DNA of 38,594 nt from Vasconcelosia minhoensis LEGE 07310 (GTDB taxonomy: Bacteria > Cyanobacteriota > Cyanobacteriia > Phormidesmidales > Phormidesmidaceae), in NCBI RefSeq assembly GCF_015207255.1, contig NZ_JADEXG010000053.1:1-38594 (forward strand), in the 5' to 3' direction. How positions within the stretch are numbered: position 1 is the first letter of the stretch; each line of letters starts with the position of its first letter. The notes under the pieces were generated by a model. That model worked only from the letters and a program-made list of their open reading frames with translations. It was not told where the DNA came from and searched no databases. Position numbers and translations under genes: made by a program. Positions 1 to 38,594 of the stretch are shown one piece after another.

Positions 1-151
1 ACGTATTAGCGTTCTTGACTCAGGCTTGCCGAGCGGCTCGCAATGACCAGTTGCCGCCTAGCCTATTGCCTGAGCCCGCAGTCAGCTCTACAGCTACCAT
101 TCGCTCGTAACCCCCTGAACGGCTACCTGTAATGTTCTCGACATTCCTCAT

Positions 152-547
152 ATGAATAGTGAGCGAACTCAGGTAATGCAATGTTTGAAAAATTTACTTG
201 AAGAAAGTACTAATCTTCTGCTACCTATGGCTGCCGTCTATGAAACAGGGAATCATATTGCTCAACTTAGTGATGGTAGAAACCGACGTCAATTTGCTGA
301 AGTTTTCATCGAGCAAGTCAAGAAAGCGATAAAAGGGGAAGCACCTTGGCAAGTTATGCAACTGCCAGATATAGAGGAGGTTGGAGAATGGCTAAGTAAC
401 TTTCCTGATTCAGCAATGCGTGGCGCAGGCATGGGGGACTTATCTATAATCAAAGAGTGGGAGAAGACGATTAGGATAACGCCCAATCACCGTATTTTTA
501 TATGGTCTTTAGATAGTGATCTTCAGGGGTATAATCATATTCCTTGA
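152..547 (+). pseudogene. PIN-like protein, N-terminally truncated
   Basis: A 131-codon ORF whose body resembles the C-terminal three quarters of a PIN-like nuclease family. It has the block LPMAAVYETGNHIAQ, in which the Glu would be an acidic active-site residue, then GEAPW, then GAGMGDLSIIKEWE with the second acidic residue, and a final WSLDSDL motif. The usual first strand of a PIN fold, with its invariant Asp (DTN-like), is not visible. The reading frame is open only back to about position 119 and adds nothing like it. I infer a remnant that has lost about 30 N-terminal residues, or a divergent gene. No partner antitoxin is seen next to it. The family call comes from memory of motif order and is moderate. 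Confidence 0.4.
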
Positions 548-719
548 TCCTAATAATTAAGCTTTAGCTAGCGGTGTTAGCTATTATATAGAAAATATGT
601 TTCCCTTCGAGAAAATCTTATTAATTTTAGACTTTCGCAAAAAGCTAACAATTCAAATGCAGCGGACAGTTGCGAGCCATTGCTGCTGAGTTTAAGGTTG
701 TCTTCTGCCGCTGATTTGA

Positions 720-916
720 GTCGTTAGACGGCTAAAACCCCCGGCTCTTGCTGAACCGGGACGATGTCGGAAACGTCTAGCTGAGCGCAGTATTCCAGGT
801 CGGCGAGCTGATGCTGCTTGAGCAGCCGCTGGCCGTGGGTGGCGTGGCGCATCAGCTCTAGCAGCTGGTTTTGCCATTGGAGAAAGAGGCTGACTGACGC
901 GATCGCGGCATCGTTC
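720..916 (-). pseudogene. Duplicate 3' end of comB-like gene
   Basis: This stretch aligns without gaps to 1769-1965, the end of the intact comB-like gene. I count 19 mismatches in 197 positions, about 90% identity. It reads as the last 64 codons of that gene with its own stop (TAA, complement at 724-726), but has no 5' part. Only four residues differ in the alignment (N/G, I/M, Q/R, A/S), so most substitutions are silent. Similarity stops abruptly just beyond the HIP1 octamer at 899-906. The fragment lies immediately downstream of xisI and is in the same orientation as the full gene, so the two copies form direct repeats around xisHI. Confidence 0.85.
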
Positions 917-957
917 ACCAATCAAAAGCCACTCAAACGCAGAAGCAGAACACCGTA

Positions 958-1296
958 TCATGCCACGGCAAAACCCGTATGCTGCCGTATTTTTGGATGA
1001 CGGAATCCTAAGACTATATCTTCTCTAAAAATGCCCGCAGCCATCAAATCAGTCGCCACGCCTTCCTCAGTATCATCATACTGAATCCAAACCTTATTCT
1101 CAATCAGACTGATATGAATCGGTGTCGCATGGAGATATCTATCACCGTCCCAACCCAAGTCTAAAATGAGATACTGCCCTCGTTCATCATCGAATACGAC
1201 CTGACAGGTGTAACCATCAGGAAGATCTGCGCGATAGTTCGCATGATCTTGAAGAACATTCTTGATAATGCTTTGGTAACTTAACTGGGTATCCAT
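958..1296 (-). CDS. xisI: XisI-family protein
   Basis: A 112-residue protein of the XisI family (PF08869), named for a factor required, with XisH, for excision of the fdxN element in Anabaena. Family hallmarks are the N-terminal helix (YQSIIKNVLQDHA), then VFDDERGQYLILDLGWDGDRYLHATPIHI and the C-terminal region GIFREDIVLGFRHPKIRQ. It overlaps the end of xisH by 16 nt, so the two genes are translationally coupled. No recombinase (XisF type) lies nearby, so an excision role here is unsupported. Such pairs occur as many stand-alone copies in cyanobacterial genomes, and a toxin-antitoxin-like or nuclease-control role is only a hypothesis. Confidence 0.9.
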   Translation of the reverse strand: MDTQLSYQSIIKNVLQDHANYRADLPDGYTCQVVFDDERGQYLILDLGWDGDRYLHATPIHISLIENKVWIQYDDTEEGVATDLMAAGIFREDIVLGFRHPKIRQHTGFAVA

Positions 1297-1700
1297 TGTA
1301 CAATTACCTCGCTTTCATCATCGAAGACGATTAATTTGATCACCTGATTCTTGAGGAGTACTTGTCCTAATTCTATAGTGAACACGCTGTTATAGGTTGG
1401 CTGAGATACGGCCAGATAAAGGCTTCGATCAGTTCCCATCTCGTTTAGAATTTGATGATACAAGACGTACTGACCCAATGCTTGTTCTAAATCTTTGACA
1501 TCAGACTGCCCTACAAAACTTTTTATCTCAACAATAATTTTTTGCAATCCCCTCTCGGCACTAATAAGGCGCTCTGCGCCTAGATCAGCTGACAAACGCT
1601 TTTTTCCAATCTTAAGCGGAAACGGGTCATGCGTAATTGTCCACCCATCTTTTTGAAGGGCACGCTTTACCGTGTTGTGGTATATATCTCTGGCTGGCAC
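1281..1700 (-). CDS. xisH: XisH-family PD-(D/E)XK nuclease-like protein
   Basis: 139 residues, full length for XisH (PF08814). It begins with the typical MPARDIYHNTVKRALQKDGW. It carries a PD-(D/E)XK-like core: Asp in SADLGAERLI followed by the IVEIKSF motif (E-x-K), then a Gln/Tyr helix (LEQALGQYVLYHQIL). This suggests a nuclease fold; activity in this family is not established from what I can see. It is the first gene of a two-gene unit with xisI, and the pair sits between two copies of the comB 3' end. The start is fixed by the conserved N-terminus. Confidence 0.9.
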   Translation of the reverse strand: MPARDIYHNTVKRALQKDGWTITHDPFPLKIGKKRLSADLGAERLISAERGLQKIIVEIKSFVGQSDVKDLEQALGQYVLYHQILNEMGTDRSLYLAVSQPTYNSVFTIELGQVLLKNQVIKLIVFDDESEVIVQWIPS

Positions 1701-1772
1701 AAAGAACTTAGAGTAATAGAGAGTAACATCCGTGCATAGCTGCTCTAGAACTATCGTCGCCGTTTTTTGTCG

Positions 1773-2504
1773 TTATACCGATAGAACCCCCGGCTCTCGC
1801 TGAACCGGCACCATGTCTGAAACGTCTAGCTGGGCGCAGTATTCCAAATCGGCGAGCTGATGCTGCTTGAGCAGCCGCTGGCCATGAGTGGCGTGGCGCA
1901 TCAGCTCTAGCAGCTGGCCCTGCCACTGGAGAAAGAGGCTAACTGACGCGATCGCGGCATCATTCCCCGCCAGCTCCTTAAAACTCAACCCGGTCTGGTC
2001 AATCAGGCTGTGGACAATCGCCCCGGCACAGACCGTATCTTCCAGCGAATAGCTGCCCTCCCAGCCGGAGCCGACTAGCCAAACCGTCTCGGGCTGCTTT
2101 GACAGCAGCGCCTTGACCGTCGCCTGCCGGGTGGTCAGGGCCGCCGTCATTACCAGCGGGGCCTGTTGAATTCGCTCCAGGCAGCGGGTGCCGTTGGTGG
2201 TGCTCATAAACAGCCGCCGTCCCTGAGTGCGATCGCGGCTGTGGTCCAGGGGCGAATTGCCCAAGTCAAACCCGTCTACGCGCTCACCGCCGCGTTCGCC
2301 CGCCCGAATTCGTCGGTCGGCGGGCCATTGTTCGCTCACCTGAATCAGCCGGTCGAGGTCGCTAAACACCTGCACCGCTTCCGCCCCGGCCTGGAAGGCA
2401 GCGGCAATGGTCGTGGTCGCCCGCAGCACGTCGATCGCGATCGCGCAGTCTGGAACCTGGTCAGCGGGTGCTTCCTCAGGCGTGTGATAGACGAACAGTT
2501 TCAC
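1773..2504 (-). CDS. comB: 2-phosphosulfolactate phosphatase family protein (ComB-like)
   Basis: 243 residues matching the ComB family (PF04029): N-terminus [19 protein letters not shown], then [17 protein letters not shown], the [17 protein letters not shown] segment, [13 protein letters not shown], and a [20 protein letters not shown] motif. In methanogens the enzyme removes phosphate from 2-phosphosulfolactate in coenzyme M synthesis. Cyanobacteria are not known to make coenzyme M, so the substrate here is probably different. The last 64 codons are repeated at 720-916. The gene may therefore be a chimera of native 5' sequence and an incoming 3' end, although the protein looks complete. Confidence 0.9.
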
Positions 2505-2585
2505 AGATAACCAAAATCCAAATTGGGTGATCGAAGCCGAAATTAAGCAATCGCTCTCTATTCTATGGGGAAAGCTCCGCCCGCC

Positions 2586-3098
2586 CTAACCAAATTCAGA
2601 ATGCTTGGGATTGACGTTCCTATGGAGCAACGGCATGATGTATGCCCCTAGTCCTAGACCGGCCAGCAGGCCAAAGGGCGTCACAATCCAGTTGCTGTAG
2701 CCCCACCAGCCCAGCTGCTGCGCCACCAGCTCCGCCGGGTACATCAGGCACAGCCCAATCGTCAGCACAAACCCTAGAATGCCATACTGATGCAGCCAGT
2801 AGGCTGCTTGCCCACCGTCCTGCCGGTAGAGCAGCCGCATCAGCACCAGTCCGGTGACGGTACCATAGCAGCGCATACAGACCGCCATAATCTGGGGCGG
2901 CGATAGCGCTATCCCCATGTCGGGCTGCGGACAGACGTGCATCCCCATCCAGTAGATAATGTCGGCAATCTGGGGCAGCAGCGGCAGGTTTGCCGACGCC
3001 AGGAAGGGAGCCGCGAGCGGCCCAGAGGCCATTCCCACCAGCACGATATCAGCCAATAGACTGGGCCAGTTAGGTTTGGAAATTGAAGCGGTGTGCAT
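2586..3098 (-). CDS. DUF2085 family membrane protein
   Basis: A 170-residue integral membrane protein with four or more hydrophobic segments. The DUF2085 (PF09858) signature is visible: a conserved Cys in WMGMHVCPQPD and the CMRCYGTVTGL motif with two Cys close to a membrane helix. A later helix (GILGFVLTIGLCLMYPAEL) and a short charged tail follow. The function of the family is unknown; the paired cysteines could bind metal or be redox active, which is inference. It is transcribed away from the tRNA region, about 50 bp downstream of the tRNA gene's 3' end on the same strand. Confidence 0.8.
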   Translation of the reverse strand: MHTASISKPNWPSLLADIVLVGMASGPLAAPFLASANLPLLPQIADIIYWMGMHVCPQPDMGIALSPPQIMAVCMRCYGTVTGLVLMRLLYRQDGGQAAYWLHQYGILGFVLTIGLCLMYPAELVAQQLGWWGYSNWIVTPFGLLAGLGLGAYIMPLLHRNVNPKHSEFG

Positions 3099-3146
3099 AC
3101 AAACTGAAGTTGAACGGACGGAATCTGGCTGCTAATGGCCAATCAA

Positions 3147-3229
3147 CGGAGAGGGTGGGATTCGAACCCACGGTACTTGCGTACACTCGATTTCAAGTCG
3201 AGCGCATTCGACCACTCTGCCACCTCTCC
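3147..3229 (-). tRNA. trnS-UGA: tRNA-Ser (anticodon UGA)
   Basis: On the minus strand the acceptor arm GGAGAGG pairs with CCTCTCC, with discriminator G. The anticodon arm is CTCGA-CTTGAAA-TCGAG, giving anticodon UGA. A long variable arm (GTACGCAAGTACC region) marks it as class II, and the T arm is GTGGG-TTCGAAT-CCCAC. All stems pair by eye. The 3' CCA is not encoded, as is common in cyanobacteria. Confidence 0.97.
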
Positions 3230-3336
3230 AACGGTCGGTCATGCCTCATCGGTCATGACGGTCAATAACGACACGGTCATTATTCTATGATAGCAAGCTG
3301 CCCGACGTGAGCAAAAGCTAGCGACGGCTAGGCAGC

Positions 3337-4245
3337 CTACTTCAGGCTGGACTGATTAGCATAGAGCAATTCGGTCGATACGGTCTCGAAAGCTTGATTC
3401 AGCCAGACTAGCGAAATGGTTTTCACCTGCCCGGCCGCCAGCGTCACCAGCGAAAAGCTTCTCAGCCGGTCGGTCCCAGTATCAACAATCCGAGGTACGT
3501 TGGCCGCGTTGAGATAAACTGTCCCTGCCGCGTCTACGACGACCCGCTTGCGCGGATAGTCCTGAGTGTGGCGCAGCCGGTGGTGCATGTGACCAAAGGC
3601 GACCAGCGGAATATGTTTGCCGACCTGCCTAGACTGCACGATCGCATCTGCAAAATCAGGATCGCCGCAGTCACCGCCCATCGGCTCCCAGTCCTTACCG
3701 CAGGGGTCTTCGGGCTGGCTCCCCAAACCATACGGCCCGACATGGCCCATGAAAATCAGCGTTTCCTGCTCAGCGCTTTTCACCGCCGCCATCATCTTTG
3801 CCGTCGATTCTTGAAAACTTTTGACCCCAAAGCGATCGCGATAAAATTGCCGATAGCGCCAGGACGAGCCGCCCCAGCTGAAGGGCCGCGCCCCGACGAC
3901 GGAAAGGCCCAGATGGGGAAACTCCCGTCGCCCATAGCCGACATGGTCTGCGCCCAGCAGGTCCAGCTGCTGCTGCACCCGGTCTTCCCGAGCGCGGTCG
4001 TAGGGACATTTTTGCTGACCCTTGCTGCTGGCGGAATAATGAGCGTCATGGTTGCCCAGCACGGCGGCCTTGGGCAGGTCTACCGCCGCAATCTGCCGGA
4101 CGATTTCCACCGACTCGTTGCCATAGTCGCCCAAAAACAGCACTAGGTCGGCCTTCAAATGCCTTAGCGCAGCAGCGTCTTCGGCTTCCCAAAGATCGTG
4201 AACATCGCCGACGACCGCGATCGTCATCTCAGTCTGTTTACTCAT
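3337..4245 (-). CDS. Metallophosphoesterase, TIGR04168 family
   Basis: About 302 residues with all calcineurin-like phosphoesterase blocks: GDVHD near the start, FLGDYGNES, LGNHDAHY, IFMGHVGPYG and AFGHMHHRL. These supply the Asp, Asn and His ligands of a dinuclear metal site. The insert around the RYRQFYRDRFG and GSQPEDPCGKDWEPMGGDCG segments is typical of the cyanobacteria/plant family TIGR04168, whose substrate is not known to me. No signal peptide is visible, so it is cytoplasmic. I chose the ATG at 4245 (MSKQTEMTIAVVGD); an in-frame ATG at 4269 would add eight residues. Together with the next two genes it forms a run of three phosphatase-type genes, although this one is divergent from them. 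Confidence 0.85.
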   Translation of the reverse strand: MSKQTEMTIAVVGDVHDLWEAEDAAALRHLKADLVLFLGDYGNESVEIVRQIAAVDLPKAAVLGNHDAHYSASSKGQQKCPYDRAREDRVQQQLDLLGADHVGYGRREFPHLGLSVVGARPFSWGGSSWRYRQFYRDRFGVKSFQESTAKMMAAVKSAEQETLIFMGHVGPYGLGSQPEDPCGKDWEPMGGDCGDPDFADAIVQSRQVGKHIPLVAFGHMHHRLRHTQDYPRKRVVVDAAGTVYLNAANVPRIVDTGTDRLRSFSLVTLAAGQVKTISLVWLNQAFETVSTELLYANQSSLK

Positions 4246-4305
4246 ATCTACCCGGCAATCCGCTTTCATTAGGATAGAAAACCTCAGCCTCTTCTGCCCA
4301 GGACA

Positions 4306-5028
4306 ATGACCTCAGCGATTTTATTTGTCGATTTAGATAGCCTTCCAGCTGATCAGCTAGCAGTCATTGCTACCAAGCTAAGCTCATCTTCCCAGCTCCT
4401 GATCGTGCCCGTCACTCACAAAACCAGGGCTGAAGTCGAAGCGCTGCTGCCGCTGACGCTTCCCTTCATCGTCGAGACCGGCAGCGGCATTTTCATTCCG
4501 GCTAATCAAGGCTTTACCAACGTAGGTGAACCGGAGGACGGCTATCGCTTAGTTCAGCTGGGCTGTCCCCACGTTCAGGCCCGGGCCGGGCTAAGGGTGC
4601 TGGCAAACCTGGTGCAGTATCCGCTTCAGGGCTTTGGTGACCTCTCAGCTGAGAAAGCTCAGCTGCTGCTGGGACTCTCAGCTGCCGCCGCTCACCGGGC
4701 CAAGGCCCGGGAGTTTAGCGAGGCGTTTTTTACACCCCAGGGCGTAACGGCTGAGGCGCTGGCTGCTGCTGCTGAAGAGATTGGTCTGAGGATGGTGATC
4801 GGCGATCGCGTTTCCTATCTGATTGGCCCCGATGCCGGAATTGCCCCGGCCATCCGCCAGTTCATCGCCCTGTATCCGCCAAAGCAGCCGATGACTACCC
4901 TGGGACTGAGCGAAAATCCTGAGCTGCTGGCCACAGTTGAGACCCCTATCCTGCCGAGTCAGTCAGGCGACAGCGACATCGGCTCAAATAGCTTCATAAT
5001 GGAGGCTGTGAAAAGCGTAATTAGTTAA
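4306..5028 (+). CDS. HAD-superfamily protein related to mannosyl-3-phosphoglycerate phosphatase
   Basis: 240 residues. Motif I is kept as FVDLDS (Asp9 and Asp11). The cap begins with VETGSGIFIP, and the MPGP-like REFSEAFF block is at about residue 141. Motif IV, normally GDxxND at the C-terminal side, reads TLGLSENPELL: the metal-binding Asp is replaced by Leu and the second Asp by Pro. The protein may therefore be catalytically weak or inactive, or use another acidic residue. Relatives dephosphorylate glucosyl- or mannosyl-3-phosphoglycerate in compatible-solute synthesis; a glycosyltransferase partner is not in the window. Twelve bases separate it from the Tat phosphoesterase gene, suggesting co-transcription. 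Confidence 0.7.
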   Translation: MTSAILFVDLDSLPADQLAVIATKLSSSSQLLIVPVTHKTRAEVEALLPLTLPFIVETGSGIFIPANQGFTNVGEPEDGYRLVQLGCPHVQARAGLRVLANLVQYPLQGFGDLSAEKAQLLLGLSAAAAHRAKAREFSEAFFTPQGVTAEALAAAAEEIGLRMVIGDRVSYLIGPDAGIAPAIRQFIALYPPKQPMTTLGLSENPELLATVETPILPSQSGDSDIGSNSFIMEAVKSVIS

Positions 5029-5040
5029 ATCCTAGAGAAT

Positions 5041-6213
5041 ATGAGCTTCAACCGTCGCCGCTTTATCCTACTGGGGGGCCTTGCTCTGGGAGCCGCCCCC
5101 GTCATTGCGCTCCAGCGTTCCAGCCGCCAGGCCGAAGCTGAGCCTGTCGCCATCGCTACCAAAGAAGTTGGCCCTGAAGCGAACTTGGCAGCTGCGCCCG
5201 CTGTCCGTCAAAACATTGGCCCCTCCGGCCTCTACGCGCCGCCGCGAGGCGACATTCGAGTAGTCGTGATCAGCGACCTCAACAGCCGCTACGGCTCTAC
5301 TGACTATCGCCAGGAGGTGATCGAAGGTGTGCAGATGCTGCCGGATTGGCAGCCCGATCTGGTAATTTGCGGCGGCGATATGGTCGCGGGCCAGAGTATT
5401 TCGCTCACCCAGCCCGAAATTGAGGCGATGTGGACGGCCTTTGACCGCCAGATTCTATCTTCGATTCGGGCGGCTGGGCTGCCCTTTGCCTTCACCGTTG
5501 GCAACCACGACGCCTCTAGCGTTAAGCAGCAGGGCGAGTTCGTCTACGTCCTCGACCGCCAGGAAGCATCTCGGTTCTGGCAGGCCCATGAGCCCGACAC
5601 CGCCCTCAGCTTTATCGAAGACGCGGGCTTCCCCTACTACTACAGCTTTAAGCAAAACGACATTTTCTACCTGGTGTGGGACGCTTCCTCCGCCAATGTG
5701 GCCCCGGAGCAGGTGGCCTGGGCCGACCGCAGCCTGGGCAGTCCCGAGGCCCAAAGCGCCAAGCTGCGGATTGTGCTGGGGCATCTGCCGTTTTATGCCG
5801 TTTCCCAGGGGCGCGATCGCGCCGGTGAAATCCTCAACCAGGCTGACCAGCTGCGAGCCATGCTGGAGCGTCACCAAGTCAGCACCTACATCAGCGGCCA
5901 TCACCATGCCTATTTTCCCGGCCATGCCGGGCAGCTGAATTTTCTCCATGCCGGGGCGCTGGGCAGCGGACCGCGATCGCTGCTCAACTCCACTGGAGCC
6001 CCCTTTCAAACCCTGACGGTGATGGATATTTTTCTAGACGTGCCGGAAACTGTCTATACCACATACAACATGAATACGCGTCAGGTGGTCGATCGGCAAA
6101 ATCTGCCCCGGCAGATTGTCGGCCCCAACGGCCGCGAACTGAGGCAGGACCTGACCCTGGCCGATCTGTCTGAGGCCGAGCAAAATCAGGCCTACGTGCC
6201 GAGCGCTCACTAA
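5041..6213 (+). CDS. Tat-exported metallophosphoesterase
   Basis: 390 residues. The N-terminus MSFNRRRFILLGGLALG is a twin-arginine signal, indicating folded export to the periplasm or thylakoid lumen. The calcineurin-like domain from about residue 75 has VVISDLNSRYGS (Asn-Ser in place of the usual second ligand His), CGGDMVAGQ, VGNHDAS, VLGHLPFY and SGHHHAYFPGH. The LNSRYGST variant of the first block is typical of a cyanobacterial subfamily of unknown substrate. It follows the HAD gene by 12 bp on the same strand and probably shares its promoter. Convergent glgB starts to be encountered about 50 bp after its stop, with a hairpin between. Confidence 0.85.
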   Translation: MSFNRRRFILLGGLALGAAPVIALQRSSRQAEAEPVAIATKEVGPEANLAAAPAVRQNIGPSGLYAPPRGDIRVVVISDLNSRYGSTDYRQEVIEGVQMLPDWQPDLVICGGDMVAGQSISLTQPEIEAMWTAFDRQILSSIRAAGLPFAFTVGNHDASSVKQQGEFVYVLDRQEASRFWQAHEPDTALSFIEDAGFPYYYSFKQNDIFYLVWDASSANVAPEQVAWADRSLGSPEAQSAKLRIVLGHLPFYAVSQGRDRAGEILNQADQLRAMLERHQVSTYISGHHHAYFPGHAGQLNFLHAGALGSGPRSLLNSTGAPFQTLTVMDIFLDVPETVYTTYNMNTRQVVDRQNLPRQIVGPNGRELRQDLTLADLSEAEQNQAYVPSAH

Positions 6214-6228
6214 AGCCTGCTCAACGGG

Positions 6229-6253
6229 GTGCGTTTGCTTGGCCGCAACGCAC
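6229..6253. terminator. Hairpin between convergent genes
   Basis: GTGCGTT (6229-6235) pairs with AACGCAC (6247-6253); two more pairs (GC/GC) extend it past a bulged T. It lies between the stops of the Tat phosphoesterase and glgB. No U-tract, so terminator function is tentative. Confidence 0.4.
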
Positions 6254-6262
6254 TCTACAAGG

Positions 6263-8557
<2,295 letters not shown>

Positions 8558-8742
8558 AAAAAATACCTAGCGAAGTTGTATACAAAAAATTAGAGGTTAA
8601 AGCGGCTGATTTTATCCGTTAGGGCGACATATTCCCTTAAGCGTACGCCTTATTAGTAATATCAGCTTAACAAAGCTTAGCGGACCGCAGCCGGACCCAT
8701 TGACTCATATTCTTCATAACTGCGAACAATCTGTCATCTGTG

Positions 8743-9057
8743 CTAAGGCAGAAATGGCAAAATTGGCTTAAGGCCGCGTCGAATTTGCAGCAGCAAAATC
8801 AGCTGGCGCAGGTCAGAGCGAACTGTCGGTGTCGTCTGCCGCGCTTCGAGCTGAGCCTGGAGCTCGGCATAGGCCGCCGGAGATAGCGGCTCGCCGTTAA
8901 GGGGCGATCGCGCCTCAGTAATAATTTCCGTCCGCAGGATCTCCTCGGGAATTTCCTCCGGTGGCGGCAGCTGAATCTCAGCCCTGACCGGCAGCGCGGT
9001 CGCGCCGGCGAGCGAGAGCGCCGCTGCCCAGCTAAGCAGTTTGATTCCTTTAAGCAT
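8743..9057 (-). CDS. Small exported conserved protein
   Basis: Using the ATG at 9057 (preceded by GAGGTGA at good spacing) the product has 104 residues; an upstream in-frame ATG at 9096 lacks such a site. It has an N-terminal signal (LLSWAAALSLAGATALPVRA, cleavage probably after ARA-like PVRA). The mature part begins EIQLPPPEEIPEEILRTEII, then RSPLNGEPLSPAAYAELQAQL, and ends with a short hydrophobic/basic helix (LILLLQIRRGLKPILPFLP). I recognise this as a conserved cyanobacterial protein of unknown role; no catalytic motif is visible. It is divergent from the PPC/TPR gene that follows. Confidence 0.75.
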   Translation of the reverse strand: MLKGIKLLSWAAALSLAGATALPVRAEIQLPPPEEIPEEILRTEIITEARSPLNGEPLSPAAYAELQAQLEARQTTPTVRSDLRQLILLLQIRRGLKPILPFLP

Positions 9058-9211
9058 GGCTTCACCTCTAGAGAGCAGCTCAGTTAGCAGCCGCATGTGG
9101 CCAGATGGAATTATTGTCCCTGTATTTTAAAGCCTGCCGGTGGGCTGGGTTAAGCTGTTCAAGCGCATAGATCAAAAATTGAGCTGCTGAATTAATGAGG
9201 ATGATGGAACT

Positions 9212-9976
9212 ATGGGTAAGCTAGCGCAACTGTCGGGACCTGTAGGGCTGCTGCTGACGGCTGCCCTGACCGGGACGGTAGGCTTTTTGCCTCAGCCCGC
9301 CGCTGCTCAAAGCCTGCTGCAGCAGGAGGGCACATTAGCCCCCATGCAGGACACCTACAGCTTTGAGGGCGAGGCCGACCAAACCTTAACGATTACCCTC
9401 ACCAGCAGCGAATTCGACCCGGTGCTATCGCTGCTCGATCCCGACGGCGAAGAGATTGCCAGGAACGACGACTACGCCAGCGTACTCGACTCGACCATTA
9501 TCATTACGCTGCCCGAGACCGGCAGCTATACCGTCGTTGCCACTTCCTTTTCAGGGGAAGGCGGCAGCTACGCAGTTGAGGTGCATCCCACCACCGAATA
9601 TGAGCAGGTGTTTGACCGCGCCGTGCAGCTGTTTAACTCAGAGGACTACACGGACTCGGTTGAGGCCTTCACCGCCGCGATCGCGCTTGACGACTCTCAG
9701 CCCAGCGTCTATTTGGGCCGAGCCAACGCCTACCTCGGGGCAGCCTACCTCGCCCTGGGCGAAAACTTTGCCGGTCCCCAGAGCCTAGAACCGGAGGTTC
9801 GAGACGCGATCGCGACAGACTACGAGCAGGCTGCCGCCCTGCTGAAGGAGCAGGGTAAGCCCGACCTCGCCGCTTCCCTAGAGGAGCAGGCCCAGATTTT
9901 TCGCCTGGTGGAGCCTGAACCGGCCCCGCTCCGCCCGGCAGAACCGCCTGAAGAGCCCGCCAACTCACAGTCCTAG
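9212..9976 (+). CDS. Exported PPC-domain protein with TPR-like tail
   Basis: 254 residues. A signal peptide ends near PAAAQS (about residue 33). Then comes a bacterial pre-peptidase C-terminal (PPC) beta-sandwich: GTLAPMQDTYSFEGEADQTL, DPVLSLLDPDGEEIARNDD, and ETGSYTVVATSFSGEGGSY. From about residue 130 there are TPR-like helices (AVQLFNSEDYTDSVEAFTAAIALD, then an AYLGAAYLALGENF helix). The tail is Pro/Glu-rich. PPC domains are usually appended to secreted proteases; here there is no protease domain, so a binding or assembly role is more likely. GAGGATG upstream can serve as ribosome site. It converges on carB with only 16 bp between stops. Confidence 0.8.
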   Translation: MGKLAQLSGPVGLLLTAALTGTVGFLPQPAAAQSLLQQEGTLAPMQDTYSFEGEADQTLTITLTSSEFDPVLSLLDPDGEEIARNDDYASVLDSTIIITLPETGSYTVVATSFSGEGGSYAVEVHPTTEYEQVFDRAVQLFNSEDYTDSVEAFTAAIALDDSQPSVYLGRANAYLGAAYLALGENFAGPQSLEPEVRDAIATDYEQAAALLKEQGKPDLAASLEEQAQIFRLVEPEPAPLRPAEPPEEPANSQS

Positions 9977-9992
9977 TGCCACCATTTAAGCC

Positions 9993-12900
9993 TCAGTCCG
10001 CCAGGGCCTGCTGCACGTAGTCCTGCAGCGCCTTGACCGACAGCGTCTCCCCCTGGAGCGAACGAATCGCTGCCAGGGCCGCCCGTGCCCCGGCTAGGGT
10101 GGTAATGGTGGGAATTTTATAGTCCAAGGCGGCCCGGCGAATGCTGCGGTCGTCTTCCTGGGCTGCTTCCCCTGACGGCGAGTTAATAATCAGCTGAATA
10201 TCCCGATTCTTAATCGAGTCAATCACATGGGGGCGGCCTTCGTGTACCTTCAGCACTAGGTCTACGTCAACGCCGCTGTCTAGCAGCACCTGGCGGGTCC
10301 CGGCGGTAGCCAGCAGGGCGAATCCCAGGGCTGAGAATTCTTTGGCAATCGGCCCAACCGCGGGCTTATCGCGGTCATTCAGCGAGATAAATACCCGGCC
10401 TGCTAGCGGCAACGCCTGTCCGGCGGCTAGCTCTGCCTTAGCAAAGGCCCGGCCAAACTCAGTATCGATTCCCATGACTTCGCCGGTCGAGCGCATTTCG
10501 GGGCCTAGCAGCGTATCGGTGCCAGGAAATTTATTGAACGGCAGCACAGCCTCTTTCACCGAGATGTGGGGCGGCATCACTTCTTCAATCCCTAGCTCCG
10601 CCAGGGTTTTACCCGACATTAGGCGCACGGCGATCTGAGCTAGCGGTAGCCCCGTCGCCTTGGAGACAAAGGGCACCGTGCGAGAGGCACGGGGGTTGGC
10701 TTCCAAAATATAGACCTGCTCGCCCTGGACGGCAAACTGAATATTCATCAGGCCCACCACCTGGAGCCGCTGGGCCAGCTTCAGCGTCCAATCGCGAATC
10801 GTCTCAAGCGCGGCTGGCTTGAGCGAAATGGTCGGAATTGAGCAGGCCGAATCGCCGGAGTGGATTCCTGCCTGCTCAATATGCTCCATGATGCCGCCAA
10901 TCATGGCCTGGCCGGTGCGATCGCAGAGCGCATCCACGTCTACCTCTACCGCATCCTGCAAAAATTTATCGATCAGGATCGGGTGGTCGGGCTCCACCTG
11001 CACCGCCGTCGTCATATAGCGCTCTAGCTCGGCATCGGAGTAGACAATTTCCATCGCTCGGCCACCTAGCACGTAGCTGGGCCGAACCACGACCGGGTAG
11101 CTAACTTTCTGAGCAATGCTGAGCGCCCCCTCATAGCTGCGGGCAATCCCATTGGGCGGCTGTTTAATATCTAAGTCCCAGAGAATCTGCTCGAACCGCT
11201 CCCGGTCTTCGGCAATGTCAATCGAGTCGGGGGAGGTGCCCCAAATCTGCGTGGTGATGCCGTTCTGCTCGGCTTCTTCGCTCAGGTAGGTCTGGAGCGG
11301 CACGGCCAGCTTCAGCGGCGTCTGGCCGCCAAACTGGATAATCACGCCGACCGGATTTTCGACTTCGATAATATTCAGCACGTCTTCTTGGGTCAGCGGC
11401 TCAAAGTAAAGCCGGTCGCTGGTGTCGTAGTCGGTCGATACTGTCTCCGGGTTGGAGTTGACCATAATCGTCTCGTAGTCGTCGGCCTGGAGGGCAAAAG
11501 AAGCGTGGCAGCAGCAGTAGTCAAACTCGATGCCCTGACCAATCCGGTTGGGGCCGCCACCCAGGATCATCACCTTGCGGCGGTCGGAGGGCTGCACTTC
11601 GGTTTCGGTCTCGTAGGTTGAGTAGTAATAGGGCGTGTAGGCTTCAAACTCGGCAGCGCAGGTATCGACGGTCTTATAGACCGGCAGGACGCCCAGGGAC
11701 TTGCGGTGGGCACGCACCTGATTTTCAGATAGCTTGCAGGCGTAGGCGATCTGGCGATCGCTAAAGCCCTGCTGCTTAATTGCCAGCAGCTGGGCGGCAG
11801 TAATATCCGGCAGCGGCGTCCGCTTGATAAATTTCTCGGTCACCAGCAGCGCCTGTAGCTTGTCCAAAAACCAGGGATCGATGCCCGTCAGCTCGTAGAT
11901 TTCCTCGACTTCTAGCCCCAGCTGCATGGCCTGGCGGATGGCAAAAATTCGCTCGGGGTGGGGACGGCGCAGGCTGGCCCGGACCTGGGAAATAGTGGGG
12001 AGCTTTTCCTTGCGATCGCAGCCCCAGCCCGCCCGGCCAATTTCTAGCGATCGCAGCGCCTTTTGAAAGGACTCCTGGAAGGTGCGGCCAATCGCCATCG
12101 CCTCGCCTACCGACTTCATCTGCGTGGTCAGGGTCGAGCTGGCCCCCGGAAATTTTTCAAAGGCAAACCGGGGCACCTTGGTCACCACGTAGTCAATCGT
12201 CGGCTCAAAGCTAGCGGGCGTTTTTTTAGTAATGTCGTTGGAGATTTCGTTCAGCTGGTAGCCCACCGCTAGCTTGGCGGCAAACTTCGCGATCGGGAAG
12301 CCCGTCGCCTTGGAAGCTAGGGCAGAGCTGCGAGACACCCGCGGGTTCATCTCGATCACAATCACATCGCCGGTGTCAGGATTGACCGAAAACTGAATAT
12401 TCGACCCGCCCGTTTCCACCCCAATTTCGCGAATAATTTTAATCGAGGCGTCTCGCAGCCGCTGATATTCCTTGTCGGTCAGGGTCTGGGCCGGGGCCAC
12501 CGTAATCGAGTCGCCGGTGTGGACGCCCATCGGGTCTAGGTTCTCGATCGAGCAGATGATCACCACGTTATCCGCCAGGTCTCGCATCACCTCTAGCTCA
12601 TACTCCTTCCAGCCCAGCAGCGACTGCTCGATCAGAATTTGCGACACCGGGCTGGCATCGAGCCCCGACAGGGCAATCGTTTCAAACTCTTCCTGGTTGT
12701 AGGCAATGCCGCCGCCGCTGCCGCCCATGGTGTAGGCCGGGCGAATAATCAGTGGGTAGGAACCAATCTGGGCGGCGATTTCCTTGGCCTCATCCCAGGT
12801 TTCAGCCAGCCCTGAGGGACAGACGCCGACCCCAATCCGCGCCATCGCATCCTTAAACTGCCGCCGGTCCTCAGCTTTCTCAATCGCCGCCAGGTTTGCT

Positions 12901-13250
12901 CCAATCAGCTCAACCCCATAGCGGTCTAGGGCTCCGTTTCGGGACAGGTCTACGGCAATGTTCAGTGCCGTTTGGCCGCCCATGGTCGGCAGCATCGCGT
13001 CGGGGCGCTCCTGGGCGATCACCTGCTCGACGACGGCTGGCGTCAGCGGCTCGATGTAGGTGCGATCGGCAATCTCCGGATCGGTCATGATCGTCGCCGG
13101 GTTGGAGTTGATCAGCACCACCTCATAGCCTTCTTCCCTCAGCGCTTTGCAGGCCTGGGTTCCTGAATAGTCAAACTCGCAGGCCTGACCAATCACAATC
13201 GGGCCAGAACCAATCAGCAGAATCTTTTTGAGGTCTTTTCGTTTAGGCAT
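9993..13250 (-). CDS. carB: Carbamoyl-phosphate synthase large subunit
   Basis: 1085 residues from the ATG at 13250 ([22 protein letters not shown]). A TTG 24 nt upstream is possible but the conserved N-terminus starts at MPKR. It makes carbamoyl phosphate from bicarbonate, ATP and ammonia passed from CarA, for arginine and pyrimidine synthesis. Two homologous ATP-grasp halves are clear: [18 protein letters not shown] in the first and [17 protein letters not shown] in the second, each followed by an NSNP motif ([26 protein letters not shown]). The oligomerisation domain lies between them. The C-terminal MGS-like allosteric domain ([20 protein letters not shown]) ends the protein. Length is normal. 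carA is not in the window, as is usual for unlinked cyanobacterial car genes. Confidence 0.98.
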
Positions 13251-13320
13251 AGGGCAACCAGGACGCAAACCCAATCATTCTAGAGGCTTTCTCCCCCTCA
13301 ATTTGTACAGTAGCTCTCAG

Positions 13321-13337
13321 TTGAGATTAAATCTCAA
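13321..13337. promoter_or_regulatory. Fur-box-like palindrome upstream of futA-like gene
   Basis: TTGAGATT-A-AATCTCAA is a perfect odd palindrome. Its inner 15 bases fit the 7-1-7 Fur layout TGATAATnATTATCA at 10 of 14 defined positions. It ends 9 nt before the -35 hexamer of the promoter below, in the spacer shared with divergent carB. Fur binding is inferred from the gene's iron role. Confidence 0.5.
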
Positions 13338-13346
13338 TAATTCCCC

Positions 13347-13374
13347 TTGACACAAAGCAGCAGCGCCGTAATAC
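13347..13374 (+). promoter_or_regulatory. Sigma-70-type promoter of futA-like gene
   Basis: TTGACA at 13347-13352 (perfect -35) and TAATAC at 13369-13374 (-10), spacer 16 nt. Transcription would start near 13381, leaving a leader of about 36 nt before the ATG at 13417. Confidence 0.65.
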
Positions 13375-13416
13375 ACTCAAAAAGTCTTACTAGCAATTAT
13401 TTGCATTAACGCAGTC

Positions 13417-14490
13417 ATGACTATGAAATGGACCCGCCGCCGCTTTACCGGCATAGTTTTAAGTACGGCCCTGCTGGCAACCGCCTGTAGCCAACCTGAG
13501 GAAGCTTCTCCGGAAGCGGCAGGCGATAGCAATGGCGAAAATGTCGTCAACGTCTATTCGGCTCGCCACTACGATATTGATGACGAGCTCTATCAAGAAT
13601 TTACGGACGAAACCGGCATCGAGGTCAACGTCATCGAGGGCGACTCAGACGAGCTGCTGGAGCGGATTACCAGCGAAGGGGAGCAAAGCCCAGCTGACGT
13701 TTTTATCACCGTAGACGCCGGACGGCTGTGGCGAGCGGAGGAAGCCGGTATTTTCCAGCCTGTAGACTCAGCCGTGCTGGAGGAAAGGGTTCCTGACAAC
13801 CTTCAGCAGCCAGACAATCTATGGTTTGGCCTGACCAAACGGGCGCGGGTGCTGGTCTACAACCCCAACCAAGTTGATCCGTCAGAGCTATCGACCTATG
13901 AAGCATTAGCCGAACCGCAGTGGAAGGGCCGAGTTTGTATCCGCAGCTCGAACAATATTTACAATCAGTCGTTAGTCGGCTCTATGGTCGAGACGAATGG
14001 AGTGGAAGCGACCGAAGAATGGGCGAAGGGCCTCGTAGACAATCTGGCGCGACCGCCCGAAGGTGGCGATACTGACCAAATTAAGGCGGTTGCCTCGGGG
14101 CTCTGCGATGTAGCCGTTGTCAACCACTATTACTGGGCGCGCCTGGCCAAATCGGACGACCCCACTGACCAAGAAGTGACTGATAAAACGGCCATCTTTT
14201 TCCCCAATCAGGACGGTCGCGGCACCCATGTGAACATCAGCGGTGCAGGCGTGGTCGCGACGGCCCCACACGAAGAAAACGCGGTGAAGTTTCTAGAATT
14301 CTTGGTCAGCCCCGAAGCTCAAAAAACCTTTGCCGAAGGGAATAACGAATATCCCGTCGTCGAGGGGGCCGAAGTCGATCCGATTGTGGCAGAGCTCGGC
14401 CAGTTTAAGGTCGATGAGGTGAACGTATCGTCCTATGGGCGCAACAACCCTGAGGTGGTCAAAATTGTCGATCGGGCGGGCTGGAAATAG
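13417..14490 (+). CDS. futA: Ferric iron ABC transporter substrate-binding protein (FutA/IdiA type)
   Basis: 357 residues of the class I iron-binding family (FutA1/A2, IdiA, FbpA). The N-terminus carries both a twin-arginine motif (TRRRFTG) and a lipobox with Cys24 (LLATAC), predicting a Tat-exported lipoprotein. The mature domain opens with VNVYSARHYDIDDELY, whose His and Tyr match iron ligands in FutA proteins. The later VVNHYYWARL supplies the paired tyrosines. It would bind Fe(III) in the periplasm and deliver it to a FutB/FutC permease and ATPase, which are not in this window. In some strains IdiA instead protects photosystem II under iron limitation. A strong promoter and a Fur-like palindrome lie upstream and a hairpin follows. 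Confidence 0.92.
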   Translation: MTMKWTRRRFTGIVLSTALLATACSQPEEASPEAAGDSNGENVVNVYSARHYDIDDELYQEFTDETGIEVNVIEGDSDELLERITSEGEQSPADVFITVDAGRLWRAEEAGIFQPVDSAVLEERVPDNLQQPDNLWFGLTKRARVLVYNPNQVDPSELSTYEALAEPQWKGRVCIRSSNNIYNQSLVGSMVETNGVEATEEWAKGLVDNLARPPEGGDTDQIKAVASGLCDVAVVNHYYWARLAKSDDPTDQEVTDKTAIFFPNQDGRGTHVNISGAGVVATAPHEENAVKFLEFLVSPEAQKTFAEGNNEYPVVEGAEVDPIVAELGQFKVDEVNVSSYGRNNPEVVKIVDRAGWK

Positions 14491-14518
14491 CCGCTGACAG
14501 CCGGCTGAGGAGCATAAA

Positions 14519-14555
14519 GCAAAGCTGGTAGGGTTACCTTCTCTACCAGCTTTGC
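14519..14555. terminator. Perfect 13-bp hairpin after futA-like gene
   Basis: GCAAAGCTGGTAG (14519-14531) pairs fully with CTACCAGCTTTGC (14543-14555), loop 11 nt. It sits between convergent futA and the small lipoprotein gene, so it can act for either. No clear U-tract. Confidence 0.6.
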
Positions 14556-14581
14556 AATGCTATAGCACAGCTCAGGAAAAC

Positions 14582-14767
14582 TTACCCTTCGCCGCCTTCG
14601 CCGCCTTCTTCTAAGGGTTCTTCCTCTAGAGGCTCTTCAGGCGTGACTTCCTCGGTTTCGGGAGTTTCTACCTCGGTTTCGGCGGGCTCTTCAGGACCAC
14701 AGGCGACTACGGTCGCAGCTACACCCAGCGCCAGAAAAAGTGACACGGGCTTCATTCGCAATTGCAT
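14582..14767 (-). CDS. Tiny Glu-rich lipoprotein
   Basis: 61 residues. An excellent AGGAGG lies about 9 nt before the ATG at 14767. The signal sequence (MKPVSLFLALGVAATVVAC) ends in a lipobox with Cys23. The 38 residues after Cys contain 17 Glu, no Lys, Arg or His, and many Pro, Thr and Gly, so the mature part is almost certainly unstructured and highly acidic. No family is recognised. It lies between an iron-binding protein gene and an iron-dependent oxygenase gene, so a periplasmic cation (iron) sink is conceivable, but low-complexity acidic lipoproteins also act as simple spacers. The real gene status rests on the ribosome site and lipobox. Confidence 0.75.
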   Translation of the reverse strand: MQLRMKPVSLFLALGVAATVVACGPEEPAETEVETPETEEVTPEEPLEEEPLEEGGEGGEG

Positions 14768-15071
14768 GATCTATATCCTCCTAATTTTTCACCCATTGGG
14801 ATGAATGGTCTCGGTTATACATTCTGCCTGCTGAGGGTAATTTGTAGCCCTCTGATAAAAAAGTCTTTTGCCCAATAAACGCCAGAAACCCCCATCACCT
14901 GCCCCAAAGCTAGAAAATTTAAACTTGGCTGTAACCCTTTAGCAAAAGCATGGAACGCCTGTATGAGCAGGTTTTAAACGAATACTCAGGAATTTCTCAG
15001 GCTGCCTTTACCCTGTCTTAATCTAGAATCTCCGGTCACTAGATGAGGATTAATATCAATAAGTTTTTCCT
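14768..15071. other. 304-bp divergent intergenic region
   Basis: Lies between the acidic lipoprotein (left, minus) and the PKHD oxygenase (right, plus). For the left gene a TATAAC -10 candidate is seen on the minus strand (complement of 14813-14818). For the right gene a Fur-box-like site lies at 15044-15058. A 23-codon ORF at 14950-15021 has no ribosome site and no recognised similarity. Nothing else is evident. Confidence 0.5.
15044..15058. promoter_or_regulatory. Fur-box-like site upstream of PKHD oxygenase
   Basis: TGAGGAT-T-AATATCA matches the 7-1-7 Fur consensus TGATAATnATTATCA at 11 of 14 defined positions. It ends 13 nt before the ATG at 15072, where a bound repressor would block transcription or initiation. 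It is the second such site in this 1.7-kb cluster. Confidence 0.5.
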
Positions 15072-15749
15072 ATGATCTTCACAATCCCTAACCTCCTTTC
15101 GATAGATGAACTTGAACAGATTCGACAGCGGCTGGCTCAGGCCGAGCTGACTGATGGCAAGGTAACGGCGGGCTGGCATACGAAGCAGGTCAAGTACAAT
15201 CAGCAGCTGTCCGGCCAGCATCCCACCAGTCAGGCTTTAGTTGGCCAGGTTAGGTCAATTATCCAGCGCAATGCCCTGTTTCAGACGGCAGTCCGTCCCC
15301 GTGCCGTTCATAAGCTGCTAGTGAGCCACTACGGCGTCGGCATGGGCTACGGTCGCCATACAGACAATGCGCTAATGGGCAATCCAATCATGGGGGGGAA
15401 CTGCCGCTCTGACGTATCGTTCACGCTGTTTCTCTCTGAGCCCGAAGACTATGAGGGGGGCGAGCTGGTGATTGAAGGCGTTGACGATGAGCGCGCCTAC
15501 AAGCTGCCGGCCCGCTCGATGCTAGTCTATCCGGCTTCTACGCTGCATCGGGTCGATCCGGTGGAACGGGGCGATCGCTGGGTTGTGGTGGGCTGGGCGC
15601 AGAGTCTGATTCGCGACTCGCACAGGCGAGAGCTCCTATTTGAACTCGATACGGCCCGGCGATCGCTGTTTGCCCAGCATGGTAAGACTGACGAATTTGA
15701 CCTGATTTCTAAGAGCGTGGCTAATCTGCTGCGGCTGTGGGCGGAGTAA
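15072..15749 (+). CDS. PKHD-type Fe(II)/2-oxoglutarate-dependent hydroxylase (PiuC/YbiX-like)
   Basis: 225 residues, the usual length of PKHD-type hydroxylases. MIFTIPNLLSIDELEQIR begins the family's N-terminal helix. The jelly-roll core has the Fe ligands His and Asp in GYGRHTDNALMG and the distal His in ASTLHRVDPVERGDR, with the downstream Arg that binds 2-oxoglutarate. The EGGELVIEG strand and the C-terminal FELDTARRSLF helix also fit. In proteobacteria piuC/ybiX genes sit beside siderophore receptors and are iron-repressed. Here the neighbour is an iron-binding lipoprotein and a Fur-box-like site precedes the gene. No Shine-Dalgarno sequence is seen. Confidence 0.9.
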   Translation: MIFTIPNLLSIDELEQIRQRLAQAELTDGKVTAGWHTKQVKYNQQLSGQHPTSQALVGQVRSIIQRNALFQTAVRPRAVHKLLVSHYGVGMGYGRHTDNALMGNPIMGGNCRSDVSFTLFLSEPEDYEGGELVIEGVDDERAYKLPARSMLVYPASTLHRVDPVERGDRWVVVGWAQSLIRDSHRRELLFELDTARRSLFAQHGKTDEFDLISKSVANLLRLWAE

Positions 15750-15752
15750 GTT

Positions 15753-15808
15753 TGGGTGAGTGATGGAGTGATGGAGTGGGGGAGTAGGGGAGTGATGGCG
15801 TGGGGGAG
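15753..15808. repeat. G-rich degenerate short repeat
   Basis: About eight imperfect units of the type GGAGTGAT / GGGGGAGT in tandem between two convergent genes. Such GGGGAGT arrays are common spacers in filamentous cyanobacteria. The plus strand has several runs of three to five G and could form a quadruplex. Confidence 0.6.
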
Positions 15809-15816
15809 AAAATGCC

Positions 15817-16647
15817 TCAGCTGAGAATGTCTTGGTTTTTGGAGCGGACGCGTTCGTAGAATTCCTCCATTACTTCGACGAAGGAGTTTTCTCGCTGCCA
15901 GAAGGGGGGATAGTCGCCCTGTTTTTTAATCAGAATGGCTGACACCGGCGTCGGCTCGGACGCTTCTATCGCCGGCAGCTGCCGCTCACCCTGCCAAAAG
16001 GTTTTGAGCGTCACTCGGCTGGCCTCGACCGGCTGGGGCTGGGTATAGAGCGCTGCGACGGGCAGGGGCTCTGGCGTAGTCGTCTCTAGCTCCTGGGAGA
16101 GGGCTTTGCCCAAGGGCGTTTTGGCCAGCTCGGCTTGCAGGTCCTGCCGGGACAGACCGCGCAGCTCAAACAGCTGCAGCGGGTCGCGGTTGAGCTCATC
16201 GGCCAGCCGGTAATAGACTCCGGCGACGTGCTTGCAGGGGTTGCTGGTGTCTGGGCAGGTGCATTCCGAATGGAAGTCTTTGCCGTGGGGCAGCAGGTGC
16301 AGGTCTAGGGCGGCAAAGGTGTCTTCGATGTCATCGGGGATTTCACCCAGCAGCAGCTTGGACAGGGTGCTGGCTTTGGCGGCGAGTCGCGCGATCGCGT
16401 CTGTCCACTGGTCCCGGCTAATCGGCTCAAAGGCTAGCACCGTCGTATACAGCGGCTCTTGGTGAACGCCAAAGTAGGGATTGACCGAGCCCCGCACCTG
16501 GGCCACGACGCATTCTCGGTCGATTTCAAAGGTCTTGATTTTGCTGCCGCTGTAGGAGCGGCCCCGGCTGAGCCGACCGCTGTCGGTATAGTGCTCTAGG
16601 GTTTGCAGAAAGCGCTGGCCCCACCAGGTCTGATCAATCTGAGCCAT
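15817..16647 (-). CDS. SWIM zinc-finger protein
   Basis: 276 residues. The SWIM motif is ECTCPDTSNPCKHVAGVYY, with Cys129, Cys131, Cys138 and His140 as zinc ligands. N-terminal features are SGRLSRGRSYSGSKIKTFEID and VRGSVNPYFGV, typical of prokaryotic SWIM proteins that accompany SNF2 ATPases. A Pro-rich linker and a C-terminal helix (SFVEVMEEFYERVRS) follow. SWIM domains bind DNA or proteins. The start codon overlaps the stop of the SNF2 gene by one base, so the two are co-translated and likely act together on nucleoprotein; the pairing is recurrent in bacteria. Confidence 0.9.
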   Translation of the reverse strand: MAQIDQTWWGQRFLQTLEHYTDSGRLSRGRSYSGSKIKTFEIDRECVVAQVRGSVNPYFGVHQEPLYTTVLAFEPISRDQWTDAIARLAAKASTLSKLLLGEIPDDIEDTFAALDLHLLPHGKDFHSECTCPDTSNPCKHVAGVYYRLADELNRDPLQLFELRGLSRQDLQAELAKTPLGKALSQELETTTPEPLPVAALYTQPQPVEASRVTLKTFWQGERQLPAIEASEPTPVSAILIKKQGDYPPFWQRENSFVEVMEEFYERVRSKNQDILS

Positions 16648-19600
16648 TATTCCATCATGGCGCTCTGATTCAGCGCGATTAGCTGCTTAAACGATTCGTT
16701 ATCCAGCTCCGTCAGCCAGGATTCATCGGAGCCGACGACGGCCCCGGCCAGCTTTTTCTTATCTTCGATCATCTGGTCAATCCGCTCCTCTAGGGTGCCG
16801 AGGGCGACGAACTTGTGGACGAAGACGGTTTTCTTCTGGCCGATGCGGAAGGCGCGATCGCTGGCCTGATCCTCCACCGCCGGATTCCACCAGCGGTCGA
16901 AGTGAAAGACATGATTTGCCTTCGTCAGAGTAATCCCAACGCCGCCCGCCTTCAGCGACAGGATAAAGACCGAGGGTTCGGTATTGGGCCGCTGGAACTC
17001 GGCGATCATCTCTTCGCGCTTTTTGCGGCTGGTGCCGCCATGGAGGTAGTAGAGATTGTAGCGCTGGTGGCGCAGATGCTTTTCCAGCGCCGCGCCGATT
17101 TCGCGAAACTGGGTAAACACCAGCAGGCTGTCGCCCTCTTCAATCACCTCCGCCGCCATCTCATCCAGCCGCCCGAGCTTGTGCGATCGCGCCGGGGTAA
17201 AGGGGCTGCCGTCGTGCAGAAACTGGGCCGGGTGGTTGCAAATCTGCTTCAGCTTCATGAGCGTGGACAGAATTAGCCCCCGCCGCTGCATCCCCGATGC
17301 CAGCTGCAGCTGCCGCTCGACGTCGCGCACCGTCGCCGCGTAGAGCGAGGCCTGCTCCTTAGTCAGGGAGCAGTAGAGCTTTTGCTCAACCTTTTCGGGC
17401 AGGTCTTTAATAATCGCCTGGTCTGTCTTCACTCGCCGCAGGATGAAGGGCTCAACCAGCTTTTTGAGCAGCACCGAGCGGTCGGTATCGTTGTTTTTTT
17501 GAATCGGAATTTCAAAATTTTGGCGGAACTGGGTTTCTTTGCCCAGGTAGCCCGGGTTGAGAAAGTTAAAAATGGACCAGAGGTCGAGCAGCCGATTTTC
17601 CACCGGCGTCCCGGTCAGGGCCAATCGGTGGGGTGCAGAGAGCTTCAGGATGGCCTTGGTCTGAGCCGCCTGGGGATTTTTGATATTCTGCGCCTCGTCT
17701 AGCACAATCCGCAGCCAGTCCACGCTGTCGAGCAGCTTGGCATCGCGGCGGGCCAGGGCAAAGGAGGTAATCACCACGTCGTGGGCCTGGCAGTGGGCCT
17801 GAAAGTCGTCGATGGTCTTAGCGCGATCGCTGCCGTGGTGCATCGCCACCCGCAGCTGCGGCGAAAACTTTTCCAGCTCCTTGAGCCAGTTGCCCAGCAC
17901 CGAAGTTGGGGCAATCAGCAGCGTCGGCGGTCGCTGCAGGCCAGCCGCCTCCGCCGCCGTCGCCTCCTGTACCAGCCGGGCGATGACCTGCACGGTTTTG
18001 CCCAGCCCCATGTCGTCGGCCAGGCAGCCGTTCAGCCCCAGCTGCTCCAGGTACTGAAGCCAGGCCAAACCGCGCTTTTGGTACTCCCGCAGGCGGCCCT
18101 GGAAGCGAGCCGGGTCGGCTACGGGCCGCAGCTGGCTCTTGTCGTTGAGCTTAGTCATCATCTCCGAGAGGGTACGGTCGTAGCTGACCTCCACCTCAAA
18201 GCCGCTGTCGCCCTGGGCCGTTGTCTGCATAAACTCCAGCAGCGACTGGGTGGGATGGTCGGACTTGTGTCGCTGCCAGAAGTTCAGCAGCTCCTGCATG
18301 CGATCGCGGTCAATCTCCATCCACTGGCCGCGAAACTGCACCAGCGGCTCCTTCGTCGCCACCAGCCGTTCCCACTCCTGCGGGCTGACCGACTCGCCGC
18401 CTAGGGACAGCTCATACTGGTATTCCACCAGCGTCGCCAGGCCAAAGTAGCCCTTGGTGTTGTCGTCACTAGCGGTGCTGCTGGCATTCAGCCGCAGCTT
18501 GGCCCGGCGGCGTCCCTGCGGCGTCCACCAGGCTGGGACAATCACCTTGTAGCCCGCGTCTTCGAGCACCCAGGCCGCCTCTTTGAGAAATTCAAAGGCG
18601 GCATCCAGCTCCAGCTCAATTCCCTTGGGCCGGTCAGTGTCTAACCCTTCCCAAAAGCGCGGATAGATTCGTGCCGCATGGCCCAGGTGCAGCAGCAGGT
18701 CAGACTCAAAACTTTCGCCCAGGGTGAGCTTCAGCGCCCGCTGCTGAAAGGGTTCCAGCGTCCAGTAGTCGGCCAGGGGGATACGTACCGAAGGATAGGC
18801 TTTCGGCGACAGCAGAAAAATCAGCCGCCAGTCGGGATCAGCCCCATGCGGCTCTAGGTCTGGCTCCGGGCCAGGCGGTGGCTCCTGGAGCTGAAAGCAC
18901 AGCGTAAAGGTAGCGTCGTCGCTGAGGGGGCGGCGAATGCGATCGCGCCAGCCCAGCCACTGCTGGTAGCGGGCCAGCCCCGCCGCCGAGCGCCAGCGAC
19001 CGTTGGCCTCCAGGCAGGACTGGAGCAGCGAATCGTTGATTTTGCTGGTAAAAGCCTGGGGCAGGGGCGTCTGCTGCACCAGGGCCGACAGCACCACTTC
19101 TGAACAGTGGCGCAGCAGGGTTTCACGATCGTAGTGCTGGGGCCGCGATCGCGCTTCGGCAAACCCCGAGGCACAGATTAGCGGCATCGACTCAGCGTAG
19201 CGGCGAATGGTGTCTTCGTAGGCGTCGCTGATGATTTCCCAGCTGGGATAAATTTCAAACTGAGCGCCTGATGCTGGCCCAGGACTCAGGTCTCGATAGC
19301 GCAGGGCGGGAATGTACTGGTCTCGCAGAATGACCTGCTTAAACGCCTGGGTAAAGCGATACCAGAACAGCAGGTCAGCCCCCAGCTGCACCTCGCTGAG
19401 CTCTTGCTGGGCCAGATAGTGGAGATCTTTCAGCCGCACGATGAAATGGCTTGCGGTATTGCGAAATTTGGTCCCGGCGGGATATTGCACCCCAATTCGA
19501 TAGCAGTCGATCTGCCAGTACTGCCGGCTAAACTGACGGGGCAGCTCGGTTTCCAGATATCGACTCAGCTCCAGCGACGGTAGCGGTTGCCCCGCTACCG

Positions 19601-19835
19601 TCGGCAGCAGAAAGGAGCGCGGTTCAATGTTGCGCTCGGGACGATAGTTGAGGTTAGTCGAAAACTTCAGCGGCTCGATTAAAAATTTAGCCAGCGCTTT
19701 CTGGTCGAGATGGTAGGGATGGCGATCGCTACCCGACCGCTGCTCAACTTCGGACGTTTCCACCCAAAGGTAAAAAGCGCCTGTCTGCTCAAATCCCACT
19801 TCGTCAGGAATCCAAGTGCCGTGTAGGACTTTCAT
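16647..19835 (-). CDS. SNF2-family helicase-like ATPase
   Basis: 1062 residues. The first 530 or so form a long family-specific N-terminal region with a bacterial SNF2-associated domain (about 400-530). The ATPase follows: motif I DDMGLGKT (about 607-614), motif Ia LIAPTSVLGNW, motif II DEAQ (713-716), motif III ALTGTPVENRLLDLWSI. The C-terminal lobe has LSLKAGGVGITLT (about 959-971) and motif VI SDRAFRIGQ (about 992-1000). DEAQ rather than DEAH is normal in this bacterial group. Predicted role is ATP-driven remodelling of protein-DNA or RNA polymerase complexes; the target is unknown. It is followed by the SWIM gene with one-base overlap. Confidence 0.95.
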   Translation of the reverse strand: MKVLHGTWIPDEVGFEQTGAFYLWVETSEVEQRSGSDRHPYHLDQKALAKFLIEPLKFSTNLNYRPERNIEPRSFLLPTVAGQPLPSLELSRYLETELPRQFSRQYWQIDCYRIGVQYPAGTKFRNTASHFIVRLKDLHYLAQQELSEVQLGADLLFWYRFTQAFKQVILRDQYIPALRYRDLSPGPASGAQFEIYPSWEIISDAYEDTIRRYAESMPLICASGFAEARSRPQHYDRETLLRHCSEVVLSALVQQTPLPQAFTSKINDSLLQSCLEANGRWRSAAGLARYQQWLGWRDRIRRPLSDDATFTLCFQLQEPPPGPEPDLEPHGADPDWRLIFLLSPKAYPSVRIPLADYWTLEPFQQRALKLTLGESFESDLLLHLGHAARIYPRFWEGLDTDRPKGIELELDAAFEFLKEAAWVLEDAGYKVIVPAWWTPQGRRRAKLRLNASSTASDDNTKGYFGLATLVEYQYELSLGGESVSPQEWERLVATKEPLVQFRGQWMEIDRDRMQELLNFWQRHKSDHPTQSLLEFMQTTAQGDSGFEVEVSYDRTLSEMMTKLNDKSQLRPVADPARFQGRLREYQKRGLAWLQYLEQLGLNGCLADDMGLGKTVQVIARLVQEATAAEAAGLQRPPTLLIAPTSVLGNWLKELEKFSPQLRVAMHHGSDRAKTIDDFQAHCQAHDVVITSFALARRDAKLLDSVDWLRIVLDEAQNIKNPQAAQTKAILKLSAPHRLALTGTPVENRLLDLWSIFNFLNPGYLGKETQFRQNFEIPIQKNNDTDRSVLLKKLVEPFILRRVKTDQAIIKDLPEKVEQKLYCSLTKEQASLYAATVRDVERQLQLASGMQRRGLILSTLMKLKQICNHPAQFLHDGSPFTPARSHKLGRLDEMAAEVIEEGDSLLVFTQFREIGAALEKHLRHQRYNLYYLHGGTSRKKREEMIAEFQRPNTEPSVFILSLKAGGVGITLTKANHVFHFDRWWNPAVEDQASDRAFRIGQKKTVFVHKFVALGTLEERIDQMIEDKKKLAGAVVGSDESWLTELDNESFKQLIALNQSAMME

Positions 19836-19977
19836 GGTGTTAGCTTGCCGAGAATCGATCGCGATAGCCGGAGTGAGTAAACGTTACAGACGAAGCTGCT
19901 GCCAATGGGAGAAACTGTAAATAACGACTAGTGTACCGATTTGTTTTCTAGCCGCAAGTCGTTCGAAACTGGCGCAG

Positions 19978-20409
19978 CTATTGGGGCCGCTGTCGCAGTA
20001 CCTGGGAAATCTCAGCATGGAGCAGAGCAATATTGGGATCGCGCTGAATCGCATAAAAGTAATGCTCGCCCAGGGGAGTCGAAGCATGTTCGTTGGGCTT
20101 GAGCATCAGCCGCGCTTTTTCCAGTAGGATGGCGGCGCTGTCGGGCGCGATCGCGTCTTTCTCGTCTAGCAGTTCGTCTATTTGAACAATAAATTGAGAG
20201 ATCGGGCGCAGCCAGCTAAAGTCTTCGTGGCCAATCACCAGCCGAAAGAACTCGCCTCGATTGGCAATCCGTCCATGGGTCTGCTCATAGACAATTCGCT
20301 CCGACTCTAGCAGCGCCTTGTGCAAATGCAGCAGCATACCGCGAACTTTCTGCAAACGCTGAATCGGATTCTCAGCAGGGGTGTTATCGCTAGAGCCGTT
20401 TGAAGTCAT
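19978..20409 (-). CDS. Conserved hypothetical protein
   Basis: 143 residues, mostly helical and cytoplasmic. Recognisable blocks are MLLHLHKALLESERIVYEQTHG, GEFFRLVIGHEDFSWLRPIS and IVQIDELLDE. I recall this pattern in conserved bacterial proteins without assigned function; no catalytic motif is apparent. It could be a four-helix bundle of the haemerythrin-like or regulatory kind, but the ligands for iron are not arranged as in haemerythrins. It sits alone between the EamA transporter (same strand, upstream) and the SNF2 gene. Confidence 0.75.
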   Translation of the reverse strand: MTSNGSSDNTPAENPIQRLQKVRGMLLHLHKALLESERIVYEQTHGRIANRGEFFRLVIGHEDFSWLRPISQFIVQIDELLDEKDAIAPDSAAILLEKARLMLKPNEHASTPLGEHYFYAIQRDPNIALLHAEISQVLRQRPQ

Positions 20410-20468
20410 GGCAAAAGGGGCTGAAGAGTATTTATTTACCCTAGCATTTTGGCCTGGGAGTCAGCAGG

Positions 20469-21431
20469 TCAGACCGGAGCCGTTTCGGCGGTTTCCCCAA
20501 CGGTTTTCTCGGGCGTTTCCTCAGCGGATTTAGAATCGGGCCGCCGCTCTAGATAGATGGAAATCGCTCCCCCAACGGTGATTAAAACCATGCCAATCGC
20601 CGCTACCCAGCCCGGCACTTCGTCAAACCAGACCCAGCCGATCGCCGCCGAAAAGATCACCGAGGTATATTGGAAGACGCCGATCTGATGCGGCTTGGCA
20701 TAGCGGTAGGCCCGCACCAGCAAAAACTGAAAGGCTAGAAACGCGATCGCGGTCCCCGCTACCAGCCCCCAGGTGCGCCAATCGGGCGGCTGCCACTGCA
20801 CCAGCGCCAGCGGCATTGTCAGCACCGTGCCAATCAGCAAATAGTAGGCCACCTGACTCAGGGGCGACTCGCTACGGTTGAGCCAGCGCACGGTCAGAAA
20901 TTCAATCGCCGCCGACAGCCCGGCCCCCAGCGCTAGCAGGTTAGCGGGCTCTTGCAGCAGCTCGCCACCGGGCTGGACAATCAGCAGCAGGCCGATAAAG
21001 CCAATCGCGATCGCGCCCCACAGCCCCGGCGAAATCCGCTCGCCCAGGATAAACCCGGCGATTAGCGGAATAAAGATCGGTGTCGTGTTCAGCAACACAT
21101 TGGCGTTGACCAGGCTGCCCAGCTTGGCCGCCGATACAAACAGGTAGAAGCCACCCAGGCCAAAGACGGCTCGCAGCAGGTAGTAGGGCAGCACCTCAGT
21201 TCGCAGGTCTCGACCGCGTCGCCAAACTAGAACCGGCAGCAGCAGGCCCAGCGCGATCGCCATCGCCAGCCAGATAAACTGCCCCGCCCCGATCACCTGC
21301 TGGGCCGCTTTACCAAAGGCGCTCTGGAGCGTATTCGCCAGAAATCCCAGCGTGATCAGCCCGGCTCCGAGCAAGATCGACTCTGTCGAGTCGGAAGGCT
21401 GCGCGCTGGCAGATTGGGAATCAGACGTCAT
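20469..21431 (-). CDS. DMT-superfamily EamA transporter
   Basis: 320 residues with about ten hydrophobic segments in two homologous EamA halves. Half one includes the GLITLGFLANTLQSAFGKAA start and the VNANVLLNTTPIFIPLIAG helix. Half two has FLAFQFLLVRAYRYAKPHQIG followed by the VFQYTSVIFSAAIGWVWF helix and WVAAIGMVLITVGGAISIY. The RYAKP/ASxLxYTxxI arrangement is typical of EamA permeases that export small metabolites. Both ends are polar and Thr/Glu/Ser-rich. The substrate cannot be told from sequence. It lies 15 bp downstream of the alpha/beta hydrolase stop on the same strand, so they are probably co-transcribed. Confidence 0.9.
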   Translation of the reverse strand: MTSDSQSASAQPSDSTESILLGAGLITLGFLANTLQSAFGKAAQQVIGAGQFIWLAMAIALGLLLPVLVWRRGRDLRTEVLPYYLLRAVFGLGGFYLFVSAAKLGSLVNANVLLNTTPIFIPLIAGFILGERISPGLWGAIAIGFIGLLLIVQPGGELLQEPANLLALGAGLSAAIEFLTVRWLNRSESPLSQVAYYLLIGTVLTMPLALVQWQPPDWRTWGLVAGTAIAFLAFQFLLVRAYRYAKPHQIGVFQYTSVIFSAAIGWVWFDEVPGWVAAIGMVLITVGGAISIYLERRPDSKSAEETPEKTVGETAETAPV

Positions 21432-21445
21432 CGGTTCTATAAATT

Positions 21446-22330
21446 CTATAAAGTTGATAGGAACTGCCGGATTAGCCCGGTGGTCACCGCTGGCAGCTCC
21501 AGCTGCGGCGTCAGGCCGGTGCCGTGAATCACCTCGAAGGCTTTAATCGCCTCGGGATTTTTGCTGGCCAGGCGGCGACCAATCTCAGGGCTGGTGAACT
21601 GCGACTTTTCGCCCCAGAGGATAGCCGTCGGCGTGGTCAGCGGTTCGATGTAGTCGGCCAGGTCAAAGCAGAGATCGCCGCGAACGAAGGACAGGGCCGT
21701 ATATTCGGCGTGGGGCTGCTGGGCCGAGGCCAGGTAGGCATCGACGATATCGTCTGAAATTCGACTGGCGTCGGCAAACTGGCGGTTTTGCAGAAATCCA
21801 TAGATGCCCAGGCGCGAGGCGATCGCGCCGCCGTACAGCAGCCGATCGAGGACGGGCGTGCTGACAACCTGCGCAAACGGGGTGCGGCTGTAGTCTTCGC
21901 CAAAGTCTGACAGCCCGGCGGGGGCGACCAATATTAGCCGCCGGAACAGCTGCGGTTGCGCCGCCGCAATCCGGATCAGAAAGGCGGCGGTGAGAGAAGA
22001 CGCGATCGCGGTCACCGGCTCAGTGCAGGTCAGCTCAATAAATTCTGGAATGCTGGTGAGGTAGTCCTCTACTTTATAATTGCGTTCCAGGTGAGCCGAC
22101 TGGCCCCAGCCAATCAGGTCGGGCGCGATCACCCGGTAGTCGCTGGCAAAGGCGGGAAATACCTTGGACCACTCAAAGGCCGACGAACCGCCGCCAAACC
22201 CATGGAAAAAGAGCAGGGTTTCACGACTGTCTGCCGCCGCCAAACCGCCCGGCAAGACGGGCTGATAGTAGGTCATCTGCCCCAAGCGGGTGCTTACCTT
22301 CTCTTGAGAGACATAGGGAATATTTAGCAT
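21446..22330 (-). CDS. Alpha/beta-fold hydrolase
   Basis: 294 residues. The oxyanion-hole motif FFHGFGGGSSAFEW, the APDLIGWGQS strand and a nucleophile-elbow candidate AIASSLTAAF are seen. The elbow departs from GxSxG: glycines are replaced by Ala and Thr. The acid position after the LWGEK strand reads Ser (LWGEKSQF) instead of the usual Asp, and the His lies in EVIHGTGLTPQLE. These features are shared by a cyanobacterial subfamily as I recall, so the protein may be a binding or altered enzyme rather than a decayed one. The EamA transporter follows 15 bp downstream. Confidence 0.85.
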   Translation of the reverse strand: MLNIPYVSQEKVSTRLGQMTYYQPVLPGGLAAADSRETLLFFHGFGGGSSAFEWSKVFPAFASDYRVIAPDLIGWGQSAHLERNYKVEDYLTSIPEFIELTCTEPVTAIASSLTAAFLIRIAAAQPQLFRRLILVAPAGLSDFGEDYSRTPFAQVVSTPVLDRLLYGGAIASRLGIYGFLQNRQFADASRISDDIVDAYLASAQQPHAEYTALSFVRGDLCFDLADYIEPLTTPTAILWGEKSQFTSPEIGRRLASKNPEAIKAFEVIHGTGLTPQLELPAVTTGLIRQFLSTL

Positions 22331-22570
22331 TGGGCTAGCTCTGGCATTATCAAACTTAATCTCCCATCGCTCATTTTAGAGCTTCCTGATCGAGAAGTGA
22401 GATTGGCCACCCATTTCTCTAGCCAGCCGCCCAATCTAAATAGAAATATTCAAAAAACTTTCACAAGATAATTTTATATATCATCCACTAGAGGGAAGAT
22501 ATCTGCTTGAAAAGATAGTAAATATTAGATGGAGTAACTTGTAAAAGCCCGTGCCGGGTCGCTGAGACCA

Positions 22571-22590
22571 GCAGCCTGTAGCAGCCTGTA
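22571..22590. repeat. Tandem 10-bp repeat
   Basis: GCAGCCTGTA occurs twice in immediate succession. Two helical-turn-spaced sites could bind a regulator, though slippage duplication is equally possible. Confidence 0.6.
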
Positions 22591-22625
22591 CAAGGCCGCA
22601 CGCGATTAATATTTTTGCTTTTGCA

Positions 22626-22670
22626 AAAGGCTTAAGTTTAAGATAAATTTTATCTTAAACTTAAGCCTTT
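22626..22670. promoter_or_regulatory. Perfect 20-bp inverted repeat before aldolase gene
   Basis: The left arm 22626-22645 is the exact reverse complement of 22651-22670, with a 5-nt loop. The arms are AT-rich (core CTTAAGTTTAAG). It ends 35 nt before the ATG at 22706. It could be an operator, an mRNA-stabilising 5' hairpin or an attenuator. A terminator for the plus strand would isolate the aldolase from its upstream promoter, unless the promoter lies within the arms. Confidence 0.65.
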
Positions 22671-22705
22671 AAAGCTTTGATGATCGATTGGGAGATAAAC
22701 CAATA

Positions 22706-23746
22706 ATGAATAAGTACGCCGACGAACTGAGAAAAACCGCCAAAGCCATGGTCGCCCCCGGTAAGGGCATTCTAGCCATGGATGAAAGTAACGGCACCTG
22801 CAACAAGCGCCTGGCCAGCGTTGGGGCCGAGCAAACTGAAGAAAAGCGGCGGCAGTATCGCGAGCTGATTATCACCACCCCAGAACTCGGCGACTCAATT
22901 AGCGGCGCGATTCTATACGACGAGACCATTCGTCAGTCTACGGCGGACGGCCAGCTGTTTCGGGAGGCGCTTCAGCAAAAGGGCATGATTCCCGGCATCA
23001 AGGTCGATACGGGAGCAAAAGATCTGGCCGGTCACCCCAATGAGAAAGTGACGGAGGGGCTGGACGGACTGCGCGATCGCATCGCCGAATATTACCAAAT
23101 GGGTGCCCGCTTTGCGAAATGGCGAGCCGTGATCACCATTGGCGACGGCATTCCCTCCCGAGCCTGTATCGAAGCCAACGCCCATGCCCTAGCTCGCTAT
23201 GCTGCTCTCTGTCAAGAAGGCGGTCTGGTGCCCATCGTCGAGCCCGAAGTGATGATGGACGGCGACCACACGATCGAGCGCTGCTATGAGGTCACCTCTG
23301 AAACCCTGCGCACCGTCTTCGACCAGCTCGCTACCCAGGGCGTCGAATTCGACCAGATGATTCTCAAGCCCAATATGGTGCTGCCGGGTAAAGGCTGCTC
23401 CCAGCAGGCCAGCGTTGACCAGGTCGCGGACATGACCATGCGCTGTCTGATGAACAACGTCCCCGCCGCTGTCACCGGCGTTGCCTTTCTCTCCGGCGGT
23501 CAGGACGAACAGTCCGCCTCAGCCCATCTGAACGCGATGAACGTTAAGTACGGCGATATGATTCCCTGGGAGGTCACCTTCTCCTACGCCCGAGCCATCC
23601 AAGGCCCGGCGCTGGATAACTGGCAGGGCAAGCAATCCAATGTGGAGAAATCCCAGGCCCTGCTCGCCCACCGGGCCAAGTGCAACAGCGCTGCTCACAA
23701 GGGCGAATACAGCCCCGAGATGGAAAAGCAGCCCGCCATGGTCTAA
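22706..23746 (+). CDS. fda: Class I fructose-bisphosphate aldolase
   Basis: 346 residues from the ATG at 22706 (MNKYADELRKTAKAM), preceded by GGGAGA; a TTG at 22688 is in frame but less likely. Class I aldolases split fructose-1,6-bisphosphate (and sedoheptulose-1,7-bisphosphate) through a lysine Schiff base and need no metal. Hallmarks are GKGILAMDESNGTCNKR, IPGIKVDTGAKDLAGHP, RAVITIG, VEPEVMMDGDH and the active-site Lys in MILKPNMVLPGK. FLSGGQDEQSAS and the TFSYARAIQ block complete the barrel. Cyanobacteria also have a class II enzyme as the main form; the class I enzyme is an accessory, stress-linked isozyme. A terminator hairpin follows. Confidence 0.97.
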   Translation: MNKYADELRKTAKAMVAPGKGILAMDESNGTCNKRLASVGAEQTEEKRRQYRELIITTPELGDSISGAILYDETIRQSTADGQLFREALQQKGMIPGIKVDTGAKDLAGHPNEKVTEGLDGLRDRIAEYYQMGARFAKWRAVITIGDGIPSRACIEANAHALARYAALCQEGGLVPIVEPEVMMDGDHTIERCYEVTSETLRTVFDQLATQGVEFDQMILKPNMVLPGKGCSQQASVDQVADMTMRCLMNNVPAAVTGVAFLSGGQDEQSASAHLNAMNVKYGDMIPWEVTFSYARAIQGPALDNWQGKQSNVEKSQALLAHRAKCNSAAHKGEYSPEMEKQPAMV

Positions 23747-23798
23747 CGGCTTGAGCGTTTAGCGCTCGTTTAGTTCAGCCCTAGAGCCGTTCTCAACC

Positions 23799-23824
23799 GG
23801 CGCATCTCAACTCTGAGATGCGCC
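23799..23824 (+). terminator. Terminator after aldolase
   Basis: GGCGCATCTCA pairs with TGAGATGCGCC, an 11-bp perfect stem with a 4-nt loop, followed by TAATTTC. It lies about 50 bp after the aldolase stop. Confidence 0.7.
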
Positions 23825-23856
23825 TAATTTCTGTAGAAGCCGAGGACAAGCGTTAG

Positions 23857-23906
23857 AATTAGTCCAACCCTGTAAGCTGCTATTGATTCCGGAGCTTATC
23901 CTAATT
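23857..23906. promoter_or_regulatory. Nested inverted repeats before TA pair 1
   Basis: AATTAG (23857) with CTAATT (23901), and inside them TAAGCT (23873) with AGCTTA (23893). The position immediately before the antitoxin start suggests an autoregulatory operator; this is inference from how type II modules are usually controlled. Confidence 0.35.
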
Positions 23907-23908
23907 TC

Positions 23909-24136
23909 GTGAGTACCCTCGACCAGGTTCTAGAAACTGCCCTAAAGCTGCCCCAAGAGCAACAGGCAATATTGATTAAAATTCTGCAAAAACGCCATTA
24001 TGAAAGTCGTCGATCAGAAATAGCTGAAGATGCTCAAACAGCTCTATCAAATTTCGATGCGGGTCATTTTCAGGCTCAATCTGCCGAAGATGTCATTGCA
24101 GAATTACGTCAGTTTTTAGACGAGCCAGAAATATGA
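23909..24136 (+). CDS. Antitoxin of RelE/YafQ-type pair
   Basis: 75 residues from a GTG start. MSTLDQVLETALKLPQEQQAIL followed by a second amphipathic helix and the C-terminal QSAEDVIAELRQFLDE tail match the small antitoxins that precede YafQ/RelE-like toxins in cyanobacteria. Its stop overlaps the toxin start in an ATGA arrangement, as expected for coupled expression with antitoxin first. There is no recognisable DNA-binding fold, so control of its promoter is uncertain, although inverted repeats lie upstream. Confidence 0.8.
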   Translation: MSTLDQVLETALKLPQEQQAILIKILQKRHYESRRSEIAEDAQTALSNFDAGHFQAQSAEDVIAELRQFLDEPEI

Positions 24137-24417
24137 GATCGCTGGTTCTCACACCAAAGTTCAAACGAGCATTTCGTAAATTTGTGAGACGTAATATCGA
24201 GCTTCAGCAGCGCATCGAATACACGCTACGGCAAATGGAAATCGATGTTTTTGCTTCCAGCCTAGGCACTCACAGGTTGAGCGGCAAGCTTAAAGGTCTT
24301 CAGTCCTGTTCTTGTGGCTATGATTGCCGCATTGTGTTCTCAATTAGGAAAGATACTGAAACAAATCGCGAAGTCATCGTCTTACTCGATATTGGAACAC
24401 ATGATGAAGTGTATTAG
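24133..24417 (+). CDS. RelE/YafQ-family mRNA interferase toxin
   Basis: 94 residues with the RelE/ParE fold order. LVLTPKFKRAFRKFVRRN is the first strand and helix, then LGTHRLSGKLKGLQSCSCGYDCRIVFSI, and a final VIVLLDIGTHDEVY. The GTH/L-GKLKG loop and late Arg in DCRIVF correspond to the basic catalytic face of ribosome-dependent mRNA interferases. The C-terminal THDEVY matches the HDxxY ending of YafQ-like toxins. It overlaps the antitoxin by 4 nt. Intact in length and motifs, so probably active. Confidence 0.88.
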   Translation: MRSLVLTPKFKRAFRKFVRRNIELQQRIEYTLRQMEIDVFASSLGTHRLSGKLKGLQSCSCGYDCRIVFSIRKDTETNREVIVLLDIGTHDEVY

Positions 24418-24522
24418 CCGTAACATCAACGAGTTTTCTCTCAAGCCAGGGAACAAATGGAAAATTTTAAGAAAAGGCTCTACAACCCTGAATAAACCAA
24501 ATCCTAAAAAGAGTTTTTATCG

Positions 24523-25524
24523 ATGGATTTTTTATCTATAACCCTTAGTCTGCTCTTCTTAGCTGCCCTAAGCATTGTCCTCTATCTCATTACAGCTCGC
24601 CGCTATCAGTCTGCTGACTCGGTTGCCAACTCCTACGACCAGTGGACCGAAGACGGCATCCTGGAATTTTACTGGGGCGAGCATATTCATCTGGGCCACT
24701 ATGGTTCGCCGCCCCAGCACAAGGATTTTCTCAAGGCTAAGTCTGACTTTGTGCATGAAATGCTGCGCTGGGGCGGTTTGGATAAATTACCCGCCGGTAC
24801 AACCGTCCTCGATGTGGGCTGCGGGATTGGCGGCAGCAGCCGTATTCTGGCCCGTGACTACGGGTTTGCCGTCACCGGCGTGACCATTAGCCCTCAGCAG
24901 GTTGAGCGGGCTAGGCAGCTAACGCCCCAGGGCCTTGATGCTCAGTTCCAGGTGGATGATGCGATGGCCCTTTCATTCCCAGACGCCAGCTTTGATGTGG
25001 TCTGGTCGATTGAAGCCGGGCCGCATATGCCCGACAAGGCCGTGTTTGCTAAGGAGCTGATGCGAGTGGTCAAGCCGGGTGGCGTGATGGTGATGGCCGA
25101 CTGGAATCAGCGCGATGACCGCCAAAAGCCGCTCAATTTTTGGGAGCGCCCGGTGATGCAGCAGCTGCTCGACCAGTGGTCTCACCCAGCCTTCTCTAGC
25201 ATCGAAGGCTTTGCTGAACTGCTGGAGGCGACGGGTCTGGTCAAGGGCCAGGTCGATACCGCCGACTGGACTGCGGAAACCCTACCTTCCTGGCTAGATT
25301 CAATCTGGCAGGGAATTGCTCGGCCGGAAGGATTGGTCAAGTTTGGCCCCTCGGGCCTGATCAAGTCGCTGCGAGAAGTTCCTACCCTACTGCTGATGCG
25401 GCTGGCCTTCGGCACAGGACTCTGCCGCTTTGGCATGTTCCGCGCTGTGCGAGCCTCGCAGCCTCAGGCAGCCGGCTCAGCCCAAACAGCATCTGCCACG
25501 ATTTCGCCGGTAGAGAAGCAGTAG
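24523..25524 (+). CDS. MPBQ/MSBQ methyltransferase (Sll0418-like)
   Basis: 333 residues closely resembling Synechocystis Sll0418, 2-methyl-6-phytyl-1,4-benzoquinol methyltransferase, along nearly its whole length. It adds the second ring methyl group in tocopherol (and plastoquinone) synthesis. An N-terminal membrane helix (about 4-23) is followed by RRYQSADSVANSYDQWTEDG, ILEFYWGEHIHLGHYG, SAM motif I VLDVGCGIGGSSR, VTGVTISPQQVERA and VWSIEAGPHMPDK. The C-terminal part IREVP-like REVPTLLLMRLAFG and CRFGMFRAVRA anchors it to membrane. The Gln/Ala/Ser tail is lineage-specific. It likely acts at the plasma or thylakoid membrane. Upstream is the YafQ-like toxin gene, which seems unrelated. Confidence 0.93.
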   Translation: MDFLSITLSLLFLAALSIVLYLITARRYQSADSVANSYDQWTEDGILEFYWGEHIHLGHYGSPPQHKDFLKAKSDFVHEMLRWGGLDKLPAGTTVLDVGCGIGGSSRILARDYGFAVTGVTISPQQVERARQLTPQGLDAQFQVDDAMALSFPDASFDVVWSIEAGPHMPDKAVFAKELMRVVKPGGVMVMADWNQRDDRQKPLNFWERPVMQQLLDQWSHPAFSSIEGFAELLEATGLVKGQVDTADWTAETLPSWLDSIWQGIARPEGLVKFGPSGLIKSLREVPTLLLMRLAFGTGLCRFGMFRAVRASQPQAAGSAQTASATISPVEKQ

Positions 25525-25613
25525 GCGCAGCAATCCACCTCTACTGTGTCTATGCACTGGGCATCCTTCAGTAGTGTGGTGCTGCTGAATTAAGAAGCGA
25601 GGCGATACTTCAA

Positions 25614-26003
25614 TCAAGCGCCTAGATCGCCAAAGTACTCCCGAAAGCCAACGATTTTGTCAGCTTTGACCTCAAACGCGATCGCGTTGTGCCCCTTGTA
25701 AGGCTCGTCAGCGTAGAGACCGTCTGCCTCAAACTCAAACATCACCGAGTCCCCATCAGTGAGTATGTGCTGAGGCGGATGGAGCGTCAGCCGATCCCCG
25801 GCTGCGACGTGATCCTGACATTTTGCAATCATCTTTTGCCGCCCAGTAGCGCCCTCGAACTTACCCCGGTGCGCACCGGTGGGGAACCAAAAGGTCATTT
25901 CGTCTGCGAGCAGGGCGATATAGGGTTCAAAATTTCCGGTTGCCCAACCCTCAGCAAATAAATCAAACGCTTTTCGAGCTGTTTTTAGGACTAAATCTGC
26001 CAT
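25614..26003 (-). CDS. NTF2/SnoaL-like protein
   Basis: 129 residues with the cone-shaped NTF2-like fold pattern: first helix VLKTARKAFDLFAEGWATGNFEPYIALL, then MTFWFPTGAHRGKFEGATGRQKM, the strand pair VMFEFEADGLYADEPYKGHN and the last strand AIAFEVKADKIVGFREYFG. Relatives include ketosteroid-isomerase-like and SnoaL-like proteins that bind small hydrophobic ligands, and the function is not predictable. It is the last of four minus-strand genes (DUF5996, UBP zinc finger, pirin, this gene) with gaps of about 75-120 bp. Confidence 0.8.
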   Translation of the reverse strand: MADLVLKTARKAFDLFAEGWATGNFEPYIALLADEMTFWFPTGAHRGKFEGATGRQKMIAKCQDHVAAGDRLTLHPPQHILTDGDSVMFEFEADGLYADEPYKGHNAIAFEVKADKIVGFREYFGDLGA

Positions 26004-26077
26004 CGGAGTTGCTGATAGAGGTTTAACGATGCCGATCTTTTGAATTCCTTTTTGCCCAACGGTGCCTACCAGATGTT

Positions 26078-26974
26078 CTACAACGGCTGTTCCTTATGGG
26101 TAGTAATCTCCTGAGGTAGGGGAATAAACTCTGTTTCCTGGGGGACCTGCTCAAACCGGCCCGCTTGCCAATCCTGCTTGGCCTGCTCAATGCGATCGCG
26201 ACGGCTAGAAACAAAGTTCCACCACTTTTCTCGTTTCCCAACAGGCTCACCCCCAACAACGATACAGCGAGCATCCTGCTTAGCAGAGATTTGGACTGAT
26301 GTGCCAGAAGTTAGTACGGCTAGCCGGTATTGCTCCAGCGAAACATGATTAATTTTTAGCCCTTCCGTCACGCTGTAGACAGCCTGCTCGCTATAGTTAC
26401 CCGGCAGCGTGAACTGTGCCCCCGCAGCCAGTCGCACATCCAAATAAATCATCGGCGAAAAAGTCTGTACTGGAGAAACACGCCCATAGGCTTCACCCGC
26501 AATCAGCGTGAAGGAAACGTCGTCCTCTTTCCAAGTAGGCGGCTCGGCGGCAGAGTGATGCCGGAACCAGGGGTCGGTCTCTTCGTGCTCATCGGGCAGC
26601 GCGACCCAGGTTTGGATTCCGTGGAGCGTTGTTTCAATACTGCGCTCATGGTCAGGGGTGCGTTCGGAATGGACAATCCCTCTGCCAGCGGTCATCCAGT
26701 TCACGGCACCGGGACGAATCGCCTGGATGCTGCCGACGCTATCGCAGTGCATTAAAACACCTTCAAACAGGTAGGTCACGGTTGCCAGGTTGATATGAGG
26801 ATGGGGTCTGACATCCACACCCTTCCCAGGCGGAAATACCGCAGGCCCAAGATGGTCAAAAAAGATAAACGGACCCACCCAGGTGAGAACGTCTGAGGGC
26901 AGCAGACGGCGGGCCTGAAACCCGCCTAAATCTTGGATATGGGGCTTAATAATATGTTGAATGAAGTCTGCCAT
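26078..26974 (-). CDS. Pirin family protein
   Basis: 298 residues of the bicupin Pirin family. The N-terminal domain contains LTWVGPFIFFDHLGPA, the HPH metal-site motif DVRPHPHINLATVTYLFEG, and the Glu ligand in TAGRGIVHSERTP. The C-terminal pirin domain includes the YSPVQTFSPMIYLDVRL-like segment and RCIVVGGEPVGKREKWWNFV. Pirins bind one Fe or other metal per monomer; roles vary from quercetin dioxygenase activity to redox-dependent regulation. No signal peptide. Part of a same-strand run with the NTF2-like gene 74 bp downstream. Confidence 0.93.
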   Translation of the reverse strand: MADFIQHIIKPHIQDLGGFQARRLLPSDVLTWVGPFIFFDHLGPAVFPPGKGVDVRPHPHINLATVTYLFEGVLMHCDSVGSIQAIRPGAVNWMTAGRGIVHSERTPDHERSIETTLHGIQTWVALPDEHEETDPWFRHHSAAEPPTWKEDDVSFTLIAGEAYGRVSPVQTFSPMIYLDVRLAAGAQFTLPGNYSEQAVYSVTEGLKINHVSLEQYRLAVLTSGTSVQISAKQDARCIVVGGEPVGKREKWWNFVSSRRDRIEQAKQDWQAGRFEQVPQETEFIPLPQEITTHKEQPL

Positions 26975-27092
26975 GATAGGTCACCACAATCAGCTATGGA
27001 ATTGTCCGGTTATTAGTCAATGGATACTGTCGAGAACAGTCTTTAATAGCTTTTCTGTTGCTGGTCGAGAAAACACCATAGCCACTGCTCGC

Positions 27093-27317
27093 CTAGCTCA
27101 GCCGAACTGATACCGGATGGCCTGTTTCCTCGTGGTGACGACGGGCGTGCTGATGCTCTGACGAGTCGCAGCACAGCATCTTGCCGCAGGTTTGACAGAT
27201 GCGAAGATGCACCCAGCGCCCGCTGATTCGAACGCATTCTTCGCAGCGAAAGACGGGATAGTTTGCTTTTGGGATCAGGTTGTCCGAGGTGAGATCGGTC
27301 AGGTGTTGGCAGGCCAT
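27093..27317 (-). CDS. Stand-alone UBP-type zinc finger protein
   Basis: 74 residues forming essentially a single UBP-type (ZnF-UBP, PF02148) zinc finger. Candidate ligands are Cys3 and His5, Cys25 and Cys28, Cys41 and Cys44, Cys49, and His residues at 55-67. GRWVHLRICQTCGKMLCCDSS and HHEETGHPVSVRL are characteristic. In eukaryotes the domain binds the free C-terminus of ubiquitin. Bacteria with no ubiquitin carry short single-domain versions whose partner is unknown. The protein is intact and starts at ATG 27317 (MACQHL). It sits between DUF5996 and pirin genes on the same strand. Confidence 0.85.
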   Translation of the reverse strand: MACQHLTDLTSDNLIPKANYPVFRCEECVRISGRWVHLRICQTCGKMLCCDSSEHQHARRHHEETGHPVSVRLS

Positions 27318-27400
27318 AGAATTTACGAATGGGTTTGTTGTTAGAGATATAATCGGCAGGACAATATCATTGACTAAAGGGATCCAGCCTGGCTACCAGC

Positions 27401-28348
27401 TCACGACTTAAAAGCGGTTTGCTTCAGCGCCGACTGAGCCCACCCGCCTAAGCTGGCAGTGGCCTCGTAGGTGCTTTGCAAAAAGGTTAAAAGCATTTCG
27501 TCTGGAGAATCAGCGGTGCGAACGGCCTCGTAGGGTAGAATAAACTCGCCTATGTCAGAGCTGTAAAACGCAGCCTCCGGTTGAACTGAGGCCGTTTTGA
27601 AGCCTTCAGGTTCGGGATAGGCATAGGAATAAAACGCGGGGTAGGATAGCCCGGCCCCCGGCCAGAATCCGCAGCTGCTGACTTCATCGGAGTAGGCTTC
27701 GCGAGCCACATCATCGGGCAGATTGGGCACTCCGCCGGGATGCTCTGGGGCGGGGCGGCCGGAAAAGCGGGTCACCGCCAGGTCAAAGCTGCCCCAGAAA
27801 AAATGGACGGGACTGGATTTACCCTTAAAATGTGAGCGAAAGATTTTGAACACCCGGTCTGACTGAAGCAATATCCGCCAGCAGCGGTTGGCATAGTCAG
27901 GATCATAGGCGCTGTGGGTTTCGTCTTGCTCAAAGGGGATCGGCTCGGGTATTTCATTAGGTCGGGTATTGATGGTGATGGCAATCCCTAGCGCCTTTAG
28001 GCGGTCCATCACAGTTTGATAAAACTCGGCGACTGTCTGGGGGCGAAGCGCGATCGCGCTAGAGCGTCCGTCACGAGTCTGAATCAAGAGCTGGTGGTCG
28101 ATAAAGTCAAAGTTAATCTGGAAAACCTGGGTTTCATAGGCAATAGGTGAGGTGGTCAGCCCACGAGCTGTCAAATATAGCGGCACATGCCAGGAGTGAT
28201 TAATCCAGGGCGTCTGCACCAGACGAATCTTGCCAACGATCTGAGTCCACAGGTGCAGCGTGGCGTAAGTGTCCTGCCATTCGTCCAGGGGCAGCAGTGG
28301 CCAGGCCGCCGCTGGAACAGAAGCGTTTTGGGTATCTAGCTCGTTCAT
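27401..28348 (-). CDS. DUF5996 family protein
   Basis: 315 residues. Family features: WPLLPLDEWQDTYATLHLWTQIVGKIRL at the start, PWINHSWHVPLYLTARGLTTSP, then HFFWGSFDLAVTRFSGRPAP and GFWPGAGLSYPAFYSYAYPEPEG. These blocks identify DUF5996, a cytoplasmic family of unknown function found in bacteria with large accessory gene sets. No catalytic residues are established. It is the first gene of the minus-strand run towards pirin and stands divergent from the YefM-YoeB pair, with a 72-bp spacer. Confidence 0.9.
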   Translation of the reverse strand: MNELDTQNASVPAAAWPLLPLDEWQDTYATLHLWTQIVGKIRLVQTPWINHSWHVPLYLTARGLTTSPIAYETQVFQINFDFIDHQLLIQTRDGRSSAIALRPQTVAEFYQTVMDRLKALGIAITINTRPNEIPEPIPFEQDETHSAYDPDYANRCWRILLQSDRVFKIFRSHFKGKSSPVHFFWGSFDLAVTRFSGRPAPEHPGGVPNLPDDVAREAYSDEVSSCGFWPGAGLSYPAFYSYAYPEPEGFKTASVQPEAAFYSSDIGEFILPYEAVRTADSPDEMLLTFLQSTYEATASLGGWAQSALKQTAFKS

Positions 28349-28390
28349 GATGATCTTCGGGGCTGCTAAACAAAGTATGGACTGCTATAT

Positions 28391-28398
28391 TTGTACAA
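28391..28398. promoter_or_regulatory. TTGTACAA palindrome, possible YefM operator
   Basis: TTGTACAA contains TGTACA, the core hexamer recognised by E. coli YefM. It overlaps a TATATT -10 candidate (28386-28391) and lies 22 nt before the antitoxin ATG. A short inverted repeat GCACAAGTGC follows at about 28406-28415. Confidence 0.5.
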
Positions 28399-28420
28399 TA
28401 AAAAGCACAAGTGCAAGGCT

Positions 28421-28675
28421 ATGAAAATCGTGACCTTTAGCGAAGCGAGAAACAACCTCAAGTCGGTTTTAGACCGGGTGGTAGAAGATGCTGACTATAC
28501 CATTATCACTAGACGGGATACAGAGGATGCCATCGTGATGTCGTTAGAACTGTTTGAGAGTTTGCTAGAGACGGTTCATCTGCTCAAGTCGCCTGCAAAT
28601 GCTGCCCATCTAGAGCGATCTATTGCCCAGTATAAACAGGGAAAAATGGTAGAGCATAATTTACTAGATGACTAG
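28421..28675 (+). CDS. yefM: YefM/Phd-family antitoxin
   Basis: 84 residues from the ATG at 28421 (MKIVTFSEARNNLKSVLDRVVED), preceded by AAGG. A TTG 30 nt upstream is in frame but would place the operator palindrome in the coding region. The Phd/YefM N-terminal DNA-binding domain is clear, including DYTIITRRDTEDAIVMSLELFESLLET. The C-terminal toxin-binding tail is SIAQYKQGKMVEHNLLDD. It neutralises YoeB and represses its own promoter. Overlaps the toxin gene by 8 nt. Confidence 0.93.
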   Translation: MKIVTFSEARNNLKSVLDRVVEDADYTIITRRDTEDAIVMSLELFESLLETVHLLKSPANAAHLERSIAQYKQGKMVEHNLLDD

Positions 28676-28934
28676 AAAGCTAGCTTGGACAGAGGAAGCC
28701 TGGAGTAACTATCTATACTGGCAAAGACAGGATAAGAAAACGTTAAAGCGAGTTAACAAACTAATTGAGGCAACCCTTCGACTTCCGTTTGAGGGTGTTG
28801 GCCAGCCAGAACCGCTGAGGGCAAATCTGGCTGGCCTTTGGTCGCGACGAATCGACGAAACAAATCGACTCGTCTATGCGGTGGATGATGAATACATAAC
28901 GATTATTTCCTGTCGATATCACTATATGGTCTAG
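28668..28934 (+). CDS. yoeB: YoeB-family mRNA interferase toxin
   Basis: 88 residues, standard YoeB length. RKLAWTEEAWSNYLYWQRQDKKTLKRVNKLI, then GVGQPEPLRANLAGLWSRRIDETNRLVYAVD, and the terminal CRYHYMV. The YoeB catalytic set is present: Glu in the PEPLR region, Arg in the SRRID/NRLVY segment, and the C-terminal His-Tyr. In E. coli the enzyme cleaves mRNA in the ribosomal A site. Coupled to yefM upstream; no sign of decay. Confidence 0.95.
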   Translation: MTRKLAWTEEAWSNYLYWQRQDKKTLKRVNKLIEATLRLPFEGVGQPEPLRANLAGLWSRRIDETNRLVYAVDDEYITIISCRYHYMV

Positions 28935-29044
28935 ACATTTTGCTACTTTGCTCAATGGGGCAAGCTGCTGATAGTCTGAGAAATGCTTGGGTGGACTGAA
29001 TGCGAGGTGTCTACTCTAGCCATAAGTCTTATCTCCTTGATAAA

Positions 29045-29629
29045 CTACGGTTGACCTGAGAGCTTGGGATACAGCCATCGATAAAACAAGCGCGTTACGC
29101 GGGGCATGACCACATAAGTCAGCAGAAAAACGGTAAGGGTCGTCAAGATTAGGGCGCGAAGCAGTGGCGGGAGCGGCTGCAATAGCGGGCCAAGCAAGTA
29201 TCCCAAAAGCTGAGCGACGATCAACACCGATAGAGCTGTCAAAATCGCCATCTTGTAACGCTTTGGAGGATGTTTAACCAGTTTTCCGGGCAGCGTAAAC
29301 CAGGTTTCGAATCCGGTCAGAATCTGGACATCCTGACCCTTCTGAACGAGCGGTTGGGCCTTTTCAATCCAGCGCTGGCGGACGGGAGAATCCATCCACT
29401 GTTTCAGGTTTTTGTACTCGTCAAACTTGAGCAGAATCGCATACTCAGGATAGGCCGGATCTTGAGGCCGAACAAAGCTAACCCCGGAATGGCCTTCGAA
29501 CTGCTGGGCGACTGCGGAAACATCGTGCAGCCACTGTTCGTAATCCTGCTGTCGCTCGGGCTTCACCAAATGCGAAATGACTGCCGTAACATGCTGACTT
29601 TTGTTATCAGGTCTAGTCTCATATGTCAT
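29045..29629 (-). CDS. ABM-domain protein with C-terminal membrane anchor
   Basis: 194 residues. Residues about 10-105 form an antibiotic-biosynthesis-monooxygenase (ABM) ferredoxin-like domain: HVTAVISHLVKPERQQDYEQWL, AVAQQFEGHSGVSFVRP, YAILLKFDEYKNLKQWMDSP. After a PPKRYKMA stretch come two membrane helices (AILTALSVLIVAQLLGYLLG and LLRALILTTLTVFLLTYVVM). ABM proteins act as cofactor-free monooxygenases or small-molecule binders. The helix-anchored version is widespread in bacteria but of unknown substrate. It is transcribed alone, divergent from the ABC exporter. Confidence 0.88.
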   Translation of the reverse strand: MTYETRPDNKSQHVTAVISHLVKPERQQDYEQWLHDVSAVAQQFEGHSGVSFVRPQDPAYPEYAILLKFDEYKNLKQWMDSPVRQRWIEKAQPLVQKGQDVQILTGFETWFTLPGKLVKHPPKRYKMAILTALSVLIVAQLLGYLLGPLLQPLPPLLRALILTTLTVFLLTYVVMPRVTRLFYRWLYPKLSGQP

Positions 29630-29896
29630 CTTGACGAATCCTCTCTAGCCCCTATGTCCTTTCACTTAACTGACCGTTGCGGTCATTTCTGTGACTCCGT
29701 CTATGCGCTCTGCGTGCAGACAGGCCATTGGATTCCCAAAAGCGATCAGATTAGACGGCAGCCAACGGTGGTATGATTGTGAAATTATATTACAGTGCTA
29801 GAATTGGTGCGCAGTATCGGCTCTACTAGACGATTTGCCTAGCCCTACTGGCTATTTATTGGGCCTCGCGCCTATTGACTCCTGTTTACGGCCTTT

Positions 29897-30703
29897 ATGT
29901 CATCCCTAGCGCAGTCAAAAAAGCGGCTTTTGAGAGATTGGCAGGGCGCGATCGCGATTGCCCAGCGCATCCTCCTAGAGCTGTGGCGGCGCCAGGTCAG
30001 CCTAGTCTGCTGGATGATTTTCCCTGCTTCGATCCTGATGGTCAATGGGCTAATTTTAGCCAAGCCGTCTGAGGTTTCGACTGCTGCAGCCTTCAGCCAG
30101 TCGGTGCCGCCCTGCCTGGTCGGCACGGCTCTGTTTTTCAGCTGTCTGGGCGGCAGTATCGCCACCCTAGTCGCGGAACGCGAACAGCGCACGCTCAAGC
30201 GACTACTGGTCTCTTCTCTGCGGGGCACGACCTACTTTCTGGGAGTATTTCTAGCCTATGCCTTGATTGGCCTGGGACAGACGCTCCTAATCTATGCGCT
30301 GGCGGCTGCTGCCGGAGCCGAGTTTCAAGGTTCTATGGGGATCTGCCTACTGATCATTGTCTTGAGCATAATGGTCTATGTCGGCACGGGTTTTTGCATT
30401 GGGGCGACGCTGGCGCGTCGGACTGAGGACGTCAACGCCCTAGTCGCGGCGCTGGGTGTGCCACTCTTATTACTGAGCGGGGCGCTGGTGCCAATCGAGT
30501 TTTTTCCCGATACGCTTCGGCAGATTGCTCGATTCAATCCGATTTACCATATGATCGAGGCCCTTTTCGAGATTTCAGTCCAGGGAGAATCATTCGCTGA
30601 AATGGCCTCTCATCTCTGGGTTTTGGTCATTCTTGCCGGGGTAATGCCAGCGGCTGGCTGGCTGGCCTATCGCCAGATGCTGATCAGCGAAAGGAGCCGC
30701 TAG
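29897..30703 (+). CDS. ABC-2 type transporter permease
   Basis: 268 residues with six predicted membrane helices. After a basic cytoplasmic N-terminus (SKKRLLRDWQGAIAIAQRI) the first helix is LVCWMIFPASILMVNGLIL. FLAYALIGLGQTLLIYALAA, ICLLIIVLSIMVYVGTGFCIG and the ABC-2 signature ALGVPLLLLSGALVPIEFFPDTLRQIARFNPIYHMIEAL are typical. GTATLVAEREQRTLKRLLVSSL-like residues form the cytoplasmic loop that couples to the ATPase. Its stop overlaps the next gene's GTG by one base. Cargo cannot be told; related exporters carry drugs, lipids or polysaccharides. Confidence 0.9.
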   Translation: MSSLAQSKKRLLRDWQGAIAIAQRILLELWRRQVSLVCWMIFPASILMVNGLILAKPSEVSTAAAFSQSVPPCLVGTALFFSCLGGSIATLVAEREQRTLKRLLVSSLRGTTYFLGVFLAYALIGLGQTLLIYALAAAAGAEFQGSMGICLLIIVLSIMVYVGTGFCIGATLARRTEDVNALVAALGVPLLLLSGALVPIEFFPDTLRQIARFNPIYHMIEALFEISVQGESFAEMASHLWVLVILAGVMPAAGWLAYRQMLISERSR

Positions 30704-31671
30704 TGCTGCAAATTCGGAATCTTTGTAAGTCCTATGGGCCAAATCCCGTCCTGCAAAATTTAAACCTGAGCATCGCAGCGGGCGAGATCTATGGCTTGCT
30801 AGGTTCAAACGGCGCAGGCAAAACCACTACCATCAATATCCTCTGCCATCTACTCCAAACCGACAGCGGCAGCATTACCCTTTACGATCAGCCGCACTCA
30901 GAGGCAACCCAATCCTTAATTGCCCTAGTGCCTCAGGAAAATCTGCTATACGGCAGCCTCACCTGCGAAGAAAACCTCAGCTTTTTCGCCCGCCTCTACG
31001 GGCTTTCCAAACGGCAGCGGCAGGAGCGTATCCCTGCCTGCCTGAAGGCCGTTGGCTTAGCCAATCGCCTGAAAAGCCCAGCTGAAACGCTGAGCGGCGG
31101 GATGCAGCGGCGGCTAAGTATGGCGATCGCGCTAGTCCATCACCCCAAGCTGCTGATTCTAGACGAGCCTACCGCCGGTTTAGACATAGACGCGCGCACC
31201 GCAATGTGGCGGCTGATCCGGCAGCTCCAGGCGCAGGGGATGACCATTCTGCTAACTACGCATCTGCTCGATGAAGCCGAGCGGCTCTGCGATCGGCTGG
31301 GGATTCTCAAACATGGCCGCCTGCTGGCGGAGGGCAGCCTGCCCCAGCTCAGGCAGCGCATCGCCGCTCAGGAAATAATTGTTATTAAAACAGCGGAAGA
31401 AGAATCTGCGATCGCGCGGGCTCAGACCCTCGGGTTTCCCCATCGGCGGTACGGCGAGGATTTGGCATTCTGGCTGCCTGAGGTAATGGAGCTAAAAGAC
31501 ATCATCGGCTGCTTTGCAGGCATTCTCCTGACCTCAATCGCTCGGGAACCGGTGCGGCTAGAGCATATCTACCATGAAATTCTGCGAAATCCACCGGTAG
31601 CTGAACGTCAGGCAGATCATCTATGCACGAACTCTAGTACCCTCTCCCAGCTTGGGAGAGGGCTAGGGTGA
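30703..31671 (+). CDS. ABC transporter ATP-binding protein
   Basis: 322 residues from a GTG that overlaps the permease stop. Walker A is GSNGAGKTTT, Q-loop LVPQENLLYG, signature LSGGMQRRLSMA, Walker B LLILDEPTAG and H-loop TTHLLDEAE. This DrrA/CcmA-type domain takes about 220 residues; a regulatory region follows. The last nine residues or so (TLSQLGRGLG) and the stop codon are read from a dispersed hairpin repeat at 31640-31676, so the natural C-terminus has been replaced or extended by repeat insertion. With the permease it forms a complete two-gene ABC-2 exporter (presumably dimer of each). Confidence 0.95.
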   Translation: MLQIRNLCKSYGPNPVLQNLNLSIAAGEIYGLLGSNGAGKTTTINILCHLLQTDSGSITLYDQPHSEATQSLIALVPQENLLYGSLTCEENLSFFARLYGLSKRQRQERIPACLKAVGLANRLKSPAETLSGGMQRRLSMAIALVHHPKLLILDEPTAGLDIDARTAMWRLIRQLQAQGMTILLTTHLLDEAERLCDRLGILKHGRLLAEGSLPQLRQRIAAQEIIVIKTAEEESAIARAQTLGFPHRRYGEDLAFWLPEVMELKDIIGCFAGILLTSIAREPVRLEHIYHEILRNPPVAERQADHLCTNSSTLSQLGRGLG

Positions 31672-31676
31672 GGGAG
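31640..31676. repeat. Dispersed CCCTCTCCCA hairpin repeat
   Basis: CCCTCTCCCA-gct-TGGGAGAGGG forms a 10-bp stem, followed by CTAGGGTGAGGG. This motif is a familiar dispersed repeat in bacterial and cyanobacterial genomes. It overlaps the 3' end of the ATPase gene and supplies its TGA. Confidence 0.75.
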
Positions 31677-31696
31677 CTCGTAAAATTGTCAGTTTT

Positions 31697-31760
31697 AAGG
31701 AGGCTGTGAAACTGTCTTGAGCCATCCATGGATGCGTCAAAATAGTTTCAGAGCCTTCTT
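31697..31760. terminator. Imperfect long inverted repeat between convergent genes
   Basis: AAGGAGGCTGTGAAACT (31697-31713) pairs with AGTTTCAGAGCCTTCTT (31744-31760) with two mismatches. The 30-nt loop itself contains CCATCCATGG. Located between the ABC ATPase and the ferrochelatase-like gene. Confidence 0.5.
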
Positions 31761-31778
31761 TAGCCTATCAAGAAGCGG

Positions 31779-32954
31779 CTAGTGGTGATGATTATGCTCG
31801 CCGTGGCTGTGACCGTGAGCATGGTGAGCATGGGCATAGCTCCCCGTCGCCGTCAGCTTCGGATTGACGCTCACCGCTTCGGCCTCTAGCAGGTCGGCAA
31901 TTAGCGGGTCAGCCCAGTCAGCCGCCATTTGTAAAAACTCCGGCTGGTCGTTAACACAGGCCATTCGCACGTAGGTGACGTCGGGACGCCAACGGCGCAG
32001 GCTGCCGATAATGTGATCGACATCGAGCAGGGTCTCATGATTTTCTGTCGCAAAGCCAATCGGCATAAAGACGAGAGCGGTTGCGCCCAGGTCAATCAGG
32101 TTCTTCGCAGCCAGCGTCACGTTGGGCTGCGTCCACTCAATCAGCGGCGTGTCGTGATTCAGCCAGCCAATCGAGATCAGCGGATACTTATAGATCAGCC
32201 GCTCGCGGACGGCATCGTAGAGCTTCTGGCTTTCGTCGATGCCGGATGTAAAGCCCTTAGCCTTGTGCGGACAGCCGTGATTCATCAACACAATCCCAGT
32301 TTGGGAAGGTAGATGGGCGACGGCTAAATCTTCTTTAATTTTGTCTTCGACTAGCTGAGTCAGCAGATCGATGTATGCCGTCCGGTCAAAGAATGAGGGA
32401 ATATAGCGAGTTCCCTTGAGCCAGTGCTCTGTCCCATCAGCCAGCTGCGCCAGCGCCTGGTTCACCTGCTCCACCGCAATGCCGCTGGTAAAAATCGAAT
32501 CGACCACCAGCAGCGGATAGATTAGCAGCTTGTCAAACCCCTGGGCCTTGACTTCGGCCAGCACCTGCTCCGGCAGGTGAGGCGCACAAAAGTTAAACGC
32601 CTTGAAGACTTTAACCCGCTCGCCCCATTTTTCCTGAAGGCAGGACTCAATCCCAGCCCGCTGCTGCTCAAAGATGGCGTTGTGAGGCGAGATAAACTGA
32701 CCGTGCTGGTGACTCCATTCGTGCAGGTCGAAAACTGCCAGTAGCTTAGCCAGCGGCGGGTATACCCAGGTCGGCACGGGCGCAAACTTCGCCGTGAGTA
32801 AATTTAATGCTTGTTCATTGTAGCTAGCAAAATCTTCATATTTCTCAACTTCGCCATACCCCATCAGCAAAACAGCGACGCGCTCCTCTGCCGGGCTTTC
32901 TGATCTGCTTTCTGAGCCTTGCTCAAAGCGCTGCTCGGGTGAAACTGCAACCAT
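31779..32954 (-). CDS. Ferrochelatase-like (HemH-superfamily) protein with His-rich tail
   Basis: 391 residues. The chelatase fold is indicated by VAVLLMGYGEVEKYEDF at the start, KLLIYPLLVVDSIFTSG in the first half, and GIVLMNHGCPHKAKGFTSGIDES plus MPIGFATENHETLLDVDHI in the second. The last block resembles the GFxxDxxETLxExD motif of ferrochelatase. It lacks the C-terminal Hlip-like helix of the main cyanobacterial HemH and its N-terminus is different, so it is a paralogue. The final 17 residues contain ten His (HAHHAHGHSHGEHNHHH), a likely metal-storage or delivery tail. The metal and tetrapyrrole substrates are unknown; CbiX-like or metallochaperone roles are alternatives. Confidence 0.85.
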   Translation of the reverse strand: MVAVSPEQRFEQGSESRSESPAEERVAVLLMGYGEVEKYEDFASYNEQALNLLTAKFAPVPTWVYPPLAKLLAVFDLHEWSHQHGQFISPHNAIFEQQRAGIESCLQEKWGERVKVFKAFNFCAPHLPEQVLAEVKAQGFDKLLIYPLLVVDSIFTSGIAVEQVNQALAQLADGTEHWLKGTRYIPSFFDRTAYIDLLTQLVEDKIKEDLAVAHLPSQTGIVLMNHGCPHKAKGFTSGIDESQKLYDAVRERLIYKYPLISIGWLNHDTPLIEWTQPNVTLAAKNLIDLGATALVFMPIGFATENHETLLDVDHIIGSLRRWRPDVTYVRMACVNDQPEFLQMAADWADPLIADLLEAEAVSVNPKLTATGSYAHAHHAHGHSHGEHNHHH

Positions 32955-33075
32955 AAACTTAAGAGCCTTCGAATTTAACTAACTTAACTAATACGGTAAC
33001 ACTCTGAGAATAAAGGATTCATGGGGCTATAGAGATACTTAAGGCAAGCATAAAAAAATACTATCCATACTTTAC

Positions 33076-33089
33076 CTAAGTTAACTTAG
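33076..33089. promoter_or_regulatory. 14-bp palindrome CTAAGTTAACTTAG
   Basis: Perfect palindrome in the 260-bp spacer between the divergent ferrochelatase-like gene and TA pair 3. Related half-sites (TTAACTAACTTAACTAA) lie near 32977-32993, close to the ferrochelatase-like start. It may be an operator for that gene. Confidence 0.35.
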
Positions 33090-33150
33090 CCGACTGGGAT
33101 AGCTTGGGTAACGGAATTCTTAAATTTTGTCAATGGCCGTCAATTAATAG

Positions 33151-33178
33151 ATGTATCCGAATGTATACATCGTATACT
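33151..33178 (+). promoter_or_regulatory. Operator/promoter candidate of TA pair 3
   Basis: ATGTATCC, then the palindrome ATGTATACAT (33161-33170), then TATACT (33173-33178) as a -10 hexamer. The repeated ATGTAT elements 10 bp apart resemble the half-site spacing used by ribbon-helix-helix antitoxins. Confidence 0.45.
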
Positions 33179-33214
33179 ATGGACTAAACAAGTTCATATT
33201 GACAAGTTGAAGTA

Positions 33215-33487
33215 ATGTCCCAAAGCGAAATTGTCACCGTCAGGCTCACTTCAGAACTCAAAGCCAAACTGGATGCCCTGGCTTCAAGTACTCAGCGCAG
33301 CAAGTCTTGGCTTGCTGCTGAGGCGATTGCCCAGTATGTTGAGCAAGAAGCTTGGCAGATTGAAAGCATTGAGGCTGCCGTTGCGCTGGCCGATAGCCCA
33401 GAAGCCAAATGGATTGAAGGCGAGGCGGTTGAAGCCTGGTTGGACTCCTGGGGTACTGATGACGAGCAGCCAGCTCCATGCGCCTAG
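33215..33487 (+). CDS. Ribbon-helix-helix antitoxin (ParD/CopG-like)
   Basis: 90 residues. The first 45 form a ribbon-helix-helix: EIVTVRLTSELKAKLDALASSTQRSKSWLAAEAIAQYV. An acidic C-terminus follows (WIEGEAVEAWLDSWGTDDE), which would wrap the toxin. Such antitoxins bind operators as dimers through the N-terminal strand. It overlaps the downstream ParE/RelE toxin by 10 nt. Confidence 0.9.
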   Translation: MSQSEIVTVRLTSELKAKLDALASSTQRSKSWLAAEAIAQYVEQEAWQIESIEAAVALADSPEAKWIEGEAVEAWLDSWGTDDEQPAPCA

Positions 33488-33780
33488 TTTTCCTATCTCA
33501 GGCCATTACTGACCTGAACAGTATTCGGGCTTACATTGCCCAGGACAATCCGGAAGCTGCTCGCCAGGTTGCCATTCGACTGAAGAAAATCATTCAGAGA
33601 TTGGCGGCGATGCCGAACATAGGTAAAGCGGGCCGGGTGTTTGGAACCAAAGAACTGGTTACTCCAAAGATTGGTAGAACCCAATACGTCGTGGTCTATC
33701 GGGTCAAAGCAGCACAGCTGGAAGTCCTACGAATTTTGCCTGGAATGCGAGACCTTAATCGGATTTTGGAAGATCCCTAA
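33478..33780 (+). CDS. ParE/RelE-family toxin
   Basis: 100 residues with the ParE/RelE plasmid-stabilisation fold. RLVFLSQAITDLNSIRAYIAQDNPEAARQVAIRLKKIIQRL forms the helical hairpin, MPNIGKAGRVFGTKELV the loop, then GRTQYVVVYRVKAAQLEVLRILPGMRDL. This pattern suits ParE-type toxins (gyrase) as well as RelE-type nucleases, and the target cannot be chosen from sequence alone. Intact and coupled to the antitoxin. Confidence 0.9.
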   Translation: MRLVFLSQAITDLNSIRAYIAQDNPEAARQVAIRLKKIIQRLAAMPNIGKAGRVFGTKELVTPKIGRTQYVVVYRVKAAQLEVLRILPGMRDLNRILEDP

Positions 33781-33794
33781 CCTAAGCGAGTGCC

Positions 33795-34922
33795 TTAGTC
33801 CCAAAGGCGGCGGCGGGCGGGGCCTTTCAATCGCTCATGGGTATCTCTCAGCAGGGTTGGAATATCCAGCTGCTCTGGGCAGCGCGGCAGGCAGTCACCG
33901 CAGTCCGTACAGCGATCGCCCCGGCGACCGGGAAACCAGTGACCGGCCTGCTCAAACATGCGGTAGCGATACTCGCCAAAGTCGCTCATCCCATAGGCAA
34001 CGGCCAGGTTTCGCAGCCGCAGCACTTCTGGAATATGGATCTCCTCGGGGCAGGGCAGGCATTGATAGCACTGGCTACAGCGGTCGGTTCCCAATTGCTC
34101 TGCTTGCTGTTGGGCCAATCGCGCAAACGCGGCTTGCTCATCCGGCGTCAGCGGGTCGGTAGAATCAGCCACCTGCAGGGGCCAGTCCAGCTCTTCGGGG
34201 ACAGCCGGGCCAAGGCTTAGCGTCGTTATTCGCGGATCGCTAAGCAGCCAGCGGTAGGTGAGCAGCAGCGGGTCGTAGGGTGCGCAGAGTGCCTTAAGTC
34301 GGTCGGGTGGCGTATAGAGCAGGCCGCCTTTGTCCGCCGGGGAAATAATAAAAATACCTATATCCCGCGCTGCGGCCTGGGCTACCGCTACCACATTGCG
34401 CTGAAAAAAGTAGCTGTAGTGCAGGTTAACGAAGGCAAAGGCATCGGACGCGATCGCGCCCTCTATCACCGCTAGCGGTCCGTGGGTTGAAAAACCAATA
34501 TGCCGCACCCTGCCGTCGGCCTGAGCCCGTCTCAGTACGGCCAATGTTCCCTGGGAAGCAAGCACCCAGTCCAGATGCTGAGGAGTATTCAGCCCGTGGA
34601 CGGCGACACAGTCTAAACAGTCAACGCCGAGTCGGGTTAGGGACTCCTCCAGCTGGCGTTCGACGGCGGCCTCGTCGGGATTAGGAGCAACTTTGCTGGT
34701 GAGGACAAGCTGAGATCGCGCTACCCCTACCCCAGCCTTTAGCGCCTGCCCGATCCATGTCTCGCTCTGACCGTAGCTCCGCGCTGTCTCGATGTGGTTG
34801 ATGCCCTGCGCGATCGCGGCAGACAAAACCTGATGGGCCACCTGAGCTGACGCAAAGCGCATGGTGCCCAGGGAAAATACTGATAGATTCAGCTGGGTTT
34901 TGCCAAAGCGACGGTAGCGCAT
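33795..34922 (-). CDS. Aldo/keto reductase with C-terminal 4Fe-4S domain
   Basis: 375 residues. The AKR barrel begins MRYRRFGKTQLNLSVFSLGTMRF. Tetrad positions are HIETARSYGQSE (Glu in place of the usual Asp, Tyr kept), LTSKVAPN (Lys) and CVAVHGLN (His). A C-terminal cysteine domain has CSQCYQCLPCPE and, about 55 residues later, CTDCGDCLPRCPE. These resemble ferredoxin-type motifs for two 4Fe-4S clusters. The architecture is common in cyanobacteria and anaerobes; a redox role linked to ferredoxin is likely, with substrate unknown. It follows the DUF151 gene by 20 bp on the same strand. Confidence 0.93.
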   Translation of the reverse strand: MRYRRFGKTQLNLSVFSLGTMRFASAQVAHQVLSAAIAQGINHIETARSYGQSETWIGQALKAGVGVARSQLVLTSKVAPNPDEAAVERQLEESLTRLGVDCLDCVAVHGLNTPQHLDWVLASQGTLAVLRRAQADGRVRHIGFSTHGPLAVIEGAIASDAFAFVNLHYSYFFQRNVVAVAQAAARDIGIFIISPADKGGLLYTPPDRLKALCAPYDPLLLTYRWLLSDPRITTLSLGPAVPEELDWPLQVADSTDPLTPDEQAAFARLAQQQAEQLGTDRCSQCYQCLPCPEEIHIPEVLRLRNLAVAYGMSDFGEYRYRMFEQAGHWFPGRRGDRCTDCGDCLPRCPEQLDIPTLLRDTHERLKGPARRRLWD

Positions 34923-34942
34923 GACGGCAGCGGCGGGCAGCG

Positions 34943-35443
34943 CTAGTCGTTACTGAAGGACTTGCCGCGCTGGGCAAAATCGGACGGGCTGATCTTGGAC
35001 AAAAAGTTGTGGAATGCCTGCTTCTCCGCTTCATCGGCCTCACGATCGACCGGAATCGAGGCGTCGGCAATTACCTCTTCCATCACCCAGATCGGCGCAT
35101 TCAGCCGTAGCGCAATTGAGATTGCGTCGCTGGGGCGGGCGTCTAGCTCCTTGGTTTTCTCCCCCTGGGCCAGCGTCATCACCGCGTAGAAGGTATTGTC
35201 CTTAAGGGAATGGATAATGACCCGTCGCAGTACCATATCCCATTCGTCGATCAGATTGGCAAATAGGTCGTGGGTCATCGGTCGGATGGCCGTTTCATTT
35301 TCGAGTGCGCCGACGATGGAGCGGGCTTGGTCGTGGGAGATAAAAATGGGTAGCGCCCGCCGGTCAGCCACATCCCGCAGTAAGATCACCGGGTTTCGGG
35401 AACCCGCATCTAGGGCGATACCAGCGACTTTCATTTCGATCAT
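34943..35443 (-). CDS. DUF151 bifunctional nuclease-like protein
   Basis: 166 residues of the DUF151 (BFN, PF02577) family. MIEMKVAGIALDAGSRNPVILLRD, ALPIFISHDQARSI, then the RRVIIHSLKDNTFYAVMTL strand pair and the conserved ELDARPSDAISIALRLNAPIWV block. Plant relatives were described as bifunctional DNases/RNases in abscisic acid signalling; the bacterial role is not settled. The final region DFAQRGKSFSND is variable. Probably co-transcribed with the AKR gene. A 16-bp palindrome lies 41 bp upstream of its start. Confidence 0.93.
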   Translation of the reverse strand: MIEMKVAGIALDAGSRNPVILLRDVADRRALPIFISHDQARSIVGALENETAIRPMTHDLFANLIDEWDMVLRRVIIHSLKDNTFYAVMTLAQGEKTKELDARPSDAISIALRLNAPIWVMEEVIADASIPVDREADEAEKQAFHNFLSKISPSDFAQRGKSFSND

Positions 35444-35788
35444 GATTTAGCCTTTTGACTCCGCTAGATGATGGATAGATTAACAGACCGGCCGGTCTGA
35501 GGCTCGCTCACGCCTGGTGTTGGCAAACGCACCAGCAGCAACCAGGCAGCTTACTGGAACAGGGACAGATATCACCGTCTAGCCCAGACGGGACGAAAAA
35601 GGACTGTACTATAGGGCTGTACTATTTAGGCTAAAGGGGATCTCGCAAAAATCGAGTGTTTTTACCAAAAATCTTTATTAAAGTAATTATGTAAGCCTAT
35701 CCGTTCATACCAGTATCCCTTTATTTTGAACGTTTGGCAGCCCCTGAAGATGAGATTTTGTTAAATATCTTAAAAGTGTAGGCGGGAT
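35444..35788. other. 345-bp divergent intergenic region
   Basis: Spacer between DUF151 (minus) and riboflavin synthase (plus). Contains the palindrome at 35484-35499, an inverted repeat GCCTGGT (35512) / ACCAGGC (35541), and a 9-bp direct repeat CTGTACTAT at 35604 and 35617. The right half is AT-rich. I looked for FMN-riboswitch landmarks before ribE and saw none. Confidence 0.5.
35484..35499. promoter_or_regulatory. 16-bp palindrome CAGACCGGCCGGTCTG
   Basis: Perfect palindrome upstream of the DUF151-AKR unit. Its AGACCGG/CCGGTCT halves resemble operators of several TetR-family repressors. No TetR gene lies in the window, so any regulator would act in trans. Confidence 0.5.
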
Positions 35789-36454
35789 TTGTTTACCGGA
35801 CTTGTCCAGGCCCTAGGCCAGCTTCAGCACCTCGGCAGTGACCAGCTCAAGGTCACCTGCTCAGCCCCGCCGATCCTTCAGGATTTGGCCCTGGGGGACA
35901 GCATCGCCGTCGATGGCGTCTGCCTCACCGTCGAGACGATTCTGGCCCAGGGCTTTATCGCCTCCGCCTCGCCCGAAACGCTGAAGCGCTCCACCCTAGG
36001 CAAGGTGCTCGATCAGGGCATCGTCAATCTGGAAGCTTCCCTGCGCGTTGGCAGCAAAATCGGCGGCCATTTTGTCACCGGCCACGTAGACGGCATCGGC
36101 CAGCTCGAAGCCGCCAGCCGGACGGAGAACGCCTGGGAAATTAGCTTTACTGCCAATTCCTCAGTCGCTCGCTATATCGTTTCCAAAGGCAGCATCGCCG
36201 TTAACGGTATCAGCCTCACGGTCGCCGACTGTAGTGCCGCTGGCGACTGGTTTAAGGCCGCCGTCATTCCAGTGACCTATGCCGATACCAATCTGCAATA
36301 TCTCCAGCCGGGCGACCGGGTCAATCTGGAGGGCGATGTACTGGGGAAATATGTGGAAAAATTTGTCCGGCTGGGGCCTAACTCGGCGCAGAACGGCAGT
36401 ACGCCCATTACCAATGTGTCCATGGGTTTTCTCGCCGAGCATGGCTATCTATAG
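35789..36454 (+). CDS. ribE: Riboflavin synthase alpha chain
   Basis: 221 residues. It converts two 6,7-dimethyl-8-ribityllumazines to riboflavin plus the pyrimidinedione. Two lumazine-binding repeats are evident: MFTGLVQALG...GDSIAVDGVCLTV and GHFVTGHVDGIG...KGSIAVNGISLTV. The conserved N-terminus MFTGLV fixes the start at a TTG codon (35789). GGCGGG lies only a few bases before it, so initiation may be weak. The C-terminus TPITNVSMGFLAEHGYL is beyond the second repeat and normal. Convergent with the pentapeptide gene, gap 21 bp. Confidence 0.96.
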   Translation: MFTGLVQALGQLQHLGSDQLKVTCSAPPILQDLALGDSIAVDGVCLTVETILAQGFIASASPETLKRSTLGKVLDQGIVNLEASLRVGSKIGGHFVTGHVDGIGQLEAASRTENAWEISFTANSSVARYIVSKGSIAVNGISLTVADCSAAGDWFKAAVIPVTYADTNLQYLQPGDRVNLEGDVLGKYVEKFVRLGPNSAQNGSTPITNVSMGFLAEHGYL

Positions 36455-36475
36455 CGTTTTCAGCCGCCAAATGCC

Positions 36476-36967
36476 CTACGGACACAGCAGTGTCTCCCGC
36501 GTCTCCCGGCCAGACATAGAATTCGTCCCGGCTGCGGTTTCACAGAGCAGGTCGTTCATTTTGGGGTCCATCATCACGTCGGTGAAGTCGGCTCCCTCAA
36601 CTTCCGCCAGGCGAAAGTCCGCATTGAAGGCATAGGCTCCAGCCAGGTTGGCATCCTTGAGGTTAGCCCGGATCAGACGAGCCCCGTCGAGGGTTGCCCC
36701 GCGCAGGTCAGCCCCCTCTAAGTTGGCCTTAGTCAGGGTCGCGTCGAACAGCCGGACGCCCTGGAGATTGGTATGGCTGAGGTTAGCTTCGGCTAGGTCA
36801 GAGCGGGTGTAGTCGTTCTCCCGCAGGTCCTGACCGGAGAAGTCCTGCTGACGCAGGTTTTGACGGTCGAAGCTAGTGGCCTGAGCCGGGTTAACGGGGG
36901 TAAAGAATAGCGCGATCGCGGCTACCACAGCAGCAGCTATCCCTATCCATTGGCGGAAAATTAGCAT
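36476..36967 (-). CDS. Lumenal-type pentapeptide-repeat protein
   Basis: 163 residues. A signal peptide (GIAAAVVAAIALFFTPVNPAQA, cleavage after about residue 30) directs export to the thylakoid lumen or periplasm. Then come about 16 pentapeptide units of A(D/N)LxX type: FSGQDLRENDYTRSDLAEAN, LQGVRLFDATLTKANLEGAD, LRGATLDGARLIRANLKDAN. These build a right-handed beta-helix. The C-terminal segment has two Cys (LLCETAAG and ending LLCP) that could form a disulfide, as in plant lumenal TL15/TL17-type proteins. Function unknown; relatives live in the thylakoid lumen. Not in an obvious operon. Confidence 0.85.
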   Translation of the reverse strand: MLIFRQWIGIAAAVVAAIALFFTPVNPAQATSFDRQNLRQQDFSGQDLRENDYTRSDLAEANLSHTNLQGVRLFDATLTKANLEGADLRGATLDGARLIRANLKDANLAGAYAFNADFRLAEVEGADFTDVMMDPKMNDLLCETAAGTNSMSGRETRETLLCP

Positions 36968-37041
36968 GGTTTGAACCAGGTCTTGCCTAATGATGATATT
37001 ACTGCGATCGCGGCTTCAGGAAAAGCTGACAAAACGAAAAA

Positions 37042-37062
37042 CCCCCCGCTTGATGGCGGGGG
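37042..37062 (-). terminator. Rho-independent terminator of psbC
   Basis: On the minus strand CCCCCGC-CATCAA-GCGGGGG is followed by GTTTTTCGTTTTG, a stem with a U-rich tail. It lies about 35 bp after the psbC stop. Confidence 0.85.
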
Positions 37063-37094
37063 TAAGCTTAAAGGGTTAGACCAAGTAGATCAGC

Positions 37095-38483
37095 CTAGTC
37101 GAGGTCAGGCATCGACAGGACCGGCTCAGTCTCACGGTTGATTCCCTTCTCGAAACCACCGACGGCAGCCCGGGCGCGGCCCGCGTGCCAAAGGTGCCCG
37201 ACGAGGAAGAAGAAGGCCAGTACAAAGTGAGAAGTCGCCAACCACTGACGGGGATTAACAAAGTTTACCGAGTTGATTTCGGTAATAATGCCGCCCACCG
37301 AATTGAGGGACGCGTTCGGCGCGTGGGTCATGTACTCAGCGGCGCGGCGCACCTGCCAGGGCTGAATGTCATTCTTCAGCTTATCCAGGTCGAGGCCATT
37401 GGTACCGCGCAGCGGCGCCAGCCAGGGACCTTCGAAGTCCCAGAAGCGCATGGTCTCACCCCCAAAGATGATCTCACCCGTGGGCGATCGCATCAGGTAT
37501 TTACCCAGACCGGTTGGACCCTGAGCTGAACCAATATTGGCCCCCAGGCGCTGGTCGCGTACCAGGAAGGTCAGGGCCTGAGCCTGGGAGGCTTCTGCGT
37601 TGGTTGGGCCGTAGAACTCACTGGGGTAGGCGGTGTTGTTAAACCAGACGAACATTGCCGCGATGAAGGCCATCAGCGAGACCGCACCCAGACTGTAGGA
37701 GAGGTAGGCCTCACCCGACCAGACCAGGGCTCGCCGAGCCCAGCTAAAGGGCTTCGTCAAGATGTGAAAAACGCCACCGGAAATGCAGATCAGGCCGATC
37801 CAGATATGGCCGCCGATGATATCTTCCATATTGTCAACGCCAACAATCCAGCCTTTTCCGCCAAAAGGTGACTGAACCAGATAGCCAAAAATGACGGACG
37901 GATCGAGCGTTGGATTGGTGATGATGCGAACATCTCCACCACCGGGTGCCCAAGAGTCATAGACGCCGCCAAAGAAGCAGGCTTTGAACACCAGCAGCAG
38001 CGCCCCTAGACCCAGCAGGATCAGGTGGTAGCCGATGATGTTGGTCATCTGGTTCTTATCTTTCCAGTCCTGGCTGAAGAAGCTGGAACCCTGCTCCAGG
38101 GTTTCCGGTCCGCGAACGGCGTGATAGACACCGCCCAGGCCGAGCACTGCAGAAGAAATCAGGTGCAGTACCCCTACGACAAAATAGGGGAAGGTGTTGA
38201 CCACTTCACCACCGGGACCTACGCCCCAGCCCAGCGTCGCCAAGTGAGGCAGCAGGATGAAACCCTGCTCGTAAAGGGGCTTTTCTGGAACAAAGTGCGA
38301 CACCTCAAACAGGGTCATCGCACCCGTCCAGAGGACGATCAGGCCAGCGTGGGCGACATGCGCCCCCAGCAGCTTACCTGAGAGGTCGATGAGTCGGGCG
38401 TTACCCGCCCACCAGGCGAACCCGGTAGACTGCTGATCGCGCCCAGCGATATAACTATTGCTACTACTAGAGAGCGTTACCAC
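37095..38483 (-). CDS. psbC: Photosystem II CP43 protein
   Basis: 462 residues from the GTG at 38483 (start [17 protein letters not shown]), as is normal for psbC, which begins inside psbD. GAGG lies about 10 nt before that GTG within psbD. Upstream in-frame ATG would add nine codons but is not the conserved start. CP43 is a six-helix inner antenna of PSII binding chlorophyll a. [28 protein letters not shown], the large lumenal loop with [29 protein letters not shown], and the [20 protein letters not shown] block with Glu and Arg near the Mn4CaO5 cluster are intact. The C-terminus is [10 protein letters not shown]. Co-transcribed with psbD. Confidence 0.99.
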
Positions 38484-38594
38484 GTGGCAGTACCTCTTCG
38501 GGGAATACAAACTTCTGATGCGGCTGGTCTTGCGGCGCCAGCCAGGCCCGGATGCCTTCGTTCAGCAAGATGTTCTTCGTGTAGAAGGTCTCGA
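38467..38594 (-). CDS. psbD: Photosystem II D2 protein, partial (C-terminus)
   Basis: The last 42 codons of psbD, reading [20 protein letters not shown] then [21 protein letters not shown] and stop (complement at 38467-38469). This is the invariant D2 C-terminus. The 5' part lies beyond the window edge. It overlaps psbC (GTG at 38483) by 17 nt, the arrangement typical of cyanobacteria and chloroplasts. D2 binds the PSII reaction-centre pigments and QA. Confidence 0.98.

Follow-up and report, generated by a model that had tools for sequence, protein, structure and literature searches.

In the window analysed here, which is a whole stretch of 38,594 nucleotides from Vasconcelosia minhoensis LEGE 07310, an xisH–xisI pair (xisHI) lies between an intact comB gene and an orphan duplicate of the comB 3′ end. 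The explanation to which we lean, though some way short of certainty, is that a diverged comB end was imported together with xisHI by homologous recombination on one side. Brackets of direct repeats are enriched around xisHI, being present at about one in ten of the copies examined.

The comB 3′ end is duplicated on both sides of xisHI

A single repeat family was found in the window, namely a gapless direct repeat of 211 bp (709–919 and 1758–1968; offset 1049), whose copies are 89% identical, a match beyond chance (E ~2e-65). These are the direct copies of the comB 3′ end that the initial annotation had described as bracketing xisHI, and that description is confirmed. Along the minus strand, comB is followed by xisH, xisI and the second comB 3′ end, with these features:

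1773–2504, minus strand: intact comB, 2-phosphosulfolactate phosphatase family (ORF; PF04029, E 1.2e-80)
1758–1968, minus strand: repeat copy A, the 3′ end of the intact comB (repeat search, comparison with relatives, tree)
1948–1955, unstranded: HIP1 partner octamer in copy A, 13 bp inside the gene-internal edge
1701–1757, minus strand: 57-bp leader between copy A and xisH (by position)
1281–1700, minus strand: xisH, GTG start (ORF; PF08814)
958–1296, minus strand: xisI (ORF; PF08869)
920–957, minus strand: 38-bp spacer from the xisI stop to copy B (by position)
709–919, minus strand: repeat copy B, the orphan comB 3′ end (repeat search; open frame)
899–906, unstranded: HIP1 octamer in copy B, 13 bp inside the gene-internal edge

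Copy A covers the final ~64 codons of comB, and the orphan copy B is open in frame for 65 codons (65 aa, 724–921). The duplication includes the end of the gene, and comB has therefore remained complete, in line with the earlier suggestion that integration would regenerate an intact gene. The xisI and xisH genes overlap by 16 bp and match solved XisI and XisH structures. Between the repeats, ORF and Pfam searches found no credible gene other than these two; no methyltransferase gene was found there, and for the serine recombinase XisF there was neither an ORF nor room. The HIP1 octamer occurs 44 times in the whole window (one per 877 bp). A tRNA-Ser (tga) gene lies at 3146–3230 on the minus strand, ~1.2 kb from the comB repeat and away from the insertion site.

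To place this arrangement, we compared the window's genome with 59 relatives, which belong to the same family at best and include no congener. Among these 60 genomes, an intact comB accompanied by a second comB C-terminal piece was found only in the window's own genome. Two other genomes gave two matches each, one of them (G042) having a split comB and the other (G041) a 32% match elsewhere; the G042 gene (C16:137544-138267) seems to be split into two overlapping pieces. The best-scoring 29 of the 59 relatives' comB genes were taken as outgroups. At these 29 loci, all from distant relatives, neither an xisH nor a further C-terminal piece was found in flanks of up to 1.5 kb on either side. The comB-side neighbour in the window, a DUF2085 gene, was also present within up to 1.5 kb in 12 of the 29, while on the far side of the insertion the ORF at 152–547 and the DNA at 1–708 were unmatched in all 29 loci.

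The two copies diverged as coding sequence

Over codons 181–243, copies A and B differ at 19 bases and four residues, exactly as the initial annotation had counted, and one more mismatch lies at the repeat edge in codon 180. The NG86 method gave a dN of 0.036 and a dS of 0.40 (dN/dS ~0.09), and YN00 gave 0.046 and 0.26 (dN/dS ~0.18). When random mutation was simulated, four or fewer residue changes were seen in at most 5e-5 of 20,000 runs under each of three transition biases. These values indicate that the copies diverged under purifying selection before one of them was orphaned, in agreement with the earlier proposal that both were coding at the time. A non-synonymous excess in the 720–916 copy, which had been set beforehand as evidence against that proposal, was not found.

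Which copy is the more derived was then judged from the 29 outgroups, whose identity to copy A over the repeat stretch is 57.8 to 74.0%, so that polarity depends on few sites. At the 20 differing bases, the state commoner among the relatives is that of copy B at 14 and that of copy A at 6, a split which on its own gives modest support for polarity. The four differing residues point the same way: at positions 196, 231, 236 and 242, the residue of copy A occurs in none of the 29 relatives, and that of copy B in 2, 22, 9 and 2, respectively. Codon 180 is opposite, since there the residue of the intact gene is common to all 29, but this codon may lie outside the homologous stretch. All four apparent changes of copy B are silent, and under a neutral orphan model the chance of zero residue changes among the four is 0.007. 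In a maximum-likelihood tree, A and B are sisters on a long stem with tip lengths of 0.069 and 0.041, respectively, which are rough values as B is only part of a gene.

On the sequences, copy B is not decaying and apparently still ended a functional gene until a short time ago, and we take it to be the original end of the resident gene. Since the orphan has fewer changes than the intact copy, the gene-attached end (copy A) is probably the foreign one, for which the evidence is good but, with outgroups so distant, not final. This favours the arrival of copy A together with xisHI from a diverged allele of a putative donor strain. In such an import, a short cassette made up of the 57-bp leader, xisH, xisI and a 38-bp tail would arrive linked to a comB 3′ end from a strain that is related but has diverged. 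On one side, homologous recombination inside comB would give the gene a functional 3′ end of foreign origin (copy A), followed by xisHI; on the other side the junction, presumably made with no long homology, would fall within the resident comB ahead of its stop codon. The gene's former 3′ end (copy B) would thereby become an orphan downstream, if the events took place in this order.

A less probable account, which we would give about half the weight, is an insertion with long target duplication, where ~200 bp of the resident comB were copied in place, identical at birth, and have diverged since. In that case the orphan should hold most of the changes, yet it has fewer and the apparent ones are silent; with the intact copy the more derived, on the longer tip, and copy B closer to the relatives, the pattern at comB is the reverse of the expectation. 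Other loci speak more in its favour, as described below.

Direct repeats bracket xisHI more often than controls

We next took a census of xisHI loci, in which a cassette was counted as bracketed when a direct repeat 60 bp or longer lay within 300 bp of both cassette ends. The first census kept 155 of 166 distinct xisH, leaving out those without xisI or with less than 400 bp of flank on one side; "distinct" here means different DNA, and the likely orthologous sites L305–L307 and L180/L107 were each counted singly only in a collapsed count. At the DNA level, 18 of the 155 were bracketed, compared with 11 of 480 random intervals at the same loci (p 1e-5) and 1 of 79 Uma2 genes (p 0.005), the latter being a tandem Uma2. 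Uma2 served as a control because it, too, is an abundant family with a patchy distribution. Of the 11 random hits, three fell in loci whose xisHI are bracketed, L071 accounting for two of them and L141 for the third, and a further hit fell in the tandem xisHI locus L140. A translated test gave 22/155 for xisHI versus 2/357 for the control, and a weak contrast with Uma2 (4/79, p 0.046). Single-ORF controls yielded 8/320 in the DNA test and 7/320 in the translated test.

A further 52 cassettes, obtained by a scan with the window's XisH, added six bracketed loci. After two loci in which neighbouring xisHI copies served as the repeats had been set aside (24 reduced to 22), the pooled count was 22 of 207, against 11/480 random intervals (p 1.5e-5), 8/320 ORFs (p 1.5e-4) and 1/79 Uma2 (p 0.007). 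With orthologous sites collapsed, it became 19 of 204 (p 1e-4, 9e-4 and 0.018, respectively). The repeats also lay close to the cassette, since in 13 of 76 repeat pairs neither cassette end is more than 100 bp away and even spacing predicts 0.3, although one locus may supply several pairs. Bracketing by repeats is thus enriched around xisHI. The excess over Uma2, which has a restriction-endonuclease fold according to PMC2674450, hints that the cassette itself contributes, a single control family with uncontrolled insertion ages being thin evidence. Uma2 is abundant in the window's genome (G000), with 27 matches scored of 113 first-look candidates.

Over the 22 bracketed loci, the repeats measure 61 to 359 bp, are 73 to 96% identical and differ between sites. 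By reading of the ORFs, 11 of these loci concern gene ends (about eight events), 2 are unclear and 9 have repeats that look dispersed or non-coding. The eight gene-end events alone (8/204) do not stand out from the random intervals (11/480, p 0.31), a comparison that is uneven because the control hits were not sorted into classes. Tandem xisHI pairs have neighbouring-copy repeats that are 84% (L073) and 68% (L153) alike. Another locus, L044, has an identical 667-bp direct repeat ~830 bp out on either side of xisH, reaching the ends of the stretch examined.

Gene ends are duplicated at several sites with the gene left whole

Judged from the ORFs, about eight independent events duplicated a gene end and left the gene whole; the bracketed loci are as follows:

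Window: comB 3′ end
L099: 3′ end of an MFS transporter gene
L106: 3′ end of a gene whose protein has DUF559 and Eco57I matches
L177: 3′ end of an rsmA-type gene and 5′ end of a GHMP-kinase gene (which we take to be ispE-like), duplicated together
L180 (and L107 by likeness): 5′ end of a methyltransferase gene
L111: 5′ end of a gene for a ResIII-domain protein
L306 (and L305, L307 by likeness): 5′ end of a DUF4915 protein gene, in three Microcystis
L303: 5′ end of a small-protein gene, with a DUF2281 match below the cut-off
L071, L311: bracketed, class unclear
L178, L141, L157, L182, L164, L125, L172, L304, L153: bracketed, with repeats that look dispersed or non-coding

When the repeat is longer than the overlap of the gene with the insertion site, one copy is complete, so that the survival of a whole gene is in part geometric.

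As to how the ends are joined, no common sequence was found at the repeat edges. HIP1 as a general join was rejected: of 48 edges at 12 curated loci, five had CGATCG, the one motif tested, within 15 bp (1.5 expected), and all five came from L177, L106 and L303, with copies of one edge counted twice. One L177 repeat does end on HIP1. The initial annotation had placed the unit's ends next to a HIP1 octamer, which agrees with the comB copies, where the octamer sits at the same distance from the gene-internal edge in each, but does not extend as a rule to other loci.

Empty congeners confirm, by comparison of sequences, that an insertion took place at three sites (L177, L099 and the Microcystis site). 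At L177, the congeners G128 and G431 have the rsmA and kinase genes joined with no insert. The two L177 copies share two states that are absent from both empty congeners, and each of the halves without function has a one-base deletion (both judged by eye). These observations, which fit either in-place duplication or a donor that is very closely related, support long target duplication, as does the loss of ~148 bp from the orphan left copy at the Microcystis site. Both copies at L177 thus look to be of a single lineage, and diverged alleles are not imported as a rule at every site. The earlier idea of an imported allelic comB end is supported in part at comB, with B closer to the relatives and A more derived.

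The L099 site is different. It is empty and contiguous in G205, and the L099 copy B with its downstream DNA matches G205 at 94% over 1335 columns and G177 at 89% over 188. The transporter end with xisHI, on the other hand, is the haplotype of G154, G433 and G199, which have xisHI at this site and no B copy in the stretch compared. The 233-bp spacer between xisI and the orphan was unmatched in the xisHI-bearing relatives compared. The gene-end haplotype of copy A also exists without xisHI, clearly in G432 and with alignments running past the stop in G438 and G203, and hence is no marker of xisHI carriers. From these alignments, L099 is a joint between two haplotypes, of the same kind as that proposed for comB.

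Of 12 Microcystis genomes, three are occupied at the DUF4915 site (from identical matches, these should be the genomes of L305–L307), five have a single copy without xisH (G357, G146, G439, G440 and G442), and in the remaining four the site is partial, split or missing. Two of the occupied genomes, G281 and G283, have two copies of differing haplotype, with indels each common to other genomes. A second Microcystis xisHI site is whole in L365 (G357) and partial in L373, L374, L366 and L367, the xisHI match in L373 being broken by other DNA. There, 35 bp downstream of xisI resemble the upstream region of the DUF4915 gene (88 to 91%), a likeness that may possibly reflect homology at one end.

The cassette and its predicted nuclease

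XisH of the window scored 183.3 bits against PF08814 (cut-off 25), its only Pfam match. XisH matches were present in 102 of the 386 genomes of a phylum sample, some genomes having at least 10. Close relatives of the window's XisH (77 to 90% identity) were found in Nostoc, Brasilonema, Mastigocoleus, Aliterella, Pseudanabaena, Microcystis, Calothrix and others. Outside the genes, these cassettes share ~60 bp upstream and ~10 bp downstream; the final ~60 bp before the window's xisH resemble the leaders of many close relatives, and no terminal repeats were seen in the flanks compared (all judged by eye). A second xisH in the window's genome (C12:100229-100631; L033, L034) consists of two overlapping pieces, as if frameshifted, and no direct repeat spans it in 1.5-kb flanks.

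As to carriers, no relative was found among phage records or in IMG/VR, the scan of which is sensitive to close relatives only, and no PHROG or PADLOC family matched the cassette. Plasmids gave 38 records, 13 of them predicted to be conjugative, all below 60% identity to the window's XisH. The titles and abstract openings of the xisH/xisI papers listed, in which subscription papers are mostly out of scope, contained no description of gene-end duplications flanking xisHI.

With a structure model of XisH (pLDDT 88), Foldseek gave no hits at E 0.001 or better other than the two solved XisH. VIA-align likewise placed the solved XisH first (Z 21.9 and 21.6), followed by AF1548 (9.5), AF2093 (8.4), Upx (8.2) and Card1 (8.2), and then many nucleases at Z 5 to 8, among them EndoMS, PaqCI, FokI, N.BspD6I, Hjc and TnsA, where a Z below 8 can mean merely a common arrangement. 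Across 30 alignment rows (A2, without L315, which contains a stop), D39 and E58 are invariant and K60 is conserved in at least 90%. PMC1189080 lists XisH as a known member of the PD-(D/E)XK superfamily. In the model, XisH has this fold together with the catalytic D and E-x-K residues, and a nuclease-like fold is therefore predicted.

This prediction bears on homing as an explanation of the scar, which we hold to be unlikely, somewhat more so than in-place duplication. Here XisH, with XisI, would cleave alleles that lack the insert, close to where copy B has its inner edge, and xisHI would be copied in during repair along with a donor end that no longer has the cut site; the cassette would then act as a selfish nuclease gene, supplying a new gene end for the one it breaks. 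The nuclease neighbours of the model and the conserved residues favour such an activity, as do fungal mitochondrial ORFs of the same anatomy (PMC3630166). However, a nuclease fold alone does not bring the scar, which Uma2 shows in 1 of 79 cases, and no common sequence was found at the repeat edges, CGATCG being present at few of them. Sites vary by locus as well. We rejected site-specific homing to comB, for xisHI is absent at comB in all 29 relatives, and comB was found beside none of the 52 cassette relatives obtained with the window's XisH (flanks of up to 3 kb).

An assembly or strain-mixture artefact, in which comB regions of two strains were misjoined, seems very improbable. The draft assembly has 161 contigs, of which the window is one entire contig with copy B ~700 bp from its end, but three Microcystis genomes and G291 (2 contigs) have the same structure. 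Least credible of all is a site-specific integrative element whose entry leaves the target gene restored, comparable to the action of phage and ICE integrases at tRNA genes, for although a gene end is duplicated and the gene intact, the insert holds xisH and xisI as its only credible genes with no integrase, and the repeats vary by site with no constant core and no terminal sequence in common beyond the short flanks given above, so that there is no sign of an attachment-site system and the likeness to tRNA-gene elements drawn in the initial annotation does not hold.

Comparison with known systems

The one-sided import that we favour for comB shares traits with several known systems. Restriction-modification genes are reported to insert with long target duplications (Nobusato et al. 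2000 and Furuta et al. 2010, as cited in PMC1643837, PMC3154945, PMC3031569 and PMC3874152). As there, the comB insert is a small unit with a putative nuclease gene between direct repeats of target sequence of the order of 100 bp, with no transposase. It differs in having xisHI and no methyltransferase, and in that the comB copies look like two alleles rather than a fresh duplication. Relatives with a single copy and no insert are available for comB (29/29 loci, all distant) and, as congeners, for L177, L099 and the Microcystis site.

Another parallel in anatomy comes from fungal mitochondria, where endonuclease ORFs carry a foreign C-terminus of the host gene (Allomyces atp6; Glomus atp6, atp9, cox2 and nad3) and the native ends of atp6 and cox2 are not expressed (PMC3630166). 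In both cases the gene runs into a diverged inserted end that codes for nearly the same protein, followed by the nuclease ORF and the native end. The native orphan is closer to relatives in both, at comB by 14 versus 6 sites and four of four residues with distant outgroups. The fungal nucleases are, however, of the LAGLIDADG or GIY-YIG type, whereas a PD-(D/E)XK-like fold is predicted for XisH; xisHI lies on a bacterial chromosome, and XisH is known here from its sequence and model, with cleavage and homing putative.

Homology-facilitated illegitimate recombination has been proposed for the replacement of T6SS effector–immunity genes in Vibrio cholerae, which leaves orphan immunity genes behind (PMC5361080 and PMC3240628). 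That case resembles comB in having one homologous end, one illegitimate end and an old gene end that remains; such recombination yields the same product without help from the cassette. Unlike the comB scar, which is enriched around one gene family, the Vibrio cholerae case needs no cassette gene. Finally, XisH and XisI are described in PMC4874684 as excision factors of the Anabaena fdxN element. The same two protein families are involved at comB, but between the repeats the pair is alone, accompanied neither by a recombinase nor by a large excisable element.

What is known of XisH and XisI comes from a single excision reaction in Anabaena, yet in many cyanobacteria the two occur by themselves, in a role that is not settled. 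The recurrent insertion scar is a signature of mobility for xisHI without a transposase, and it links the pair to the ways in which restriction-modification genes and homing ORFs move. It is conceivable, though we think it improbable, that xisHI are selfish nuclease cassettes that home into gene ends and bring a recoded replacement end with them, in the manner of a natural cut-and-rescue element. If true, this would account for their many copies per genome and for their spread among cyanobacteria without a transposase.
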